DNA of 64,000 bases from the NCBI GenBank assembly GCA_030649935.1, contig JAUSFN010000017.1, forward strand, positions 1 to 64,000. Direction: 5' to 3'. A model generated the notes under the pieces. That model was not told where the DNA came from, made no database searches, and worked only from the letters and a program-made list of their open reading frames with translations. Positions 1 through 64,000 of the stretch are shown in pieces. The position numbers and the translations under genes were made by a program. Numbering within the stretch: the stretch's first letter is position 1; each line of letters starts with the position of its first letter. This DNA comes from Candidatus Planktophila sp. (GTDB lineage Bacteria; Actinomycetota; Actinomycetes; Nanopelagicales; Nanopelagicaceae).

Positions 1-297
1 TCTTCCTGTAACATTCATCAATCTAGCAATCGCAAATGAAACCATACTCGCCAACAGCAATGTAATTGCGACTGAGAAAAACGTAACAATTACGCTATTT
101 TTGAAATTGATAAGGATGTCACCGTCATCCAAAAGGCGTTGGTAATTATCTAGAGTCCACTTTACGGGCAATGCCATAGGAGAGTCATAGATCTCTAAAT
201 CACTCTTAAAGGAGCCCAATAAGACCATAGTGCTGGGAATCAATATTAAGAGAGAGAAAAATGAGAGAGCAATCCAGCGCGTTATTTTATACATCAT
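1..297 (-). CDS. Carbohydrate ABC transporter permease, MalG-like (partial)
   Basis: Inner-membrane permease subunit of a sugar ABC importer. About 99 N-terminal codons are visible and the rest lies beyond the window's left edge. The reading frame starts with two adjacent Met codons (297 or 294) and gives a short basic tail, one hydrophobic helix (residues about 8-28), and a periplasmic stretch with NYQRLL, typical of the second permease (MalG/UgpE type). It begins 8 nt after the stop of the MalF-like permease on the same strand, so the two are co-transcribed. The family role is known; the substrate is not readable from this fragment. No ATPase is present on the visible side, so the pair may use a shared MsiK-type ATPase encoded elsewhere. 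Confidence 0.85.
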   Translation of the reverse strand, partial: MMYKITRWIALSFFSLLILIPSTMVLLGSFKSDLEIYDSPMALPVKWTLDNYQRLLDDGDILINFKNSVIVTFFSVAITLLLASMVSFAIARLMNVTGR

Positions 298-305
298 TTC
301 CCGCC

Positions 306-1244
306 CTAGTACCTAGTCCGTAAAATACGTCGCTGTAATCCTGTAATTAGAAAAATCATAATAATCATTAGAATCGACTGAGACGCCGCATATCCAAATC
401 TAAATTCATTAAATGCTGTTTGAAAAATCATCGTTGTGAGAATTGAAGTTGTATTATTTGGACCACCTTGAGTCGTTGCATAAACTAAATCAAAGGCTCT
501 AAATGACTGAATAGTTGTATAGGCAACTACCACGGCGCTTGTGGGCAGAGCCATCGGCCAGGTTACTGACTTAAATTGTTGCCAGCGACTTGCACCATCA
601 ACGTTTGCTGCTTCATAGAGTTCAGCGGGGATCTGCTGGAGCCCCGCAATATAGATCACCATCATTTGGCCAGTATGAAACCAAACTTGAACAAAGATAA
701 TCGCATATAAAGCCGATGTTTCGCTGCCTAACCAATTCAGCGCAAAGGAGTCGAGCCCAAGGCGTACCAGAGTCGAGTTGATTGCGCCGTAGTTAGGGTC
801 ATAAAGGAAAAGCCAGATCATGGCCACAGAGACTGAAGAAAGAATTGTGGGGAAAAAGAATAGAGTTCTAAAAAATAGACTAGCTCGAGTATTTTTAACT
901 AAATAGGTCGCAAAGAGAAGGGCTAGTACGGTCTGAAATATAACAACCCAAAACATGAACTCAATGTTGTTACCTAAAACTTTAGTTGCTAAATCATCAT
1001 CCGTCGCCAGTTTCTTAAAGTTCGCTAAACCGACAAATTCTCCCTCATCTATTCCATCCCACTTCATGAGTGCATATCTGAAATTACTCAAAACTGGAAA
1101 TAAAAATAGAAACGCATAGAGAGCAAGCGCGGGTGCTGACATCCAATATAGAGCAGTTTTTGATCCTTGGACCGCACGACGATTTTTGGAGGTACGACGA
1201 GTAGCCCTACTCATTTTATTGAGGGGGCTACTCGTCGTCTTCAT
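306..1244 (-). CDS. Carbohydrate ABC transporter permease, MalF/UgpA-like
   Basis: First permease of a sugar ABC importer, 312 aa, a usual length for the family. A basic N-terminal tail (RRTSKNRR) is followed by a hydrophobic helix near residues 34-52, and the binding-protein-dependent transport loop is visible at about residues 210-230 (ELYEAANVDGASRWQQF), which contacts the ATPase. It is followed 8 nt later by the MalG-like permease and preceded by the solute-binding protein gene, so it belongs to one minus-strand operon headed by the isomerase. The start region is unusual: no clear Shine-Dalgarno precedes the ATG at 1244, and codons 3-17 lie inside a long perfect inverted repeat. An alternative ATG at 1214 falls in the loop of that hairpin. 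Confidence 0.92.
   Translation of the reverse strand: MKTTSSPLNKMSRATRRTSKNRRAVQGSKTALYWMSAPALALYAFLFLFPVLSNFRYALMKWDGIDEGEFVGLANFKKLATDDDLATKVLGNNIEFMFWVVIFQTVLALLFATYLVKNTRASLFFRTLFFFPTILSSVSVAMIWLFLYDPNYGAINSTLVRLGLDSFALNWLGSETSALYAIIFVQVWFHTGQMMVIYIAGLQQIPAELYEAANVDGASRWQQFKSVTWPMALPTSAVVVAYTTIQSFRAFDLVYATTQGGPNNTTSILTTMIFQTAFNEFRFGYAASQSILMIIMIFLITGLQRRILRTRY
1194..1238 (-). repeat. 14-bp perfect inverted repeat (mRNA hairpin) at the binding-protein/permease junction
   Basis: Positions 1194-1207 and 1225-1238 are exact reverse complements (14 bp) with a 17-nt loop. On the transcribed minus strand the hairpin begins about 20 nt after the stop codon of the solute-binding protein and covers the first codons of the permease. 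No T-run follows, so it is not an intrinsic terminator. By analogy with hairpins between binding-protein and permease genes of other ABC operons, it could protect the upstream mRNA from 3' decay and limit permease translation. That role is inference. Confidence 0.7.
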
Positions 1245-1257
1245 AGTAGGGATTGGG

Positions 1258-2700
1258 TTAGCCTAGTTTTTGCTTAATCTGTTTTGAATAATCTTCTAAA
1301 GTAGCATCGATTGGTTTACCACCCACAATAGCAATGAGGGCATCCTCCATTAGATCGCGCACTCCCTGATTTAGCCAGTTGAAGCGTGGTGCCAAAAGCG
1401 TCTTCTTCGACTGCCATATAGAAGTATTAATCAAATCTTGATTCGTATATGTAACATTTAAAACATTTACATGTTGAGAGGTTCCATTTGCATAGATAGA
1501 TGCAATTTCGCCAGTCATTAAGAATGAAATAAATGCTCTTGCTATCTTTTGATCTCTTGCACTTGAGTTCTTATTAACACTCAAAATGAATGTGTTGTTT
1601 TGGATTCCAACGTACTGAGGCTTCTCATCTGTTGTTATGAGTGAGAAAAGCTGCATCTTGCCAGCCATTGAAGGGTTAAGGACTTTAATTGATCCCATCG
1701 AGAAAGAACCTGTTGGAAGTACTGGAGATTTTCCAGTTGCAAAGAGGTTTAAGGCAGCAGCATCTGTTACGCCAGTTGCATTGTCAGGGAAGCAATTGGC
1801 ATCAGCCATCTTCTTATAGCGATTAGCCATGTCTTTAAACCAAGCAGTTTGTAAATCTGCTTTCCCAGTATCGATATCTTCAATGCGCTGCAAAAGCGTT
1901 GCATAATCTGGTGCAGAGTTCATCAACATTGAGTTGAGCATCTGTCCGGCATTTGGACGGAATCCACCCGACCACGCTAAAGGTGTATACCCTGCAGTTT
2001 TCGCAGCTTTACACCAAGCAAGAAGTCCAGTGAAGTTAGTTGGAGGTGTCCATTTTTCCTTAGCAAAAATCTCTGTGTTATAGACAGGATTATTAAAGAG
2101 GTAATGCAATGGAATGCCTAGTTGCTTACCCTCATACTGACCTGCAGTCAGACCAGTAGCAATTACATTTTGTCTAGTAAAGCGTTCATTTTTCAAATCC
2201 GTCATCATGTCACCCTTAGCAAATTGGGCGAATTGGGAACCGCGGAAAGTTGCGAATACGGCAGCTTTTGGATTTGAACGAATCCTCGAAAATGCAAGGT
2301 TCGTGTAATCGCCGGATGGCATCGTAACCTGCTTGACCTTTGCGCCAGGATTTCTTGCCTCAAAGAGAGCAATTATCTCGTCAAAGATTTTGCCATCTTC
2401 AGCACCGCGCCAGTGGTGGAACTCAATTGTTCCCGGTAAGGCCCTAAGAGCTGCAACAGGGGCACCACTGCCACTGCCGAGTCGAACTCGTTGCCAAGTT
2501 AGCTTGCCCGCTGAATTTTCTTTACAAACAAGAGAAGTGGAGCTTGTCCCAGTGCTTACGCCTTCTGTTGTACATTTTCGTCCGAATACTTCTCCAGCTG
2601 AAAACGCGGATGGAACTGTTGTAGCGACAAGTGCAAATGCAACTGCAGCTACTGCTCCAAGGCGACTCATGCTGAAGGATTTACTTCCTTTAGTTTTCAT
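1258..2700 (-). CDS. Extracellular solute-binding protein of sugar ABC transporter
   Basis: Secreted substrate-capture protein, 480 aa, longer than the usual 420-440. A signal peptide covers about residues 1-35 (basic start, hydrophobic core, AFSA). It is followed by an extra segment of about 60 residues with two cysteines (GRKCTTEG ... SLVCKENSAGKLTWQ), and then the family 1 binding domain begins at IEFHHWRGAEDGKIFDEII. Motifs such as NNPVYNTEIFAK and GSFSMG are typical of the SBP fold. The ATG at 2700 is preceded by AAGGA at good spacing. It sits between the isomerase and permease genes on one strand. The Cys-pair segment is not part of the standard fold; it may be a cell-surface or disulfide-closed module. 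A sugar or amino-sugar substrate is inferred from the nagBA neighbours. Confidence 0.92.
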   Translation of the reverse strand: MKTKGSKSFSMSRLGAVAAVAFALVATTVPSAFSAGEVFGRKCTTEGVSTGTSSTSLVCKENSAGKLTWQRVRLGSGSGAPVAALRALPGTIEFHHWRGAEDGKIFDEIIALFEARNPGAKVKQVTMPSGDYTNLAFSRIRSNPKAAVFATFRGSQFAQFAKGDMMTDLKNERFTRQNVIATGLTAGQYEGKQLGIPLHYLFNNPVYNTEIFAKEKWTPPTNFTGLLAWCKAAKTAGYTPLAWSGGFRPNAGQMLNSMLMNSAPDYATLLQRIEDIDTGKADLQTAWFKDMANRYKKMADANCFPDNATGVTDAAALNLFATGKSPVLPTGSFSMGSIKVLNPSMAGKMQLFSLITTDEKPQYVGIQNNTFILSVNKNSSARDQKIARAFISFLMTGEIASIYANGTSQHVNVLNVTYTNQDLINTSIWQSKKTLLAPRFNWLNQGVRDLMEDALIAIVGGKPIDATLEDYSKQIKQKLG

Positions 2701-2734
2701 TGTTGTCCTTGCTTTCGAGGGTTTGTGGGTTGAA

Positions 2735-4135
2735 TTACCATTCTGTGAGGGGGATCCCTAACTTTTTTGCCATCTGTCGAATACCCGGACGCACATCGAT
2801 CCACGAGATTACCAAGTGATGCGGATATCCACCAGTGACGATTCCATTCACTAAAGCTGCGGCGTCGGGTTGAGTGACGACCGTGGCTGTATTGCCTTGG
2901 AAGTGATTGGGAGCAGGGATTGATTCCCCTCGGCTCACAACCATTCGTAAACCCGTGCCGTTGCTCGGATCTACATCCCGATCAATTCGAAACAGTGTTA
3001 CTGGTCCGGTCTTGAGCGGAAAATTACCTGCAACGCCTAGTTTGCGGTTGCAGTGGGTTGATTGTGTTGCATTCTTAGGATCGGCCGCGAGTTTAGTGGC
3101 TGCAGATCCACAGTGCCACAAACGCACTAAATTTTGAATGGAATCAAGATCAACTATGTCAACGAGATAGTTTTCATCCGAACCTAGAGATTCGCAAACC
3201 ATCATCGTGACGGCTCCGAGAACATCACGTTCGCACGTTGTAACTGTACCGCGATCAGATAGTCGACCGAGTGAAGAGCAAATGCAAGCACCTAAATCTG
3301 TAGGAAACTCTGGCCAACATCTAATCGCAATTGCATCTAATGACTCTTCAGCTCGCCAAGTATCTAAAGCAACTTCGACTCCATAAACTTTCTTCGCCTC
3401 AATTACATTTACAGATGAGAGAGTTGGTTGTGCGGCAACCGCATTGGTGTATGCAAGTTCGCGTGCATCTTCACTTACTTCAGAAATTCTTCCAAAAGCA
3501 TCATCAATTGTTATCTGTCGAACATCTAGACCGAAGAGTCTCTGCAGTTGTGGGCCATCAAAAACACATGGCGTGAAGCCATTGGGAGCATCACCAACCG
3601 CTCCAATCTTTTTCCCTTTAAGCCATGCAAATGCAGCATCAACTACTGCATCTGTTGCAAACTCTCCAGAGACAATTTTTGGAGTATGTGCAGTTGGTAG
3701 CTCTCCTGCGAGCGCCGCTTTGATCGCGTTGCGCACATCCGGCTCATCTGCATTTCCATGAATGTGTCGCATTGATTGACCAACATTCAACAAAGCATGT
3801 GCGGCAAGATTTACTCCGCACATTGAATTTAATTTCAACCGCTCACCCACTGATCCAGGTTCTCGCATTGACCAGCCAAGAATCGGGCCTTTAACTTTTC
3901 CAAGAAGCTCAACGGCAGGTGATGCATCTGAAAATGAGGCCATAAATAGAATATGAAGATCAGCTGGAGGGAGTGCGGTTGCAGCAACATCCTCTGGGGT
4001 CATTACGAGCTCTGCTGGTCCGACCACTTGAGCACCGAGTTCGAGAAGTAAAGACCGTGCACTATCGAAATTAGCCTGTGCACACGTGAGATCAAATGTC
4101 GGTCGCGCTAATGCAACAAGAGCAACAGTGCTCAT
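2735..4135 (-). CDS. L-fucose/L-arabinose isomerase-family protein
   Basis: Putative sugar ketol-isomerase of the FucI/AraA fold, 466 aa. The N-terminal half holds Rossmann-like segments (LVALARPTFDL, LGWSMREPGSVGERLKLNSMCGVN), and the C-terminal half resembles the FucI C-terminal domain, including RMVVSRGES and a closing HHLVISWIDVRPGIRQMAKKLG stretch. The start is well supported: GGAGG lies 6 nt before the ATG at 4135. It is the first gene of the minus-strand operon that continues into the binding protein and permeases, and it is divergent from nagB-nagA. Family membership is fairly clear; the substrate is not. It could isomerise an imported sugar or a sugar released during amino-sugar breakdown. 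Some members of this superfamily act on unusual sugars, so a precise name would be a guess. Confidence 0.75.
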   Translation of the reverse strand: MSTVALVALARPTFDLTCAQANFDSARSLLLELGAQVVGPAELVMTPEDVAATALPPADLHILFMASFSDASPAVELLGKVKGPILGWSMREPGSVGERLKLNSMCGVNLAAHALLNVGQSMRHIHGNADEPDVRNAIKAALAGELPTAHTPKIVSGEFATDAVVDAAFAWLKGKKIGAVGDAPNGFTPCVFDGPQLQRLFGLDVRQITIDDAFGRISEVSEDARELAYTNAVAAQPTLSSVNVIEAKKVYGVEVALDTWRAEESLDAIAIRCWPEFPTDLGACICSSLGRLSDRGTVTTCERDVLGAVTMMVCESLGSDENYLVDIVDLDSIQNLVRLWHCGSAATKLAADPKNATQSTHCNRKLGVAGNFPLKTGPVTLFRIDRDVDPSNGTGLRMVVSRGESIPAPNHFQGNTATVVTQPDAAALVNGIVTGGYPHHLVISWIDVRPGIRQMAKKLGIPLTEW

Positions 4136-4145
4136 TTAACCTCCA

Positions 4146-4160
4146 GTGGTAAGACCTCTT
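4146..4160. promoter_or_regulatory. Possible GntR-type operator between divergent sugar operons
   Basis: The sequence TGGTAAGACCT (4147-4157) is an imperfect dyad GGT-N3-ACC that follows the GntR-family pattern GT...AC and resembles FadR-subfamily operators. It lies inside a wider CTCCA/TGGAG inverted repeat (4141-4145 and 4160-4164). It sits in the only gap between the isomerase-transporter operon and nagBA, immediately beside the isomerase start. A role in amino-sugar-responsive control of both operons is inferred. No regulator gene is in the window. Confidence 0.35.
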
Positions 4161-4283
4161 GGAGGAGGGTGCCACCTTTGGCCTATCCAAGTCAATTGTA
4201 TTTGGGTACCTTTATCAAACTGTTACATATGCCTGGGGCTAGCCACGCTCCCCCTCGTTAATGGCCCTGAAAGGTGGAATTGT

Positions 4284-5078
4284 GTGAAGGCACGGTTAGT
4301 TGTTGTTCCCGAACCGAAGGATGTTTATGCCAGTTTTGCCCGAGAAATAGCCGATGAAATTAAACAGGCACATCGGGAGAGGCGTGAGCTAAAGCTGATA
4401 TTCCCTATTGGGCCAGTTGCGCACTATCCACTCTTAACTGCAATCTGTAATAGCGAAAGGATCTCCTTTCAGGGAGTTTTTATATCCCTTATGGATGAGT
4501 ACTTAGACTGGCAGGGTCGACCAATTCCGACAACGCACTCGTTAAGTTTTAAAGGCGCATTTGAACAATTTTTAAACTCGCTAGATGTTGATTTACGACC
4601 AAGTGAGGCACAATGGGTTGTTCCCGACCCATTCGATATCGATCGCACAGAGCGTTTTTTTAAAGCTTTAGGCGGAGTTGATGTCTGTTATGGAGGAGTT
4701 GGCGTAAATGGACACATTGCATTTAACGAGCCCCCTGTTTCAAAATATGGTGCTGTGTCTATAGAAGAGTTTGCTAAATCCAAAACAAGAGTTGTATCTC
4801 TTACTCCAGAAACTTTTGTGATAAATGCTCTGCGATCTGCCGGAGGAGATTTTTCAGATTTTCCTACATTAGCTGTAACGATTGGGATGGATTTAATACT
4901 CTCTTCAAAAAAAATTCGCTTATATTGCGATGGTGGTATCCGTCAAAACGAGGCAATTTATCAATTTGTTAAGGGTCCGTTGAGTGTAAGTTATCCAATC
5001 ACTTTACTTCAATCGCATCCAGATACCATTTTACTTGCTGATGAATTGAGCGCTTCTAAGGCTCTTAATGTCAGCTAA
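4284..5078 (+). CDS. nagB: Glucosamine-6-phosphate deaminase (NagB family), Asp-to-Asn variant
   Basis: Converts glucosamine-6-phosphate to fructose-6-phosphate and ammonia in the cytoplasm. The chosen GTG start at 4284 has AGGTGG just upstream and gives 264 aa, the usual NagB length; an ORF reading back to 4146 adds 46 residues unlike the family. DEY (Asp71) matches the E. coli catalytic Asp72, and GGVGVNGHIAFNEP carries His144 and Glu149, matching His143 and Glu148. The residue equivalent to Asp141 is Asn142, a substitution at a catalytic position. It overlaps nagA by 11 nt, so the two are translationally coupled. The family is clear. A related substrate such as galactosamine-6-phosphate remains possible because of the substitution. 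Confidence 0.82.
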   Translation: MKARLVVVPEPKDVYASFAREIADEIKQAHRERRELKLIFPIGPVAHYPLLTAICNSERISFQGVFISLMDEYLDWQGRPIPTTHSLSFKGAFEQFLNSLDVDLRPSEAQWVVPDPFDIDRTERFFKALGGVDVCYGGVGVNGHIAFNEPPVSKYGAVSIEEFAKSKTRVVSLTPETFVINALRSAGGDFSDFPTLAVTIGMDLILSSKKIRLYCDGGIRQNEAIYQFVKGPLSVSYPITLLQSHPDTILLADELSASKALNVS

Positions 5079-6192
5079 GTATTGGTTTCCAAAAGCAGTC
5101 ATAGGAGAAAATCTCGAAAAGAGTGTTCGTCTTGTTGTGGATGAGGGCAAGATAACTAAGATTCAAAGCGATGTGGAATCTAGTACTGGTGATCTGGTCA
5201 TCAATGGTGTTGCACTTCCTGGATTTATAGATACTCACTGCCATGGAGGTAATGGATTCTTTTTCTCTGATTCCAAATTTGCAAACCTTGAATCTATTGC
5301 AGAGTTTCACTTGCAAAAAGGTACTACGACACTCTTTGCCTCCCTCGTCACACAAGAATCGTCGATTCTCTTAGAGCAGGTTGGCCGACTTGGCTCACAT
5401 ATTCCCTTTTTGACCGTAGCAGGCATACATTTGGAAGGCCCTTGGCTATCTGAGAAATTCTGTGGTGCACACGATATATCGGCTTTGCGGAAACCAGATA
5501 AAAGTGAGATTGAAGAGTTAATTTTCACTTCAAAAAATAAGATTACTTCTGTGACCATTGCCCCTGAGATCGAGGGGGCGCTTGAAGCAATAAGATTGCT
5601 AAAATCCCTTGGGGTTGTCGTGGCATTGGGTCATACTGATGCAGATGCGAAAATAACACGCGAAGCCATTGATTGTGGTGCTTCAATTATTACTCACTTT
5701 TACAGTGCAATGCGACCAATAAGTCACCGTGTTTCAAGTCTTGCTCTAGAGGCACTGTATGACAGAGATATATTCCTTGAATTTATTTTAGATGGAACAC
5801 ACATTATTCCAGATGCAATCCAACTCCTATTAGATACTGCTCGGCATAAATTGATTGCTGTCACCGATGCAATTTCTGCTGCTGGGTCAAAAGACGGTGA
5901 GATCCTGCTAGGAAATATCGCGGTTATTGTAAAAAATGGAGTTGTTAAAATTAAAAACAGTGAACTCTTAGCTGGGAGTACATTGACTATGGATAGGGCA
6001 TTCAAGTTTCTAATGCAAAACTTTGAAGTTAGTTACGTGGAAGCCGCTAAGTTCTTTGCAGGCAATGCGGCAATGAAATACCAATTGCCAGAAGTGGGAG
6101 TTATAGCATCTGGAAAACATGCTAATATTGTTGTAGTTAATTTTAATCATGATATTGAAGCAGTTTTATTTAAAGGCGTTCAAATTAAATAA
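5068..6192 (+). CDS. nagA: N-acetylglucosamine-6-phosphate deacetylase
   Basis: Removes acetate from N-acetylglucosamine-6-phosphate to give glucosamine-6-phosphate, the NagB substrate. The protein is 374 aa, a normal length. Amidohydrolase landmarks occur in order: DTHCHGG near residue 55, HLEGPW with the metal-binding Glu near 124, GHTDA with a metal His near 190, THFYSAM with the next His, DGTHIIPDA, and VTDAISAAG with the catalytic Asp near 268. The gene starts 11 nt inside the end of nagB, which couples their translation. A second, distinct nagA lies at the right edge of the window. The 3' end is 9 nt from the convergent M24-family gene. Confidence 0.93.
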   Translation: MSAKYWFPKAVIGENLEKSVRLVVDEGKITKIQSDVESSTGDLVINGVALPGFIDTHCHGGNGFFFSDSKFANLESIAEFHLQKGTTTLFASLVTQESSILLEQVGRLGSHIPFLTVAGIHLEGPWLSEKFCGAHDISALRKPDKSEIEELIFTSKNKITSVTIAPEIEGALEAIRLLKSLGVVVALGHTDADAKITREAIDCGASIITHFYSAMRPISHRVSSLALEALYDRDIFLEFILDGTHIIPDAIQLLLDTARHKLIAVTDAISAAGSKDGEILLGNIAVIVKNGVVKIKNSELLAGSTLTMDRAFKFLMQNFEVSYVEAAKFFAGNAAMKYQLPEVGVIASGKHANIVVVNFNHDIEAVLFKGVQIK

Positions 6193-6200
6193 GGGCTACT

Positions 6201-7265
6201 CTATTTGCGAAGCAGGTTCGGACGATTTCTACCGTTGACCATCTGCATTGGCCAATTGGTATCGATTGAGAGGATTTTGACTCCAGATTTTGTTGTAAAA
6301 ATCGTATCCTCTACTTTCCACCCCTGACCTGTTGGATTCCAGGCAATAGGTTGGTTTTCGGCGATCAATCGAGTTGTCGTTGTGGTGGCCGGCCAATCTC
6401 TGGGTAGATATCCCGTAGGTCCTCCTTGATGGTGGTGGGTCCACTCATCGGCATCAAATCCATTGGCAGGATAGGCGGCGACAGCTGCCTTTACTGGCTC
6501 ACTAAAAGCACTCCCGACGGTGGTTGCATTAAAGAGCGCGGCTTCAACCTTTAAAAGTGAGAAATATGAGTTGATTTCAGGTTCAGATAATTCACCAAAA
6601 GTGACTATACGAGTAACCGATGCAATTAATCCTTTTCGTTTGGCACAGATCGATGCCACCACGCGCGAGCCGATTAATTCACTGGTCGGAAGTGGGTGTC
6701 TAAATCTCCGCACTCGTGATTCACCAGCGACACCTAGAAAGGCGATTTCTAAGTCAGAACTCCATAATGATTTAGAAATCAATCCTGCTACATCAATTTC
6801 GCGATCTGAGTTTTTAACTTCTTTAATTGCAGTACCCAAGGCCGAAGCTGCGTCGACGCAGATATCTTTAAAACGTACAATGTCAGATTCAATGAGAGAG
6901 GAACGTATTATTTCAACTTCCAAACTCAAATCAATGCGACCGGCACCTGCTTGATCAGAACCAATCTTTTCACCAGTTGGCAGAAGCGGGTCTCGCCCTT
7001 CCCACCAGTTAATAGTCTTAACTTCGAATCCAGCCGGAAACTCTTCTGCAATAAGTCGCGGAGCCTCAATTGAATTGGTAACCGCTGTAACTGAATCCAA
7101 AGTTACAATGAGATCAAAACACGCTGCATCAAGGGTCGTTGGAACATGAACACGCCCAGCAATAACCCACGCTAGATTTGGATTACGGCGAATAACAAAG
7201 GCTTCCAGCCCCTTCTCATTCATCAACTCGCGGATTGGCTCAATGCGTTCATTAACTGCGTTCAT
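6201..7265 (-). CDS. M24 (creatinase/Xaa-Pro peptidase fold) protein lacking metal ligands
   Basis: A creatinase-fold protein of 354 aa, with an N-terminal creatinase-like domain (about residues 5-120) and a pita-bread C-terminal domain. It has the subfamily landmarks RFRHPLPT (188-194), HHHQGG (277-282) and a WNPT...KVED stretch (309-320). In true M24 metallopeptidases two Asp, one His and two Glu bind the dinuclear metal. Here the Asp positions read Ala-Ser (about 204-205 and 215-216) and the first Glu position is Asn-Pro, so three of five ligands appear lost while His and the last Glu remain. It may therefore be a non-metal hydrolase or a binding protein. The ATG at 7265 has a TAAGAT box 7 nt upstream, which suggests leaderless expression. 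Confidence 0.78.
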   Translation of the reverse strand: MNAVNERIEPIRELMNEKGLEAFVIRRNPNLAWVIAGRVHVPTTLDAACFDLIVTLDSVTAVTNSIEAPRLIAEEFPAGFEVKTINWWEGRDPLLPTGEKIGSDQAGAGRIDLSLEVEIIRSSLIESDIVRFKDICVDAASALGTAIKEVKNSDREIDVAGLISKSLWSSDLEIAFLGVAGESRVRRFRHPLPTSELIGSRVVASICAKRKGLIASVTRIVTFGELSEPEINSYFSLLKVEAALFNATTVGSAFSEPVKAAVAAYPANGFDADEWTHHHQGGPTGYLPRDWPATTTTTRLIAENQPIAWNPTGQGWKVEDTIFTTKSGVKILSIDTNWPMQMVNGRNRPNLLRK

Positions 7266-7272
7266 GGTTACA

Positions 7273-7278
7273 ATCTTA
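7273..7278 (-). promoter_or_regulatory. Leaderless -10 box of the M24-family gene
   Basis: TAAGAT (minus strand) fits the actinobacterial TANNNT -10 pattern and ends 7 nt before the ATG at 7265, so transcription would begin at or next to the start codon. No Shine-Dalgarno is present. No convincing -35 was seen. Confidence 0.5.
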
Positions 7279-7319
7279 CTTAAAAATTGACAATGGAGCG
7301 TTCATGGTGGAGCCAAAAC

Positions 7320-8567
7320 ATGTTAGGTGAAGATTTACTCAAAAACGCCATTTCTGACGGTACATATTTTTCAAATCCTTATCCTCTCTTTGGTGAATTT
7401 CGTAAATCTGCACCAGTGTTTTATAGTCCAACTCTTGGTGGGTGGGTTGTCACTCGATATTCACAAGTCTCGGAGATTTTGCACAACCACGAAGATTATT
7501 CAAGCAAGGGTCGCGTTCTTCATCTATTGAGTAAGTTAGAATCGGATATACAGGATCGAGTTCCTATGCTTCATAGGCATTTTGCCACCGGTCTAGCCCA
7601 CTCTGATGCCCCAGAACATAAGCGTTTGCGGGGAATTTTGGCGCAAGCCTTCACCCCCAAAATCTCAGAAAATATGCGACCAATCACGCACGAAGTTGTA
7701 ACCAGAATTCTCAACAGCATGAGCGGTGACGTTGATTTAATTTCCGAATTATTTACTCCAGTTCCGGCATTGGTGGTAGGACGTTTACTCGGATCAAGTG
7801 AGAGCGATATCCCACACTTGATTCGTTGGGCAGGGGCAATTAATGGCTTGTATGAAAAAGGCGGCAATATTGACCCGCAGAAAGCGATTTTTGCCGAAGA
7901 AATGCTTCACGAAATACGCGAGTTCGTGATCAAACTCGCCGATGAACGTAGATCTCGGAGTAAAGGTGGGGATCTGGATCCAACAGTTGATGTCCTATCG
8001 GGTTTGGTTAATGCCGAGATTCAAAATGACTCTTTGAGTGAATCCGAACTAGTTTCAACAGTTGTTACCCTCTTTGTTGCGGGACATGAAACTACAACCC
8101 ACCTACTTGGAAATGGGATGTTAGCGCTTTTAAAACAACCGGAATTAATTGCGTTGCTACAAAAAGAACCTCAATTGATTCCGGACGCGATTGATGAAAT
8201 GGCTAGGTTTGACGGTTCGGTACCTCGTTCATGGAGGCTTACAAAGCGGCGAATGGATGTTGGAGGTGTCACAATTCCTCAAGGCGAATTGGTACTTCCA
8301 ATGCTTTCATCGGCCAATCGTGATGAGAGCATATTTGAGAATCCCGATAGATTTGATATACATCGCGACACCAGAAAACACTTAGCCTTCGGACGTGGAG
8401 TTCACGTTTGCTTAGGTGCACCTCTTGCACGTATTGAAGGTCAAGAGATAATCAAAGAGATTCTGCATAGGTTTCCTAAGATTGCTTTGAAAGATTCGAA
8501 AGTTGAATTATCATGGAGAAAAGACGTCGCTTTGAGGGGATTAATCTCACTCCCTGTAAAACTTTAA
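7320..8567 (+). CDS. Cytochrome P450
   Basis: Heme-thiolate monooxygenase, soluble bacterial type. The I-helix oxygen-binding motif AGHETT lies near residue 258, the ExxR motif reads EMAR, and the heme loop FGRGVHVCLG, with the cysteine ligand, is near residue 360. The ATG at 7320 is preferred because GGTGGAG lies 7 nt upstream; in-frame TTG 7287 and ATG 7293 would add 9-11 residues. The length is about 415 aa, normal for the class. No ferredoxin or reductase gene is adjacent, so it must use redox partners from elsewhere. The substrate is unknown; nearby acyl-CoA dehydrogenase and alcohol dehydrogenase genes make a fatty or hydroxy acid conceivable, but this is speculative. Its stop overlaps the convergent transporter ATPase gene by 4 nt. 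Confidence 0.95.
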   Translation: MLGEDLLKNAISDGTYFSNPYPLFGEFRKSAPVFYSPTLGGWVVTRYSQVSEILHNHEDYSSKGRVLHLLSKLESDIQDRVPMLHRHFATGLAHSDAPEHKRLRGILAQAFTPKISENMRPITHEVVTRILNSMSGDVDLISELFTPVPALVVGRLLGSSESDIPHLIRWAGAINGLYEKGGNIDPQKAIFAEEMLHEIREFVIKLADERRSRSKGGDLDPTVDVLSGLVNAEIQNDSLSESELVSTVVTLFVAGHETTTHLLGNGMLALLKQPELIALLQKEPQLIPDAIDEMARFDGSVPRSWRLTKRRMDVGGVTIPQGELVLPMLSSANRDESIFENPDRFDIHRDTRKHLAFGRGVHVCLGAPLARIEGQEIIKEILHRFPKIALKDSKVELSWRKDVALRGLISLPVKL

Positions 8568-9310
8568 ATGCGGCCGGCTTCGTGAACTCGCTTTAAAAAC
8601 TCCTTGGTTTTAAGATTTTTAGGATCGTGCAAAACCTCTTGGGCACTGCCACGTTCGAGAATGTTTCCAGATTCTAGGAAACAAACCTCATCGGCCACTT
8701 GAGTAGCAAATCCCATCTCATGTGTCGCTAAGACCATTGTCATGCCGTCGCTCTTTAAATCACGGACAATGCTTAAAACTTCATTCACCAAGACTGGGTC
8801 CAAGGCCGAAGTAATCTCATCTAACAAAAGTAGACGTGGATTACAGGCCAAAGAGCGGATAATCGCGACACGTTGCTGCTGTCCCCCACTCAAACGATCT
8901 GGGTATTGATCTGCCTTGTCAGCTAAATCAAAACGTCTGAGGAGTTTTTGTGCAGATTCAATCGCCTCTTCCTTATTCTTACCCTGAACTTTTATCGGTG
9001 CCAAAGTAATATTTTCTAGTACGGTTTTGTGTGGAAATAAGTTAAAAGATTGAAAGACCATTCCAAGTTTGCGACGCACGGCATCTACATTTATTAGTGG
9101 GTCAGATATTTCATCGCCATCTAAGAGAATCCGTCCATCATCAATGGATTCAAGGAGATTTATACAGCGAAGAAGCGTTGATTTACCTGAACCTGAGGCA
9201 CCTATTAGAACGGTCGCAGTGTGTTCTGGCACTGACAGAGAAAGGTGGTTGAGAACTAATTCCTCTCCGAATGACTTACGGATATCGATCAGTTCTAAAA
9301 CATTACCCAT
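8564..9310 (-). CDS. Polar amino-acid ABC transporter ATP-binding protein
   Basis: ATPase subunit of a polar amino-acid importer (GlnQ/HisP group), 248 aa. The order of motifs is standard: Walker A GASGSGKST near residue 37, the Q-loop in GMVFQSFNLFPH, the signature LSGGQQQRV, Walker B LLLLDEITSALDP, and the His switch in ATHEMGF. It is the last gene of a minus-strand operon after the binding protein and permease, with its start touching the permease stop at 9310. The family is certain. The specific amino acid cannot be read from the sequence. Confidence 0.96.
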   Translation of the reverse strand: MGNVLELIDIRKSFGEELVLNHLSLSVPEHTATVLIGASGSGKSTLLRCINLLESIDDGRILLDGDEISDPLINVDAVRRKLGMVFQSFNLFPHKTVLENITLAPIKVQGKNKEEAIESAQKLLRRFDLADKADQYPDRLSGGQQQRVAIIRSLACNPRLLLLDEITSALDPVLVNEVLSIVRDLKSDGMTMVLATHEMGFATQVADEVCFLESGNILERGSAQEVLHDPKNLKTKEFLKRVHEAGRI

Positions 9311-10176
9311 TAGATTGAACCTTCTGAGTTCTGTGCATTTGTACGTTGGCGAATCGCGCGATCGGTATAGCGCGTCATTGGAATTGTTATTAGGAGAAAA
9401 AGGACTGCTGCAACTACATAAGGTGTGTAATTAAATGTCCGACTTGAATTAATTTGTGCAGCGCGTACTGCATCAGTGACTCCTAAGATTGACACGAGAC
9501 CTGTATCTTTTAACAGTGAAACAAAGTCATTAAGTAATGGTGGTACAACTCTGCGAATCGCTTGCGGTAATACCACGTATCGCATCGTCTGCCCAGATGT
9601 CAGGCCAAGTGATCGTGCTGCAGCTCTTTGGCTTGGATGAATTGAAAGAATTCCACTTCGGATAACTTCAGCGACATAGGCGGAATAAGTAAGCACAACT
9701 GCCACGGTGCCAAGGAATATTACGTTACTTGAAATCCCCGTTAGTCGTAACGCTGGTACACCAAATCCAACAAGCAAAATGATCAAAATGAGCGGGGCTC
9801 CGCGGAAGATATCTACATAAGCCGTAGCAAGAAATCTAAATGGTGTGAGTGCCGGGGATTTCGTTGTTCGCATAAGTGCTAGTCCTAGGGCAATTACACC
9901 GATACAAGCACCCCCAATAAAAGTTAACTGCAGGTTTATCCAAAGCCCTGCGAATACAGTTGGAAGAACTTCTCGTCCATAATCGATATTAAAAAAAGTT
10001 TTTTTAACTACTTCCCAACCTGGTGAAGAAAGCACGATTGCAATGAGGGTTCCGATTACGAAAATCGAGGATGTGGCGGCAATTAAGCCTTGTTTGCGGC
10101 TAATTCGCTTGCGAGCAATTGCACGTTCTGCCTCACGTGAGCTTGGCGACCATGCAGAGTTATTTCGCTCGCTCAT
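9310..10176 (-). CDS. Polar amino-acid ABC transporter permease
   Basis: Membrane subunit of the amino-acid importer (HisM/GlnP group), about 288 aa. A basic cytoplasmic head (ARKRISRKQG) precedes the first helix, followed by a linker and the conserved region INLQLTFIGG. The transport-domain loop AARSLGLTSGQTMRYVVLPQA lies near residues 190-210 and the end segment contains DTGLVSILG. The ATG at 10176 is favoured over an in-frame TTG nine bases upstream. The long hydrophilic N-terminus and single fused domain are common in actinobacterial members. It lies between the lipoprotein gene and the ATPase gene. It probably works as a homodimer, since only one permease gene is present. Confidence 0.93.
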   Translation of the reverse strand: MSERNNSAWSPSSREAERAIARKRISRKQGLIAATSSIFVIGTLIAIVLSSPGWEVVKKTFFNIDYGREVLPTVFAGLWINLQLTFIGGACIGVIALGLALMRTTKSPALTPFRFLATAYVDIFRGAPLILIILLVGFGVPALRLTGISSNVIFLGTVAVVLTYSAYVAEVIRSGILSIHPSQRAAARSLGLTSGQTMRYVVLPQAIRRVVPPLLNDFVSLLKDTGLVSILGVTDAVRAAQINSSRTFNYTPYVVAAVLFLLITIPMTRYTDRAIRQRTNAQNSEGSI

Positions 10177-10212
10177 GGTCGCCAAACTACCGTGTCTACT
10201 TCTTTCTTTCTA

Positions 10213-11061
10213 TTAAGGCTTTAATACTGGCGCACCTGCATCAGTAGCGAGCCACTTATCCGTAATCGCTGCCAAAGTTCCATCGGCAGTGATCGCATCA
10301 ACAGCGGCTGAAACACATGATGTCAACGCACTTCCCTTTGACATCAAGAGACCAAATTGGTCTCCGACACCCGATGATGGTAGCTGTCCAACGATTAGTC
10401 CATTTGTTACTTCAACACCGGATAGGTAGAAAGCCGTTGGAAGATCAACGACTAAACCGTCAATCTGTCCATTTTTAAGTGCTGATACGCCGGCTGCATT
10501 GTCATTAAATACCTCAGGCTTAATACCGATTTGATTTTGAATTGCATCTAGAGATGTTGTGCCAACGGCTGCACCCAGCTTTGCGTCCTTCAACTCAGCG
10601 ATTGAAGTCTTACCTTCAATTTTGCTGCCTTTGAAAGAGACGATTGCCTGTGGAGCTGTGTAGTACGGTGATGAAAAATCAACTGCTGTTGAACGCTCAG
10701 CGGTAATAGAGAACTGTTGAAGATTGAAGTCAAAATTCTTATCACCTGGTGTTACGGCGCTGTCAAATGTTGTACGAACCCAGACAACTTCATCATTAGT
10801 AAATCCGAGCTGCTTAGCAACTGCATAGGCAACCGCTCCTTCAAAACCATTGCCAGTCTCCGGGGCATCATCAATAATCCATGGGTAGTAAGCAGGTTCA
10901 CCTGTAGCTATTGTTAACTTGCCTGACTCAAGAGTCGCAAGATCTTCCTTAGCACACGATGCCGCCACTTCCGATGTTGCTGAATCACTCGTGGAACAGC
11001 CTGAGAGAATTAATGCTGTAGAAATAACTGCAACTGATAACAATCCAAAACGTGTTTTCAC
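10213..11061 (-). CDS. Amino-acid ABC transporter substrate-binding lipoprotein
   Basis: Membrane-anchored substrate-binding protein (family 3), about 282 aa. The GTG start at 11061 is chosen because GGAG lies 5 nt upstream and the product then begins with a compact lipoprotein signal (KTRFGLL ... LILSGC) whose lipobox cysteine follows LSG. The longer frame back to 11175 adds 38 residues with no family support and overlaps the SDR gene. The mature part has the type-II periplasmic binding landmarks ESGKLTIATGEPAYYPW, NGFEGAVAYAVA and RSTAVDFSSPYY. It heads the transporter genes, 50 nt after the SDR stop, and may share its transcript. The specific amino acid is unknown. Confidence 0.92.
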   Translation of the reverse strand: MKTRFGLLSVAVISTALILSGCSTSDSATSEVAASCAKEDLATLESGKLTIATGEPAYYPWIIDDAPETGNGFEGAVAYAVAKQLGFTNDEVVWVRTTFDSAVTPGDKNFDFNLQQFSITAERSTAVDFSSPYYTAPQAIVSFKGSKIEGKTSIAELKDAKLGAAVGTTSLDAIQNQIGIKPEVFNDNAAGVSALKNGQIDGLVVDLPTAFYLSGVEVTNGLIVGQLPSSGVGDQFGLLMSKGSALTSCVSAAVDAITADGTLAAITDKWLATDAGAPVLKP

Positions 11062-11110
11062 GGTAGCTCCAATTTTCGTGGCCATAAAGTTAAAGGTAAG
11101 AAGGTAAAGG

Positions 11111-11872
11111 TTAAGGCATGACAAAGCCGCCATCAACCGGCACCGCCACACCTGAAACATACGAGGAGGCATCACTTACTAGCCAAATAAGGGTAGAGGC
11201 AAGCTCTTCAGGGCGCCCTATGCGTTGGGCAGCAGTCATCGTTCGCACCATTTCAATAGTCGCGTCTGGCAACTCATCGGTCATCTCAGATGGGAAAAAT
11301 CCAGGTGCTAATGCATTGACACGAATTCCTTTTCGGGCCGTCCACTGGGCGGCTAGATCGCGAGTCAATCCAATTACTCCCGCTTTACTGGATGCATAGG
11401 CGGCTTGGGGCAAACCTCCAGGGCGCATTCCAAGAATGCTCGAGATATTAACTATCGCCCCACCGCTTTTTGCTGCGCGTGCAAAGGCTTGTGCCATCCA
11501 ATATGAGCCCATCAAATTTACATCGATGACATTTCTAAACTGCTCGGGGGTTTCAGAAGTTGCAGGGACTGCAGTTCCTACTCCAGCGTTGTTCACCAAT
11601 ATATCTACTCTTCCAAATCGTTCAATTGCTAGCGCAATGAGTGCAGTGCAATCGTCGGGATTAGTTACATCAGTTTTTAATGCAACAAAATTTCTATTCT
11701 CGGCTTCAACGAGTGCTCCGGTTTCAGGCAATCGCTCGACTCTACGTGCACCTAATACGAGATCTGCTCCCGCTTGAGCTAGAGCTTGAGCAAATGCAAC
11801 GCCTAACCCCGAAGATGCACCTGTGACAACGGCCACTTTGCCGTCAAGTCGAAAGGTATCTAAAACATTCAT
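11111..11872 (-). CDS. SDR-family oxidoreductase
   Basis: NAD(P)-dependent short-chain dehydrogenase/reductase, 253 aa, classical length. The cofactor motif TGASSGLG lies at residues 18-25, NNAG near 93, a catalytic Ser in IVNISSILG, and the YASSK catalytic Tyr/Lys pair near 160-164, with the C-terminal VPVDGG typical of FabG-like members. The start ATG at 11872 has GGGAGAACC upstream. It is divergent from the acyl-CoA dehydrogenase operon with a 42-nt gap, and upstream of the amino-acid transporter on its own strand. Context suggests it could oxidise a 3-hydroxyacyl intermediate, but the substrate is not defined by sequence. Confidence 0.93.
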   Translation of the reverse strand: MNVLDTFRLDGKVAVVTGASSGLGVAFAQALAQAGADLVLGARRVERLPETGALVEAENRNFVALKTDVTNPDDCTALIALAIERFGRVDILVNNAGVGTAVPATSETPEQFRNVIDVNLMGSYWMAQAFARAAKSGGAIVNISSILGMRPGGLPQAAYASSKAGVIGLTRDLAAQWTARKGIRVNALAPGFFPSEMTDELPDATIEMVRTMTAAQRIGRPEELASTLIWLVSDASSYVSGVAVPVDGGFVMP

Positions 11873-11902
11873 GAGGTTCTCCCTTTTTTAGTGCACTATG
11901 CG

Positions 11903-11908
11903 TACGGT
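11903..11908 (+). promoter_or_regulatory. Leaderless -10 box of the acyl-CoA dehydrogenase operon
   Basis: TACGGT ends exactly 6 nt before the ATG at 11915 and fits TANNNT. No Shine-Dalgarno precedes that ATG. This supports the start at 11915 over the in-frame GTG at 11891, which would overlap the promoter. Confidence 0.5.
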
Positions 11909-11914
11909 ACTACC

Positions 11915-13144
11915 ATGGAGTTTAGTAATAGTTTAAAGGCTGAGGAATACCTTGATCGCCTACGCACTTTCATGGAACACAAAGTGCTCCCATCTGAACC
12001 GATTTATCACGAGCAGCGCGAAGCGTTAAAAATTTCTGGTCAACCTCACGTCTTACCTGCAGTGATTGAGGAGTTGAAGGAATATGCGAGAGCAAAAGGC
12101 TTATGGAATTTATTTCTCCCAGATGCACATGAACCTGCGCACGGTTTAACTGTCACGGATTATGCGGCGTTGGCCGAAATCACTGGCTGGTCTCCGGAGA
12201 TGGCACCTGAAGCTCTTAACTGCTCGGCACCAGATACTGGAAATATGGAGGTCTTACACCTTTTCGGCAACGAAGCACAAAAACGTCAGTGGCTCGAGCC
12301 GCTATTGCGGGGTGATATCCGTTCTGGTTTTGCGATGACCGAGCCCGATGTTGCATCAAGTGATGCCAGTAATATTTCTACGTCAATCAATCGCATTGGC
12401 GACGAGTTCGTTATCAACGGTCGCAAATGGTGGACAACAGGTGCCATGGATCCGCGCTGCCACGTGTTAATAGTTATGGGTTTGACTGATCCAAATGCTG
12501 AAAGTTATAGACGTCAATCAATGGTGCTAGTGCCGATGGATACACCTGGATTAAGTATCGTAAGAAATCTAACCGTCTTTGGTTATGAGGATCAACATGG
12601 TCATGCTGAGATTCTCTTTGAAAATGTGAAAGTTCCAGTTGCTAATTTAATAGGCGAACAAGGATCTGGCTTTGAAATCGCACAAGCCCGTTTAGGTCCA
12701 GGTCGAGTACACCACTGCATGCGTGCCATTGGAATGGCCGAGAGGGCCCTATCTCTCATGGTCAGCCGCTCAGCTGAGAGAACAGCTTTTGGAAAGGGAT
12801 TAAATCAACAAGGTGTTATTCAAGAGTGGATTGCCAATGCTCGAATCGATATTGAACAAGCGCGACTCCTTGTATTAAAGACAGCGTGGCTAATCGATAC
12901 TGTCGGTGCAAAAGCTGCGCGAAAGGAAATTGCCGCTATCAAAGTTGTTGTACCAAGAATGGCAGAACGAATAATCGATCATGCGATTCAAACTCATGGA
13001 GCCGCCGGTGTTAGCCAGGACACACCATTAGCTGCAATGTTCGCAGGAATTCGCACGCTTCGTATTGTCGATGGACCAGATGAAGTACACCTTAGGGACA
13101 TTGCGCGAATTGAATTAAAAAGCCAGCCCAGCTCAAGAAAATGA
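11915..13144 (+). CDS. Acyl-CoA dehydrogenase, ACAD10/ACAD11-like
   Basis: FAD-dependent acyl-CoA dehydrogenase-fold enzyme, about 409 aa. The N-terminus (FMEHKVLPSEPIYHEQ) and the segment RKWWTTGAMDPRCHVLIVMG closely follow the dehydrogenase domain of the ACAD10/11 group as I know it. Further landmarks are AMTEPDVASSDASN (flavin and acyl binding) and HGAAGVSQDTPLA near the C-terminus, where the usual acyl-CoA dehydrogenase base region lies. Its stop overlaps the next gene, an APH-fold kinase, as ATGA. In ACAD10/11 these two activities are fused in one protein and convert 4-hydroxyacyl-CoA through a 4-phospho intermediate. The same split pair occurs in the bacterial levulinate pathway (LvaC/LvaA). 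Function here is inferred from that pairing. Confidence 0.93.
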   Translation: MEFSNSLKAEEYLDRLRTFMEHKVLPSEPIYHEQREALKISGQPHVLPAVIEELKEYARAKGLWNLFLPDAHEPAHGLTVTDYAALAEITGWSPEMAPEALNCSAPDTGNMEVLHLFGNEAQKRQWLEPLLRGDIRSGFAMTEPDVASSDASNISTSINRIGDEFVINGRKWWTTGAMDPRCHVLIVMGLTDPNAESYRRQSMVLVPMDTPGLSIVRNLTVFGYEDQHGHAEILFENVKVPVANLIGEQGSGFEIAQARLGPGRVHHCMRAIGMAERALSLMVSRSAERTAFGKGLNQQGVIQEWIANARIDIEQARLLVLKTAWLIDTVGAKAARKEIAAIKVVVPRMAERIIDHAIQTHGAAGVSQDTPLAAMFAGIRTLRIVDGPDEVHLRDIARIELKSQPSSRK

Positions 13145-14178
13145 GCTCTGAACTCGGAGAAGTGCGAACTGAAGATGCCTTTGATGTCGATGCCGTTCAT
13201 GGATGGTTGCGCAAAAGCGCTGATGTGCCGCCCCAGATTCCACAAGTTCAACAATTTGGTGCAGGAGCTTCCAATTTAACGTATCTGCTTACATATAAGG
13301 ATCAAGAACTCATTCTGAGGCGTCCTCCAGTAGGGACAAAGGCCGTATCTGCGCATGACATGAAACGTGAGTTCACAATTCAAAAGGTTTTGCTTCCGGA
13401 TTTTCCATTAGTTCCAAAAGTTGTCGCCCTTTGTCAAGATCTTTCAGTTATCGGATCCGACTTTTATGTAATGAAAAAAATTGAAGGGGTAATCTTGAGA
13501 CGAAATTTGCCGAAAGACTTATCTCTCACCCTTGAAGATATAACACTTATCGGAGATTTAGTCATAGATGGCTTAGTTTCACTTCACCATGTTGATTCAA
13601 CCCCGCTTGCACAATTGAGTAGAGGTCCTGGTTATGTTGGACGCCAAGTAAAGGGTTGGTCTAGAAGATATAGGGCTGCTCGTACTCCTGATGTCGCAGA
13701 TGCCGAAGTTCTCATGGGGTGGCTGGATGAACATCAACCCGACGACGTTGCATCATGTGTTATTCATGGCGATTGGAGATTAGATAATTTAGTTCTGAAT
13801 TTGGAAAATAGACCACGACTAGTTGGTGCCCTCGATTGGGAGTTGGCAACCGTTGGTGATCCTTTAATGGATTTAGGTTCGTCGATGGCTTACTGGGTCG
13901 ATCGCAATGATGAGGCGGATTTCGCTAAGTTGCGTCGACAACCGACTCATCTGCCCGGTATGCCAACGCGAGATGAGTTCATAGCCAGATATCTTGAGAA
14001 AACAGAGTGGGGATGTGAAGACTTCACTTTTTACGAAATCTTTGGAATTTTCAGATTAACCGTGATTTTGCAACAGATCTGGGCTCGATATTTTGCAGGA
14101 CAAACATCTAATCCCGCTTTCGCGGGCTTTGGTGATGCAGTGAACATTATGATAAATCGAGCGATGAGGATGATTTGA
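13141..14178 (+). CDS. APH-fold kinase, ACAD10/11 kinase-domain-like
   Basis: Phosphotransferase-family (aminoglycoside kinase fold) protein, 345 aa. It has the nucleotide loop FGAGASNLTYLL (about residues 40-51), the Lys-equivalent region LILRRPP, and the catalytic Brenner motif HGDWRLDN near 214-221 followed by ALDWELATVGDPLMDLG, which carries the metal-binding Asp. The phrase PKVVALCQDLSVIGSDFYVM is characteristic of the ACAD10/11 kinase group rather than antibiotic kinases. It overlaps the dehydrogenase stop by 4 nt and is followed by an overlapping alcohol dehydrogenase gene. The likely role is phosphorylation of a hydroxyacyl-CoA, by analogy with LvaA. Antibiotic resistance is unlikely. 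Confidence 0.9.
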   Translation: MSSELGEVRTEDAFDVDAVHGWLRKSADVPPQIPQVQQFGAGASNLTYLLTYKDQELILRRPPVGTKAVSAHDMKREFTIQKVLLPDFPLVPKVVALCQDLSVIGSDFYVMKKIEGVILRRNLPKDLSLTLEDITLIGDLVIDGLVSLHHVDSTPLAQLSRGPGYVGRQVKGWSRRYRAARTPDVADAEVLMGWLDEHQPDDVASCVIHGDWRLDNLVLNLENRPRLVGALDWELATVGDPLMDLGSSMAYWVDRNDEADFAKLRRQPTHLPGMPTRDEFIARYLEKTEWGCEDFTFYEIFGIFRLTVILQQIWARYFAGQTSNPAFAGFGDAVNIMINRAMRMI

Positions 14179-15182
14179 TGCGCGCCGGACGAATAAAAAT
14201 AAGTACCAGAGAGTTCCAAGTTATCGATTTTCCAATCCCAGTACCAGGTTCACAACAGGTTCGAATTAAAGTTAAAGCTGCCGGTGTATGTCTCTCCGAT
14301 GTTCACTTGCTTGATTCGACTCTTTCGCCAGGGTATTTAGAGGGCGACGAGGTAACCATGGGACATGAAGTTGCCGGCGTAATTGAATCTATAGGCGCAG
14401 ATGTTTCAGATTGGAAGATTGGGAATCGAGTAATTGTTTGTGCAGGCATTAGAGATGCAAAGGGTCGCGTTCGAACTCAAGGATTTGATTTTGATGGCGG
14501 TTTTGCAGAATTTATGGTGGCGGATGTGAGTACTTTAGTTGCAATACATGATGAGTTAAGTTTTGAACAGGCCTGTATAATTCCCGATGCAGTATCAACA
14601 CCATGGGCTGCAATCACTCAGACAGCTAAAGTTGAGCAAGGGCAATCAGCTGCAGTGTTCGGACTTGGCGGTTTAGGAATTCATGCCGTTCAACTCTTGA
14701 AAATAATTGGTGCATCTCCAATCATCGCCGTTGATCCCCTACCTCTTGCACGCGAGCGAGCTTTGTTGGTTGGCGCTGATCTTGGATTAGATCCAAACGA
14801 TCCTGAGTTTTCAAAAAAAATTCGTGCAGCAACTATTGGTCGCGGAATTAACTGTGTATTTGATTTTGCTGGTGTCGCAGCTGTACGAATTCAAGCGCTG
14901 CCGCTGTTAGCCGAAGGGGGGCTTTTAGTCATAATTGGAATCGCCAATGAGGCGGTTGTGATTCCGAATGACATGGCATTTGTATATAAGCGAAATCAAA
15001 TTTTAGGACACTACGGCTCTGAGCCACATCACACCGCAGAGTTAGTGGCGCTTTTGAAGGAGGGTAAACTCGATCTCTCGGCCTCAATCTCGGCGATATT
15101 TTCACTCGAAGATGCAGGCTTAGCATTGCAACAGTTAGAAAATAAAACTGAAAATCCGATACGACTTATCCTTAAACCATAG
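14178..15182 (+). CDS. Zinc-type alcohol dehydrogenase family protein
   Basis: Medium-chain dehydrogenase/reductase of about 334 aa. The catalytic zinc ligands are visible: Cys in AAGVCLSD near residue 36, and the GHE motif near residue 61 (MGHEVAGVIESIG). The NAD(P) Rossmann motif is GLGGLGIHAVQLLK near residue 170. The four-cysteine structural zinc lobe of classical ADHs is missing (the region around CAGIRDAKGRV has one Cys only), so it is a member without structural zinc. The ATG at 14178 overlaps the kinase stop as TGATG, which indicates coupling. It could oxidise or supply a hydroxy compound for the dehydrogenase-kinase pair; the substrate is unknown. Confidence 0.92.
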   Translation: MRAGRIKISTREFQVIDFPIPVPGSQQVRIKVKAAGVCLSDVHLLDSTLSPGYLEGDEVTMGHEVAGVIESIGADVSDWKIGNRVIVCAGIRDAKGRVRTQGFDFDGGFAEFMVADVSTLVAIHDELSFEQACIIPDAVSTPWAAITQTAKVEQGQSAAVFGLGGLGIHAVQLLKIIGASPIIAVDPLPLARERALLVGADLGLDPNDPEFSKKIRAATIGRGINCVFDFAGVAAVRIQALPLLAEGGLLVIIGIANEAVVIPNDMAFVYKRNQILGHYGSEPHHTAELVALLKEGKLDLSASISAIFSLEDAGLALQQLENKTENPIRLILKP

Positions 15183-15304
15183 TTTTGATCACTCAAAAAG
15201 GTCGTTGCACACGGTTCAAAGATAACTAGGCGAAAATACAAAAGCCTCAGACTCCACTCGAGGGCTGACACTCAATTCTCTATATCAGGACGATATCGCA
15301 TAAC

Positions 15305-15310
15305 TATAAT
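15305..15310 (+). promoter_or_regulatory. Consensus -10 box TATAAT upstream of the repeat-protein gene
   Basis: A perfect TATAAT lies 84 nt before the ATG at 15395, in the 212-nt gap after the alcohol dehydrogenase. No good -35 is present at 16-18 nt. Transcription from here would give a leader of about 78 nt. Nothing else was recognised in the gap. Confidence 0.4.
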
Positions 15311-15394
15311 CTAGACTGCAAAATCTGTGCGGGAGTAAAGTCACAAGCAGGTCAGATGCGCAGCCGCCCATCTCCTGCCTCTAGGGGGCTCACG

Positions 15395-16645
15395 ATGAAA
15401 TATTGCAAAATTTCCCCACACCAAACAAAACACACTTTTTCTGTGGTTTCAATTATTGTTTTAATTGTTTCTCTCACCTATCCCGCTTTGATAGCGAATG
15501 CAGATTCTTCTGGGTGGGTAAAACATGAAGGTACTGGCTCATTTGAATCAGTTGCATCTTCGAGTGATGGCTCAAAGCTTGTGGCCGCTGCTGGTGGCGG
15601 AAAAATTATTACATCCACAAATTTTGGCGCCACATGGAGCGTACGTGAATCGGCACGAAATTGGAGTGCAGTTGCCTCTTCTAGTGATGGCACGAAACTC
15701 ATCGCCGCTGTTTCAGAGGGATTGATTTACACATCTATTGACTCCGGTGCCACATGGACGCCGCGCAATTCTCTACACCGATGGATTTCAGTTGCATCTT
15801 CGAGTGATGGCTCAAAGCTCGCCGCCGCTCACGAGGGTGGCTATATCTATACTTCTTCAGACTCGGGTATTTCGTGGACTGCGCGAGATTCAATCCGCAA
15901 TTGGACAAGGATTGCATCCTCTAGTGACGGAACGAAGTTAGTTGCAACGGCACGTGATGATCAGATATTTACATCTTCTGATTCTGGTGCAACATGGATA
16001 GCACGTGATTCAAGGCGCTTATGGCGCTCAGTTGCATCCTCAAGTGACGGGACAAAATTGGCTGCGGTTGTATACGGAAATCCTGGAAATATCTTCACCT
16101 CAGCTGATTCCGGTGCTACATGGACATTACGGGCAAGTGAATTGAGTAAATACTGGCAAGGCATTGCTATGTCATCGGATGCCACCAAACTTGTGGCAAG
16201 CAGCCACATGGGAACGGTATATACATCGCATGATTCTGGCGTGACATGGGCTACTGATAACAACATCCAAAATGCAGATGGTGTAGCAATGTCGGCAGAC
16301 GGCAGCAAAATAATTGTTGGGGCACCGGCCTTTATTTATACATATGGTACTGCAGCCATCGTGAGCGCATCACCTTCACCGTCGGCGAACATCACTAAAG
16401 CCGGGGAAACTTCAAATAGAGATTCTGGAACTACAAAGTCTAAAGTAGTCACCAAAAAAGTAAGTTCCTCTAAATATATTTTGACCGTCATATCAAGATC
16501 CCCAGGAAAGACATTTGAAATAACGGCTACCAAAAAGGGTAAGACCACTTACCTCTTTAGCGGCGTTACCGATTCAAATGGGGGAGCCAGCGTGAGCGCC
16601 AAAGTAAACCTAAACGGCTACTCAATTAGGATAAAAATCAAGTAG
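15395..16645 (+). CDS. Secreted BNR/YCF48-like repeat protein
   Basis: Exported repeat protein of about 416 aa. The ATG at 15395 follows AGGGGG at good spacing; an upstream in-frame ATG (15356) has no such signal. A signal peptide runs from a basic head through VSIIVLIVSL to ALIANA. The body holds six full repeats and one partial repeat of about 40-44 aa, each with the pattern W..VASSSDG.KL.A, I.TS.DSGATW, R.S. The DSGATW core is the Asp-box/BNR signature of sialidase-like and photosystem-stability-factor-like beta-propellers. A Ser/Thr/Lys linker and a small beta-rich domain (about the last 70 residues) follow. No catalytic residues were identified. It is probably a surface or secreted binding protein. 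The repeats are alike at DNA level, pointing to recent duplication. Confidence 0.85.
   Translation: MKYCKISPHQTKHTFSVVSIIVLIVSLTYPALIANADSSGWVKHEGTGSFESVASSSDGSKLVAAAGGGKIITSTNFGATWSVRESARNWSAVASSSDGTKLIAAVSEGLIYTSIDSGATWTPRNSLHRWISVASSSDGSKLAAAHEGGYIYTSSDSGISWTARDSIRNWTRIASSSDGTKLVATARDDQIFTSSDSGATWIARDSRRLWRSVASSSDGTKLAAVVYGNPGNIFTSADSGATWTLRASELSKYWQGIAMSSDATKLVASSHMGTVYTSHDSGVTWATDNNIQNADGVAMSADGSKIIVGAPAFIYTYGTAAIVSASPSPSANITKAGETSNRDSGTTKSKVVTKKVSSSKYILTVISRSPGKTFEITATKKGKTTYLFSGVTDSNGGASVSAKVNLNGYSIRIKIK
15535..16350 (+). repeat. Tandem coding repeats of about 120-132 bp
   Basis: Near-identical blocks recur, for example CAGTTGCATCTTCGAGTGAT around 15548 and again around 15790, and DSGATW-encoding blocks about every 120 bp. 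Copies 2-5 are most alike and the last two are more diverged. They encode the Asp-box repeats of the secreted protein and are not a CRISPR array. Confidence 0.8.
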
Positions 16646-16673
16646 ATGCCTTAGCTGCCGGAGATTCAAATAA

Positions 16674-17160
16674 ATCTACGCGGTCCCCAGTAGTGAAATA
16701 CCCAAGAAGGAGGAAGACCCCAAGCCGGCCACTTCAGCAACTGAAGTATGGTTGGCTCTCTTTCTGGGGTTCAACTCCCGATAACTGCTTTTGCTGTGAT
16801 TTTTGCATTTTTAGCCGAACCGATCACTGGAAATTCAATTCAACTTTGGTTGGGCACCCTTTTCCTTTTGCTTCCAAAAGCTCTCTCAATTACAGTCGCT
16901 AGGAAGTTGCCTAAAAACCTACTCATTCATAGGTTATTGCCAAAGGGTGCTCTAAAGATTAATGAACTGGAAACAGGAAGGCTCCAGGCGTTTCACTTAT
17001 CGATTTGGTGGTGTGGTCATACTCTTTTTTATCGTCGAAACAGCATTAGGAAATAGCCTTGTAGCAGTATTACCCAATATTCTCAGCACGGTTCAGTTAC
17101 TATCAGTTAGGAAATCACCATCAATCAGAGCAGATCTTGGAGGTCACCATGGCGCAAGCT
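16674..17160 (+). pseudogene. Frameshifted remnant of a small membrane protein
   Basis: The 503 bp between the repeat protein and the next intact gene hold no complete gene. Three pieces in alternating frames read as one plausible membrane protein. The first (frame of 16674-16781) ends KPATSATEVWLALFLG. The second (from about 16766) continues VQLPITAFAVIFAFLAEP and a second hydrophobic stretch (LWLGTLFLLLPKALSIT). The third (from about 16995) reads FTYRFGGVVILFFIVETALG and ends near 17160. No start codon with a ribosome site precedes the first piece. A short intact protein starting at ATG 16748 (102 aa) is the alternative. The family was not recognised. Confidence 0.4.
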
Positions 17161-17523
17161 GAGAATGCAATGACTTGGCGAGATCGCATGCGCTCCATCT
17201 GGAGCGCACTTGTCGGAGCCATGGGGTTGGTCATGGGTCTGCTTCCACACATTCTCCATCACGTCGGGTTCCTGGCTGGAACTGCGCTCGTCGCTGGATC
17301 GGGAGGAACGGCCCTCTTTGGTGTGCTGGGCTTTCTCTTTTCGATTCCGATGTTGGTGCGCCTGCATCGACGATTTAAAACTTGGCGCGCCCCAGCTATC
17401 GGACTCCTCATTTTTACACTGCTGTTTTCGCTCTCAGCCTTCGTCATTGGCCCAAAGGTAAGTGGTACGGGCGATGCCAAACCAACAACGGAGCATAACC
17501 CCGAGCATGTGGAACATTCATAA
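17149..17523 (+). CDS. Small membrane protein of probable foreign origin
   Basis: A 124-aa integral membrane protein. The ATG at 17149 is preceded by TTGGAGGTCACC, a strong ribosome site. After a short hydrophilic head (WRDRMRSIW) come two or three hydrophobic segments (ALVGAMGLVMGLLPHILHHVG; FLAGTALVAG and onward; IGLLIFTLLFSLSAFVIG), a basic loop (RLHRRFKTWR), and a His/Glu-rich tail (EHNPEHVEHS). The HILHH and terminal His residues could bind metal. I recall similar proteins beside metal-resistance genes in actinobacterial mobile elements, but that is memory, not a search. Its base composition is clearly more GC-rich than its neighbours, consistent with recent transfer. It lies just left of a partial tRNA copy. 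Function unknown. Confidence 0.75.
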   Translation: MAQAENAMTWRDRMRSIWSALVGAMGLVMGLLPHILHHVGFLAGTALVAGSGGTALFGVLGFLFSIPMLVRLHRRFKTWRAPAIGLLIFTLLFSLSAFVIGPKVSGTGDAKPTTEHNPEHVEHS

Positions 17524-17616
17524 TCGGATTGGTTGTTGCAACCAAGAAAACTTGTTTAAATTTCGAACAAGAAAATCCAACACAGATAGCGCTTTCAGGA
17601 TACTGAATATCAATGG

Positions 17617-17680
17617 TACTGGTGGTTCGGCACACGGATTTGAACCTTCGAAGGTATGGGGATTTACAGTCTCCTCCCAT
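17617..17680 (-). repeat. Partial, decayed tRNA-Tyr copy (possible att site)
   Basis: This stretch repeats the 3' part of the intact tRNA-Tyr at 18844-18928 in the same orientation. Shared blocks are TACTGGTGG (CCA end and flank), a 19-nt identical T-arm/variable block at 17636-17654, and GGGGATTTACAGT (anticodon region), with 9 of 10 bases alike in the following CCCCTCCCAT. The acceptor and D-arm do not match and could not fold. The layout, with an intact tRNA at one end and a 3'-fragment copy upstream of its 3' end, is what integration at a tRNA 3' end leaves behind. Confidence 0.7.
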
Positions 17681-17775
17681 AAAACGCTCATTTTGAGGGG
17701 ATATCAACGTAAGTTCCCTTTGCGCAAGGAATCATATGCATTTACCTAGGAGATACACAATTTGAGGTCTCAGTC

Positions 17776-17811
17776 TTTGCTTTGTAAAGCAAATCAGCTT
17801 TGCATATGCAA
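17776..17811 (+). promoter_or_regulatory. Two adjacent inverted repeats in the leader of the secreted-protein gene
   Basis: TTTGCTTT (17776-17783) and AAAGCAAA (17786-17793) are exact inverted repeats with a 2-nt gap. Six bases later comes the perfect 12-bp palindrome TTGCATATGCAA (17800-17811), which abuts the GGAGG ribosome site of the gene at 17823. They could be operators or RNA hairpins that affect ribosome access. The rest of the gap 17524-17822 holds only the partial tRNA copy. Confidence 0.5.
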
Positions 17812-17822
17812 GGAGGATTTAA

Positions 17823-18596
17823 ATGAAAAAGATCATTATCGCCACACTATTGAGTGCTGGTCTGATTATGGGCTCCACGAGCGTAGCTTTTGCTGCAGAG
17901 ACAACATCTGCATCGACTGCGCCTGTCACATTAGCAACATACAAAGTTCAGTTGACTGCCTATAACACCGCATTGGTGGCCTACGACAGCGCTACTGTCA
18001 CAATTAAAGCTCAGGTTGTCGCTTTTGGTATAGCAGTTCAGAGCTACAAAACTGCATATGAAACCGCCTTAGTAAATTACAAAGCAGTACTTAAGGCAAA
18101 TGGACCTGCCACAACTCCTGCACAGTATGCAGTCTTGTTGGCAGCCTATAACACAGCATTAACTGCTTACAATAATGCAACGGTTACATTTAAAGCTCAA
18201 TTAGCCGTGTTCACCGCAGCAAAGCAGAATTTCAAACTCGCATACGACGCTGTTGTTCTAAGTTATAAAACAACTGTTAATATGCGTGAAAATCTGCGCA
18301 AGGCCATTAACAAAGCATTTGAAGTTGCAATTCATAACGCCAATGCAACGCTTGCAACTGCAATTGCAGCTGCCACCACTGCAGAACAAAAACTAGCTGC
18401 CACAACTGCACGTCAGAACGCTGTTTCTGTTGCAACTGCAGCACGCAAAGCAGCTATTGACGCCGTAGGCGACAAGCCAGTTAAGCCAGCCAAAAAAGTA
18501 AAGTTTGATGCCGATCATGATGATTCCGATAATGACGACATTAAAATTGACAAACCTGCTAAACCGGTTAAACCTGCTAAACCAATTAAGCGCTAA
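17823..18596 (+). CDS. Secreted Ala-rich helical repeat protein with Lys-Pro tail
   Basis: Exported protein of 257 aa. AGGAGG lies 7 nt before the ATG. A signal peptide spans residues 1-25 (LLSAGLIMGS ... AFAAE). The mature part is rich in Ala, Tyr and Val and looks helical or coiled-coil, with an internal duplication: AYNTALVAYDSATVTIKAQ near residue 46 recurs as AYNTALTAYNNATVTFKAQ near 117. A charged tail follows, first acidic (DADHDDSDNDDIKID, possibly Ca-binding), then repeats of KPAKP. Such a tail could bind the cell wall or polyanions. No enzyme motif was found. It lies alone between a partial tRNA copy and a strong terminator, inside the putative tRNA-Tyr island. Family not recognised. 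Confidence 0.8.
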   Translation: MKKIIIATLLSAGLIMGSTSVAFAAETTSASTAPVTLATYKVQLTAYNTALVAYDSATVTIKAQVVAFGIAVQSYKTAYETALVNYKAVLKANGPATTPAQYAVLLAAYNTALTAYNNATVTFKAQLAVFTAAKQNFKLAYDAVVLSYKTTVNMRENLRKAINKAFEVAIHNANATLATAIAAATTAEQKLAATTARQNAVSVATAARKAAIDAVGDKPVKPAKKVKFDADHDDSDNDDIKIDKPAKPVKPAKPIKR

Positions 18597-18618
18597 GCTT
18601 CTTAGTACTTAAACAAAG

Positions 18619-18651
18619 AGCCTCAGGCACATAAAGTGTCTGGGGCTTTTT
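18619..18651 (+). terminator. Rho-independent terminator
   Basis: AGCCTCAGGCAC pairs with GTGTCTGGGGCT (12 bp, two G-T pairs) around an ATAAA loop, followed by TTTTT. It lies 23 nt after the stop of the secreted repeat protein and should end its transcript. Confidence 0.9.
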
Positions 18652-18711
18652 GTCATGCTAGGGAAAGTCGATGAAAACTGGAGTGAAGTGGTTCAGTTGA
18701 AATCAAGTGAG

Positions 18712-18795
18712 TGTCCGAACAGTGGATTGAACCCCGAAGCTCTTACGGGTATTGGCATCTTAAGTTAGCGCGTCTGTCAATTCCACCAACCGGAG
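18712..18795 (-). pseudogene. Decayed tRNA-Leu-like sequence
   Basis: The minus strand carries the class-II tRNA-Leu D-arm TGGTGGAATTGACAGACGCG, a long variable arm (ATACCCGTAAGAGCTTC) and a T-loop TTCAATC, so it derives from a tRNA-Leu. It looks broken: the acceptor pairs only 5 of 7, the anticodon stem only 2 of 5 (CTAAC/GCCAA), and the T-stem has a mismatch. CCA is not encoded. The anticodon loop TTAAGAT would read AAG. The surrounding gap 18597-19033 also contains the terminator and tRNA-Tyr. Confidence 0.6.
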
Positions 18796-18843
18796 TGGGT
18801 GAAGAAATCGACGGAATTCACGCTCAATTTCATGAGGTCTTAC

Positions 18844-18928
18844 TGGTGGCGGGTGAAGGATTTGAACCTTCGAAGGCAGAGCCGGGGGATTTACAGTCCC
18901 CTCCCATTGGCCGCTCGGGCAACCCGCC
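18844..18928 (-). tRNA. tRNA-Tyr (GTA)
   Basis: A complete class-II tRNA on the minus strand. Acceptor GGCGGGT/ACCCGCC pairs 7 of 7, discriminator A and an encoded CCA are present, the anticodon arm GGGGA-CTGTAAA-TCCCC contains anticodon GTA, and the T-arm is GAAGG-TTCAAAT-CCTTC. The long variable arm is typical of bacterial tRNA-Tyr. A partial copy lies 1.2 kb beyond its 3' end. Confidence 0.96.
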
Positions 18929-18992
18929 AAGGTCGAACAAGTAGTGCGGCAATTATGGATAGTGCGAAGGGTAAGGATACCTTAGGCGAGTA

Positions 18993-19012
18993 GGCGCGCA
19001 AACCGCGCTTTT
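18993..19012 (+). terminator. Weak hairpin with T-run before yajQ
   Basis: GCGCG and CGCGC pair (5 bp) around CAAAC, followed by five T. It could be a weak terminator or attenuator in the yajQ leader. A palindrome TAAGGATACCTTA (18971-18983) lies just upstream and may belong to the promoter region. Both roles are tentative. Confidence 0.3.
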
Positions 19013-19033
19013 TCGAGTGAATGGAGCCCCACT

Positions 19034-19525
19034 GTGGCAGCAGATAGCAGTTTCGATATAACCTCCAAAATCGATCGTATGGAGCTCGATAACGCAATTA
19101 ATCAGGCGATCCGAGAGATAGATACCCGCTTTGATTTTAAAAATACGGGCTCAAAGATCGAGTTAGAGGGCGAAAAGATTTTGATTGAGGCAGATACGGA
19201 GGAGCGAGCTAAAGCCACCCTTGATGTTGTCAAAGATAAGATGATTAAGCGCGGAGTCTCACTTAAACATTTGGATGCAGGCGCACCTTTCTTATCTGGC
19301 AAGATTTATAAGATTTCCGCACCGTTGAAAGAGGGCATCTCGACTGAGAATGCCAAGAAGATTGCAAAATTTTTGCGCGATGAAGGACCTAAATCTATTA
19401 AGACACAGATACAAGGTGATGAACTAAGAGTAACTTCTAAGAGTCGCGACGACTTGCAAGCGTCGATGGCGATGATTAAAGATGGTGGCTGGGAATTTGC
19501 AGTTCAATTTACGAACTTTAGATAG
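19034..19525 (+). CDS. yajQ: YajQ-family nucleotide-binding protein
   Basis: Cytoplasmic YajQ/UPF0234 protein of 163 aa, the exact family length. Landmarks: the N-terminal SFDITSKIDRMELDNAINQA, the strand FDFKNTGSKIELEG, and the C-terminal DDLQASMAMIKD and QFTNFR ending. Homologs bind RNA or c-di-GMP in some bacteria; which applies here is unknown. The GTG start at 19034 has GGAG 7 nt upstream. It is directly followed by rarD with no gap, so both are probably co-transcribed. Confidence 0.95.
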   Translation: MAADSSFDITSKIDRMELDNAINQAIREIDTRFDFKNTGSKIELEGEKILIEADTEERAKATLDVVKDKMIKRGVSLKHLDAGAPFLSGKIYKISAPLKEGISTENAKKIAKFLRDEGPKSIKTQIQGDELRVTSKSRDDLQASMAMIKDGGWEFAVQFTNFR

Positions 19526-20416
19526 TTGAGTAATCAAAAGACTGGTTTGCTCTTTGGAGTAAGCGCTTATGTTCTTTGGGGTGCATTCCCACTTTACTGG
19601 CCACTTCTTGAACCTGCTTCAGCGTTGGAAATTGTCTCCCACCGCGCAGTCTGGACGCTGGTTTTTTGCATCATAATTTTAGCAATTACAAAATCGCTCA
19701 AAGCGACAAGTGAAACTATGAAACGACCGAAGGTGGCGGCAAAGTTATTTCTTTCTTCAATCCTGATATCAATTAACTGGTTGGTTTATATTTGGGCAAC
19801 TAACAATGGCCACGTTGTCGAAGCATCATTGGGTTATTACATAAATCCACTTGTCATGATTGGTTTTGGTGTCATAATTTTGAAAGAAAAGATGCGCGCG
19901 CTTCAATGGAGCGCGGTTGGCATTGCAACTTTTGGTGTTTTAGTGCTCACAATTGATTATGGTCGCCTGCCGTGGATCGCCCTCACTTTAGCTATTTCGT
20001 GGGGTAGTTACGGTTTTATTAAGAAACAACTTGGTCTAGGAGCTCTCGAGGGTTTAGCTATAGAGACTCTTATTGCGAGCCTGCCATACCTGTTATACCT
20101 GATTTATATAGGCAATAACGGCACCGGGCAGTTTGGACATGGATTCGGGATAACCCTTCTCCTCATTAGCGCTGGCGCAATTACCGCTATTCCGCTTCTT
20201 CTCTTTAATGGTTCGACAACCCGTTTACCACTTACTGTGATCGGCTTGTTGCAATACATAACTCCAACGATTCAGTTTTCAATTGGAGTATGGGTTCGAC
20301 ACGAAGACATGCCAGCGGCACGTTGGATCGGATTTCTAATTATCTGGATTGCGCTTATGGCACTGGCTATTGATTTAGTTAAATCAAGCCGAGCGATCAA
20401 TTACAGCATCGCATAA
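19526..20416 (+). CDS. rarD: RarD family EamA transporter
   Basis: Inner-membrane DMT-superfamily transporter of 296 aa with about ten hydrophobic helices. The RarD signature is present: GVSAYVLWGAFPLYW in helix 1, the EIVSHRAVWTL segment near residue 36, and WATNNGHVVEASLGYYINPL near 88-107. The start is a TTG at 19526, immediately after the yajQ stop, with no nearby ATG that would keep helix 1. The E. coli member is linked to chloramphenicol sensitivity, but the substrate is unknown. The 3' end overlaps the convergent prenyl synthase gene by 33 nt. Confidence 0.93.
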   Translation: MSNQKTGLLFGVSAYVLWGAFPLYWPLLEPASALEIVSHRAVWTLVFCIIILAITKSLKATSETMKRPKVAAKLFLSSILISINWLVYIWATNNGHVVEASLGYYINPLVMIGFGVIILKEKMRALQWSAVGIATFGVLVLTIDYGRLPWIALTLAISWGSYGFIKKQLGLGALEGLAIETLIASLPYLLYLIYIGNNGTGQFGHGFGITLLLISAGAITAIPLLLFNGSTTRLPLTVIGLLQYITPTIQFSIGVWVRHEDMPAARWIGFLIIWIALMALAIDLVKSSRAINYSIA

Positions 20417-21373
20417 CGACATCAATGCACTTGTTGCATCACTAACTGGAAGTGGGCCAAGAGTTTGCCGTGCTGCTCGAGCGACTTGATGTAAGTAATC
20501 GCGTGATTCATCCAAAGCTATATGGTTTCTCAGTGCAATTAAAACTTCCTGAACCGTTGTCTCGTCTTCAATCGGGGATGAGAGTAAACGCTGTAATTCG
20601 CGATCGGCAGGATTGGTAGATTTCATGACAGTTAAAGTAACAAGAGTTGGAACACCTTCACGTAAATCAGTGCCCGGTGTTTTGCCAGATTGATTTGATT
20701 CACTAGCGATATCGATTACATCATCGGCTAATTGGAAAACAGTTCCGATTTTTTCACCAAATAACGTGACGGTATCCATAATCTCCGCAGATGCCCCAGA
20801 TACCATCGCACCATACCGGGCACTTGCTGCAATCAGCGATCCAGTTTTATCGCCAACGACTCTTAAGTAATGTTCCAAAGGATCTTGGCCAGTTGCGGGA
20901 CCTTGCGCCTCCATAATCTGACCAACTACTAGGCGTTCGAAAGTTCGGGCCTGTAAACGAACCGCATCTGGTCCAAGATCGGCCAGTAAGTCAGATGATT
21001 TTGCAAAGAGAAAATCACCAGTCAAGATTGCAATCGTATTTCCCCAACGCATATTTGCACTCTCTACACCTCGACGCAGAGGCGCTTCATCCATAACATC
21101 ATCGTGATAAAGCGTTGCAAGATGGGTTATTTCGCAGGCAACCGCAGCTGCGATGACCCCTTGTCTCGAAGGATCGCCAAATTGGGCTGTTAATAGGGTT
21201 AATAAGGGGCGAAGGCGTTTACCTCCAGCGGCAAGCAAGTGGTGGGCAGTCTCATCAACAAAAGGATATTGGCTCCTTGTATGGTTTAAAAGCAGGCTCT
21301 CAACTTGAGCCATTTGCGTGATAAGTGTCGCTTCAAGTTCTGGAGCGAGGTTTGGAATGCCAAATGGCGACAT
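20384..21373 (-). CDS. Polyprenyl diphosphate synthase (menaquinone side chain)
   Basis: Trans-isoprenyl diphosphate synthase of 329 aa. The first Asp-rich motif is HDDVMDEAPLRRG (about residues 92-104) and the second is QLADDVIDIAS (about 217-227), with GGKRLRP near residue 50 binding substrate. It would build the long prenyl tail that MenA attaches to the naphthoquinone ring. Chain length cannot be told reliably from sequence. The gene starts exactly at the nuoN stop, so it is the last gene of the complex I transcript, linking quinone supply to the enzyme that uses it. Confidence 0.93.
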   Translation of the reverse strand: MSPFGIPNLAPELEATLITQMAQVESLLLNHTRSQYPFVDETAHHLLAAGGKRLRPLLTLLTAQFGDPSRQGVIAAAVACEITHLATLYHDDVMDEAPLRRGVESANMRWGNTIAILTGDFLFAKSSDLLADLGPDAVRLQARTFERLVVGQIMEAQGPATGQDPLEHYLRVVGDKTGSLIAASARYGAMVSGASAEIMDTVTLFGEKIGTVFQLADDVIDIASESNQSGKTPGTDLREGVPTLVTLTVMKSTNPADRELQRLLSSPIEDETTVQEVLIALRNHIALDESRDYLHQVARAARQTLGPLPVSDATSALMSLCDAVIDRSA

Positions 21374-22890
21374 CAGCGAATAAAGGTAGAGAAGTTCGTG
21401 ATCATTGTCAGAAGTGGTGCAGGGTAAATACCGAGCAGAATAGTGAGAACTATTGAAGAGCTGATTGCAGTACGAGTTAAAATGGATGGAATTTCTATAC
21501 TTGTACCATCTTGTATTGGATCAGTAAAAAACATCAAGACAATTACACGAATGTAGAAGAAAGCGGCCACCGCACTTGCAAGAACGCCTGCGATTACAAC
21601 GCCTTTAGCTCCATTTTCATAGGCCGCCGAAAAGATAGAGAACTTTCCAATGAAGCCGCTTGTCAGAGGAATTCCAGCAAATGCTAATAGGAATCCCGCA
21701 AAAGTTGCAGCTACCCACGGTGAACGTTTGCCTAAACCTTTCCAACGGTTCAAATCAGTTACTTCTCCACCTGAATCTCGCACTAAAGTTACAACTGCAA
21801 ATGCGCCGACAGTTGCAACTCCGTATGCAAATAAGTAGAAGATTGAAGCTTCAAGACCAGCTTTATTCAGCGCAATAACGCCTGCAAGAAGGAAACCGGC
21901 ATGAGCTATTGATGAGTAAGCCAACATTCGTTTAACATCGCGTTGAGCTATTGCCACCAATGAACCAAATAACATTGTAATGATTGCAATCGCAGAGAGC
22001 AGCGGAGACCATGACCATTCCGCATTGGCGAAAACCGTATAATAAATACGCAGCATTGCGCCAAAGGCTGCAACCTTAGTTGCTGCTGCCATGAAACCAG
22101 TTACTGGAGTTGGTGCACCTTGATAGACATCGGGTGACCAGGCATGAAACGGTACTGCACCAACTTTAAAGAGAAGTCCAATTGAAACAAAGGCGATACC
22201 GATTAGAAGTAATACATCGTTACCACTACCGCCGACTACAGATTCACGAATTCCAGCAAAGGTCACAGAGCCTGAATAGCCATATAAATAAGCCATTCCT
22301 AAGAGGAAAAACGCCGATGAAAACGCGCCTAGTAGGAAGTATTTCAAGGCTGCTTCCTGTGATGCTAGTCGGCGGCGGCGTGAAAGCCCGGCCATTAAAT
22401 AGAGCGGTAAAGAGAGCATTTCAAGGGCTACAAAAAGGGTGATCAAATCACTTGAAACTGGAAACAACATCATTCCAGAGATTGCAAAAAGGGTTAGCGG
22501 ATAAACTTCGGTTACTTGATTTCCTGTCTGCACTGCGTGGCGCTCTTCATCAGAGCCCGGTAGGGCGGCGGCGAGAGCAGTGAATTGATCAGTGTCTGCA
22601 ATAAGAAAGACCGAAATAATTGAAATGATAAGTATTGAGGCCTGCAATAAAATCGCTGGTCCATCTATTACTACCGATCCCATTGCAGCTGTTGTGGATT
22701 CCTCATTTCGAATTCGCCACACTTGCGCAAGCGATAATACTAGAGTGCCGATGGTGATACTCAACTGGACCATTGGTCGAAGCGCTTTAGATACGAAAGC
22801 TTCGACAAGAACGCCGATTAATGCACCGCCAAGGAGAATTAGCATTGGAGAGAGAAGTGTGTAGTTAAGAGCTGGTGCTGTAAATGTCAT
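21373..22890 (-). CDS. nuoN: NADH-quinone oxidoreductase subunit N
   Basis: Membrane proton-pumping subunit of complex I, 505 aa, antiporter-like with about 14 helices. Typical features: a Glu in FVALEMLSLPLYLMAG, the Lys-bearing GLLFKVGAVPFHAWSPDVYQGAPTP segment near residue 245, and the C-terminal half with AFAGIPLTSGFIGKF. It touches nuoM upstream (start 22890 against stop 22890) and the prenyl synthase downstream. It is the last nuo gene of the operon. Confidence 0.97.
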   Translation of the reverse strand: MTFTAPALNYTLLSPMLILLGGALIGVLVEAFVSKALRPMVQLSITIGTLVLSLAQVWRIRNEESTTAAMGSVVIDGPAILLQASILIISIISVFLIADTDQFTALAAALPGSDEERHAVQTGNQVTEVYPLTLFAISGMMLFPVSSDLITLFVALEMLSLPLYLMAGLSRRRRLASQEAALKYFLLGAFSSAFFLLGMAYLYGYSGSVTFAGIRESVVGGSGNDVLLLIGIAFVSIGLLFKVGAVPFHAWSPDVYQGAPTPVTGFMAAATKVAAFGAMLRIYYTVFANAEWSWSPLLSAIAIITMLFGSLVAIAQRDVKRMLAYSSIAHAGFLLAGVIALNKAGLEASIFYLFAYGVATVGAFAVVTLVRDSGGEVTDLNRWKGLGKRSPWVAATFAGFLLAFAGIPLTSGFIGKFSIFSAAYENGAKGVVIAGVLASAVAAFFYIRVIVLMFFTDPIQDGTSIEIPSILTRTAISSSIVLTILLGIYPAPLLTMITNFSTFIR

Positions 22891-24404
22891 TACTTATCCC
22901 CACTATTCAAATTCGGCTCCGGATCGCTAAAACCAAATTGAGCGATGACATGAGATGCCGCTGGATTGATGACTTTAAGCAGTGGCGATGGATAGAAGCC
23001 AAGTACAACGATTATTGCAATAACCGGAGCGATGGCAATCTTCTCTCGAAGATTTAAATCACTTAGATTCTCATTGCCTGGTGTGGTTGGACCATGTAAA
23101 GCTTTCTGTACTGGAATCAATATGTAAAGCGCAGCTAACACAATTCCAAATGTTGCGATAATTGCATGAATTGGATAGCGAGTGAATGTTCCAACTAATA
23201 CTAGAAACTCACTCACAAAACTTGAAAGTCCTGGAAGGGCAAGCGAAGACATTCCGGCAAGGAAGAACATCCACGCCATTACGGGTGTCACCCGTTGCAA
23301 TCCGCCAAAGTCTGCGATTGTTGAAGAGCCACGACGCGAAATCATCCAGCCGCCGACAAGGAAGAGCGCCGCCGTCGAAAACCCATGATTAAACATGTAT
23401 AACGTAGCCCCGCTTTGACTTTGGGAGGTCATTGCAAAGATTCCCATAGTGATGAAGCCGAAGTGGGAAATCGACGTGAAGGCAATGAGGCGTTTTAAAT
23501 CTCGTTGTCCTATAGCCAGGATCGCACCGTAGATAATTGAGATTACCGCCAAGACAAGAATTGCCGGAGTGAAGGTTTTGCTCGCCTCAGGAAATAACGA
23601 GAGGCAGTACCGAATCATTCCAAATGTTCCGACTTTATCGAGTACACCCAAAAGCAGTACAGATGTTCCTGGTGTAGCTGATTCGGCGGCATCGGGAAGC
23701 CACGTATGCAGGGGCCAAAGCGGCGCTTTAATTGCAAAGGCTATGAAGAATCCCAAGAATAGGAAGTTTTGAGTAGTTGAACTCATTTCAAGATTTGAAA
23801 GTGCAGCTAGATCAAATGTGTGACCACCTTGGGCACCTGACATTACATAGAGTGCAATGATGGAGGCCAACATCAACAAACCACCAAAAAGGCTATAAAT
23901 TAAAAACTTAACTGCTGCGGCCGATCGCTCCCCTGTGCCATATCCCCCAATAAGGAAATAGACCGGAATCAACATCGCTTCAAAAATTACGTAAAAAAGG
24001 AAGAGATCGGTTGCAGCAAAGACGCCAATCATCATGGTTTCAAGAACGAGAATCAAGATATAGAAAGTTTTAACACTCCAACGTCCGCCATGCGCTTCAT
24101 TCCAACTAGCCAGAACAACAACGGGTGCCAGAATTGTAGACATTAGTATCAAGACAAGTGCTAAACCATCGATCCCTAGCGCGTAATTAATACCAAAGGA
24201 AGGAATCCATGCATACTTTTCAACGAATTGAAGTTCTACATTATCGCGTTCAAAACCAACTGCCATCGCGATAGTCACACCCATGACAATCAGAGTTGTA
24301 GCTAAAGCCACTTGCTTAGTTAACTTCTCATTTGCCTTAGGAAGACTAACTATTACAACTGAACCCGCGAGAGGTAAAACCATCAAGAGTGTTAACCACA
24401 TCAT
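22890..24404 (-). CDS. nuoM: NADH-quinone oxidoreductase subunit M
   Basis: Membrane antiporter-like subunit of complex I, about 504 aa. The ATG at 24404 shares its A with the nuoL stop (TAATG), which fixes the start better than an ATG 18 nt upstream. Key stretches: FYVIFEAMLIPVYFLIGGYG with the conserved Glu near residue 141, APLWPLHTWLPDAAESATPGT with the Lys/His region near 228, and a later LPGLSSFVSEFLVL. The order nuoL-M-N is as in other bacteria. Confidence 0.97.
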   Translation of the reverse strand: MMWLTLLMVLPLAGSVVIVSLPKANEKLTKQVALATTLIVMGVTIAMAVGFERDNVELQFVEKYAWIPSFGINYALGIDGLALVLILMSTILAPVVVLASWNEAHGGRWSVKTFYILILVLETMMIGVFAATDLFLFYVIFEAMLIPVYFLIGGYGTGERSAAAVKFLIYSLFGGLLMLASIIALYVMSGAQGGHTFDLAALSNLEMSSTTQNFLFLGFFIAFAIKAPLWPLHTWLPDAAESATPGTSVLLLGVLDKVGTFGMIRYCLSLFPEASKTFTPAILVLAVISIIYGAILAIGQRDLKRLIAFTSISHFGFITMGIFAMTSQSQSGATLYMFNHGFSTAALFLVGGWMISRRGSSTIADFGGLQRVTPVMAWMFFLAGMSSLALPGLSSFVSEFLVLVGTFTRYPIHAIIATFGIVLAALYILIPVQKALHGPTTPGNENLSDLNLREKIAIAPVIAIIVVLGFYPSPLLKVINPAASHVIAQFGFSDPEPNLNSGDK

Positions 24405-26293
24405 TATTGAACCACCACCCAAATGGCTGCGACCAGTGCGACTGCACCGATCAAAATTAACATCGCATAGCTACGGACAAAGCCGGACTGAATCCCACGC
24501 AGAGATGCACCTGAACCTAACGCCGCTCGCCCAACACCACGAACCGCCCCATCGATTACAACTTCATCGGTCTTAACTAAAACCTCGGTGAGTACTTGAC
24601 CCGGGCGCATAAAGACTGCTTCATTGAAGCGGTCCTGCATAAGATCTTGGCGTGCAATTTTGGTAAAGATTGAAACGTCGGAAGGAGCAACTTCATCAAC
24701 TTCGTTTAGTGAATACTTAATGAAGGCGAATGCAATACCGATCGCCACCATTGTTAAAGCCAGAGTGGAAACTATAATCGGTGACAAGAGTTCTTCATGC
24801 TCTCCATGATCTTCAAACAGCGGTGATAGCCAGTTAACTAGGGCGTCGCCACTGCTCAATAAATATCCTGATGTAACTGAACCTACGGCAAGAATCGCCA
24901 TTGGCAGCCACATCAGCCATGGGGATTCATGAGGATGTGCCTCTTCATCCCACCGTGATGTGCCTGTAAAAGTCAGAATCATTACGCGAGTCATATAAAA
25001 AGCAGTTATCCCAGCGCCTAGAAGTGTGACGGTACCAAGAATGATTCCCTTTATGCCGCCAGCGTTAAATGCCGTCTCAATGATCATATCTTTTGAATAG
25101 AAGCCAGCAAATGGAGGAACTCCTAAAATTGCTAAGTACCCTAGACCAAAAGTGATAAATGTAATTGGCATGAACTTTCGAAGCGCTCCGTATTTGCGCA
25201 TATTTACTTCATCGTTCATTCCATGCATAACAGATCCTGCTCCAAGGAACATTCCAGCTTTAAAGAAGCCATGAGTGAGTAGGTGCATGATGGCAAATGC
25301 ATATCCAACTGGGCCAAGACCGGCACCTAAAATCATGTATCCAATTTGAGACATCGTCGATGCGGCAAGCGCCTTTTTAATGTCATCCTTTGCGGTACCG
25401 ATTAAGGCGCCAAACATCAAAGTAATCGCTCCAACGATCACAACTAATAGCTGTGCGGTAGGAGCTGCATCAAAGATGAAGTTTGAGCGTGTAATGAGAT
25501 ACACACCCGCAGTCACCATAGTTGCGGCATGAATAAGGGCTGAAACCGGAGTTGGACCAGCCATTGCATCGCCAAGCCATGCTTGGAGCGGGAATTGAGC
25601 TGATTTTCCTGTAGCTGCAACGAGCAACATAATGCCAATCCCAGTTAGTGCCGCCGTTGATGTCTGCTCAGCTGCAGCTTTTACTCCAGTAAAGGAAACG
25701 GTACCCATGGTGGCAAAAGCAATCATGATGGCAAAGGAGAGTCCCATGTCGCCGATTCGATTCATGACAAAGGCTTTTTTAGATGCAGTTGCATAAGCCG
25801 GCTTCTGATTCCAGAATCCAATTAAAAGGTAGGAGGCAAGACCTACACCTTCCCACCCTACATATAGATTGAGGTAACTATCACCTAAAACCAGTAACAG
25901 CATCGATGCGATAAAGAGATTAAGGAAGGCAAAAAAACGTCGGCGATCTGGGTCATGAGACATGTAAGAAATAGAGTAAATATGAATCAGGGTACCCACA
26001 CCTGTAATTAAAAGTACAAAACAGATGGATAGTTGATCAAGAAGTAAGCCAGCGTCAATTTTAAAAGTTCCAACTGAAATCCACTCAAAGAGTTTTTGGG
26101 TTATTGGGCGTTCTTCGTTTGTACGGTCCAGCATCAAGGAAAGTTGATAAAGTCCTACGAAGAATGATGAGGCAGAAAGCGCTGTTGCAAGCAAATGTCC
26201 CCACTTATCGCTCCGGCGGCCAGAAAGTAGAAGTATTACAGCGCCAGCAAGTGGAAGTGCAATTAGATAGACGAGGCTATTTGAAGTCATCAT
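24404..26293 (-). CDS. nuoL: NADH-quinone oxidoreductase subunit L
   Basis: Largest membrane subunit of complex I, 629 aa, antiporter-like with a C-terminal amphipathic arm. Conserved parts: YVGWEGVGLASYLLIGFW near residue 145 with the proton-path Glu, KSAQFPLQAWLGDAMAGPTPVSALIHAATMV near 230, and HLLTHGFFKAGMFLGAGSVMH near 335. The end overlaps nuoM by one base, and the start lies 3 nt after the nuoK stop. Length and order are standard. Confidence 0.97.
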   Translation of the reverse strand: MMTSNSLVYLIALPLAGAVILLLSGRRSDKWGHLLATALSASSFFVGLYQLSLMLDRTNEERPITQKLFEWISVGTFKIDAGLLLDQLSICFVLLITGVGTLIHIYSISYMSHDPDRRRFFAFLNLFIASMLLLVLGDSYLNLYVGWEGVGLASYLLIGFWNQKPAYATASKKAFVMNRIGDMGLSFAIMIAFATMGTVSFTGVKAAAEQTSTAALTGIGIMLLVAATGKSAQFPLQAWLGDAMAGPTPVSALIHAATMVTAGVYLITRSNFIFDAAPTAQLLVVIVGAITLMFGALIGTAKDDIKKALAASTMSQIGYMILGAGLGPVGYAFAIMHLLTHGFFKAGMFLGAGSVMHGMNDEVNMRKYGALRKFMPITFITFGLGYLAILGVPPFAGFYSKDMIIETAFNAGGIKGIILGTVTLLGAGITAFYMTRVMILTFTGTSRWDEEAHPHESPWLMWLPMAILAVGSVTSGYLLSSGDALVNWLSPLFEDHGEHEELLSPIIVSTLALTMVAIGIAFAFIKYSLNEVDEVAPSDVSIFTKIARQDLMQDRFNEAVFMRPGQVLTEVLVKTDEVVIDGAVRGVGRAALGSGASLRGIQSGFVRSYAMLILIGAVALVAAIWVVVQ

Positions 26294-26295
26294 AT

Positions 26296-26595
26296 TTATC
26301 GCTTCAACAAACTAGCATCATCAACAGATGCTGATCGACGTGATCGATAAATCGTCACGATAATTGCCAAACCAACCACAACTTCGCATGCTGCTACCAC
26401 CATTGTAAAGAAGGCAATTACTTGACCATTGAGATCGCCATTGATGCGAGAAAATGTTACGAAGGAGAGATTTGCAGCATTGAGCATTAGCTCAACGCAC
26501 ATAAATACAACAATTGCGTTTCGGCGAACTACAACGCCAACTGCGCCAATTGTGAAAAGGAGTGCGGAAAGGTAAAGGTAGTTAGCGGCATTCAT
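26296..26595 (-). CDS. nuoK: NADH-quinone oxidoreductase subunit K
   Basis: Small three-helix membrane subunit of complex I, 99 aa. It has the conserved segment [25 protein letters not shown] (conserved Glu near residue 35) and [19 protein letters not shown] with the second Glu near 71, both part of the proton channel. It directly abuts nuoJ at 26596. Standard length. Confidence 0.96.
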
Positions 26596-27387
26596 TTACT
26601 TCTCCTCCTCAACTCTTGTATCGATAGAGCTAAGTTCAAATTGCGATGGATCTAAAACATCTCCGCGAGCTTTCAAGCTGGCATTAACCGATGCCACCGA
26701 AGCTGTGCCATCTGGCAATAGCGCAGGAACATCAACTGCGTTGTGACGGGCAAAAACACCTGGTGCTGGAAGACCGGCGGCATTTGCCAGTGATTCCCCG
26801 CGAAATCTCTCTATTGAGAGTTGACGCTGTGTTGGACGTTCTTGGATTCGATGATGGTGAGCTAAAACCATAGCGCCAAGGGCAGCGGTAATTAAAAGCG
26901 CAGAAACAACTTCAAATGGCCAAACAAAAGTAGAGAATAGAAGTTGTGCAATTCCTTGAACGTTTCCGTCGGCATTTGCCGCCTCGACTCCGACCGCTGT
27001 ACGGCCCAGAGTTGCACGTGCGAGTAAAGAAACCATTAATCCGCCAAAACCAAGGGCGGCCATAATTGCGATTGGTCGCAAACCGCGGATTGTTTCAGTT
27101 AACGAATCCGATGAATCAACGCCCACCAACATAAGAATAAATAGAAAGAGCATCATTACTGCGCCGGTGTAAACAACTATCTGCACAATTCCTAGAAATG
27201 GTGCACCTTGTGCGATATAAAAAATAGCAAGTGCGACCATTACAAATGCCATTAAAATCGCTGAGTGAACCGCTTTTTTTACGAGCAACATACCAAGGGC
27301 TGCCAAGAAAGTTAGCGGGGCGAGAATCCAAAAGAGCGTCGCTTCTGGCGATGCAGTCTGACCAACTTGTAATGCTAGATCGCTCAT
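26596..27387 (-). CDS. nuoJ: NADH-quinone oxidoreductase subunit J
   Basis: Membrane subunit of complex I, 263 aa, longer than the E. coli protein because of a hydrophilic C-terminal tail of about 90 residues, as in other actinobacteria. Helical segments cover the first 165 residues, with [24 protein letters not shown] near 68-90, the region of the pi-bulge helix. It overlaps the nuoI stop by 4 nt. The tail ([13 protein letters not shown] and on) is likely cytoplasmic. Confidence 0.95.
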
Positions 27388-27995
27388 TTGTTTACTTCCT
27401 GCGATGGATGAGCACCAAGCACGTCACCTTTGTAATAGTTCGAATCATTCATATCTGGGTACATTGGATGTGGTGGCATCAACATTCCTGCACGCAATGG
27501 TCCGAGTAAGTCATCTTTTTCAAAGATGAGTTTTTCGCGCGAATCATCGGCAAGTTCGTACTCGTTAGTCATTGTTAATGCTCGTGTTGGACAAGCTTCA
27601 ATACATAATCCACAAAATACGCAGCGAAGATAATTAATTTGATATACCTTGCCATAGCGCTCACCAGGTGACATACGATGTTCTTCGGTGTTATCTGCAC
27701 CTTCAACATAAATTGCATCGGCTGGACAAGCCCAGGCGCATAGTTCGCATCCGATACATTTTTCAAGTCCATCTGGGTGGCGATTTAATTGGTGACGTCC
27801 ATGGAATCGTTCTTGTGTGGGTGCTTTGACCTCAGGGTATTCAACGGTTTCAGGCTTCTTAAAGATAGTAGAAAAAGTGGTCCAGAATCCCTTCATATGA
27901 CCGGTCAACCCAACTGAGCCAGGTTGATCTACCTGTGTGAATTCTACTTTCCTTAAATCCATTTCGTTGCTTTTTAATGGTTCAATCTCAGCCAC
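27384..27995 (-). CDS. nuoI: NADH-quinone oxidoreductase subunit I
   Basis: Peripheral-arm subunit carrying clusters N6a and N6b, about 203 aa. The two [4Fe-4S] motifs are [16 protein letters not shown] and [16 protein letters not shown]. The GTG start at 27995 is preferred because GGAGG lies 5 nt upstream and GTGGCTGA overlaps the nuoH stop by 8 nt; an ATG at 28007 or 28025 would lie deeper inside nuoH and lacks such a site. It is followed by nuoJ with a 4-nt overlap. Confidence 0.95.
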
Positions 27996-29235
27996 GGTCG
28001 CCTCCATTACTGTGTTCAGAAACATTGACTGCAGAAATATTCATTGGCAGCTCTGGAATTGCAAAGCTAGGTGCTGTTGCATCATTGAACACTATGGATT
28101 CCTTCTTCTTCTTTGCATTATCGAAGGCAATGTTGACCACTATGACGAGAAGCACTACAAAGCTAGAGAAGGCCACAACGGTCAATCGAGGTGCGCCTTG
28201 TAAGGACATTACTCGAAGTGTTGCAACTACTAAGATCCAAACGATTGACACTGGAATTAAAACTTTCCAACCAAACTGCATGAACTGGTCGTAACGAAGT
28301 CGAGGAAGTGTTCCTCGCAGCCAAACGAATACAAAGAAGAAAACCAAAACTTTTGAGAAGAACCAAATTGCGGTAAACCAACCACCTAACCAATTTTCGG
28401 TAAATCCAAGGAACGGTGGTGCGTGATATCCACCGAGAAAGAGAGTTGTCGCAAGGGCTGATACAGCGATGATGTTGACATATTCCGCTAAGAAAAATAG
28501 TGCAAATTTGAGTGATGAGTACTCAGTATGAAAACCGCCGACAAGTTCGCCCTCTGCTTCTGCTAAATCAAATGGTGCTCGATTAGTTTCACCGACCATA
28601 GATATTGCGTAGATAACAAATGATGGGAATAGGACGACTGCATACCACGTTGTGGATTGAGCGGCCACGATGTCTGAAGTTGACATTGAACCTGCATAAA
28701 TGAAGACAGCTACAAGTGAAAGACCCATCGCTATTTCATAAGAAATCACCTGTGCACTTGAACGGAGCCCTCCGAGAAGTGGATACGTAGAGCCCGATGA
28801 CCAACCTGCCAAAATAATTCCATAAACTCCTACCGATGCGATAGCTAAGACGTAGAGAACTCCGACGGGAAGATCGGTGAGCTGCATGGCAGTTTTCTGC
28901 CCAAAAAGAGTTACTGGACCGGTAATTGGAATCACGGCAAAAGACATAAAGCAGGTGGTAGCACTGATAATTGGGGCTACTACAAAGACAATCTTGTCTG
29001 CAGCGACAGGAATGATGTCCTCTTTGAGTGCAAGTTTTACACCATCGGCCAGAGCTTGGATTAAACCAAATGGACCAACGCGGTTAGGTCCGGGGCGTTG
29101 TTGCATGCGACCGACTAAGCGACGCTCTCCCCACACAGAAAGCAGTGTGAGCACAACACAAAAGATGAAGACGAGTAAGGCTTTTACGGTGATTAACCAA
29201 CCTGGATCTGCTCCGATTAACTGCGCTGTTGTCAT
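27988..29235 (-). CDS. nuoH: NADH-quinone oxidoreductase subunit H
   Basis: Membrane subunit at the quinone-entry site, 415 aa. Conserved parts include [30 protein letters not shown] near residues 40-68 and [22 protein letters not shown] near 223, where acidic residues face the quinone chamber. A C-terminal extension (KKKKESIVF onward, about 50 residues) goes beyond the E. coli protein, as in other actinobacteria. Its ATGA start overlaps the nuoG stop. Confidence 0.96.
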
Positions 29236-31583
29236 AACTTCACCACCGTAACTACTGCGCCATGTCCAGCGCCTAGGTTTACAAGTAATTGAGAGCCTCT
29301 TGAATTACGTGGCGCCCAAATTGCATCGTCATGAATATTCTCAACTAGGGCAGCTAAGGTTACTGAACCGTGAGATGTTGAAATCATCAAGAGATCGCCA
29401 TCGGCAACGCCCATTGCTTGTGCGCGATTTGGCGAAATAACTGCAACGGTTTGGCGTGCTGTACCAGCTAAATTTTCTTCACCTTTTTGCAATGTGCCAA
29501 GGTCTAGCAAGCGGCGCCACGAGTTAAGAATGAATTGATTACCACTGAGTGTTGGAGCATCTGTTGGGTTCACTGGCTTCATTGATGCTCGTGCACCATC
29601 CCACGCACCAAGAGATGCAATCTCTTTAGCTGCAGCAGTGACGGTTCCGAGGTTTAATTCAGCACCCATTTCTTCGGCAATCATTGAGAGAATTCGAAGA
29701 TCGCTGCGATTGAGTGAATCATGAACGGCCGCATCAAATGAACGTGCCCGTCCTTCCCAATTTAAAAATGATCCACTCTTTTCGGTGATTGCGGCAACTG
29801 GCAGAACTACATTTGCGCGCGCGCTTACTTCACTTGGAGCGATTTCAAGGCTGACAACAAAGGCTTTTTCAAGGGCTTCAAGGGCTGCGGCACTGTTATC
29901 AGAATCGAGTGGATCGACTCCACCAATAATGAGTGCCCCAATCGAACCTGAGTTAACCGCGGCGTAGATTTCATCGCTACTTCGACCAACGGTTGCCGGA
30001 AGCGATGGCACGCCCCAAAAGGTGGCAATATCTACACGGGCTGGCGTATCTATCACAGGACGTCCACCTGGCAATAAGTTTCCAATTGCTCCGGCTTCTA
30101 ACGCACCACGCTCGCCTGCACGACGTGGAATCCAGGCAATCTTCGCGCCGGTTGAATCTGCCAAGGCGGCAACTGCCGTTAATACCCCTGCGCTTTCGCA
30201 GGCACGTTCTCCGACGAGAATAATTGATTGAGCAGTTAATGCCAATGAAGAGAGAGCTGCTGCCTCTTGACCTGGTGCAACCTTTACAAACTCAGCTTTG
30301 AGTTTTTCAACTCCAATTGAAAGTTTGCTAGCAATCGCCGTAACCTTCAATGCGCGTTTGCGTACCTGCTTATTTAAGCGCAAGAAAACTATTGGTGACT
30401 CTTCTTCAGGTTCAAAGCCAACTAATACAACGTGATCGGCGCGATCGATATCGCGATACGTTGTCGATGAACTAACTACGTGGGCAGCTAAGAATTCCCG
30501 CTCTTCATCTGAGGAAAGCCTTGAACGGAAATCAATATCATTTGTACCTAGTGCAATACGCGCAAACTTGCTAAATCCATATGCATCCTCATGTGTTGCA
30601 CGTCCTCCGACTAGGACTGCCGAAGTATTTGCCTTCAAACCATTAGCTGCGGCCGCAATTGCCTCTGGCCAAGAAGCTTGAACCAGTACTCCAGCTTCAT
30701 TGCGCACAAGTGGATGAGTTAAGCGATCAACTGCAGTCACGTATTTAAATGCCCAACGTCCCTTATCGCAGTTCCACTCTTCGTTAACTGATGAATCATC
30801 ACCAGCTAGGCGACGAAGAGTCTTGCCACGGCGAACATCGGTACGCATATCACAGCCCGATGCGCAGTGCTCGCATGCCGATGGAGTTGAAACTAAATCA
30901 AATGGTCGAGCCCGGAATCGATATGACGCGCCAGTTAAGGCTCCAACTGGACAAATTTGAACTGTATTTCCAGAAAAATATGACTTGAAAGGTTGCTTCT
31001 CATAAATGCCAACTTGTTGCAGTGCGCCACGTTCATTAAGAGTAATAAATGGATCACCGGCAATTTGATCTGAAAAACGAGTACAGCGCGCGCATAATAC
31101 GCATCGTTCACGATCGAGTAAGACTTGGGATGAAATGTTGATTGGTTTTTCAAAGGTGCGCTTCACGCCTTCAAAGCGAGTTTCCGCGCGACCAGTGCTC
31201 ATCGCTTGGTTTTGAAGTGGGCACTCTCCGCCCTTATCGCAGACTGGGCAGTCCAGAGGGTGGTTAATAAGCAGAAACTCCATGACACCCTTCTGTGCTT
31301 TATCGGCAACAGTTGAGGTGAGCTGTGTTTTAACAATCATTCCTGGTTCAACTGGAATTGTGCACGAAGCCTGCGGTTTAGGAAATGCTCGGCCGTTAAT
31401 CTCAATATCAACTAAACACTGCCGACACGCTCCGACTGGATCTAACAGTGGGTGATCACAGAAGCGAGGAATCTGGATACCAAGCTGCTCGGCTGCGCGA
31501 ATTACTAATGTTCCCTTTGGAACACTAACTTCAAAACCATCTATCACAACCGTGATCAAGTCCACGATTTCAGTAGTATCCAT
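29232..31583 (-). CDS. nuoG: NADH-quinone oxidoreductase subunit G
   Basis: Large iron-sulfur subunit of the NADH module, 783 aa. The N-terminal [2Fe-2S] domain has [15 protein letters not shown] (about 40-54). The His-Cys region [20 protein letters not shown] lies near 105-125, and [10 protein letters not shown] with a later CPVG forms the [4Fe-4S] sites. A further [11 protein letters not shown] motif near 234 precedes the molybdopterin-oxidoreductase-like domain, which carries no active cofactor in complex I. The length is typical for actinobacteria. It starts directly after nuoF. Confidence 0.97.
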
Positions 31584-32864
31584 TCACGCACCTACCCCGA
31601 CAAAGAGTGTTGAAGCAATCGGATCAAATGGACAGCCTTTGTTGGTGATATGTGCAATGTACTCATCACGGAAATACTTAATTGAAGAAGTAATTGGACT
31701 CGTTGCGCCGTCGCCTAGAGCGCAAAATGAGCGACCTAAAATGTTGTCGCAGAGATCTAAGAGTTTTGCAAGATCTTCTTCTGTACCTTTACCGGCCTCT
31801 AAGTCGCGCAGAATCTGAACTAACCACCATGTGCCTTCACGACATGGTGTGCACTTTCCGCATGACTCATGTTTATAAAACTCGGTCCAACGAAGCACAG
31901 CTCGTACAACACAGGTTGTCTCATCAAATATCTGTAACGCTTTCGTCCCTAACATCGATCCAGCGGCGGCAACGCCTTCGTAATCAAGCGGAGTATCTAA
32001 ATGCTCATCAGTAAAAATAGGGGTCGAGGATCCACCAGGTGTCCAGAATTTTAAGGAGTGCCCAGTACGAATTCCGCCAGAGATTTCAAGAATTTGTCGC
32101 AAAGTTATTCCAAGTGGTGCTTCAAATTGACCTGGATGATTAACATGGCCCGACAATGAATACAACGTTGCACCCTTGCTTTTTTCAGTTCCCATCGATT
32201 GGTACCACTCTGCACCATTATTAATAATCGCTGGAACTGCTGAGATGGATTCGACGTTATTAACTACAGTTGGACGAGCATATAGACCTGCGATAGCTGG
32301 GAATGGTGGACGCAGACGTGGTTGACCACGAAAACCTTCAAGTGAATCTAAGAGTGCAGTCTCTTCGCCGCAGATATATGCACCCGCTCCTACATGTAAA
32401 ACTAAATCAACTCCATTACCAAGATGACCGGCTTTATACGCATCTTCAATTGCTTGATTAAGTCGGCGGACAATATGTGTGACTTCTCCACGGATGTAAA
32501 TAAAGGCATGCTTGGCACGAATTGCATGAGCAGCAATAATGCAACCCTCCACTAACACGTGTGGATTTGCCATGAGTAATGGCATGTCTTTGCAAGTACC
32601 TGGCTCAGACTCATCGGCATTTACAACTAAGTAGTGATCTTTATTATCGCCCTGCGGAATAAAACCCCACTTCATTCCAGTTGGGAATCCCGCTCCGCCA
32701 CGACCACGGAGGCCAGAATCTTTAACTAATTGAATAACTGCATCGGGATCCATAGCTAATGCTTTTTTCGAAGCTGTGTATCCACCGTGACGTGTATATG
32801 CCTCAATCGTAAATGAATCCTTTTCATCCCAATGCGCTGAAAGTACAGGCGTTAACGAAGTCAT
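31584..32864 (-). CDS. nuoF: NADH-quinone oxidoreductase subunit F
   Basis: NADH-binding flavoprotein subunit, 426 aa. The FMN/NADH sites show as GLRGRGGAGFPTGMKWGF (about 51-68) and YICGEETALLDSLEG near 170. The [4Fe-4S] cluster N3 is bound by SCGKCTPCREGT near 338 with a fourth Cys in SFCALGD. It overlaps nuoE by 4 nt. It receives electrons from NADH and passes them to nuoG clusters. Confidence 0.97.
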   Translation of the reverse strand: MTSLTPVLSAHWDEKDSFTIEAYTRHGGYTASKKALAMDPDAVIQLVKDSGLRGRGGAGFPTGMKWGFIPQGDNKDHYLVVNADESEPGTCKDMPLLMANPHVLVEGCIIAAHAIRAKHAFIYIRGEVTHIVRRLNQAIEDAYKAGHLGNGVDLVLHVGAGAYICGEETALLDSLEGFRGQPRLRPPFPAIAGLYARPTVVNNVESISAVPAIINNGAEWYQSMGTEKSKGATLYSLSGHVNHPGQFEAPLGITLRQILEISGGIRTGHSLKFWTPGGSSTPIFTDEHLDTPLDYEGVAAAGSMLGTKALQIFDETTCVVRAVLRWTEFYKHESCGKCTPCREGTWWLVQILRDLEAGKGTEEDLAKLLDLCDNILGRSFCALGDGATSPITSSIKYFRDEYIAHITNKGCPFDPIASTLFVGVGA

Positions 32865-33490
32865 TGCTTGCCCTCTTTCGAAATCTTTAAACCGAGAAGA
32901 GTTGGTTCGCCAGCTTGAACACCTTCGTGTGCTCTACCATCATTGATACCAGCGAGAACTGCCGATGCCTCTTTCCATGTTACTAAAGTATCTGGACCAC
33001 GTGTTGGTGGGATTGGATTTCCTTCGCGCATTGAATCAACTAAATCCTTTGATGACTGCACAGTTTGGTTGTCATAAAACTCCCAATTAGCCATAACCAC
33101 TGGTGCATAGTCGCAAGCCGCGTTACATTCAATGTGTTCAAGAGAGACTTTCCCGTCTTGAGTAACACCGTCGTTCTCCACCCCTAGATGCTCTTTAAGG
33201 CCAGCAAAGATTGCATCCCCACCCATCACTGCGCATAAAGTATTAGTGCACACACCTACGTGATACTCACCAACCGGCTTGCGCTTGTACTGAGTATAAA
33301 ACGTTGACACTGCTGAAACTTCTGCCATCTCTAAAGTTAAAATCTTGGCAATGAGTTCAATACCTTCGTCATTTACGAAACCCACACGTGATTGAACAAA
33401 ATGTAATAGCGGCATGATTGCCGAACGTGGACGTGGATAGCGCTTAACAATTGAATCCATTATCGCGAGATCTTCGCTTGAGTAAGCCAT
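32861..33490 (-). CDS. nuoE: NADH-quinone oxidoreductase subunit E
   Basis: Thioredoxin-fold subunit with the [2Fe-2S] cluster N1a, 209 aa. Cluster ligands are in VCTNTLC (about 81-87) and ECNAACDYAP (about 119-128). A C-terminal extension of about 70 residues goes beyond the E. coli length, as is common in actinobacteria. Overlaps: start shares a base with the nuoD stop at 33490, and the stop overlaps nuoF by 4 nt. Confidence 0.96.
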   Translation of the reverse strand: MAYSSEDLAIMDSIVKRYPRPRSAIMPLLHFVQSRVGFVNDEGIELIAKILTLEMAEVSAVSTFYTQYKRKPVGEYHVGVCTNTLCAVMGGDAIFAGLKEHLGVENDGVTQDGKVSLEHIECNAACDYAPVVMANWEFYDNQTVQSSKDLVDSMREGNPIPPTRGPDTLVTWKEASAVLAGINDGRAHEGVQAGEPTLLGLKISKEGKQ

Positions 33491-34827
33491 TAGCGGTCAA
33501 CGCCTCCCATTACTGGATCGATTGATGCGACTGCGGCGATTATGTCGGCAATCATTCCGCCTTCACTCATTGCCGATGTCGCTTGCAAGTTATTAAAAGA
33601 TGGCTCTCGGAAGTGCATACGGTATGGGCGTGTACCGCCATCGGAAACAACATGAGCACCGAGCTCACCTTTTGGAGATTCAACTGCTTGATAGACCTGA
33701 CCGGCCGGAACATGAAAGCCTTCGGTAACTAATTTGAAATGGTGAATGAGTGATTCCATTGAAGTTCCCATAATTTCCCGGATATGGTTAAGTGAATTTC
33801 CAAGTCCATCACTGCCAAGGGCTAACTGTGCGGGCCAAGCAATTTTCTTATCGGCAACCATGACAGGTGCTCCATCTAGATTTTCTAATTTATCAAGTGC
33901 CTGTTCGATAATTCGCAGTGATTGTTCTAGCTCGTTCATGCGAATCAAGAAACGACCATAAACATCACACGTATCGGCAGTGACTACATCAAAGTCATAG
34001 TTTTCATATCCACAATATGGCTGCATTTTACGTAAGTCCCACGGAAGGCCGGTCGAGCGAAGCACAGGACCTGTGATGCCAAGTGTGGTTGCTCCAGCTA
34101 AATCAAGATAGCCAATCCCCTGTGTTCGTTTTAACCAGATTGAGTTTCCGACAAGAAGGTTTGTGTTGTCCTTAAAGTTTTTGCGCATCAGTTTTACTGC
34201 ATCACGAATCTTTGAAATTGCACCTTCAGGAAGATCCTGTTGAACTCCGCCAGGACGGATATATGCCATATTCATGCGTAAACCCGAGATCATTTCAAAG
34301 ATATCTAGAACTATCTCACGTTCGCGAAAAGCAAAAAACATTGGTGTGATTGCGCCGAGTTCGAGGGCACCTGTACCAAGAGCGACCATATGAGATGAGA
34401 TGCGGTTGAGCTCCATCATCATCACGCGGATAACGCTGGCACGCTCTGGAACGTCATTAGTAATGCCAAGAAGTTTTTCAATCGCTAAGCAGTAAGCAGT
34501 CTCATTAAAGATTGGCCCTAAATAATCCATACGTGTTACGAAAGTTGTCCCTTGCGTCCAACTACGGTACTCCATGTTCTTTTCAATTCCTGTGTGCAAA
34601 TATCCAATTCCGCAACGGACTTCCGTAACAGTCTCTCCTTCAAGTTCAAGAATTAAACGCAGAACTCCGTGAGTAGATGGGTGCTGCGGCCCCATATTTA
34701 CGACGACGCGCTCTTCTTTAGTCGAACCAATTTCTTGAACAAGTGAATCCCAATCTCCACCAGTTACTGAAAAAACCGTTCCTTCAGTGGTTTCACGAGA
34801 AGGTGCATATGGGTCAAATGTTGTCAT
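33490..34827 (-). CDS. nuoD: NADH-quinone oxidoreductase subunit D
   Basis: 49-kDa-type subunit that forms the quinone site with NuoB, 445 aa. Conserved parts: [22 protein letters not shown] near residue 43 with the quinone-site His, [18 protein letters not shown] near 76, and the C-terminal [15 protein letters not shown] near 389. It overlaps nuoC by 4 nt at the start and abuts nuoE. nuoC and nuoD are separate genes, unlike the fused E. coli nuoCD. Confidence 0.97.
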
Positions 34828-35453
34828 GAATAGCTCCTACGTTCACTAGGCGGAGGAATTGTTGCGCCTTTATATTCAACTGCAATTCCACCTAATGCGT
34901 AATCCTTGCGTTGAGGATGGCCCTGCCAATCATCTGGCATCAAGATCCGAGTTAAACCTGGGTGAGCATCAAAGATTATTCCAAACATGTCGAAGGTTTC
35001 GCGCTCATGCCAGTTATTGCCAGCCCAGACCTCAACTAGTGATGGGATGTGCGCATCGGCCTCTGAAACCGAAACCTCGAGACGAATGCGACGATTATTT
35101 GTCATGGAGAGGAGTGGATAGACAGCTACTAGTTCGCGACCAGTGTTGTTTGGGTAATGGATACCAGAAACTCCCATGCACATTTCAAACTTCAATGTAT
35201 CGCGTAAAACCAAGGAAATTTCAACTAATTTTTCACGTTTCACATGCAGTGTTAGTTCACCACGATCAACAATTACGCGCTCAATGGAGGCTGAAAACTC
35301 GGGGTAAGCACGCTCTAAATCATCAACTAAACCATCGAAATAGCCACCGTAAGGACGTTCTGATGAGCCTGTCGATGTGGCGCTTCTAACTAGACCGCCA
35401 TAACCGGAGGTATCACCCGTTCCATGTGTCCCAAACATTCCAGAATCAGTCAT
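34824..35453 (-). CDS. nuoC: NADH-quinone oxidoreductase subunit C
   Basis: 30-kDa-type peripheral subunit, 209 aa. The signature near the C-terminus, [38 protein letters not shown] (about 148-184), is the family hallmark. A Gly/Ser-rich N-terminal segment of about 35 residues precedes the fold and is probably flexible. It directly abuts nuoB and overlaps nuoD by 4 nt. It bridges NuoD and the rest of the arm. Confidence 0.96.
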
Positions 35454-36011
35454 TTATGCGAGCAAGCCCTTCAGTTGGTGAGTTGGTTTCGCATTCATCG
35501 CAGCGAGCTCAACTTCCTTAATAATTTGCGCACGGTTAGCGCCGAGTTTTTCATCATAGATTTTTTCATGAAGCTTCAAAATTGCATCCATTAGCATTTC
35601 TGGGCGGGGTGGACAGCCGGGAAGGTAAATATCAACGGGCACTACGTGATCTACTCCTTGGACAATTGCGTAGTTATTAAACATTCCGCCAGAAGAAGCG
35701 CAAGCACCCATCGCAATAACCCATTTAGGTGCTGACATCTGATCATAAATTTGGCGCAATACTGGAGCCATTTTATTCGACACTCGTCCGGCAACAATCA
35801 TTAAATCTGCCTGACGTGGAGATGCGCGAAAGACTTCCATACCAAAACGCGAAATGTCATACTTTGCAGCCGATCCAACGGCCATCATTTCAATTGCACA
35901 ACAGGCAAGACCAAAAGTTGCTGGCCACAATGAATTCTTGCGCATGTAACCAGCAAGTTTTTCAACGGACGTTAATAGAAATCCACTTGGAATTTTTTCT
36001 TCAAGACCCAT
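35454..36011 (-). CDS. nuoB: NADH-quinone oxidoreductase subunit B
   Basis: Subunit with cluster N2, which reduces quinone, 185 aa. The tandem cysteines of [14 protein letters not shown] near 33-46 are the rare adjacent-Cys ligands. The others are Cys in [11 protein letters not shown] near 101 and in [10 protein letters not shown] near 131. It begins 3 nt after the nuoA stop. All known N2 ligands are present. Confidence 0.97.
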
Positions 36012-36014
36012 TTC

Positions 36015-36386
36015 TTAATCCCACTCCAATCCGCCGCGGCGCCACACGTATGCATAAGCAATAAATACGGTGCCAATAAAAATTGCCATTTCAACTAAGC
36101 CGAAGAGTCCTAATTGATCAAAGGTGACTGCCCATGGGTAAAGAAAAACGATTTCAATATCAAAAATAATAAATAGCATCGCCGTTAAAAAGTATTTAAC
36201 TGGAAAACGTCCACCCTCTGCAGCTTGTGGAGATGGTTCGATTCCGCATTCATATGAATCTAACTTCGCGCGGTTATAACGTGCAGGACCTGTGAGCGCT
36301 CCTGCAACTACGGAGATAAAGGCAAAGGCAAAGCCAATTGCCCCTAGTACGAGAATCGGCACATATGGATTAGATGTGGATATCAC
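36015..36386 (-). CDS. nuoA: NADH-quinone oxidoreductase subunit A
   Basis: Three-helix membrane subunit next to the quinone site, 123 aa. Conserved: KLDSYECGIEPSP near residues 40-52, with the loop Cys that lies by the quinone channel, and KYFLTAMLFIIFDIEIVFLYPWA. It starts with GTG at 36386 and has no ribosome site. Instead TAAGAT lies 7 nt upstream, suggesting a leaderless transcript that starts the 14-gene nuo operon. menG lies 40 nt further upstream on the same strand. Confidence 0.96.
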   Translation of the reverse strand: MISTSNPYVPILVLGAIGFAFAFISVVAGALTGPARYNRAKLDSYECGIEPSPQAAEGGRFPVKYFLTAMLFIIFDIEIVFLYPWAVTFDQLGLFGLVEMAIFIGTVFIAYAYVWRRGGLEWD

Positions 36387-36393
36387 GTACGAA

Positions 36394-36399
36394 ATCTTA
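36394..36399 (-). promoter_or_regulatory. Leaderless -10 box of the nuo operon
   Basis: TAAGAT on the minus strand ends 7 nt before the GTG of nuoA and matches TANNNT. It lies in the 40-nt gap after menG, so nuo may be read both from here and through menG. Confidence 0.45.
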
Positions 36400-36426
36400 G
36401 AGTCGTATGGCCTATGCCAGTGACCG

Positions 36427-37119
36427 CTAACCCTTTATCCCGATGTGAACTGTAACAACCCCAAAAGTCAGATTTTTCCAGGTCACAGATCTCCAGCCAA
36501 CGAGCTCCATCGCCTGTGCCAGACCCCTTTGATCTGGCCATGCCTTGATTGATTGCGCTAAATAGAGGTAGGCATCGGGATTTGACGCTGTTTTCCGAGC
36601 TATTGCGGGCAAAGCGCGCATCAAATACCCCATATATAGGCTTCGAAATGGGCGCCATGTGGGGTGGGAGAATTCAACAACGACCATTCGCCCCCCTTTC
36701 TTAACCACACGTAGCGCTTCGGCGAGCGCTTTGTGGTAATCCACTGTGTTCCTCAAGCCAAAAGAGATCGTTGCTACATCAAAGCTCTCATTTTCAAAGG
36801 GCAGATTTAAGGCATCGGCCTTGGAAAAGTTCAGATATGGGCGGGATATTCGACCCTGAGCGAGCATTCCCTCAGAAAAATCAGTTGAAAGAACGGTTGC
36901 GCCGGCTTTATGCAAGGGCTCCGAGGAAGATCCCGGTCCGGCGGCAATATCGAGAATCTTCATGCCAGGGGTTGGAGCGATTATTTTCGTTGCCGCTCGA
37001 CGCCAGGCCTTACTCCGGCCAAGCGACAAGAGATCGTTAACGATGTCATAGCGTTTGGCCACACCATCAAACATAGCCGCAACCTCTTCGGGATCTTTAC
37101 CGAGATTAGCGCGGGACAT
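36427..37119 (-). CDS. menG: Demethylmenaquinone methyltransferase
   Basis: SAM-dependent methyltransferase (UbiE/MenG) for the last menaquinone step, about 230 aa. The start ATG at 37119 is chosen because AGGGAG lies 9 nt upstream and the product begins close to the conserved MFDGVAKRYDIVNDLLSLG. An ORF to 37182 adds 21 unrelated residues. The SAM site is ILDIAAGPGSSSEPL and the family motif is ATISFGLRNTVDYHKAL. It lies between nuoA and the divergent menF. Its strand and spacing allow co-transcription with nuo. Confidence 0.95.
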   Translation of the reverse strand: MSRANLGKDPEEVAAMFDGVAKRYDIVNDLLSLGRSKAWRRAATKIIAPTPGMKILDIAAGPGSSSEPLHKAGATVLSTDFSEGMLAQGRISRPYLNFSKADALNLPFENESFDVATISFGLRNTVDYHKALAEALRVVKKGGRMVVVEFSHPTWRPFRSLYMGYLMRALPAIARKTASNPDAYLYLAQSIKAWPDQRGLAQAMELVGWRSVTWKNLTFGVVTVHIGIKG

Positions 37120-37197
37120 ACATGCATTCTCCCTTGAAGTAGGCTCATCCACAACTTCATCGCCCAAGGAGATTTCCCTCATGGTTTTGCCGGCACT

Positions 37198-38421
37198 ATG
37201 CCTTTGCTAATCTCGGTAACAACGACCCATCTTGGTGAACACTTACCTCTTCTCGATCTATTACCTGATTCGAATCCAGTTGCTTGGGTACGCGGCGGAG
37301 ACGGTTTAGTTGGTTGGGGTGTTTATGCAACAACCACCGTAAGTGGCCCAAACCGCTTTGCCGATGCACGTAATTGGTGGTTAAAACAACTTGAAAGCTT
37401 CGCCGTAACAAATTCTGTACATGGAAATGGAACAGGCCCTGTTCTGTTTGCATCCTTTTCTTTTTCGGCAGAGGATGAATCAGTCTTAATTATTCCGGAA
37501 GTAATCGTCGGAAAGAAAGCAGAAAAATCTTGGATCACTTGGATCGGTCCATCCCCCCAACCAGATTTGAAAACTCTCGCTCCGCAATTAGTTCCCACCT
37601 CGATTACTTGGAATGCTAACAATGAGGCAGATAGCGCATGGAAGGCTCGAGTATCTACTGCGGTTAATCGAATCCAAGACGGCGCTCTTGATAAAGTTGT
37701 ACTTGCCCGAGATTTCACTGGAATTGCCGGCGAAAATATTGAACCGCGAACGATCTTAAGAAAGTTAGCAGCGGAATATCCCTCGACGTGGAGTTTTGCA
37801 GTATCCGGATTAATCGGTGCTACACCTGAATTACTTCTGAGATTGAGCCGCAAAATGGTTACTTCTCGAGTTTTAGCTGGGACGATTAGTAAAACCGGTG
37901 ATGACGAGCGCGATTTAGCGCTAGCGGCATCTCTTGCTCGTTCTTCGAAAGATTTAGAGGAACACATCTATGCGGTGCGATCTGTTGCCGATGCTCTTGA
38001 ACCACTGTGTACTTCAACAAATGTTCCTGAGTCGCCATATGTCCTGCACTTAGCCAATGTCATGCACTTAGCAACCGATGTAACTGGTGCTCTAGCTGAA
38101 AAATTGGCCCATGTTGATGCTTTTACGATCCTTGAAAAACTTCATCCTTCAGCGGCAGTCTGTGGTACACCGCGAGAACAGGCCGCTTCATTAATAGCCG
38201 AGATTGAAGGAATGTCACGTGGTAGATACGCCGGTCCAGTTGGTTGGATTGATGCCGCCGGAGATGGAGAACTTGGGATTGCACTTCGATGTGGTCAGAT
38301 TCAGGGGCGATCAATTCGAATCTTTGCTGGTTGCGGGATAGTTGCCGGATCCGATCCCGATAAAGAACTAGCAGAGAGTGAAGCAAAATTCATACCAATG
38401 CGAAGTGCTTTAATTAAATAG
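37198..38421 (+). CDS. menF: Isochorismate synthase
   Basis: Converts chorismate to isochorismate, the first menaquinone step, 407 aa. The chorismate-binding domain fills the C-terminal 260 residues with KVVLARDF near 169, ATPELLLRLS near 221, and the Mg-binding region HPSAAVCGTPREQA then GRYAGPVGWIDAAGDGE near 340. It is divergent from menG with a 78-nt gap and convergent with menD, overlapping it by 8 nt. Salicylate or anthranilate synthases share the fold, but the menD-C-B context favours MenF. Confidence 0.93.
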   Translation: MPLLISVTTTHLGEHLPLLDLLPDSNPVAWVRGGDGLVGWGVYATTTVSGPNRFADARNWWLKQLESFAVTNSVHGNGTGPVLFASFSFSAEDESVLIIPEVIVGKKAEKSWITWIGPSPQPDLKTLAPQLVPTSITWNANNEADSAWKARVSTAVNRIQDGALDKVVLARDFTGIAGENIEPRTILRKLAAEYPSTWSFAVSGLIGATPELLLRLSRKMVTSRVLAGTISKTGDDERDLALAASLARSSKDLEEHIYAVRSVADALEPLCTSTNVPESPYVLHLANVMHLATDVTGALAEKLAHVDAFTILEKLHPSAAVCGTPREQAASLIAEIEGMSRGRYAGPVGWIDAAGDGELGIALRCGQIQGRSIRIFAGCGIVAGSDPDKELAESEAKFIPMRSALIK

Positions 38422-39988
38422 AACCCATTTTTTCATAAATCGATTTCAAGTATTGCGCATTAGCATCACGTGATTGAACCTTAGCGACTACAACAGAGAC
38501 ACCTTTAATCGGTGCTATCAATTCATTCTTAAGTTCTGCAATGGATGTAATCGTTGTTGAAGGTACTCCAAATGACTTTGCAATAGCTGCAGGGTCTAAA
38601 CCATGAGGGGTTCCAAATACTTTTTCAAAGCCTTCGATTCCGCGTTGTGAAAGTGTTGAAAAAATTCCACCGCCATCATTATTAATTACAATAAACTTAC
38701 AGTTAATATCGTCGCACTCAATTAACCCAGTGATGTCATGAAGAAAAGCTAAATCTCCAAGTACTGCAAAAGTTTGAAGATGTCCCGACGCTACGCCCAA
38801 TGCCGAAGAGATATTCCCATCAATCCCTGCTAAACCTCGGTTTGCATAGGTAGTTACGCCAAGGCGGGGAGTTGCAAAGCCCTCAAAGTCTCGAATTGGG
38901 CGTGATGAGGAGATAAATAGAGCCGATCCATCTGGAATCGCTTCTCCTATCTGCCTTGCAATCGAAGCTTCGTTCCAGCCATCGAGTTCGTTAATTAATT
39001 TCGCACAGCGCGCAGAGTATTTCTGCCATTGAGCAATCCAATCTTCGGATGCCATCACATTCTCTAACAACGGAATTTCAGTAAAGCGCTTTTCTGCAGA
39101 TCGATCGCCATCAACTGTTGCGATTCGTGGATCAATAACAAAAATTAATGGTGCCAAACCAACAAGGGCATTGATCGATCGTGAAAGTGTTGTACGCCCA
39201 ATAACAATGGCGGCTTGCGGAACTAAAACACTTCTCACTTGGGCTGCGGATAAGAAAATCGAGGCGTGCGCGATTGCATCCGGAAAAGTAAGTGGATCTT
39301 CCGCAATTATTGGCCAATTAAGTTTCTTAGCAAATGTAGTTACTTCATCCACTCTTAATCCGCCGCGATCATGGCCAATCACTAAAACACCACGACTTGC
39401 CTGCACTTTTAGTTTTACTGCGCTCTTGCGAGATTTAAATGAAGGCGTGGCAATTTCAATCCCATCCAACCACCCAGTTGAATCATCAGGCAACAGTGGT
39501 TCATCAAACTGGAGATTCAAATGTACTGGACCAAACCGTAAGCTATCCAAAGGTAGTTCCATAGGAAAAACTGGTCCGTCAATATCGGCAAAATATCGAA
39601 CGGCCTTTCCGAAGATTCGTGCCTGCTCTGTAGTTTGGTTTGCACCCGTGCGTCGAAGAATTGCCGGGCGATCGGCGGTTAAAACTAGCAATGCAGCATT
39701 CGTGTGGTTTGCTTCTAAAACCGCGGGGTGGAAATTCGCAACAGCCGTACCACTTGTGCAAACTATAGGCACAGGTCTGTGAGTAGATTTAATGAGACCG
39801 AGCGCAAAAAAAGCTGCAGTGCGTTCGTCGATTCGAATATGAATTTTAATGAGTCCACGTGCAGCGGCGGCATTGAATGCCAGCGATAGAGGTGCATTTC
39901 GAGAGCCAGGAGAGACCACTACATCTGTGATGCCAGCTTCAATAATCTGACGCACCACTGCCCGTGCTAACGCTGTCGAAGTATTCAC
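38414..39988 (-). CDS. menD: SEPHCHC synthase
   Basis: Thiamine-diphosphate enzyme that condenses isochorismate with 2-oxoglutarate, 524 aa. The N-terminal VVSPGSRNAPLSLAF (about 24-38) is the isochorismate and ThDP site, DERTAAFFALG carries the catalytic Glu, and the ThDP/metal motif in the C-terminal domain begins AVLGDLAFLHD and ends NNDGGGIF near 440. It overlaps menC by 4 nt. A single complete copy. Confidence 0.95.
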   Translation of the reverse strand: MNTSTALARAVVRQIIEAGITDVVVSPGSRNAPLSLAFNAAAARGLIKIHIRIDERTAAFFALGLIKSTHRPVPIVCTSGTAVANFHPAVLEANHTNAALLVLTADRPAILRRTGANQTTEQARIFGKAVRYFADIDGPVFPMELPLDSLRFGPVHLNLQFDEPLLPDDSTGWLDGIEIATPSFKSRKSAVKLKVQASRGVLVIGHDRGGLRVDEVTTFAKKLNWPIIAEDPLTFPDAIAHASIFLSAAQVRSVLVPQAAIVIGRTTLSRSINALVGLAPLIFVIDPRIATVDGDRSAEKRFTEIPLLENVMASEDWIAQWQKYSARCAKLINELDGWNEASIARQIGEAIPDGSALFISSSRPIRDFEGFATPRLGVTTYANRGLAGIDGNISSALGVASGHLQTFAVLGDLAFLHDITGLIECDDINCKFIVINNDGGGIFSTLSQRGIEGFEKVFGTPHGLDPAAIAKSFGVPSTTITSIAELKNELIAPIKGVSVVVAKVQSRDANAQYLKSIYEKMGSI

Positions 39989-40956
39989 TCACTCCACCCA
40001 TTATTCTTAATACTTTGTTCTGCTCCAGCAATCCACACCATACGAATTCGATTCTTCCACCAGTTCAGGCGCTCGTTCGACACTGCAAACTTATTTAGTG
40101 CCGAAACGTCTGGTTTTACATCTACAACCTCAATTGTGCCGTCGATGATGGGAAGTTCGCCAACATCTACTGCTAATAATGCACCTGTTCCTAATCCACA
40201 TGCATAATCTAGTTGCGAAATCGCAGCAGCAAGCTTTAGGCCATGCGAAATTCCGACCGCGCTCTCTAGAGCACTTGAGACTGCAACTGGAAGTGAATAG
40301 TGACGGGCAATCTCTAAAGCTTTGGCGATACCACCAAGGGGTGCCACTTTGAGCATCACTACATCAATTGCACCTGAGAGGTTTAGAGTTAAAGGATCTT
40401 TAGCTTTTCTAATGATTTCATCTCCAGCGATCTTTACTCCAGTACGGTCTTTTAATTCGCGAAGCTCCTCGATGGTTGAACAAGGTTGTTCGACATACTC
40501 AATCTCACCGGCTTGAGTCAAGAATGCATGTGCCTGGCCAACACTCCATAATCCATTGACATCCAAGCGAATTTTTGCATCTGGGCGTAGCGCTCGGACG
40601 CAAGCAATTCGAGCTAAATCTATCTCGGGCTCTCCACCAACCTTAATTTTTACAACTTTAGTTCCGTCAAACGCATTGAGGAGTTTTTCAATTTCTACAG
40701 GATCATCTATTGCCGGTAGCGTGGCGTTAACTTCAATTTTTCGCCGCCTCGGTGCTGGCGATTCAATAAATGCGGCCTCTATGCCGCTTAAGAGCCATGG
40801 CACTGACTCTTCATGACTGTATTCAAGGAAGGGAGAAAACTCGCCCCATCCCTGTGATCCCTCAAAAAGCGCGACTTCTCGGGATGTTACTGAACGAAAG
40901 TCAGTCTTAGTCGCCAGTGCAACGACTTTGAGCGAGCCTAATATTGAATCAAGCAT
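39985..40956 (-). CDS. menC: o-Succinylbenzoate synthase
   Basis: Enolase-superfamily dehydratase, 323 aa. The active-site set is complete: KIKVGG (acid/base Lys near 98-100), RLDVNG (metal Asp near 133), YVEQPC (Glu), AGDEI (Asp) and VVMLKVAPLGG (second Lys near 205). It makes o-succinylbenzoate for MenE. It sits between menD (4-nt overlap) and menB (3-nt gap) on one strand. MenH, the preceding enzyme, has no candidate in the window. Confidence 0.93.
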   Translation of the reverse strand: MLDSILGSLKVVALATKTDFRSVTSREVALFEGSQGWGEFSPFLEYSHEESVPWLLSGIEAAFIESPAPRRRKIEVNATLPAIDDPVEIEKLLNAFDGTKVVKIKVGGEPEIDLARIACVRALRPDAKIRLDVNGLWSVGQAHAFLTQAGEIEYVEQPCSTIEELRELKDRTGVKIAGDEIIRKAKDPLTLNLSGAIDVVMLKVAPLGGIAKALEIARHYSLPVAVSSALESAVGISHGLKLAAAISQLDYACGLGTGALLAVDVGELPIIDGTIEVVDVKPDVSALNKFAVSNERLNWWKNRIRMVWIAGAEQSIKNNGWSE

Positions 40957-40959
40957 CGA

Positions 40960-41838
40960 TTAAGGACGCTTTGGAAATTTTTCAAAGTTTGGCGCACGTC
41001 TTTCTTTATAAGCATCACGGCCCTCTTGACCCTCTTCACTCATGTAAAAAAGAAGTGTCGCATCGCCAGCAAGTTGCTGCACGCCTGCCAAACCATCATC
41101 GGCAGCGTTTAAACTTGACTTTAATAAACGCAGCGCTAACGGTGAGTTGCGAAGCATTTCGCGACACCATGAAACAGTCTCACTCTCTAAGTCATTTATC
41201 GCCACTACAGTATTTACCAATCCCATATCAAGCGCCTCTTGCGCATCATATTGACGGGTCATAAACCAAATCTCGCGCGCTTTTTTCTGACCTACGTGGG
41301 CTGCAAGTAAACCTGCTCCATATCCTCCATCAAATGAACCAACTCTCGGACCTGTCTGGCCAAATTTTGCATTGTCGGCGGCAATTGTTAAATCGCACAC
41401 GACATGAAGTACATGGCCTCCACCAATGGCCCAACCCGCGACCATCGCAACAACCGGTTTCGGTGTACGACGGATCTGCACCTGAAGGTCTAAAACGTTG
41501 AGACGTCCGATACCTTTTTTTGCTAAAGGGTCATCGCCAAGGTAGCCATCATCGCCTCGAACGGTGATATCTCCACCTGAACAAAAAGCTTCAGTACCTT
41601 CGCCGGTTAATATAATTACACCGACCTCTTCATTGTCACGAGCTAATGAGAAAGCCTGCATTAACTCAATAATGGTTTGAGGACGAAATGCATTGTGAAT
41701 TTCAGGGCGGTTGATAGTGATTTTTGCCATGCCATCACCCATTTGATATTTAATGTCAATAAACTCCTCGCCACCTGGCGCTATTACCCAGGTGGGAATC
41801 ACACGGCTACCAAACTCACGATTAATCGGCTTGCTCAC
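40960..41838 (-). CDS. menB: 1,4-Dihydroxy-2-naphthoyl-CoA synthase
   Basis: Crotonase-fold ring-closing enzyme, 292 aa. Hallmarks are [15 protein letters not shown] near 105-120, the oxyanion hole region, and [14 protein letters not shown] near 165, which carries the MenB-specific Asp-Gly-Gly-Tyr. The GTG start at 41838 has GGAGGAAAT upstream. It is first of the menB-C-D operon, divergent from menE with 41 nt between. A 10-bp palindrome TCGCTAGCGA (41855-41864) sits in that gap. Confidence 0.95.
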
Positions 41839-41879
41839 ATTTCCTCCATTATCGTCGCTAGCGATAGCCTACGGCTGCA

Positions 41880-42956
41880 ATGGACATGTCGTCACAACGA
41901 GAAATACTTCGAGCCAACCCTGCGTGGTCAATTCCGCAGTTAGCCGCCGAAATCACGGCCGCCCTCGTTGGAAACGGCCCTGCCCTGAGCTTTGGCGAGG
42001 TCCGAACTAAAAACCTATCCAATAAGTTCGCCATGGTTATAGGTACAAGTGGCAGTACGGGTTTAATAAAAGAGGTCGCCTTCACGCGGGCCGCCCTCAT
42101 TTCATCGGCGCAGGCATCTAACTCATTCGTTGGTGCAACCGCTGGGTCAAAGTGGTCACTTCTACTTCCTATCAATCACATTGCGGGCGTCAATGTAATT
42201 CTTCGATCAATGGAACTTGGAACTCTTCCATTTGACCTTCGCAATTTCGAGGGAGAGTATCCAACGGTAGATTTTACCTCCATTGTTCCAACTCAACTAT
42301 TTAGAGCTCTAAATTCAGATGAGCGATTGCTTCGTCATTTGCAGAGCGCCAAAACTGTTTTAGTCGGTGGCGCTGCTTTGGCACAAAACCTTCGAGTACA
42401 AGCTGAAGTCGAGGGTATAAATATTGTTGAAACATATGGAATGACCGAAACATGTGGTGGATGCGTTTATGATGGTCGCACCTTAAATGGTGTGGAAGTT
42501 GAAATTAATGATCAAGGCGTAATTAAAATTCGTGGCACTGTGATGGCTAGTGATTACCTGAACTCTTCAAATCTCTTTGAACTCCAGGATGGTTGGTTTA
42601 CTACAAATGACCTTGGTGAAATAAATGATGGGAAACTGATAGTACTTGGTCGTGCTGATGATGTAATTATTACTGGAGGAGAAAATCTTTCACTCATGGC
42701 AATCGAAGCGGTTCTCTCAATACGATTTCCAGATATGGAGTGCGCAGCTTTTGGAGTCAAGGATCCTCTGTGGGGACAAGCTCTTCATATTGCAATCGTT
42801 GGCAAAGTAAATGAGAATGAAATTTCGCTTTATTTGGAAGGCGCACTCGGGCAAATAGCAAAGCCAAAAGGCATTCATTCGATTGAATCACTACCATTGC
42901 TCGGTATTGGGAAAGTAGATCGTTTAACTCTTGCAAGGATGGTTAGAAATGAATAG
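41880..42956 (+). CDS. menE: o-Succinylbenzoate-CoA ligase
   Basis: Acyl-CoA synthetase of the ANL family, 358 aa. This is shorter than the usual 450-490 aa but close to the short actinobacterial form. The AMP-binding loop is GTSGSTGLIKE near residues 58-68, the central ETYGMTETCGG near 184, and the hinge with LGRADDVIITGGENLSL near 257. The catalytic Lys is in GIGKVDR near the end. It overlaps menA by 8 nt and forms a plus-strand pair with it. Confidence 0.92.
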   Translation: MDMSSQREILRANPAWSIPQLAAEITAALVGNGPALSFGEVRTKNLSNKFAMVIGTSGSTGLIKEVAFTRAALISSAQASNSFVGATAGSKWSLLLPINHIAGVNVILRSMELGTLPFDLRNFEGEYPTVDFTSIVPTQLFRALNSDERLLRHLQSAKTVLVGGAALAQNLRVQAEVEGINIVETYGMTETCGGCVYDGRTLNGVEVEINDQGVIKIRGTVMASDYLNSSNLFELQDGWFTTNDLGEINDGKLIVLGRADDVIITGGENLSLMAIEAVLSIRFPDMECAAFGVKDPLWGQALHIAIVGKVNENEISLYLEGALGQIAKPKGIHSIESLPLLGIGKVDRLTLARMVRNE

Positions 42957-43797
42957 GTGGATTCTTGGAGCGCGCCTACGCACCTTACCGGCATCCTTTG
43001 CGCCAGTACTAGTGGCATCGGCACTAGCCGGCAGCGAATTCAATTGGTTCCGTGCCGCTTTGGCGTTAAAAGTTTCTTTGTGGCTGCAAATCGGTGTGAA
43101 TTTCGCAAATGATTATTCAGATGGCATTAAGGGAACCGATGCTAATCGTATTGGACCTACTCGACTCGTTGGCAGCGGCTTGGCAACTGCCCGGAGCGTA
43201 AGAGCTGCGGCCTTCATTTCTTTTGGTATCGCATCAATCTGTGGACTTTGGTTAGCCGTATTAACTTCGCCCATACTTATCGTGGTCGGTATTTTATCTA
43301 TCGCAGCGGCCTGGAGTTATACCGGGGGACGAAGGCCGTACGGTTACATTGGCTTTGGTGAAATTTCTGTCTTTGTCTTCTTTGGCCTAGTAGCAACGGT
43401 TGGAAGTTTCTATGTCCAAACTCAGAGTATTACCTTAATGAGTTTCATAGTGGCGATTCCAGTGGGCGCACTCTCGTGTGCCATCCTGGCAATTAATAAC
43501 CTACGAGATTTGAACCAAGATGCAATTGCTGGAAAGAGAACCCTTGCAGTACAAATGGGGGATGCCGCGGCTAGACGCGCATTTGTTGCTCTACTAATTG
43601 TGACCCATATCTCGGCGGTCGCTACCTTTAAACCAGCCGTTCTTTTAACTTTACTTGTGGCGCCACTGACACTCTCAATAGCTCGCCAAGTAATAGGCGG
43701 TGCATCTGGAGCGGCATTGATTCCACTCTTAGGTAAGACTGGAAAACTCCAGCTTATCTTTTCGGCAATCTTTGCCGTGGCCTTGGCGATACAATAA
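42949..43797 (+). CDS. menA: 1,4-Dihydroxy-2-naphthoate polyprenyltransferase
   Basis: Integral membrane prenyltransferase that joins the prenyl tail to the ring, about 282 aa. The ATG at 42949 overlaps the menE stop and has AAGGATGG upstream; an earlier ATG at 42931 adds six residues. The first Asp-rich motif is NFANDYSDGIKGTD near 63-76 and the second is NNLRDLNQDAIAGKRTLAVQMG near 184. About eight helices follow. The substrates come from MenB and the prenyl synthase at 20.4 kb. Confidence 0.94.
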   Translation: MNRWILGARLRTLPASFAPVLVASALAGSEFNWFRAALALKVSLWLQIGVNFANDYSDGIKGTDANRIGPTRLVGSGLATARSVRAAAFISFGIASICGLWLAVLTSPILIVVGILSIAAAWSYTGGRRPYGYIGFGEISVFVFFGLVATVGSFYVQTQSITLMSFIVAIPVGALSCAILAINNLRDLNQDAIAGKRTLAVQMGDAAARRAFVALLIVTHISAVATFKPAVLLTLLVAPLTLSIARQVIGGASGAALIPLLGKTGKLQLIFSAIFAVALAIQ

Positions 43798-43801
43798 ATC
43801 C

Positions 43802-44065
43802 ATGTCACGCATCATTCCATTAGTTCTCATCTTTGGTGTAACTATTTATGCCCTAATTGATTGCGCCCGTGCCGATGAATCACAGATTAAAAATCTCCCA
43901 AAGTGGGGTTGGTTACTTTTAATAATCCTTCTGGGGCCACAAGCCATTGCAATTGGACCAATTGCGTATTTAATTGCCGGAAGAAATAAACCTAAAGGTT
44001 TCAAGCGACCACAGCGACGAATATTGCCGCCAGATGATGACCCTGATTTCTTAAGAAAGCTTTAA
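43802..44065 (+). CDS. Small PLDc_N-domain membrane protein
   Basis: An 87-aa membrane protein resembling the N-terminal membrane domain seen in phospholipase D/cardiolipin synthase proteins but without any catalytic HKD domain. It shows LVLIFGVTIYALIDCAR, a turn with LPKWGWLLLIILLGPQAIAIGPIAYLIAG, and a basic tail (KPKGFKRPQRR) ending with acidic DDDPDF. The ATG at 43802 lies 4 nt after the menA stop. The function of stand-alone PLDc_N proteins is unknown. Its position after menA is conserved in my memory of actinobacteria, but this was not checked. Confidence 0.8.
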   Translation: MSRIIPLVLIFGVTIYALIDCARADESQIKNLPKWGWLLLIILLGPQAIAIGPIAYLIAGRNKPKGFKRPQRRILPPDDDPDFLRKL

Positions 44066-44955
44066 AGTCCCGAATAGGTATGTTTGCCAGTTCCCCATAC
44101 ATTGACATATACGTAGTTAAATAAAAATGTGGAGCCAGCAAATAAACATAGCCATGCCGCACGGCGTCCTCGCCAACCAACCGTTACACGAGCATGTAAA
44201 TATGCCGCATATGCAACCCAGGTAATAAAGGCCCATGTCTCTTTTGGATCCCAGCCCCAATATCGACCCCATGCGCTCTCAGCCCAAATAGCTCCGGCAA
44301 TAACAGCGAAAGTCCATAATGGAAAAACAAATGCGACTAAGCGGTATGACAATTGATCGAGGTATTCAAGAGTTGGTAATCGCTTGGCCCATGGAGTTCG
44401 ATCGCCTTTTGACTCCATTGAATCTAGATACAAGTAGGCTGCGGCAATCGCATTTGCAAGTAAGAACACTCCACCCGAAATAATCGCTGCCGAAACATGG
44501 ATTACTAGCCATGTTGATTTAAGTGCCGGGACTAATGGGGCACTAGGAACATACAGAAGCGTCACGGCTGTGCCTAGAGTTAATAAAACTGCAATTGAAA
44601 CAATTAGGCCCAACCAGCGCACATCATATTTGCGAAGCGCGGCCAGATATGCACCTGAAAATGCCAATGCTCCAGTTATTGAAAACTCATACATATTGCC
44701 CCAAGGGACGCGTCCTGCAGAAATTCCTCGAGCGATGACGCCGGCGAAAAGAAGTAAAAATCCAAGAGCCATCATTGCCGTTGCGATTCGCGCAACTTTT
44801 TCTGTCCGCTTGTAGTCGAAAGTTTGACTGCTTGAGGCATTTGGAATTCTTACCGCCCAAGCCGTCTCAATAGCATGAGCGAAAAAGGAGATGGTGTAAA
44901 CCGCCATTGAAGAATAGACCAAGTAGTTAGAAAGGTAAGCCCAATTACGTGACAT
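44062..44955 (-). CDS. ccsB: Cytochrome c biogenesis protein CcsB/CcsA family
   Basis: Heme-handling membrane protein of the System II cytochrome c pathway, 297 aa. The tryptophan-rich heme-binding WWD domain reads WGRYWGWDPKETWAFITW near residue 238, and flanking His residues (VIHVSAAI near 150) likely hold heme. Around eight helices. With ResB, which abuts it (1-nt spacing), it exports and attaches heme to apocytochromes. The stop overlaps the small membrane gene by 4 nt. Confidence 0.94.
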   Translation of the reverse strand: MSRNWAYLSNYLVYSSMAVYTISFFAHAIETAWAVRIPNASSSQTFDYKRTEKVARIATAMMALGFLLLFAGVIARGISAGRVPWGNMYEFSITGALAFSGAYLAALRKYDVRWLGLIVSIAVLLTLGTAVTLLYVPSAPLVPALKSTWLVIHVSAAIISGGVFLLANAIAAAYLYLDSMESKGDRTPWAKRLPTLEYLDQLSYRLVAFVFPLWTFAVIAGAIWAESAWGRYWGWDPKETWAFITWVAYAAYLHARVTVGWRGRRAAWLCLFAGSTFLFNYVYVNVWGTGKHTYSGL

Positions 44956-46425
44956 TTAAATCTCTCCCTTTAATACACTTATTAACTTATTTAACTCTTG
45001 CTCTAAGCCTGGCGCTGCATTCTTTGCTAAACCTGCAACTTCTATTTCACTTCCAAATCGAACCCAAATTCGTCGTCGACGAGTAAACAAAGATGCAAGT
45101 AGTCCAAGGATGGCAACAATAGCGCCGAGAAGGGCATAGTTCTTGCCAGGATCGTCGACAAATGACAAGTTCACCCACTTCATATAACCGTCAAAGGTTA
45201 TTGAACCACCGCTATATTCGAAAACCTCACCTGGCTTCAAGGATTTCAAACCAATCTGCTGCATTGAAGAAGTATCAATGCGATAAAACGATTGTGGAAT
45301 ACCGCTGTCTAGGCCTAAATCTCCACTCCAGACAGATAGTAGTAAACGCGGGTCTAGTGCTTGTGGAAAAACGCTTATTGCTCCACTGCCATTATTACGT
45401 GCATACGTTGGTAGAAAGGATCCAAGAAATCCCACTTGTGGATTTGCATCTGGAGCTTTAATCACACCTATCGACCGAAGATTTCCATCTTGCGGCAGAA
45501 ATGGAATTGGGCCTTGCAAGGCTATGGAGCCCTCTGAATCTCGAACCGTCACGACAGGGGAATATCCATTTGCCTGAAGATAAATCCTTGTACTTCCAAT
45601 CGTCAAAGGCGAATTCACCTTAATAACATGCTTTTTGAGCGTTGAAAAATCTCCGTCCAATAAGGTTACGTTAAGCGTGTAATCTTCAGGTGAATTTGTG
45701 ACTATGTTATATGTGGCATCGAACTTATCAACACGCAAAATAAAATTCGGGAGCTTTCCATCTTTGAAGAGTTTTCCGTAAGTTAATGAGTCATAACTGG
45801 TCGGTGTATTAACAAATCTCTCGCCAACATTTAGAATTGCTTCACCACGCATTCCAAAGAGCGAGGAAAAAGAGATTCCCAGCAAAATTAGAATGAGTGC
45901 CAAGTGGAAAAAAAGATTGCCAGTTTCACGCATAAAACCCTTTTCGGCAGAGAAAGTTCCCTCTTGTTCAAGAATTCTAAATCGATTAGCCTTAAACCAG
46001 CTTCGAGCAGTTACTAATTCTCCTCCACTGGCAGCCCATTTTGAGTAGTATTCCATTCGGTTAAGATTTTTTGGCGTAGGTGGTGGAAGTGCGCGCATGG
46101 CATGAAAATGTTCAATCGTGCGAGGGAGCACGCAACCAATCAGAGAGATGAAAAGTAGGATATAAATAGCGCTAAACCAAGGCGAACCATAGACATCAAA
46201 GAGATAAAAGCGATCCATCCATTTTGAGAGATCTGGCGAATCCCTGAAATGTGCCCCTACAGCAATTGGATTCTGAGTCCTTTGCGGGATAAGCGAGCCC
46301 GGTACTGAGGCGATACCTAGGAGCATTAAGAGAATTAACGCGGTGCGCATGCTTGTTAGCTGCCGCCATCCATAGCGCAGTAAGCCAACACTTCCTAGCT
46401 CTGGGAGTTGAATATCTGAACTCAC
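44956..46425 (-). CDS. resB: Cytochrome c biogenesis protein ResB
   Basis: Membrane partner of CcsB in System II, 489 aa. It has hydrophobic helices near residues 28-47 (TALILLMLLGIASVPGSLIPQ) and 83-100, then a large extracytoplasmic domain, and a last helix YALLGAIVAILGLLASLF with a cytoplasmic RRRRIWVR end. The early segment FYLFDVYGSPWFSAIYILLFISLIGCVLPRT is typical of ResB. It lies 1 nt after the ccdA stop region and abuts ccsB. Confidence 0.94.
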   Translation of the reverse strand: MSSDIQLPELGSVGLLRYGWRQLTSMRTALILLMLLGIASVPGSLIPQRTQNPIAVGAHFRDSPDLSKWMDRFYLFDVYGSPWFSAIYILLFISLIGCVLPRTIEHFHAMRALPPPTPKNLNRMEYYSKWAASGGELVTARSWFKANRFRILEQEGTFSAEKGFMRETGNLFFHLALILILLGISFSSLFGMRGEAILNVGERFVNTPTSYDSLTYGKLFKDGKLPNFILRVDKFDATYNIVTNSPEDYTLNVTLLDGDFSTLKKHVIKVNSPLTIGSTRIYLQANGYSPVVTVRDSEGSIALQGPIPFLPQDGNLRSIGVIKAPDANPQVGFLGSFLPTYARNNGSGAISVFPQALDPRLLLSVWSGDLGLDSGIPQSFYRIDTSSMQQIGLKSLKPGEVFEYSGGSITFDGYMKWVNLSFVDDPGKNYALLGAIVAILGLLASLFTRRRRIWVRFGSEIEVAGLAKNAAPGLEQELNKLISVLKGEI

Positions 46426-46426
46426 A

Positions 46427-47152
46427 TTAAACCACCGGAATGAAACCTGAAATAAGTGAGCGAAGTGAGTTCATGGTCTGACCCCATATGCCAGTGACTT
46501 GCAAAAGTCCAATCACAATCAGAAAGACGCCACCGATTTTTGAAATTAAATCTCCACGGCGCACCAGTAATGTACGTAGTTTTTCAGTACGATCCAGAAA
46601 TAAGCCCGAAGCGATAAATGGCAGACCAAGTCCTAAACAATACCCAAGAGAAAGAACTGCACCTCGCATCGCACTTGACTCCTGAAATGCCAAAGTCTGC
46701 ATTGCCGCAAGCCCAGGTCCAATACAAGGAGTCCAGCCAACACCAAAGAGGAACCCAAGCATTGGCGCACCGACTAATCCGCCGGTCGTTTTCATACGGG
46801 GGCGAAGCGTAGGTGACATTGGAAACTTGCCAAGAAAAAGTAGACCTAGAAAAATAGTCAGGACTCCAAGAATTCTTGAAATTGTTCCCTCCTTGGAGGC
46901 AAGTTGATTTCCTAGCCCGCCAAAGATTGCCCCGTACGAGATAAATACTGCGCTGAAACCTAGAACAAACAAGAGCGATCCCAAGAAGACTTTACCTCGA
47001 TTAGACGAAAATCCTGCAGCAAAAGAGAGATAGCCGGGTACTAATGGTAAAACACATGGAGAGAGAAAGGAGATAAATCCAACAACAAAGGCGATTGGAA
47101 AAGCAGTGACTAGATAGCCATTGAGAATCTGTTCGACAAGGAAATCTCTCAT
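46427..47152 (-). CDS. ccdA: Cytochrome c biogenesis protein CcdA
   Basis: Six-helix thiol-disulfide membrane transporter, 241 aa. The two redox cysteines are in FLSPCVLPLVPGYLSF (near residue 32) and GVGWTPCIGPGLAAM (near 140). It passes reducing power across the membrane to the TlpA-like thioredoxin encoded just upstream (4-nt overlap), keeping apocytochrome cysteines reduced. Length and motifs are standard. Confidence 0.96.
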   Translation of the reverse strand: MRDFLVEQILNGYLVTAFPIAFVVGFISFLSPCVLPLVPGYLSFAAGFSSNRGKVFLGSLLFVLGFSAVFISYGAIFGGLGNQLASKEGTISRILGVLTIFLGLLFLGKFPMSPTLRPRMKTTGGLVGAPMLGFLFGVGWTPCIGPGLAAMQTLAFQESSAMRGAVLSLGYCLGLGLPFIASGLFLDRTEKLRTLLVRRGDLISKIGGVFLIVIGLLQVTGIWGQTMNSLRSLISGFIPVV

Positions 47153-47700
47153 TCAGCACTCACTTGTTCAATTAATTTAGTGAGTGCGGCAACGGTAACT
47201 TGGCCAGAGATTCGTGCTGCAACCATTCCATTTCTATCAATTACAACGGTTGTGGGAATTGCATTTGCGGATAATGAACCTTTAAAACCAATCAATATTG
47301 AGTCATCAGTAAGAGTCGGGTATGGAATTGCAAATCTGCGCTCAAAAGCTTTAGCAGAGGCGAGATTATCTCGAGTGAGAATTCCGATAAAGATAACCTC
47401 ACTATATTTCTTGGCTAACGCTACTAATGTTGGAGCCTCTGCGCGGCACGGTGAGCACCATGATGCCCACACATTTACTACAGTAACGCGACCAGATACA
47501 TGTGAATAATTTGTTCCGGAAAGAGTCATTCCTGTTAATGCAGGTGCTTCGATTCGATCTTGAGATTTGATAAGTGTTACTAAACCGTTACCCGCAACAT
47601 AACTCTCTTGAGAACTAGAAGTCCCACCTCCACTGCAACCGGTCAATATAAGTACCACTACTATAAAACTAAGATATCTGTAAATAAAATTCATAGTCAT
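47149..47700 (-). CDS. TlpA/ResA-like thioredoxin lipoprotein
   Basis: Extracytoplasmic thioredoxin-fold reductase, 183 aa. A lipoprotein signal ends in LILTGC near residue 22, so it is anchored to the membrane. The active site is WASWCSPCRAE near 75-85, and the cis-Pro region is ANAIPTTVVID. It probably reduces apocytochrome c thiols with electrons from CcdA. It overlaps ccdA by 4 nt and the phosphatase gene by 4 nt. Confidence 0.94.
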   Translation of the reverse strand: MTMNFIYRYLSFIVVVLILTGCSGGGTSSSQESYVAGNGLVTLIKSQDRIEAPALTGMTLSGTNYSHVSGRVTVVNVWASWCSPCRAEAPTLVALAKKYSEVIFIGILTRDNLASAKAFERRFAIPYPTLTDDSILIGFKGSLSANAIPTTVVIDRNGMVAARISGQVTVAALTKLIEQVSAE

Positions 47701-48317
47701 TTCTTTGGTAAGAGGTGACGTGCAGGTTCGGAGTAAGTTAAGCCAGAAATTAACCCGTCATTATCAAAATGAATACTTGTGACAGATGCTAATGAACATT
47801 CGCGTTTGCGAGGATCGTGAAGCAATCGACGGTTCTCAATGGCACTTCGTAGTATCCAAATGGGAAGTTGGTGTGAGACACAAATAGCATCTCTGCCTTT
47901 TGCTTTATCGCGAGCGGAAAAGATTGCAGCAAGCATTCGCGTTATTTGCTCTTCATACGGCTCTCCCCAAGAAGGTTTCCAAGGATTCCATAAATGTCGC
48001 CATGCTGCTGGGTGGCGCAAAACTCCGTCACCAACCCCAAAAGCTTTGCCTTCAAAAATATTTGAAGCTTCAATTAACCTCTCATCGGTTGTGGCTGCCA
48101 CATTGTGTGCTTGCGCAATTGGGGCTGCGGTTTCCTGTGCACGTTGCAAAGGTGAAACATGTAAAGCACCTAGATCAATTGATTTTGACCAATCTCCTAA
48201 AACCACTGCCATCTCATGGCCTCGTTGCGAGAGTTTCCAACCAGGCTGTCGACCATAGAGAATTTTGGCCGGGTTTTCTACCTCTCCGTGACGAATAACA
48301 TGGACCGTAGAACTCAT
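47697..48317 (-). CDS. Histidine phosphatase family protein
   Basis: Phosphoglycerate mutase-like phosphatase of 206 aa. The catalytic motif is VIRHGEVENP (about residues 7-16), Arg in SPLQRAQET near 56, and the second His in CVSHQLPIWIL near 150. It heads the operon phosphatase-TlpA-ccdA-resB-ccsB, an order I recall from other actinobacteria including mycobacteria. The substrate is unknown. The ATG at 48317 has TATGCT 6 nt upstream and no ribosome site. Confidence 0.9.
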   Translation of the reverse strand: MSSTVHVIRHGEVENPAKILYGRQPGWKLSQRGHEMAVVLGDWSKSIDLGALHVSPLQRAQETAAPIAQAHNVAATTDERLIEASNIFEGKAFGVGDGVLRHPAAWRHLWNPWKPSWGEPYEEQITRMLAAIFSARDKAKGRDAICVSHQLPIWILRSAIENRRLLHDPRKRECSLASVTSIHFDNDGLISGLTYSEPARHLLPKK

Positions 48318-48323
48318 TGAGCA

Positions 48324-48329
48324 AGCATA
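48324..48329 (-). promoter_or_regulatory. Leaderless -10 box of the cytochrome c biogenesis operon
   Basis: TATGCT (minus strand) ends 6 nt before the ATG at 48317 and matches TANNNT. It faces the divergent HAD-gene box 27 nt away. Confidence 0.45.
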
Positions 48330-48355
48330 AAGCCTCTCTCGTGGGCCAAGTTAGT

Positions 48356-48361
48356 TAAGGT
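48356..48361 (+). promoter_or_regulatory. Leaderless -10 box of the HAD phosphatase gene
   Basis: TAAGGT ends 6 nt before the ATG at 48368 and matches TANNNT. No Shine-Dalgarno is present. Confidence 0.45.
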
Positions 48362-48367
48362 AGTGAC

Positions 48368-49135
48368 ATGGCACTCACAGCGAAGCGAGCGGCCTTTTTT
48401 GATGTCGATAACACGCTAATCCGTGGTTCAACTATCTACTTCCTTGGTCGCGGCATGTATCAGAGGGGCTATTTCTCCAAAAGAGATATCTCTCGATTTG
48501 TTTTGGCAAATCTGAGATTTCGCTTAACAGGCAAAGAAAATAAAGAGGAGATCGCTCGATTCCAAAAGTCAGCTACGGATTTTATTGGCGGTCACTCTGT
48601 AAAAGATATAGAAGCTATCGCCCAAGAGATTTATGATGAGTATGTATCGCCTGCGATTTGGCAGGGAACAATTGAGATCGCACAAAAACATCTTTCAAAT
48701 AATGAAGAAGTTTGGTTAGTCACTGCCGCTCCGGAAGATATGGCTGTCTTGATTGCAAATCGTTTAGGACTTACGGGCGCTCTCGGAAGCAAAGCTGAAA
48801 TTAAGGATGGTACATACACTGGCGCGCTGTTGGGTGCCCTATTACATGGAAAGGATAAGGTTATTGCTGTTCAAGATTTAGCCGACCGGACAGGCCTAAA
48901 TCTTGCCGATTGTTATGCCTACTCTGATAGCCACAATGATCTTCCATTACTGCAATGTGTAGGTCATCCATCTGCGATTAATCCTGATGCAATTCTCGGA
49001 CTTCGAGCAATGGCCGAAGGGTGGCCAATTTATGATTTCCGTAAAGCCCGTTTCATTGGAAAGGCAGTCTCCCCGCTGGTCGTGCGCTTGGCAGCGTTGG
49101 TAACTTGGTTAACTCCCCGCAGAAAGCGCAGTTAA
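48368..49135 (+). CDS. HAD-IB family hydrolase (SerB-like)
   Basis: Haloacid dehalogenase-fold phosphatase, 255 aa. Motif I is FFDVDNTLIRGST near residues 10-22 with the nucleophile Asp, motif II is the Thr/Ser in VWLVTAAPED, and motif III is the Lys in LHGKDKV with DCYAYSDSHNDLPLLQ near 185 as motif IV. The C-terminal segment is basic and hydrophobic (VVRLAALVTWLTPRRKR), which may attach it to the membrane. The group includes phosphoserine- and lysophosphatidate-type phosphatases. The substrate is unknown. Confidence 0.92.
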   Translation: MALTAKRAAFFDVDNTLIRGSTIYFLGRGMYQRGYFSKRDISRFVLANLRFRLTGKENKEEIARFQKSATDFIGGHSVKDIEAIAQEIYDEYVSPAIWQGTIEIAQKHLSNNEEVWLVTAAPEDMAVLIANRLGLTGALGSKAEIKDGTYTGALLGALLHGKDKVIAVQDLADRTGLNLADCYAYSDSHNDLPLLQCVGHPSAINPDAILGLRAMAEGWPIYDFRKARFIGKAVSPLVVRLAALVTWLTPRRKRS

Positions 49136-49175
49136 TTACCCATTACGTACTAAAGCCCAGTAATGTTAGCAAGTT

Positions 49176-51371
49176 ATGGAAATGCGCTCTTTCTCCGACT
49201 ACTTACGTAGTATCGATGACGCTTCCTTTTTGGAGTTATTTACCGCCAGGCCTGATTTAATTACACCGGTACCTCCAGATATATCATCTCTCTCCGTCCG
49301 GGCCTGTTCAGCGCCCAGTTTGGCACGTGCGATTGACTCGCTCAACCAATGGCAGTTTCAAGTATTAGAAGCTGCAGGAACACTCAACGAACCCTTTTCA
49401 GTCAAATCATTAGTTGCACTCACCCATAAAGCGGCCACCAGCGCTCTTGAGCATTTAATTGCTATCGGTCTTGTATATCCATCGAATGATGGAATGCGTC
49501 TTCCATCTCAACTTCGGGATTTAATTGGTAATGAGCCGGCAGGACTTGGGCCGTCATCGATGGTAAAACTTAAGTTAGCAGATTTAGATAATGCCCCGGC
49601 CGACGCGAAAAAAGTATTGGAACGTCTTATATGGGGCCCTCCCCGTGGAAGCGTTGGTGACATCAAAAACCCCGGACCTGGAGTTGCATGGTTGTTGGAG
49701 CGCAAATTCTTAGTTCCTCTGGATCAACGTACAGTTATTTTGCCGCGCGAAGTAGGTTTATACCTGCGCGGTGGGAAAACGCACAAGGAAATGTTCATTG
49801 CTGCACCAACGCTATCTGGAGTTAAACGAGATGAGCGGCAAGTAAATCGTGCAGCAATTGCAAATATTTCGACGGTTTTGCGTTGGGTTGAAGAGCTACT
49901 TAATTTTTGGGCGGAAGAGCCTGCAGATGCGCTTCGAGCTGGAGGATTAGGCGTTCGTGATTTAAAAATTATCGCAACTCATCTCGGACTCGAAGAATCA
50001 TGTACGGCATTTATAGTTGAGTTGGCGTACTTGGCCTCTTTAATAAGTATTGACCCAACAAATCGGATTATGCCAAGCAATAAATTCGACATTTGGTTAA
50101 TGCAAACACCTTCAGATCGTTGGCAAGCGATTGCATCTGCTTGGTTAATTACCTCGCGTGTTAGTGGTTTAGTTGGACGGGCCGAGGCAAAGAATGTTGC
50201 CGCTTTGGGACCGGAATTAGATCGTGTTAACGCTACACGTGTGCGTGCATTAACACTCTCAATTCTTACTGAGAATGAGTCTTTGTCACCCGATAGTAAG
50301 AGTTTTAATGAGTTACTTGCTTGGCGCGCGCCGGTACGAAGAAACTCCTCTTCGCAGGAAGAATTAGCCACTTGGACGTTACGTGAAGCTGAATGGTTAG
50401 GAATCACGGGCCAAGGTGCAATTTCGAAGTACGGAGTTCGTTTTCTTAATGGTGATGAGTTGGATTTAATAAATAGTGATCTACCTAAAACTGTGGACCA
50501 CATCCTGATTCAAAGCGACAATACGGCGATTGCACCGGGACCGTTAGAACATGAAATATCACAGCAATTAGCGATTATGGCCGAAATTGAAAGCCGCGGT
50601 GGCGCAACGGTTTATCGCTTTAGTGAAGCTACTATTCGTCGCGCGCTAGATCATGGAAAAACTGGCGATGAGATTAGATCTTTTTTAAAAAAAACCTCCA
50701 AAACACCTATGCCACAACCACTTGAATACTTAATTACCGATGTTGCCAAAAAGCACGGCAAGTTACGAGTTGGTAATACATCATCTTTTATCCGCTGTGA
50801 AGATACTTCTCTTATCTCGCAAATAATGCTAGACAAGAAATTAGATATTCTTTCGCTTCGCCGAATCGCACCTGAAGTTGTTGTTTGCGATCATGATGCC
50901 ACTGAACTCGTGCGTCTTTTACGAGAATCCGGGTATTTACCTGCAGTCGAATCTGCCAATGGTTTGATGTTGATGGGCGCTCGAGCAAATCGAGCTTTGA
51001 CTAAGCCGCGACCTCCTCGTGTCATCGGTGAAATTGAGATTCCGAGCGAGGATTCGTTGAACTCAGCTATACGAGCGATACGAACTGGTGAAAAATCTAC
51101 CAATAAACAAACGCGCTTGCGTCAAGTTGCTAATGAGGCTTTGGGAGCTCTTCCCCGTAGCACCGCAAATGAAACCATGGATTTAGTAAATAGATTTATT
51201 ATTGAAGAGAAGTCCCTCTCCATCGGATATGCCGATAACAACGGTTCGGTCACTCACAGAATAATTGATCCAATTCGGGTAAGCGCTGGATCATTAATTG
51301 CCCGTGACCATGCAACTGGTGAAGTTCAATCCTTTCGAATTCCACGCATCACTGGCGTAGCGCCGATATAG
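49176..51371 (+). CDS. Helicase-associated (XPB/Ssl2-like N-terminal domain) protein
   Basis: A 731-aa protein of the kind found beside XPB helicase genes in actinobacteria (like M. tuberculosis Rv0862c). It lacks helicase Walker motifs. The N-terminal part has winged-helix-like repeats (NQWQFQVLEAAGTL ... LVYPSNDGMRLPSQLRDLIG). The C-terminal half has the XPB/Ssl2 N-terminal-type segment IQSDNTAIAPGPLEHEISQQLAIMAEIESRGGATVYRFSE near 448 and a final WYL-like stretch (SLSIGYADNNGSVTHRIIDPIRVS). A role in DNA repair with XPB is inferred. It is separated from XPB by an M20 peptidase gene, with 9 nt to that gene. Confidence 0.85.
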   Translation: MEMRSFSDYLRSIDDASFLELFTARPDLITPVPPDISSLSVRACSAPSLARAIDSLNQWQFQVLEAAGTLNEPFSVKSLVALTHKAATSALEHLIAIGLVYPSNDGMRLPSQLRDLIGNEPAGLGPSSMVKLKLADLDNAPADAKKVLERLIWGPPRGSVGDIKNPGPGVAWLLERKFLVPLDQRTVILPREVGLYLRGGKTHKEMFIAAPTLSGVKRDERQVNRAAIANISTVLRWVEELLNFWAEEPADALRAGGLGVRDLKIIATHLGLEESCTAFIVELAYLASLISIDPTNRIMPSNKFDIWLMQTPSDRWQAIASAWLITSRVSGLVGRAEAKNVAALGPELDRVNATRVRALTLSILTENESLSPDSKSFNELLAWRAPVRRNSSSQEELATWTLREAEWLGITGQGAISKYGVRFLNGDELDLINSDLPKTVDHILIQSDNTAIAPGPLEHEISQQLAIMAEIESRGGATVYRFSEATIRRALDHGKTGDEIRSFLKKTSKTPMPQPLEYLITDVAKKHGKLRVGNTSSFIRCEDTSLISQIMLDKKLDILSLRRIAPEVVVCDHDATELVRLLRESGYLPAVESANGLMLMGARANRALTKPRPPRVIGEIEIPSEDSLNSAIRAIRTGEKSTNKQTRLRQVANEALGALPRSTANETMDLVNRFIIEEKSLSIGYADNNGSVTHRIIDPIRVSAGSLIARDHATGEVQSFRIPRITGVAPI

Positions 51372-51380
51372 GATTGCCTT

Positions 51381-52442
51381 ATGCTGTCGGCGCTAGAAAA
51401 ACTTGTCCGTGTTGAATCTCCAACTGAGGATTTAGCAGCTTGCCGTGAAGTCATGGATTGCGCTAACCAGATTGCTCATGAGGTTCTTGGATCTCCAGCA
51501 CAGATTCAGGAGATTAATGGCCGTCCCGTATTTTGGTGGGGATCACTTACCCCCGATGTAATCCTGCTTGCACATTTGGATACGGTTTGGCCAAAGGGAT
51601 CTTTTCAACCTTTTTGGAGCGTTACAGGAAAGGCCGCGACTGGACCTGGAATCTTTGATATGAAGGCTGGATTTATCCAAGCCATATATGCGATGGTCGG
51701 CATAGATGGTGCTGTGGCTCTTGTAGCCACAAGTGATGAAGAAACTGGCAGCGCTGCTAGTAAGGATTTTATAAAAGAGATTTCTGCACGCGCTAAGGCG
51801 GTTCTAGTTCTCGAAGCATCATTAAATGGAAAGGTTAAAACTGGCCGAAAAGGCACGGCCATGTATCAAATATCGATTCATGGCAGGGCATCTCATGCTG
51901 GACTTGAGCCTGAAAAAGGTATTAATGCGACCGTTGAAATCGCTCACGCAATTCTCAAAGTTTCCAGCTTAGAAAATATTGATCTTGGCACAACTGTGGT
52001 TCCGACAATGTTGCGGGCTGGAAATACGACAAATACCGTCCCAGATTTAGCAACTCTTGATATTGATGTCCGCTCTTTTTCAATCTCCGAATTAAATCGA
52101 GTTGATGCAGCGATTCGGAAATTAGTTTCAGTAAACCCATTAGCTAGATATGAAATTACCGGTGGATTTAATCGCCCACCTCTTGAAACTGCATCGACAA
52201 TGGCTTTATACGAACGGGCAGAGAAAGTTGCTAAAACTTTAGGTATGTCGCCACTTGGCCACGTATCCGTTGGGGGTGCTAGCGATGGTAATTTTGCCGC
52301 AGCTACTGGTGTTCAAGTATTAGATGGTCTGGGTGCAGTTGGAGATGGCGCACACGCTGCACATGAATGGATTGACATAACAACTTTGGAAAGTAGAAGC
52401 AGATTCTTACATGCCCTAATAGAGGATATTCTCAATGACTGA
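51381..52442 (+). CDS. M20 family metallopeptidase
   Basis: Zinc-dependent amidohydrolase/carboxypeptidase, 353 aa. Metal and catalytic positions: LLAHLDTVWPKG (His and Asp near residue 55), GPGIFDMKAG (bridging Asp), SDEETGS (catalytic Glu pair near 116), VLEASL (next ligand) and AAHEW near the C-terminus (final His). A dimerisation domain with GRASHAGLEPEKGINA lies between. It resembles the carboxypeptidase G2/acetylornithine deacetylase group. The substrate is unknown. It overlaps the XPB helicase gene by 8 nt. Confidence 0.93.
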   Translation: MLSALEKLVRVESPTEDLAACREVMDCANQIAHEVLGSPAQIQEINGRPVFWWGSLTPDVILLAHLDTVWPKGSFQPFWSVTGKAATGPGIFDMKAGFIQAIYAMVGIDGAVALVATSDEETGSAASKDFIKEISARAKAVLVLEASLNGKVKTGRKGTAMYQISIHGRASHAGLEPEKGINATVEIAHAILKVSSLENIDLGTTVVPTMLRAGNTTNTVPDLATLDIDVRSFSISELNRVDAAIRKLVSVNPLARYEITGGFNRPPLETASTMALYERAEKVAKTLGMSPLGHVSVGGASDGNFAAATGVQVLDGLGAVGDGAHAAHEWIDITTLESRSRFLHALIEDILND

Positions 52443-54084
52443 TGGTCCGTTAATTGTTCAAAGTGATAAGACTTTACTTCTAGATATTGATCATCCCCTC
52501 TCAACTGAGTGTCGGCGAGCAATAGCACCATTTGCTGAGCTCGAAAGATCCCCTGAACACATTCATACCTATCGCCTGACGCCACTTGGGTTATGGAATG
52601 CACGCGCGGCAGGCCATGACGCTGAACAAGTTATCGACACTTTAATTGAATACTCCCGCTATGCCGTGCCACACTCAATTTTGATTGATGTCGCGGAAAC
52701 AATGTCTCGATATGGTCGTTTGCGATTAGAGGCCGATCCCGTTTATGGATTGATTCTTGTCACGACTGATACGGCCGTGCTGGAAGAGGTTATTCGCGCA
52801 CGAAAGATTGCTCCGCTCCTTGGTGCACGAATTGATGCTGAAACCATCGCAGTCCTGCCCAGTCAGCGTGGAGCGATTAAGCAATCGTTACTTCGCTTAG
52901 GCTGGCCCGCCGAGGATTTCGCGGGGTATGTGGATGGACAGGCTCACCCAATTGATTTAGTTCAAAAAGACTGGACAATTCGCCCGTATCAAGAGCTAGC
53001 CGCGGAAGGGTTTTGGCATGGGGGCTCTGGAGTTGTAGTTCTCCCATGTGGCGCTGGAAAAACGATAGTCGGTGCTGCCGCGATGGCTCACGCAAAGGCT
53101 ACGACCTTAATTTTGGTTACCAATACAATTGCAGCTCGTCAGTGGCGAGAGGAACTCTTACATCGCACAACGCTTAATGAAGATGAGATTGGTGAATACT
53201 CAGGAGCGAAGAAAGAGATACGTCCCGTAACTATTGCAACATACCAAGTTATGACTAAAAAGAAGAATGGCGTGTACGCGCACCTAGATCTCTTTGATAC
53301 TCATGACTGGGGTTTGATTATTTACGATGAAGTTCATTTATTACCTGCGCCCATCTTTCGATTCACTGCCGATATCCAATCCCGTCGCCGCTTAGGTTTA
53401 ACAGCAACGCTTGTGCGCGAAGATGGTATGGAGGGTGAAGTTTTCTCTCTTATTGGTCCTAAACGATATGACGTTCCTTGGAAAGAGATTGAATCGCAAG
53501 GTTACATTGCTCCTGCTGAGTGTATAGAAGTCCGTGTCAACTTAACGGATGAAGAAAGGCTTTTGTATGCAACAGCCGAACCCGAGAATCGATATCGCAC
53601 CTGTGCGACGACTCGTACAAAAAGAATCGTTGCAGAGGCATTAGTTAAGAAACATGCTGGTGAGCAGATCTTGGTAATCGGACAGTACATCGATCAACTG
53701 GATGAACTCTCTGAAACCCTCGGGGTTCCGCTCATTAAGGGCGACACTCCAATTAAAGAGCGTGAAATTCTCTTTAATAAATTTAGATCTGGCGAAATTA
53801 CATGTTTAGTTGTATCTAAAGTTGCTAACTTTTCAATTGACTTGCCCGATGCGACAATTGCGATTCAAGTTTCAGGTGCATTTGGTAGCCGACAAGAAGA
53901 GGCACAACGTTTGGGACGTATTCTTCGACCGAAATCTGATGGCCGAACCGCTAAGTTTTACTCGGTAATATCTCGAGACACGATCGATCAAGACTTCGCA
54001 CAAAACCGTCAGCGCTTCTTAGCCGAACAGGGATATTCCTACAAAATTATTGACGCCGACGATGTTTTTCAAGGGAAGATCTAA
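52435..54084 (+). CDS. XPB-type DNA helicase
   Basis: Superfamily 2 3'-5' DNA helicase of bacterial XPB type, 549 aa. Walker A is PCGAGKTIVGA near residue 205, the box is IYDEVHLLPA near 300 (DEVH), motif III is GLTATLVREDG, and motifs V-VI are VVSKVANFSIDLPDA and RQEEAQRLGRILRP near 490. The N-terminal damage-recognition-like domain (about 1-170) precedes the core, and KNGVYAHLDLFDTHDWG resembles the XPB arrangement. Likely function: DNA repair or transcription-associated unwinding with the helicase-associated protein. The 3' end overlaps the convergent glutaredoxin-like gene by 38 nt. Confidence 0.95.
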   Translation: MTDGPLIVQSDKTLLLDIDHPLSTECRRAIAPFAELERSPEHIHTYRLTPLGLWNARAAGHDAEQVIDTLIEYSRYAVPHSILIDVAETMSRYGRLRLEADPVYGLILVTTDTAVLEEVIRARKIAPLLGARIDAETIAVLPSQRGAIKQSLLRLGWPAEDFAGYVDGQAHPIDLVQKDWTIRPYQELAAEGFWHGGSGVVVLPCGAGKTIVGAAAMAHAKATTLILVTNTIAARQWREELLHRTTLNEDEIGEYSGAKKEIRPVTIATYQVMTKKKNGVYAHLDLFDTHDWGLIIYDEVHLLPAPIFRFTADIQSRRRLGLTATLVREDGMEGEVFSLIGPKRYDVPWKEIESQGYIAPAECIEVRVNLTDEERLLYATAEPENRYRTCATTRTKRIVAEALVKKHAGEQILVIGQYIDQLDELSETLGVPLIKGDTPIKEREILFNKFRSGEITCLVVSKVANFSIDLPDATIAIQVSGAFGSRQEEAQRLGRILRPKSDGRTAKFYSVISRDTIDQDFAQNRQRFLAEQGYSYKIIDADDVFQGKI

Positions 54085-54349
54085 AGCGTTCTGGATCAAC
54101 TCTGAAAAAATCGTGGTGCTCTCCATTGATATGAATTACGGGAATCTGCTCTCCATAGAGTCTCTCAAGTTTTTCATCGCCTTCGATGTAAATCTTCTCA
54201 ATTGTAAAATCTAATTCGGAGCGCATTGATTCCAAAAGTTCTATAGCGACATGACATAAATGACAGCCATGGCGGGTAAAGACGGTGATTCTGCAAGTAT
54301 CAACCCTGTCAATTTGCTTAGAGAATTCACTACCGCCGCTATTGACCAT
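54047..54349 (-). CDS. Glutaredoxin-like protein
   Basis: A 100-aa thioredoxin-fold protein of the glutaredoxin-like (DUF836) group. The redox site is RHGCHLCHVAIE near residues 29-40 (CxxC), and the cis-Pro region is EQIPVIHINGEHHDFFRVD near 67-85. It probably acts in thiol reduction in the cytoplasm. It overlaps the XPB gene end by 38 nt on the opposite strand and is divergent from the metalloprotease-like gene. The ATG at 54349 gives about 15 extra residues before the fold; a later start cannot be excluded. Confidence 0.85.
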   Translation of the reverse strand: MVNSGGSEFSKQIDRVDTCRITVFTRHGCHLCHVAIELLESMRSELDFTIEKIYIEGDEKLERLYGEQIPVIHINGEHHDFFRVDPERFRSSLEKHRRRQ

Positions 54350-54384
54350 GGTGAAATCATCTCATCTTGGTAGTGTTTGCGCTT

Positions 54385-56763
54385 ATGCGGGCGTTCAACT
54401 TTGGGAAGATACGGGCAGCGGTCATAGTTACTGCACTCGCTGGAGCGCTTTTGAATGCACCTACCGCCGAAGCCCTCTTCTTAAAAACTCCCGGAGTTCA
54501 GTGGGGCCATATTTATGCAGGAACAAGCCCAGTTACTACCACTACTCCCCGCGCAAAATTCGCCGTTGGTACGGCTAAATCAAGTTTCAACGTTACATTT
54601 AATAATTTTCCTGAGTGGGCTAAAAAAGAAGTTCAGGCCGCTGTCGATATTTGGTCAACGAATTTCGCTTCAACCGTTCCCATTAGCGTGGATGCCTCCT
54701 GGGGACGTTCTAGTTCGTGGGGGATTCTCGGAAGCGCACGCCCAGTTAGTTTCTTTTCATCTTTTGCCGGAGCACCAGATCCATCGCTCTGGTACGCATC
54801 AGCTTTAGCGAATGCCCTTTCGGGTAAGGATTTAGATAGAGCTAACTCCGATATTGTTATTCAAGTTAATTCAAATGCCGGTTGGAATACTCGCGGAGAT
54901 GGCTTGCCAACTACACAGGAGTACGATTTGGTGTCGGTTTTCTTACATGAAATTGCGCATGGTCTTGGCTTTTTATCCAATGACGCCTACGACGCTAACT
55001 TCGGAGTCGCTAGTCTTGACCAACCAACTCCATTCGATGCATATGCTCAAACGCCTAATAATCTTCGTTTAGCGGATTTGCCAACACCATCACAGGAGCT
55101 TGCGGTTGCACTCACTTCCTCCCTGGTGTGGTCAGGTGAAAATGCAATAAAAGCTAATAGCGGGGTCAAGCCAAAGTTGTACACCCCATCTCGTTACGAA
55201 TTTGGATCTTCTATAAGTCATTTAGATGAAGCGACATTTTCAAATTCTGGGCTGGACTCGGTCATGACACCAAATCTAGAACCTGGAGAAATCTTCAAAG
55301 AGCCAGGTCCACTGCTTCTCGCGATGATGGAAGATATGCGAACGAAGCCACCAGCAGGTATGGCCACTGATATGCCACAATCACCCCGTAATGTTCAAGC
55401 CTTTACCGCCGATACTGCGGCGCTCATATCTTTTGACCCACCCGTAAATCTGCGAACTGCGCATATAAGTGAGTACATCATTAAAAACATAAAGACTGGT
55501 GTGGAAAAGACGACGGCTGCAAGTCCTGTCGTAGTATCTGGATTAAAGAACGGAACTTCTTACACATTTAGTGTTGTTGCTAAAAACGTTTTAGGGCTCT
55601 CCGAGCCGGCAATCACGAAGGCTGTAATCCCGCAAGCTGGTTGGAAGAGCACTGTCTTAGATGGTAGAGCCGATGGGAAATCTGTTGTTAGCACAACTTT
55701 CAATGGTAAGCCCGCAATAGCTTATACCGATTCAAAGAACGGCGACTTAAAACTTGCAACCTTTAATGGCAAGATTTGGAAAAAGACAACTGTCGATGGC
55801 GCAGGTGGCACAGGTGGTCGCACATCAAACTCAATAAATAGCAGCGTTTCGCTGTGCGTTAACGGTAGTGGAACCAAGCAGACTCTTCATATTTTCTACA
55901 GCGATGCAACTGATAAAGATCTCCGTTATGCAGTATTTAACGGCAAGAGCTTTTCTTTCGAAATAGTCGACGGTGATGGTCCACAGGTCAATAACTATGA
56001 AGATCCTGTTCGCGTCCGAACTTCAAGTGATGTGAGTATCTCAAATGCTTGCGTAGCAACGGCGAACGGAGTCCAAGTCTTTTATCGCGACGAGAGCCAA
56101 GGTATTCTTTTGGGGGCGGTAAAGGAAAAGAACTCTCCTTGGGTTTATGAGTTAGTAGATGGCGATCGTAAAACTGATGGACGCTCTATAGGCGATGTGG
56201 GCTTTCATTTACAGGCCGTCTTTGCTGATGCCAAGGTTGTTCTTCTCTACGATTCAGTTGTCAGCGTTAATCAAAAGAATGAGATCTCAGCAGGCGCTGT
56301 AAGGGTCGCAACGCGTTTTGGAAGTCATGCCGCGGCATGGAGTTACCAGACTCTTGATGTATCCACGGATGAGGCATCGGTTTTTGGTTATGACGTAGCT
56401 TTAGCCAAAGTAAATGGTGAGGTCATGGCAGCTTGGCTTGCAACATCTACTGCCTCTTTTCCAAAACCCAATCAAATTCGTTGGGCCATGCTAAGTGCAC
56501 CCCTAATAATCTCGAGGATGACTACTGAAAATTTCGGTGCGCCAGGTGCTTACTTATCTATTAATGGAAAGACCATTGTCTTTAACTGTCAGGATCGTTT
56601 ATGCGCTCTGGATACAAGTAAGAAAACTGCTGGCCAATCAGCAATTCGATTAGTTCGCAGCAACCAAGAGGCTGAACCTACACAAACCGCCTGGGTCAAT
56701 GTTAATAAGGTTAAATATTTACTTGCCACGGTTAGTAATAAATTAGCCCTGCTCAAACCTTAA
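54385..56763 (+). CDS. Secreted matrixin-like metalloprotease with Fn3 and propeller-like domains
   Basis: Exported multidomain protein of about 792 aa. The ATG at 54385 has TAGTGT 8 nt upstream and gives a clean signal peptide (AAVIVTALAGALLNAPTAEA). A putative zinc-protease domain follows, with HEIAHGLGFLSND near residue 190 (HExxHxxG) and the later LDEATFSNSGLDSVMTPNL, which resembles the Met-turn region. The third metal ligand is not obvious. A fibronectin type III domain (SPRNVQAFTADTAALISFDPP to AVIPQ) spans about 335-415, and a beta-propeller-like end of about 350 residues has repeats of VDG and DSKNGDLKLATFNGK. Likely a secreted or cell-surface hydrolase; the target is unknown. Confidence 0.82.
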   Translation: MRAFNFGKIRAAVIVTALAGALLNAPTAEALFLKTPGVQWGHIYAGTSPVTTTTPRAKFAVGTAKSSFNVTFNNFPEWAKKEVQAAVDIWSTNFASTVPISVDASWGRSSSWGILGSARPVSFFSSFAGAPDPSLWYASALANALSGKDLDRANSDIVIQVNSNAGWNTRGDGLPTTQEYDLVSVFLHEIAHGLGFLSNDAYDANFGVASLDQPTPFDAYAQTPNNLRLADLPTPSQELAVALTSSLVWSGENAIKANSGVKPKLYTPSRYEFGSSISHLDEATFSNSGLDSVMTPNLEPGEIFKEPGPLLLAMMEDMRTKPPAGMATDMPQSPRNVQAFTADTAALISFDPPVNLRTAHISEYIIKNIKTGVEKTTAASPVVVSGLKNGTSYTFSVVAKNVLGLSEPAITKAVIPQAGWKSTVLDGRADGKSVVSTTFNGKPAIAYTDSKNGDLKLATFNGKIWKKTTVDGAGGTGGRTSNSINSSVSLCVNGSGTKQTLHIFYSDATDKDLRYAVFNGKSFSFEIVDGDGPQVNNYEDPVRVRTSSDVSISNACVATANGVQVFYRDESQGILLGAVKEKNSPWVYELVDGDRKTDGRSIGDVGFHLQAVFADAKVVLLYDSVVSVNQKNEISAGAVRVATRFGSHAAAWSYQTLDVSTDEASVFGYDVALAKVNGEVMAAWLATSTASFPKPNQIRWAMLSAPLIISRMTTENFGAPGAYLSINGKTIVFNCQDRLCALDTSKKTAGQSAIRLVRSNQEAEPTQTAWVNVNKVKYLLATVSNKLALLKP

Positions 56764-57947
56764 TTACCAACGCTAAAAATAGAGATTGCCTGAGCATTCT
56801 GTGTCAGACATAAAATCCCCAACGTTTTAGAGTTCGTTATTGCAATAATTTCCTTCTGATCCGAGGGTGCGTATGATGCCGCAATAATTGTGCCCTTGGA
56901 ATCGAATTTTAGAAGTATCGGTTGCGGTACTTTCGGCGCCCACTTCCTTAACTGTGGAATAACTCCAGAGGATGCGAATAGGGCATAAATCGAACCTTGA
57001 GTAAATACTGGACCAGTAGAGAGAAATCTATATGTCCAAGAGGGAACATAGCTCTTCGTAAACTTAGTCACCGCACTCTCAATCTTCTTACCAGTAACAA
57101 CTGCGCCGCCAAGTAGAAATGTTGGTGTAGCGCTACTCCAGTTTCGCTTAGCATTAATGGCAGAGCTGCGAATAACGGTGAGAATCTTATTTGTTGTAGA
57201 TAACTTAACGATTACGCCATCAACCGTTCCAGCTAGTCTTTTGCCACCGATAGTTTCACCACTGGCACCTATGAGCGTTGTACTGCCATCGACATTCCGT
57301 ACGACAGAATCAAGAGTAGTTGATGTTTTTCCGATAAAAACAGGCACCCCGTACTCTCCTAACAAACTAACAGAGACGACAAAACCCGCGATTCCCTTTG
57401 ATGCTCGAGCGATTCCAACGAGAGAAATCCCGTTCTTGTCTATCGCGATTGCTGTAATAAGTACTGGCGAACTTTGTTGGGATGTAAAGAGAATTGGTTC
57501 CGTTGATCCAGCTGGAATCTTCCAGAGAGCTAAAGCGTTTAAATCAGGGTGAAATACCTCTGAAGTTACGGTGACACTATCTGGATTGAGTGCAGGAGAA
57601 GGCAATGGCGCTGGTGTTGAGCGAAAAAGAGATGTTGCACCTGCAATCCAAATGTTGCCTTCACTATCTATGACTCCTGAAGTTGCAATAGAAGGTGAAT
57701 TTGGATCAAGTTCGATACTCCACAATGTTTGACCAGTAACGTCAATGGCACGAGCGAATGAATTTTCACCTGATGTCCCGTACAGAATTATCGAAGATCC
57801 CGCTATCAAGAATCCCGCGGTTCCTTCGCTATAACTTATTGAAGTAAGTAACTTTAGAGGTTTAACGGCAATCTTATTCGGAGCTGAATGTGCCGGTGAA
57901 ATTACTAAAAACGTTGAGATTAATGCAAAAGAGAAAAAACGCTTCAC
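56760..57947 (-). CDS. Secreted protein, beta-propeller-like, unknown function
   Basis: A 395-aa exported protein. The signal peptide is MKRFFSFALISTFLVISPAHS with cleavage near residue 21. The rest is rich in short beta-strand repeats such as GVIDSEGNIWIAGATS, AIAIDKNGISLVGIA and GSTTLIGASGET, as in propeller-type proteins that resemble WD or NHL repeats, but no named family was recognised. No catalytic motif was seen. It follows proC with a 4-nt overlap (start 57947 against the proC stop 57944) and is convergent with the metalloprotease-like gene, also overlapping it by 4 nt. It could be linked to the latter as a surface protein. Confidence 0.7.
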   Translation of the reverse strand: MKRFFSFALISTFLVISPAHSAPNKIAVKPLKLLTSISYSEGTAGFLIAGSSIILYGTSGENSFARAIDVTGQTLWSIELDPNSPSIATSGVIDSEGNIWIAGATSLFRSTPAPLPSPALNPDSVTVTSEVFHPDLNALALWKIPAGSTEPILFTSQQSSPVLITAIAIDKNGISLVGIARASKGIAGFVVSVSLLGEYGVPVFIGKTSTTLDSVVRNVDGSTTLIGASGETIGGKRLAGTVDGVIVKLSTTNKILTVIRSSAINAKRNWSSATPTFLLGGAVVTGKKIESAVTKFTKSYVPSWTYRFLSTGPVFTQGSIYALFASSGVIPQLRKWAPKVPQPILLKFDSKGTIIAASYAPSDQKEIIAITNSKTLGILCLTQNAQAISIFSVGN

Positions 57948-58750
57948 GCTAGTTCCTGCGAGCGATCGTACGCGGCTTTCATTGCTCTGGCAACCATCGT
58001 CGATATCTGATCAGCGTCAAAAGATGCCAATGCTGCAGCAGTTGTCCCATTTGGACTTGTGACATTTTCACGCAAAGTAGAAGCTGATTTTCCAGAAATT
58101 TCCAATAGTTTAGCGGCGCCAAGCATGGTCTGTACCGTCAACTCTGTCGCAATTTCATGCGATAGGCCGAGCTCTTTAGCACCATCCACCATGGCCTCCA
58201 CGAATCTGAAAAAATAGGCAGGTCCAGATCCGCTAGTAGCGGTAACGGCATCTTGTAGTTCTTCATCAACCTCGATTACTTTACCGACTGCGCCTAAGAA
58301 GCCAAGAACAAATTCACGTTGTTCTGCAGTGACAAGCTCGCAACATGAAATCGCTGACATGCCGGCTCCGACCAAAGTCGGGGTATTTGGCATAACGCGA
58401 ATGACTGGGTTAGCGCCAGTCCCGATGAGTTCAGCGAGATAACTAATTTTCTTCCCTGCGACGAAGGAGATAAAGAGGCACTCTGGGAGAAAATCTGCTT
58501 TTATCTCTTCTAATACGCCAGTAATATCCTGAGGCTTTACAACAAGAAGCAGCACTTGAGCAGTTGAAATGTTGTCGTCGATCTCTGCGACATTAATCCC
58601 GTATTGGTTGCTGAGTTCATCGCTTCGATCTTTTCGTTTTTCAGAGATAGTTATATTCTTCGGTGATACCCCATATGAAATCAGCGCAGCAATAATTGCT
58701 TCGCCCATTACTCCAGCGCCGATTACACCAACTGATTTCGATTTCGTCAT
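57944..58750 (-). CDS. proC: Pyrroline-5-carboxylate reductase
   Basis: Last step of proline synthesis: reduces pyrroline-5-carboxylate with NAD(P)H, 268 aa, normal length. The cofactor motif is GVIGAGVMGEAIIAAL near residues 8-23, VVKPQDI near 76, and the substrate and dimer domain has VIRVMPNTPTLVGAGMSA near 118 and ATSGSGPAYFFRFVEAM near 170. TSPNGTTAAAL closes the family signature. The ATG at 58750 has TAGGCT 6 nt upstream, so it is probably leaderless and divergent from the Cys-rich protein. Confidence 0.96.
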   Translation of the reverse strand: MTKSKSVGVIGAGVMGEAIIAALISYGVSPKNITISEKRKDRSDELSNQYGINVAEIDDNISTAQVLLLVVKPQDITGVLEEIKADFLPECLFISFVAGKKISYLAELIGTGANPVIRVMPNTPTLVGAGMSAISCCELVTAEQREFVLGFLGAVGKVIEVDEELQDAVTATSGSGPAYFFRFVEAMVDGAKELGLSHEIATELTVQTMLGAAKLLEISGKSASTLRENVTSPNGTTAAALASFDADQISTMVARAMKAAYDRSQELA

Positions 58751-58756
58751 TGTGCA

Positions 58757-58762
58757 AGCCTA
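58757..58762 (-). promoter_or_regulatory. Leaderless -10 box of proC
   Basis: TAGGCT on the minus strand ends 6 nt before the ATG at 58750. It is one arm of an inverted repeat whose other arm serves the divergent gene at 58790. Confidence 0.5.
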
Positions 58763-58775
58763 CCTGTTATGCGTG

Positions 58776-58781
58776 TAGGCT
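58776..58781 (+). promoter_or_regulatory. Leaderless -10 box of the Cys-rich protein gene
   Basis: TAGGCT ends 8 nt before the ATG at 58790 and mirrors the proC box; GTAGGCT and AGCCTAC form an exact 7-bp inverted repeat. This supports ATG 58790 over an in-frame ATG at 58769. Confidence 0.45.
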
Positions 58782-58789
58782 CTGCGACT

Positions 58790-59602
58790 ATGTCCGAAGT
58801 AAAGCCGGGTTTTGCACGTGATTGGGTTGAGTTCTCAGATCCAACCAACCCTGAGGAAATTTTTAAGTGCGACCTCACTTGGTTAACCTCTTATTGGACC
58901 TGCATTTATGGTGATGGTTGCCAAGGTGTTTTTAAGAGCCAACCAAATGCAGGTTGTTGTACCGAAGGTGCGATGTACACCGATGAAGATGATGAAGAAC
59001 GTACTGATAAGGCGGCGGCTTATTTAACCCCAGAGATGTGGCAATTTTATTCAGAGGCTCGACCTAAGAAGTTAGGTGCCAAGCTTCGCATCTCCGAAAA
59101 GGATGAGGATGGCGATCGTAAAACTCGCCGTGTTGAAGATGGATGTATCTTTTTGAATCGTAAAGGTTATGAAGCCGAGGGTTACACAGGATCATTCGGT
59201 TGCGTTCTTCACCACTTAGCAATTAAGGAGAATAAGCATTTCGTAGATACAAAGCCTGATGTTTGCTGGCAGTTACCACTTCGTCGTAGTTTTGAAACTC
59301 GAGAAGTTGGCGAGCGCGAGTATTCGATTACTGTAATTGGTGAGTATGAGCGACTTGCATGGGGAGATGGTGGAGATGACTTTGATTGGTACTGCACTAG
59401 CAATACGGATGCCCATATTGGTACCGAACCCGTATATATCTCAAATAAATACGAACTTCAAAAGCTAATGGGTGAACTCCCTTACGCCGAACTCGCACGC
59501 CTGTGCGATATTCGTATGGCTGGCATCCGCGAAGCCCAGTCGCGCTCGCTCCCACTCTTCGTAATTCAACATCCAGCAACACTTGCCGCAGCCAAGAAAT
59601 AG
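58790..59602 (+). CDS. Conserved Cys-rich protein, unknown function
   Basis: A cytoplasmic 270-aa protein with no signal peptide. The cysteine pattern is notable: FKCDLTWLTSYWTC, DGC and AGCC within residues 22-55, then EDGCIF, GSFGCVLHH and DVCWQLP between about 115 and 170. This resembles the Cys clusters of YkgJ/DUF3109-type proteins, which are thought to bind zinc or iron-sulfur, but the assignment is tentative. It lies upstream of radA on the same strand with a 26-nt gap that holds a radA promoter box. Function unknown. Confidence 0.75.
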   Translation: MSEVKPGFARDWVEFSDPTNPEEIFKCDLTWLTSYWTCIYGDGCQGVFKSQPNAGCCTEGAMYTDEDDEERTDKAAAYLTPEMWQFYSEARPKKLGAKLRISEKDEDGDRKTRRVEDGCIFLNRKGYEAEGYTGSFGCVLHHLAIKENKHFVDTKPDVCWQLPLRRSFETREVGEREYSITVIGEYERLAWGDGGDDFDWYCTSNTDAHIGTEPVYISNKYELQKLMGELPYAELARLCDIRMAGIREAQSRSLPLFVIQHPATLAAAKK

Positions 59603-59616
59603 TCAGCCCTTAGTTC

Positions 59617-59622
59617 TAGGCT
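59617..59622 (+). promoter_or_regulatory. Leaderless -10 box of radA
   Basis: TAGGCT ends exactly 6 nt before the radA ATG at 59629. It is the same hexamer as at proC and the Cys-rich gene. No ribosome site precedes the ATG. Confidence 0.5.
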
Positions 59623-59628
59623 CTTCCC

Positions 59629-60996
59629 ATGGCTAAAGTCGAAAAGGATCCATTCCGCTGTACTGAGTGCGGTTGGGGTTCACAAAAATGGGTTGGGCGC
59701 TGTGGAGAGTGCCAAGCGTGGGGCTGTGTTGAAGAGATTGCCGCACCTAAGAAACTCTCACTCGTGGCGGGCCGTGTAACACATACGGCAACGCCAATTG
59801 GAGATGTCGATCTATCTGCCGCTCATGCACGTCCCACTGGAGTCTCTGAACTTGATCGAGTTTTGGGTGGCGGTTTAGTTCCAGGCGCGGCAATTTTATT
59901 GGCGGGTGAACCGGGCGTTGGTAAATCCACACTGCTACTTTCAGTTGCAGCTCAAACTGCATCTAAAGGATTATCTGCACTCTACATAAGTGGTGAAGAG
60001 TCGGCTTCACAAGTTCGCTTGCGAGCCGAACGAATTAAGGCCATTGACCCACTTTTGTATTTGGCATCTGAGACCGATTTAGGTGCCGTTATCGCACATA
60101 TCGATGCCGTAAAACCACAGCTCGTCATAATTGATTCAGTACAAACTATTGGTAGCGCAACTGCCGAGGGTTCGCCTGGCGGTGTTACACAAGTGCGCGA
60201 GGTTGCTGGCGCCTTAATTCGAATCTGTAAAGATCGCGACATAACTTTATTATTAGTTGGGCATGTCACTAAAGATGGATCAATTGCCGGTCCGCGTTTG
60301 CTCGAACATATAGTTGATGTTGTCTTGCAGTTCGAAGGCGAGCGCCATTCGCGTCTGCGTTTGATTCGCGCGATCAAGAATCGTTTTGGTGCATCCGATG
60401 AGGTTGGATGCTTCGATTTAAGCGATGCCGGCATCGAATCCGTATTAGATCCAACAGGTTTATTTACCTCTCGCCACACCGAACCAGTACCCGGCACGTG
60501 CGTAACCGTGACGCTTGAAGGTCGGCGCCCTTTACTTGCCGAAATTCAAGCCCTAGTTAGCCAGGGACGTGAAAATGATTTCGGAAATGCTCGCCGAGTT
60601 GTATCGGGTCTTGATTCTGCCCGTACATCAATGACTCTAGCGGTACTCGAACTTCGTGCCGGCGTGCGAATAGGTGGACGTGATGTATATGCCGCAACCG
60701 TTGGCGGAATGAAGATGTCCGAGCCCGCCGCAGATTTAGCGCTGGCTCTGGCAGTCGCCTCTGCCGCTAAAGGTCTGGCTCTGCCATCTGATTTAGTTGC
60801 AATCGGTGAGGTCGGCCTAGCTGGTGAAATTCGAAAAGTCAGCGGAGTTAGCCGCCGATTGCAAGAGGCTTATCGCTTAGGTTTCAAACGTGCATTGGTA
60901 CCGGCTGGATCAGAGGTGAAGATCGATGGCATGGAGATAGTTGAAGTATCACGCCTTGATCAAGCCCTCTCTCGGGTAAAAATCACTGGCGAATGA
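59629..60996 (+). CDS. radA: DNA repair protein RadA
   Basis: Branch-migration helicase-like protein acting on recombination intermediates, 455 aa. The N-terminal zinc finger is CTECGWGSQKWVGRCGEC (about 10-27). Walker A is LAGEPGVGKSTLL near residue 87, the RadA KNRFG motif is KNRFGASDEVGCF near 249, and the Lon-like C-terminal domain follows with EIQALVSQG and GLAGEIRKVSGVSRRL near 410. It overlaps mutY by 4 nt. The diadenylate cyclase gene disA, which follows radA in many actinobacteria, is absent at this spot. Confidence 0.97.
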   Translation: MAKVEKDPFRCTECGWGSQKWVGRCGECQAWGCVEEIAAPKKLSLVAGRVTHTATPIGDVDLSAAHARPTGVSELDRVLGGGLVPGAAILLAGEPGVGKSTLLLSVAAQTASKGLSALYISGEESASQVRLRAERIKAIDPLLYLASETDLGAVIAHIDAVKPQLVIIDSVQTIGSATAEGSPGGVTQVREVAGALIRICKDRDITLLLVGHVTKDGSIAGPRLLEHIVDVVLQFEGERHSRLRLIRAIKNRFGASDEVGCFDLSDAGIESVLDPTGLFTSRHTEPVPGTCVTVTLEGRRPLLAEIQALVSQGRENDFGNARRVVSGLDSARTSMTLAVLELRAGVRIGGRDVYAATVGGMKMSEPAADLALALAVASAAKGLALPSDLVAIGEVGLAGEIRKVSGVSRRLQEAYRLGFKRALVPAGSEVKIDGMEIVEVSRLDQALSRVKITGE

Positions 60997-61844
60997 ACCC
61001 GCTTGAAAAGCCAATAGTTCATTGGTTTAAGAAAAACAAACGAGATTTACCGTGGCGCAATACTTCGCCCTGGGGTGTGATGGTCAGCGAATACATGTTG
61101 CAACAAACACCAGTTAGCCGAGTTTTACCTAAATGGATTGAATGGATGGATCGCTGGCCTACACCAAAAGATTTGGCAGCGGCTACGCCAGCAGAAATAA
61201 TTACAGCTTGGGGTCGACTTGGCTATCCCAGACGTGCTCTGCGTTTACATGCCGCCGCTCAGATTATTGCTAAGGATTTCAACAATGAGGTACCCGAGGA
61301 TGAATTCACTCTTCGTCAACTACCAGGAATTGGTGAATACACTGCGGCGGCAATCTCCGCTTTTGCTTTTCAAAAACGCACACTTGTTCTGGATATAAAT
61401 ATTCGCCGATTGTTAACGCGCGTTATAGATGGCAATGAACATCCAACACCAGCGCCTACATCGAAGGAGAAAGTCGAGCGCCAGAGGCTAGTTCCAATCA
61501 AGGATGCACATATCTGGGCAGCTGCAACCATGGAACTCGGCGCTATGGTTTGTACTTCCAAGAATCCAAAGTGTGAAATATGCCCGGTTATTGCCTTATG
61601 TAATTGGCGAATAAATGGTTATCCAAAAACTGAGCTGACTCGAAAATCTCAAAATTGGCATAGTACCGATCGCAAATGTCGCGGCACAATTGTGCAGGCG
61701 TTGCGAGAAAATAACTCACTGAATGAAAGTGCGATTAAGAAACTCTGGCCGGATGAATCACAAGTTGAAAAGGCGCTAGTTACTCTTCTTGAAGACCAAC
61801 TCATTCAGTCAATTTCCCGCAGCCGGTATAGACTTCCGCAGTGA
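60993..61844 (+). CDS. mutY: A/G-specific adenine glycosylase
   Basis: Excises adenine mispaired with 8-oxoguanine, 283 aa. WRNTSPWGVMVSEYMLQQTPVSRV near 22-44 carries the catalytic Glu, the helix-hairpin-helix is LPGIGEYTAAAISAFAF near 110, and VLDINIRRLLTR near 131 holds the catalytic Asp. The [4Fe-4S] cluster is bound by CTSKNPKCEICPVIALC near 188-204. The C-terminal NUDIX-like domain that recognises 8-oxoguanine in the E. coli enzyme is largely absent; only a short basic segment of about 65 residues follows the cluster. Its TGA overlaps a remnant reading frame starting GTG. Confidence 0.94.
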   Translation: MNPLEKPIVHWFKKNKRDLPWRNTSPWGVMVSEYMLQQTPVSRVLPKWIEWMDRWPTPKDLAAATPAEIITAWGRLGYPRRALRLHAAAQIIAKDFNNEVPEDEFTLRQLPGIGEYTAAAISAFAFQKRTLVLDINIRRLLTRVIDGNEHPTPAPTSKEKVERQRLVPIKDAHIWAAATMELGAMVCTSKNPKCEICPVIALCNWRINGYPKTELTRKSQNWHSTDRKCRGTIVQALRENNSLNESAIKKLWPDESQVEKALVTLLEDQLIQSISRSRYRLPQ

Positions 61845-61945
61845 TTCGATATGCTCGTAAAGAGGATTCCCCGCGAATTCTTACACTTATAAAAGATCTT
61901 TCAGAGTATGAAAAAGCGCCGTTAGTGGTCAAAGGTGCTTCATAA
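61841..61945 (+). pseudogene. Truncated GNAT acetyltransferase remnant
   Basis: A frame of 34 codons starts at GTG 61841, overlapping the mutY stop as GTGA, and reads IRYARKEDSPRILTLIKDLSEYEKAP before a TAA. This matches the start of GNAT acetyltransferases (R.A...D...I..LI..L.EYEKAP), which run to about 150-165 aa. No continuation was found in the next 95 nt, which hold no other gene. So the gene was probably cut by a deletion that also removed the acetyl-CoA site. Confidence 0.6.
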
Positions 61946-62044
61946 TCCATCGCGGTGGATATGCTTTCCATTAAGTAATCAAACCAATTTCTTATGGACA
62001 GCCATAGCGAGAGAGTACTTGAAAATTTGTGGGAAGATTAGTAT

Positions 62045-63079
62045 ATGAATCAATTCGGCACAATTATGGCCTCTGAAATCTCCGAAACCCCCAAGGTCTT
62101 TAGGACACTACTTGAAAACAAGGATGCCTTTACTTCTATCAAGAATGTGTTGATCGAAGAGAAAATTCAATCCGTACTTATTTTAGCTCGTGGAACATCT
62201 GATAACGCCGCTCACTATTTAAAGTATTTAATTGAAACACAAATAGGTCTTCCGGTTGGTCTTACTTCACCATCGTCGGTGACTGTTTACGGTTCAGTGC
62301 TCAAATATTCACATACCTTGATCATTGCAATCAGCCAGAGTGGTCAATCTCCAGATCTTGTTAAGTTTGCAACAGCGGCACGTCAATCAAACGCCTATCT
62401 GATTGCGATGACTAATGATGATAAATCACCGCTGGCAGCAATTGCCCACCATCATTTCTCATTGCTTGCTGGACCAGAATTGGCAGTGGCGGCAACTAAG
62501 TCCTATAGCGCACAGTTATTAATTTCATACTTATTGGTGGCAGAATGGACAGGTAAAAAGATAAATGTCGAGCAGATCATTGGCGAGGCAACTCGAGTAG
62601 CCCAAACCACTGGATTAGTAAGCGAGGCCGTAGAAGCCGCATCTCGCGACAAAGAGGTAGTAATTCTTGGTCGCGGCTTTGCTTATCCAAATGCCCGTGA
62701 AGCCGCCTTGAAGATACAGGAAACCTGCAAGATTTCAGTGCAGGGATTATCAACCGCCGATTATCTGCATGGCCCAATCTCTGCGCTAACTTCCGATACT
62801 CAAGTCTTTATTGTTGCTCCTTCACACTTGCCAGAACATTCAATATCTGAAGCCACGATAAAGATTCGCGCAATCAATCCCCGTATCTTCTGGATTGGAA
62901 ATGGTGGGACACCAAAAGGAAGCGACATTGTGATACCAGGATCAAATTGTGACGATGAAATAACCTCAACAATTGTTGATGCGATCGTTTTGCAGCGATT
63001 TGCGTTGGAGTTTTCAGTAGCTGCTGGCTTCAACCCAGATGCGCCTCTGGGGTTGAGCAAAGTTACTCTCACAAATTAA
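62045..63079 (+). CDS. SIS-domain aminosugar isomerase/deaminase (GlmS-type, NagB-II-like)
   Basis: Two SIS domains, 344 aa, without a glutaminase domain. ARGTSDNAAHYLKYLIE (about 49-65), ISQSGQSPDLV near 98 and ELAVAATKSYSAQL near 141 form the first sugar-phosphate site. The second has GRGFAYPNAREAALKIQET near 219, LHGP near 242 and the ending LGLSKVTLT, keeping positions that match the GlmS catalytic Lys, Glu, His and C-terminal Lys. Such proteins act as alternative glucosamine-6-phosphate deaminases or related isomerases. It is convergent with the second nagA and overlaps it by 11 nt. A later start at 62066 is possible. Confidence 0.85.
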   Translation: MNQFGTIMASEISETPKVFRTLLENKDAFTSIKNVLIEEKIQSVLILARGTSDNAAHYLKYLIETQIGLPVGLTSPSSVTVYGSVLKYSHTLIIAISQSGQSPDLVKFATAARQSNAYLIAMTNDDKSPLAAIAHHHFSLLAGPELAVAATKSYSAQLLISYLLVAEWTGKKINVEQIIGEATRVAQTTGLVSEAVEAASRDKEVVILGRGFAYPNAREAALKIQETCKISVQGLSTADYLHGPISALTSDTQVFIVAPSHLPEHSISEATIKIRAINPRIFWIGNGGTPKGSDIVIPGSNCDDEITSTIVDAIVLQRFALEFSVAAGFNPDAPLGLSKVTLTN

Positions 63080-64000
63080 TTAGTGAAACTTTTTTTTCAT
63101 TGGGTTGATACTCTAGTAAATCTGCGCGCATACCAACTCTTATTGCACCTCGGTCCGTTATCCCTAGTGCTTGTGCAGGATTGGTCGTTGCCATTCTTAC
63201 CGCGTGAACAAGTGAGATTCCGCATTCATTTATTGCATTAATAAAACTTTGCGAGACTGTAATAGTACTGCCAGCTAATTTCGAATTTGAAGCCAATCGG
63301 GCAACTCCATCGCGTACTTGTACCGGCAACTTTCCAATTACGTACTCGCCATCAGTTGATCCAGCTGCAGCCATAGCATCTGAGATAAGTATTACTTTGG
63401 ACCCTATGGTGTTAAGAATCTCTGATGCTGTTTCAAAAGGAACGTGGTGGCCATCAAGGATCAGTTCAACTAAAAGCCGCTCATCATTTAAGACAAAGTT
63501 TGCAATACTTTTTTCATCACGCTCTTTACTCATTGCATTTAAGAAGTGGGTGACGATGGTTGCACCACTATTGGTACCTGCAGCCGCATCTGAATAGTTG
63601 CCATCAGTGTGTCCAATTGCAACTTTGATGCCCTTCTTTACTAAGAATTTAATTGCTTCCGATGCACCATTTAGCTCAGGTGCAACTGTGATCATTTGAA
63701 TTGCACCTTTTCCGAGAGTTATCAACTCTTCAAGCTGATCTATTTTTGGTTCTAATAAGAGTGAAGGTTTATGTGCACCACAGCGTGCATGCGATAAATA
63801 AGGACCCTCAAGATGAATTCCAAGAATTTCACCTCGAACAAAAAAAGGAATAAGTCGCAGAATCTGATTTTTGAGATCCTCAATTGACTCAGTTACTAAA
63901 GAGGCCATAATGCCTGTGGTCCCAAAGGAGCGATGAGTTGCTATAACTTTTTCAATTTCACCTGTTGAATGGGCAGAAAAATAGCTTCCCCCTCCACCGT
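63069..64000 (-). CDS. nagA: N-acetylglucosamine-6-phosphate deacetylase, second copy (5' end cut)
   Basis: At least 310 aa are visible; the start lies beyond the right edge. Translation stays open to 64000, where the frame reads GGGGSYFSAHSTGEIEKVIA, the region just after the family's HCHGG motif, so the ATG at 63908 is an internal Met. Metal and catalytic sites are present: HLEGPYLSHARCGAH, IGHTDGNYSDA, THFLNAM, DGHHVPFE and LISDAMAAAGSTDG, then LAGSTITVSQSF. It is clearly different in sequence from the nagA at 5068. Its partner here is the SIS protein, not NagB. Confidence 0.93.
   Translation of the reverse strand, partial: GGGGSYFSAHSTGEIEKVIATHRSFGTTGIMASLVTESIEDLKNQILRLIPFFVRGEILGIHLEGPYLSHARCGAHKPSLLLEPKIDQLEELITLGKGAIQMITVAPELNGASEAIKFLVKKGIKVAIGHTDGNYSDAAAGTNSGATIVTHFLNAMSKERDEKSIANFVLNDERLLVELILDGHHVPFETASEILNTIGSKVILISDAMAAAGSTDGEYVIGKLPVQVRDGVARLASNSKLAGSTITVSQSFINAINECGISLVHAVRMATTNPAQALGITDRGAIRVGMRADLLEYQPNEKKVSLINL

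Follow-up and report, generated by a model that had tools for sequence, protein, structure and literature searches.

A probable tRNA-Tyr integration hot spot in Candidatus Planktophila, occupied in one genome by DNA copied from the surroundings of tRNA-Leu(GAG)

How did a truncated second copy of tRNA-Tyr, and the DNA lying between it and the intact gene, arise in a genome of Candidatus Planktophila, which is among the abundant, streamlined freshwater actinobacteria? The window analysed here is a stretch of 64,000 nt that forms part of contig C25, in a genome of 1.82 Mb (G000). A preliminary description had interpreted the locus as the footprint of an integrase-mediated insertion that has since lost its integrase. 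The features of the locus are given in Table 1.

Table 1. Annotated features of the interval between adh and tRNA-Tyr in the window.
Feature	Position	Strand	Basis or remark
adh, zinc-binding alcohol dehydrogenase; left border of the variable interval	14175-15182	+	
Secreted BNR-repeat protein	15356-16645	+	not found at the locus in compared relatives
Broken remnant of a 592-aa membrane-protein gene (whole in G052)	16748-17055	+	
128-aa membrane protein	17137-17523	+	closest homologue in G141, 87%
tRNA-Tyr 3' copy, truncated, shortened variable arm	17617-17680	minus	own-genome search, alignment
tRNA-Leu(GAG)-locus-derived segment	17673-18804		alignments to G132, G141 and the own-genome contig C38
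Secreted helical repeat protein, 257 aa	17823-18596	+	ORF intact; paralogue of the C38 gene beside tRNA-Leu(GAG)
Intrinsic terminator of the secreted-protein gene	18614-18652	+	folding -27 kcal/mol, z -8.0
tRNA-Leu(GAG) copy, decayed	18710-18804	minus	82% identity over 96 nt to the functional C38 gene
Spacer 3' of tRNA-Tyr	18805-18843		comparison with relatives
tRNA-Tyr(GTA), intact	18844-18928	minus	ARAGORN and own-genome search

The search of the own genome recovered a sole intact tRNA-Tyr(GTA) and a single further match to it (E 1.6e-9), which is the truncated copy, on the same strand and on the 3' side of the intact gene, 1.16 kb from its 3' end. The local alignment of the two scores 39.5, whereas no control segment taken from other parts of the window scored above 18. 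They share an identical block of 19 nt (GGATTTGAACCTTCGAAGG), as previously described, and a second one (GGGGATTTACAGTC) that measures 14 nt and not the 13 first reported. The shortened variable arm of the fragment reads CCTTCGAAGGTATGGGGATTTACA (17645-17668), and the last ~8 nt of the copy (17673-17680, CCTCCCAT) may just as well be the beginning of the tRNA-Leu-locus DNA. A 24-nt core of this fragment is identical in G000, G050, G155 and G166, as could be expected if it were a separate functional RNA. Against this, its folding is no better than that of shuffled sequences (z +0.64), there is no Rfam match and the distribution is patchy, and we regard such a function as extremely improbable.

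The DNA between the two tRNA-Tyr copies contains what had been proposed for it, that is, a secreted repeat-protein gene with its own terminator and a decayed tRNA-Leu, the last undetected by ARAGORN. The signal peptide of the 257-aa protein was judged by eye, three long helices and a disordered tail are predicted, and family searches with this protein gave no match. A paralogue with 84% identity is found on contig C38 of the same genome, adjoining the functional tRNA-Leu(GAG); the genes for close relatives of the protein in G141 and G132 are also neighbours of tRNA-Leu(GAG). The similarity at the DNA level begins upstream of the gene, takes in the terminator and the tRNA-Leu and stops within a few bases of the latter, leaving a segment with CCTCCCA at its left junction and GTGAAG at its right end, just beyond the tRNA-Leu 5' end. 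Judging from these alignments, the present occupant of the window site is a copy of ~1.13 kb of the tRNA-Leu(GAG) neighbourhood, comprising the protein gene and the tRNA-Leu.

The distance from the gene to tRNA-Leu in G132 is ~115 bp, as in the window. On C38 and in G141 a 170-aa gene sits between them, and since this gene is missing from G132 and the window, the window copy would either have split off before that insertion or have come from a third lineage. At the nucleotide level, the C38 and G141 copies are 94% identical, and either of them is 85-86% identical to the window copy. The dN/dS of the secreted-protein gene (~0.17) indicates that it is under purifying selection, with the tRNA-Leu now dead.

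The whole interval from adh to tRNA-Tyr is variable, with five different contents in five species (G000, G052, G141, G153 and G038). In G052 it holds a hydrolase, a Lys-rich protein and the 592-aa membrane protein, which ends 31 bp from tRNA-Tyr and of which the window retains mere scraps. G141 carries a sugar-transport and enolase island that includes the only close homologue found for the 128-aa protein of the window, 8 kb from tRNA-Tyr there, and G153 carries a tripartite tricarboxylate transporter. The order in G038 is adh, 8 bp, a 60-nt tRNA-Tyr fragment, 212 bp and a 380-aa tyrosine recombinase (PF00589, phrog_1). Neither of the nearest relatives, G052 and G141, has the window island at this position. 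The BNR-repeat protein of the window has a sub-threshold similarity to a glycosylhydrolase family.

We searched for tRNA-Tyr in 135 genomes of the genus. Extra copies, mostly truncated, were found in at least 13 relatives; they keep the 3' end and typically break in the anticodon arm, with 5' limits mostly at query positions 55-71 (anticodon loop and arm). In the window, G171, G155, G050, G139, G166, G037, G115 and L221, the extra copy is on the 3' side of an intact tRNA-Tyr of the same contig and in the same orientation. tRNA-Leu(GAG) served as a control: the same genomes have a single copy of it, the exceptions being the window genome, the only one with a second long match, and G127, G057 and G154, where the additional matches are short and partial. 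About 19 of the 80 named loci are on contigs that end inside tRNA-Tyr, which is weak evidence because a tRNA-Tyr nearly identical throughout the genus could itself break metagenome assemblies.

Integrase-bearing versions of the site do occur: besides the recombinase in the same interval of G038, integrase genes or remnants adjoin tRNA-Tyr copies in G026 and G139. The same integrase family adjoins tRNA-Leu(TAA) and tRNA-Arg elsewhere, including a tRNA-Arg on contig C35 of the genome studied here. In G139 (L149 7799-10040), two full tRNA-Tyr copies are 2.1 kb apart and enclose a sulfotransferase-like gene as well as an N-terminal integrase remnant. In G172 (L200 840-8818), two tRNA-Leu(TAA) copies flank 7.8 kb and one of them has the same integrase family beside it. 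A reverse transcriptase gene (PF00078) was observed near a 59-nt tRNA-Tyr fragment in G040 (L110 274-1776).

An empty site was also found. The clearest case is a sister pair in which tRNA-Tyr is empty in L266 and occupied in L276/G171 by an island of 2.9 kb (L148 5430-8485), with an N6/N4 DNA methyltransferase, 66-nt tRNA-Tyr repeats at its flanks and no integrase. Here it is the fragment that retains the psiE spacer; next to the intact tRNA the spacer is new, and its T-stem shows a paired change. Taken together, these comparisons give good support to the 3' side of tRNA-Tyr as an integration hot spot across the genus.

We suggest that elements or cassettes enter tRNA-Tyr at a point from the anticodon arm to the 3' end, restoring an intact tRNA-Tyr and leaving a truncated 3' copy on the far side. 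Serial insertion by tyrosine recombinases, followed by recombinase loss, would be the most likely course, some relatives having retained the recombinase at the site while most, the window included, have not. A tandem duplication of tRNA-Tyr that decayed in place, with no link to mobile elements, could resemble this outcome, and in G115 a pseudo-tRNA-Tyr of nearly full length, with the short variable arm, is located 0.6 kb from the intact gene. However, most copies lack the 5' half, their breakpoints cluster at the anticodon arm, and they adjoin new cargo and, in some genomes, a recombinase, which makes in-place decay very unlikely.

In the window itself, no integrase remnant was found in 15183-18843, and the left junction has just CCTCCCA in common with tRNA-Tyr. 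An att-like core at the donor junction was considered and rejected, being not significant and matched in quality at several further points of the donor locus. We also discarded a homology of the fragment with DNA upstream of the G132 gene, whose score of 4.0 equals the random mean. The secreted protein had no match in IMG/VR or in genome_contigs, and IMG/VR also gave none for the 3' end of tRNA-Tyr, for the fragment form or for the integrase of G038.

The fragment may be older than its present cargo. From 18811 onwards, the spacer beside the intact tRNA-Tyr is common to G141 and has a weak likeness to the spacer accompanying psiE in several relatives. A simple insertion would have put this conserved spacer with the fragment, and its position argues against such an event. 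Moreover, the form CCTTCGAAGGTATGGGGATTTACA is found, at up to 3 mismatches, in six genomes only (a looser form is in G037), and its carriers are scattered on the yajQ-eamA tree and absent among the nearest relatives of the window. In G050, G155 and G166 the TATGGGG form is ~22 bp from tRNA-Tyr with no island, so the fragment need not stem from the insertion of the present cargo. Units similar to tRNA-Tyr, one or two in tandem, were also observed directly beside tRNA-Tyr without cargo in L287 6504-6620 (G166), L286 and L158; the tandem units of G166 and G155 have in common a hairpin-like GGGGATTT..AAATaCCCC.

These observations give room to the main rival explanation, in which the fragment is an old relic that the tRNA-Leu(GAG) segment later joined by a recombinase-independent duplication, through microhomology or template switching at CCTCCCA. 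The 7-bp microhomology, the missing integrase trace and the TATGGGG form next to tRNA-Tyr in other species (the sister L282 is without it) are all consistent with this. On the other hand, the segment landed at a site of insertion common to the genus, and the anticodon arm is where the fragment stops, as the recombinase-linked copies do. We consider the duplication possible, though rather unlikely. The reading that we prefer, and judge probable, is that of a genus-wide hot spot now occupied in the window by the tRNA-Leu(GAG) neighbourhood. For this particular segment, placement by a recombinase is inferred, as is the order in which the events took place. The integrase-mediated footprint first proposed is upheld in part, as regards the hot spot, the recombinases of relatives and the empty and occupied sister sites; as regards the window it is less certain, where no integrase trace was found, the cargo is relocated from a tRNA-Leu locus and the fragment form is common to other species. 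It is also conceivable, although doubtful, that the short-variable-arm fragment serves as an attachment site which is maintained and moves with cassettes from one species to another, and which would let recombinases acting in trans load cassettes beside an undamaged tRNA-Tyr.

Empty, occupied, recombinase-bearing and recombinase-free states at one mapped site show how genomes this small acquire and exchange genes, and make the action of recombinases in trans a testable question. The cargo shows that a tRNA neighbourhood can relocate as a whole, its protein gene surviving while its tRNA decays.

Among known systems, the additive flexible genomic islands of Ca. Methylopumilus, in which the final 20 bp of tRNA-Lys are repeated (PMC10872708), are similar in their direct repeats of one tRNA-gene end, their variable size and content, and cargo mostly without known function; the window site likewise keeps its intact tRNA. 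Host and tRNA are different, the window repeats cover the stretch between the anticodon arm and the 3' end, and part of the cargo was copied from another tRNA neighbourhood. In Ca. Actinomarinales, cassettes with tRNA-fragment direct repeats form mainly a cell-envelope island (PMC7771536), whereas here they are located between adh and tRNA-Tyr and some relatives still have the recombinase. Integrative elements of tRNA genes with phage-type tyrosine recombinases are comparable to what is seen in relatives, where a recombinase is found by tRNA-Tyr copies (G038, G026, G139), tRNA-Leu and tRNA-Arg, but the window has no recombinase gene in 15183-18843. Tycheposons, which combine a tRNA, a tyrosine recombinase and cargo and have a size of 4-200 kb (PMC10872708), also carry cargo at a tRNA in streamlined plankton bacteria; the window island, with ~1.2 kb and no recombinase, differs from them. 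We conclude that it belongs to a known kind, the additive islands flanked by tRNA fragments, and that the origin of its cargo is unusual.
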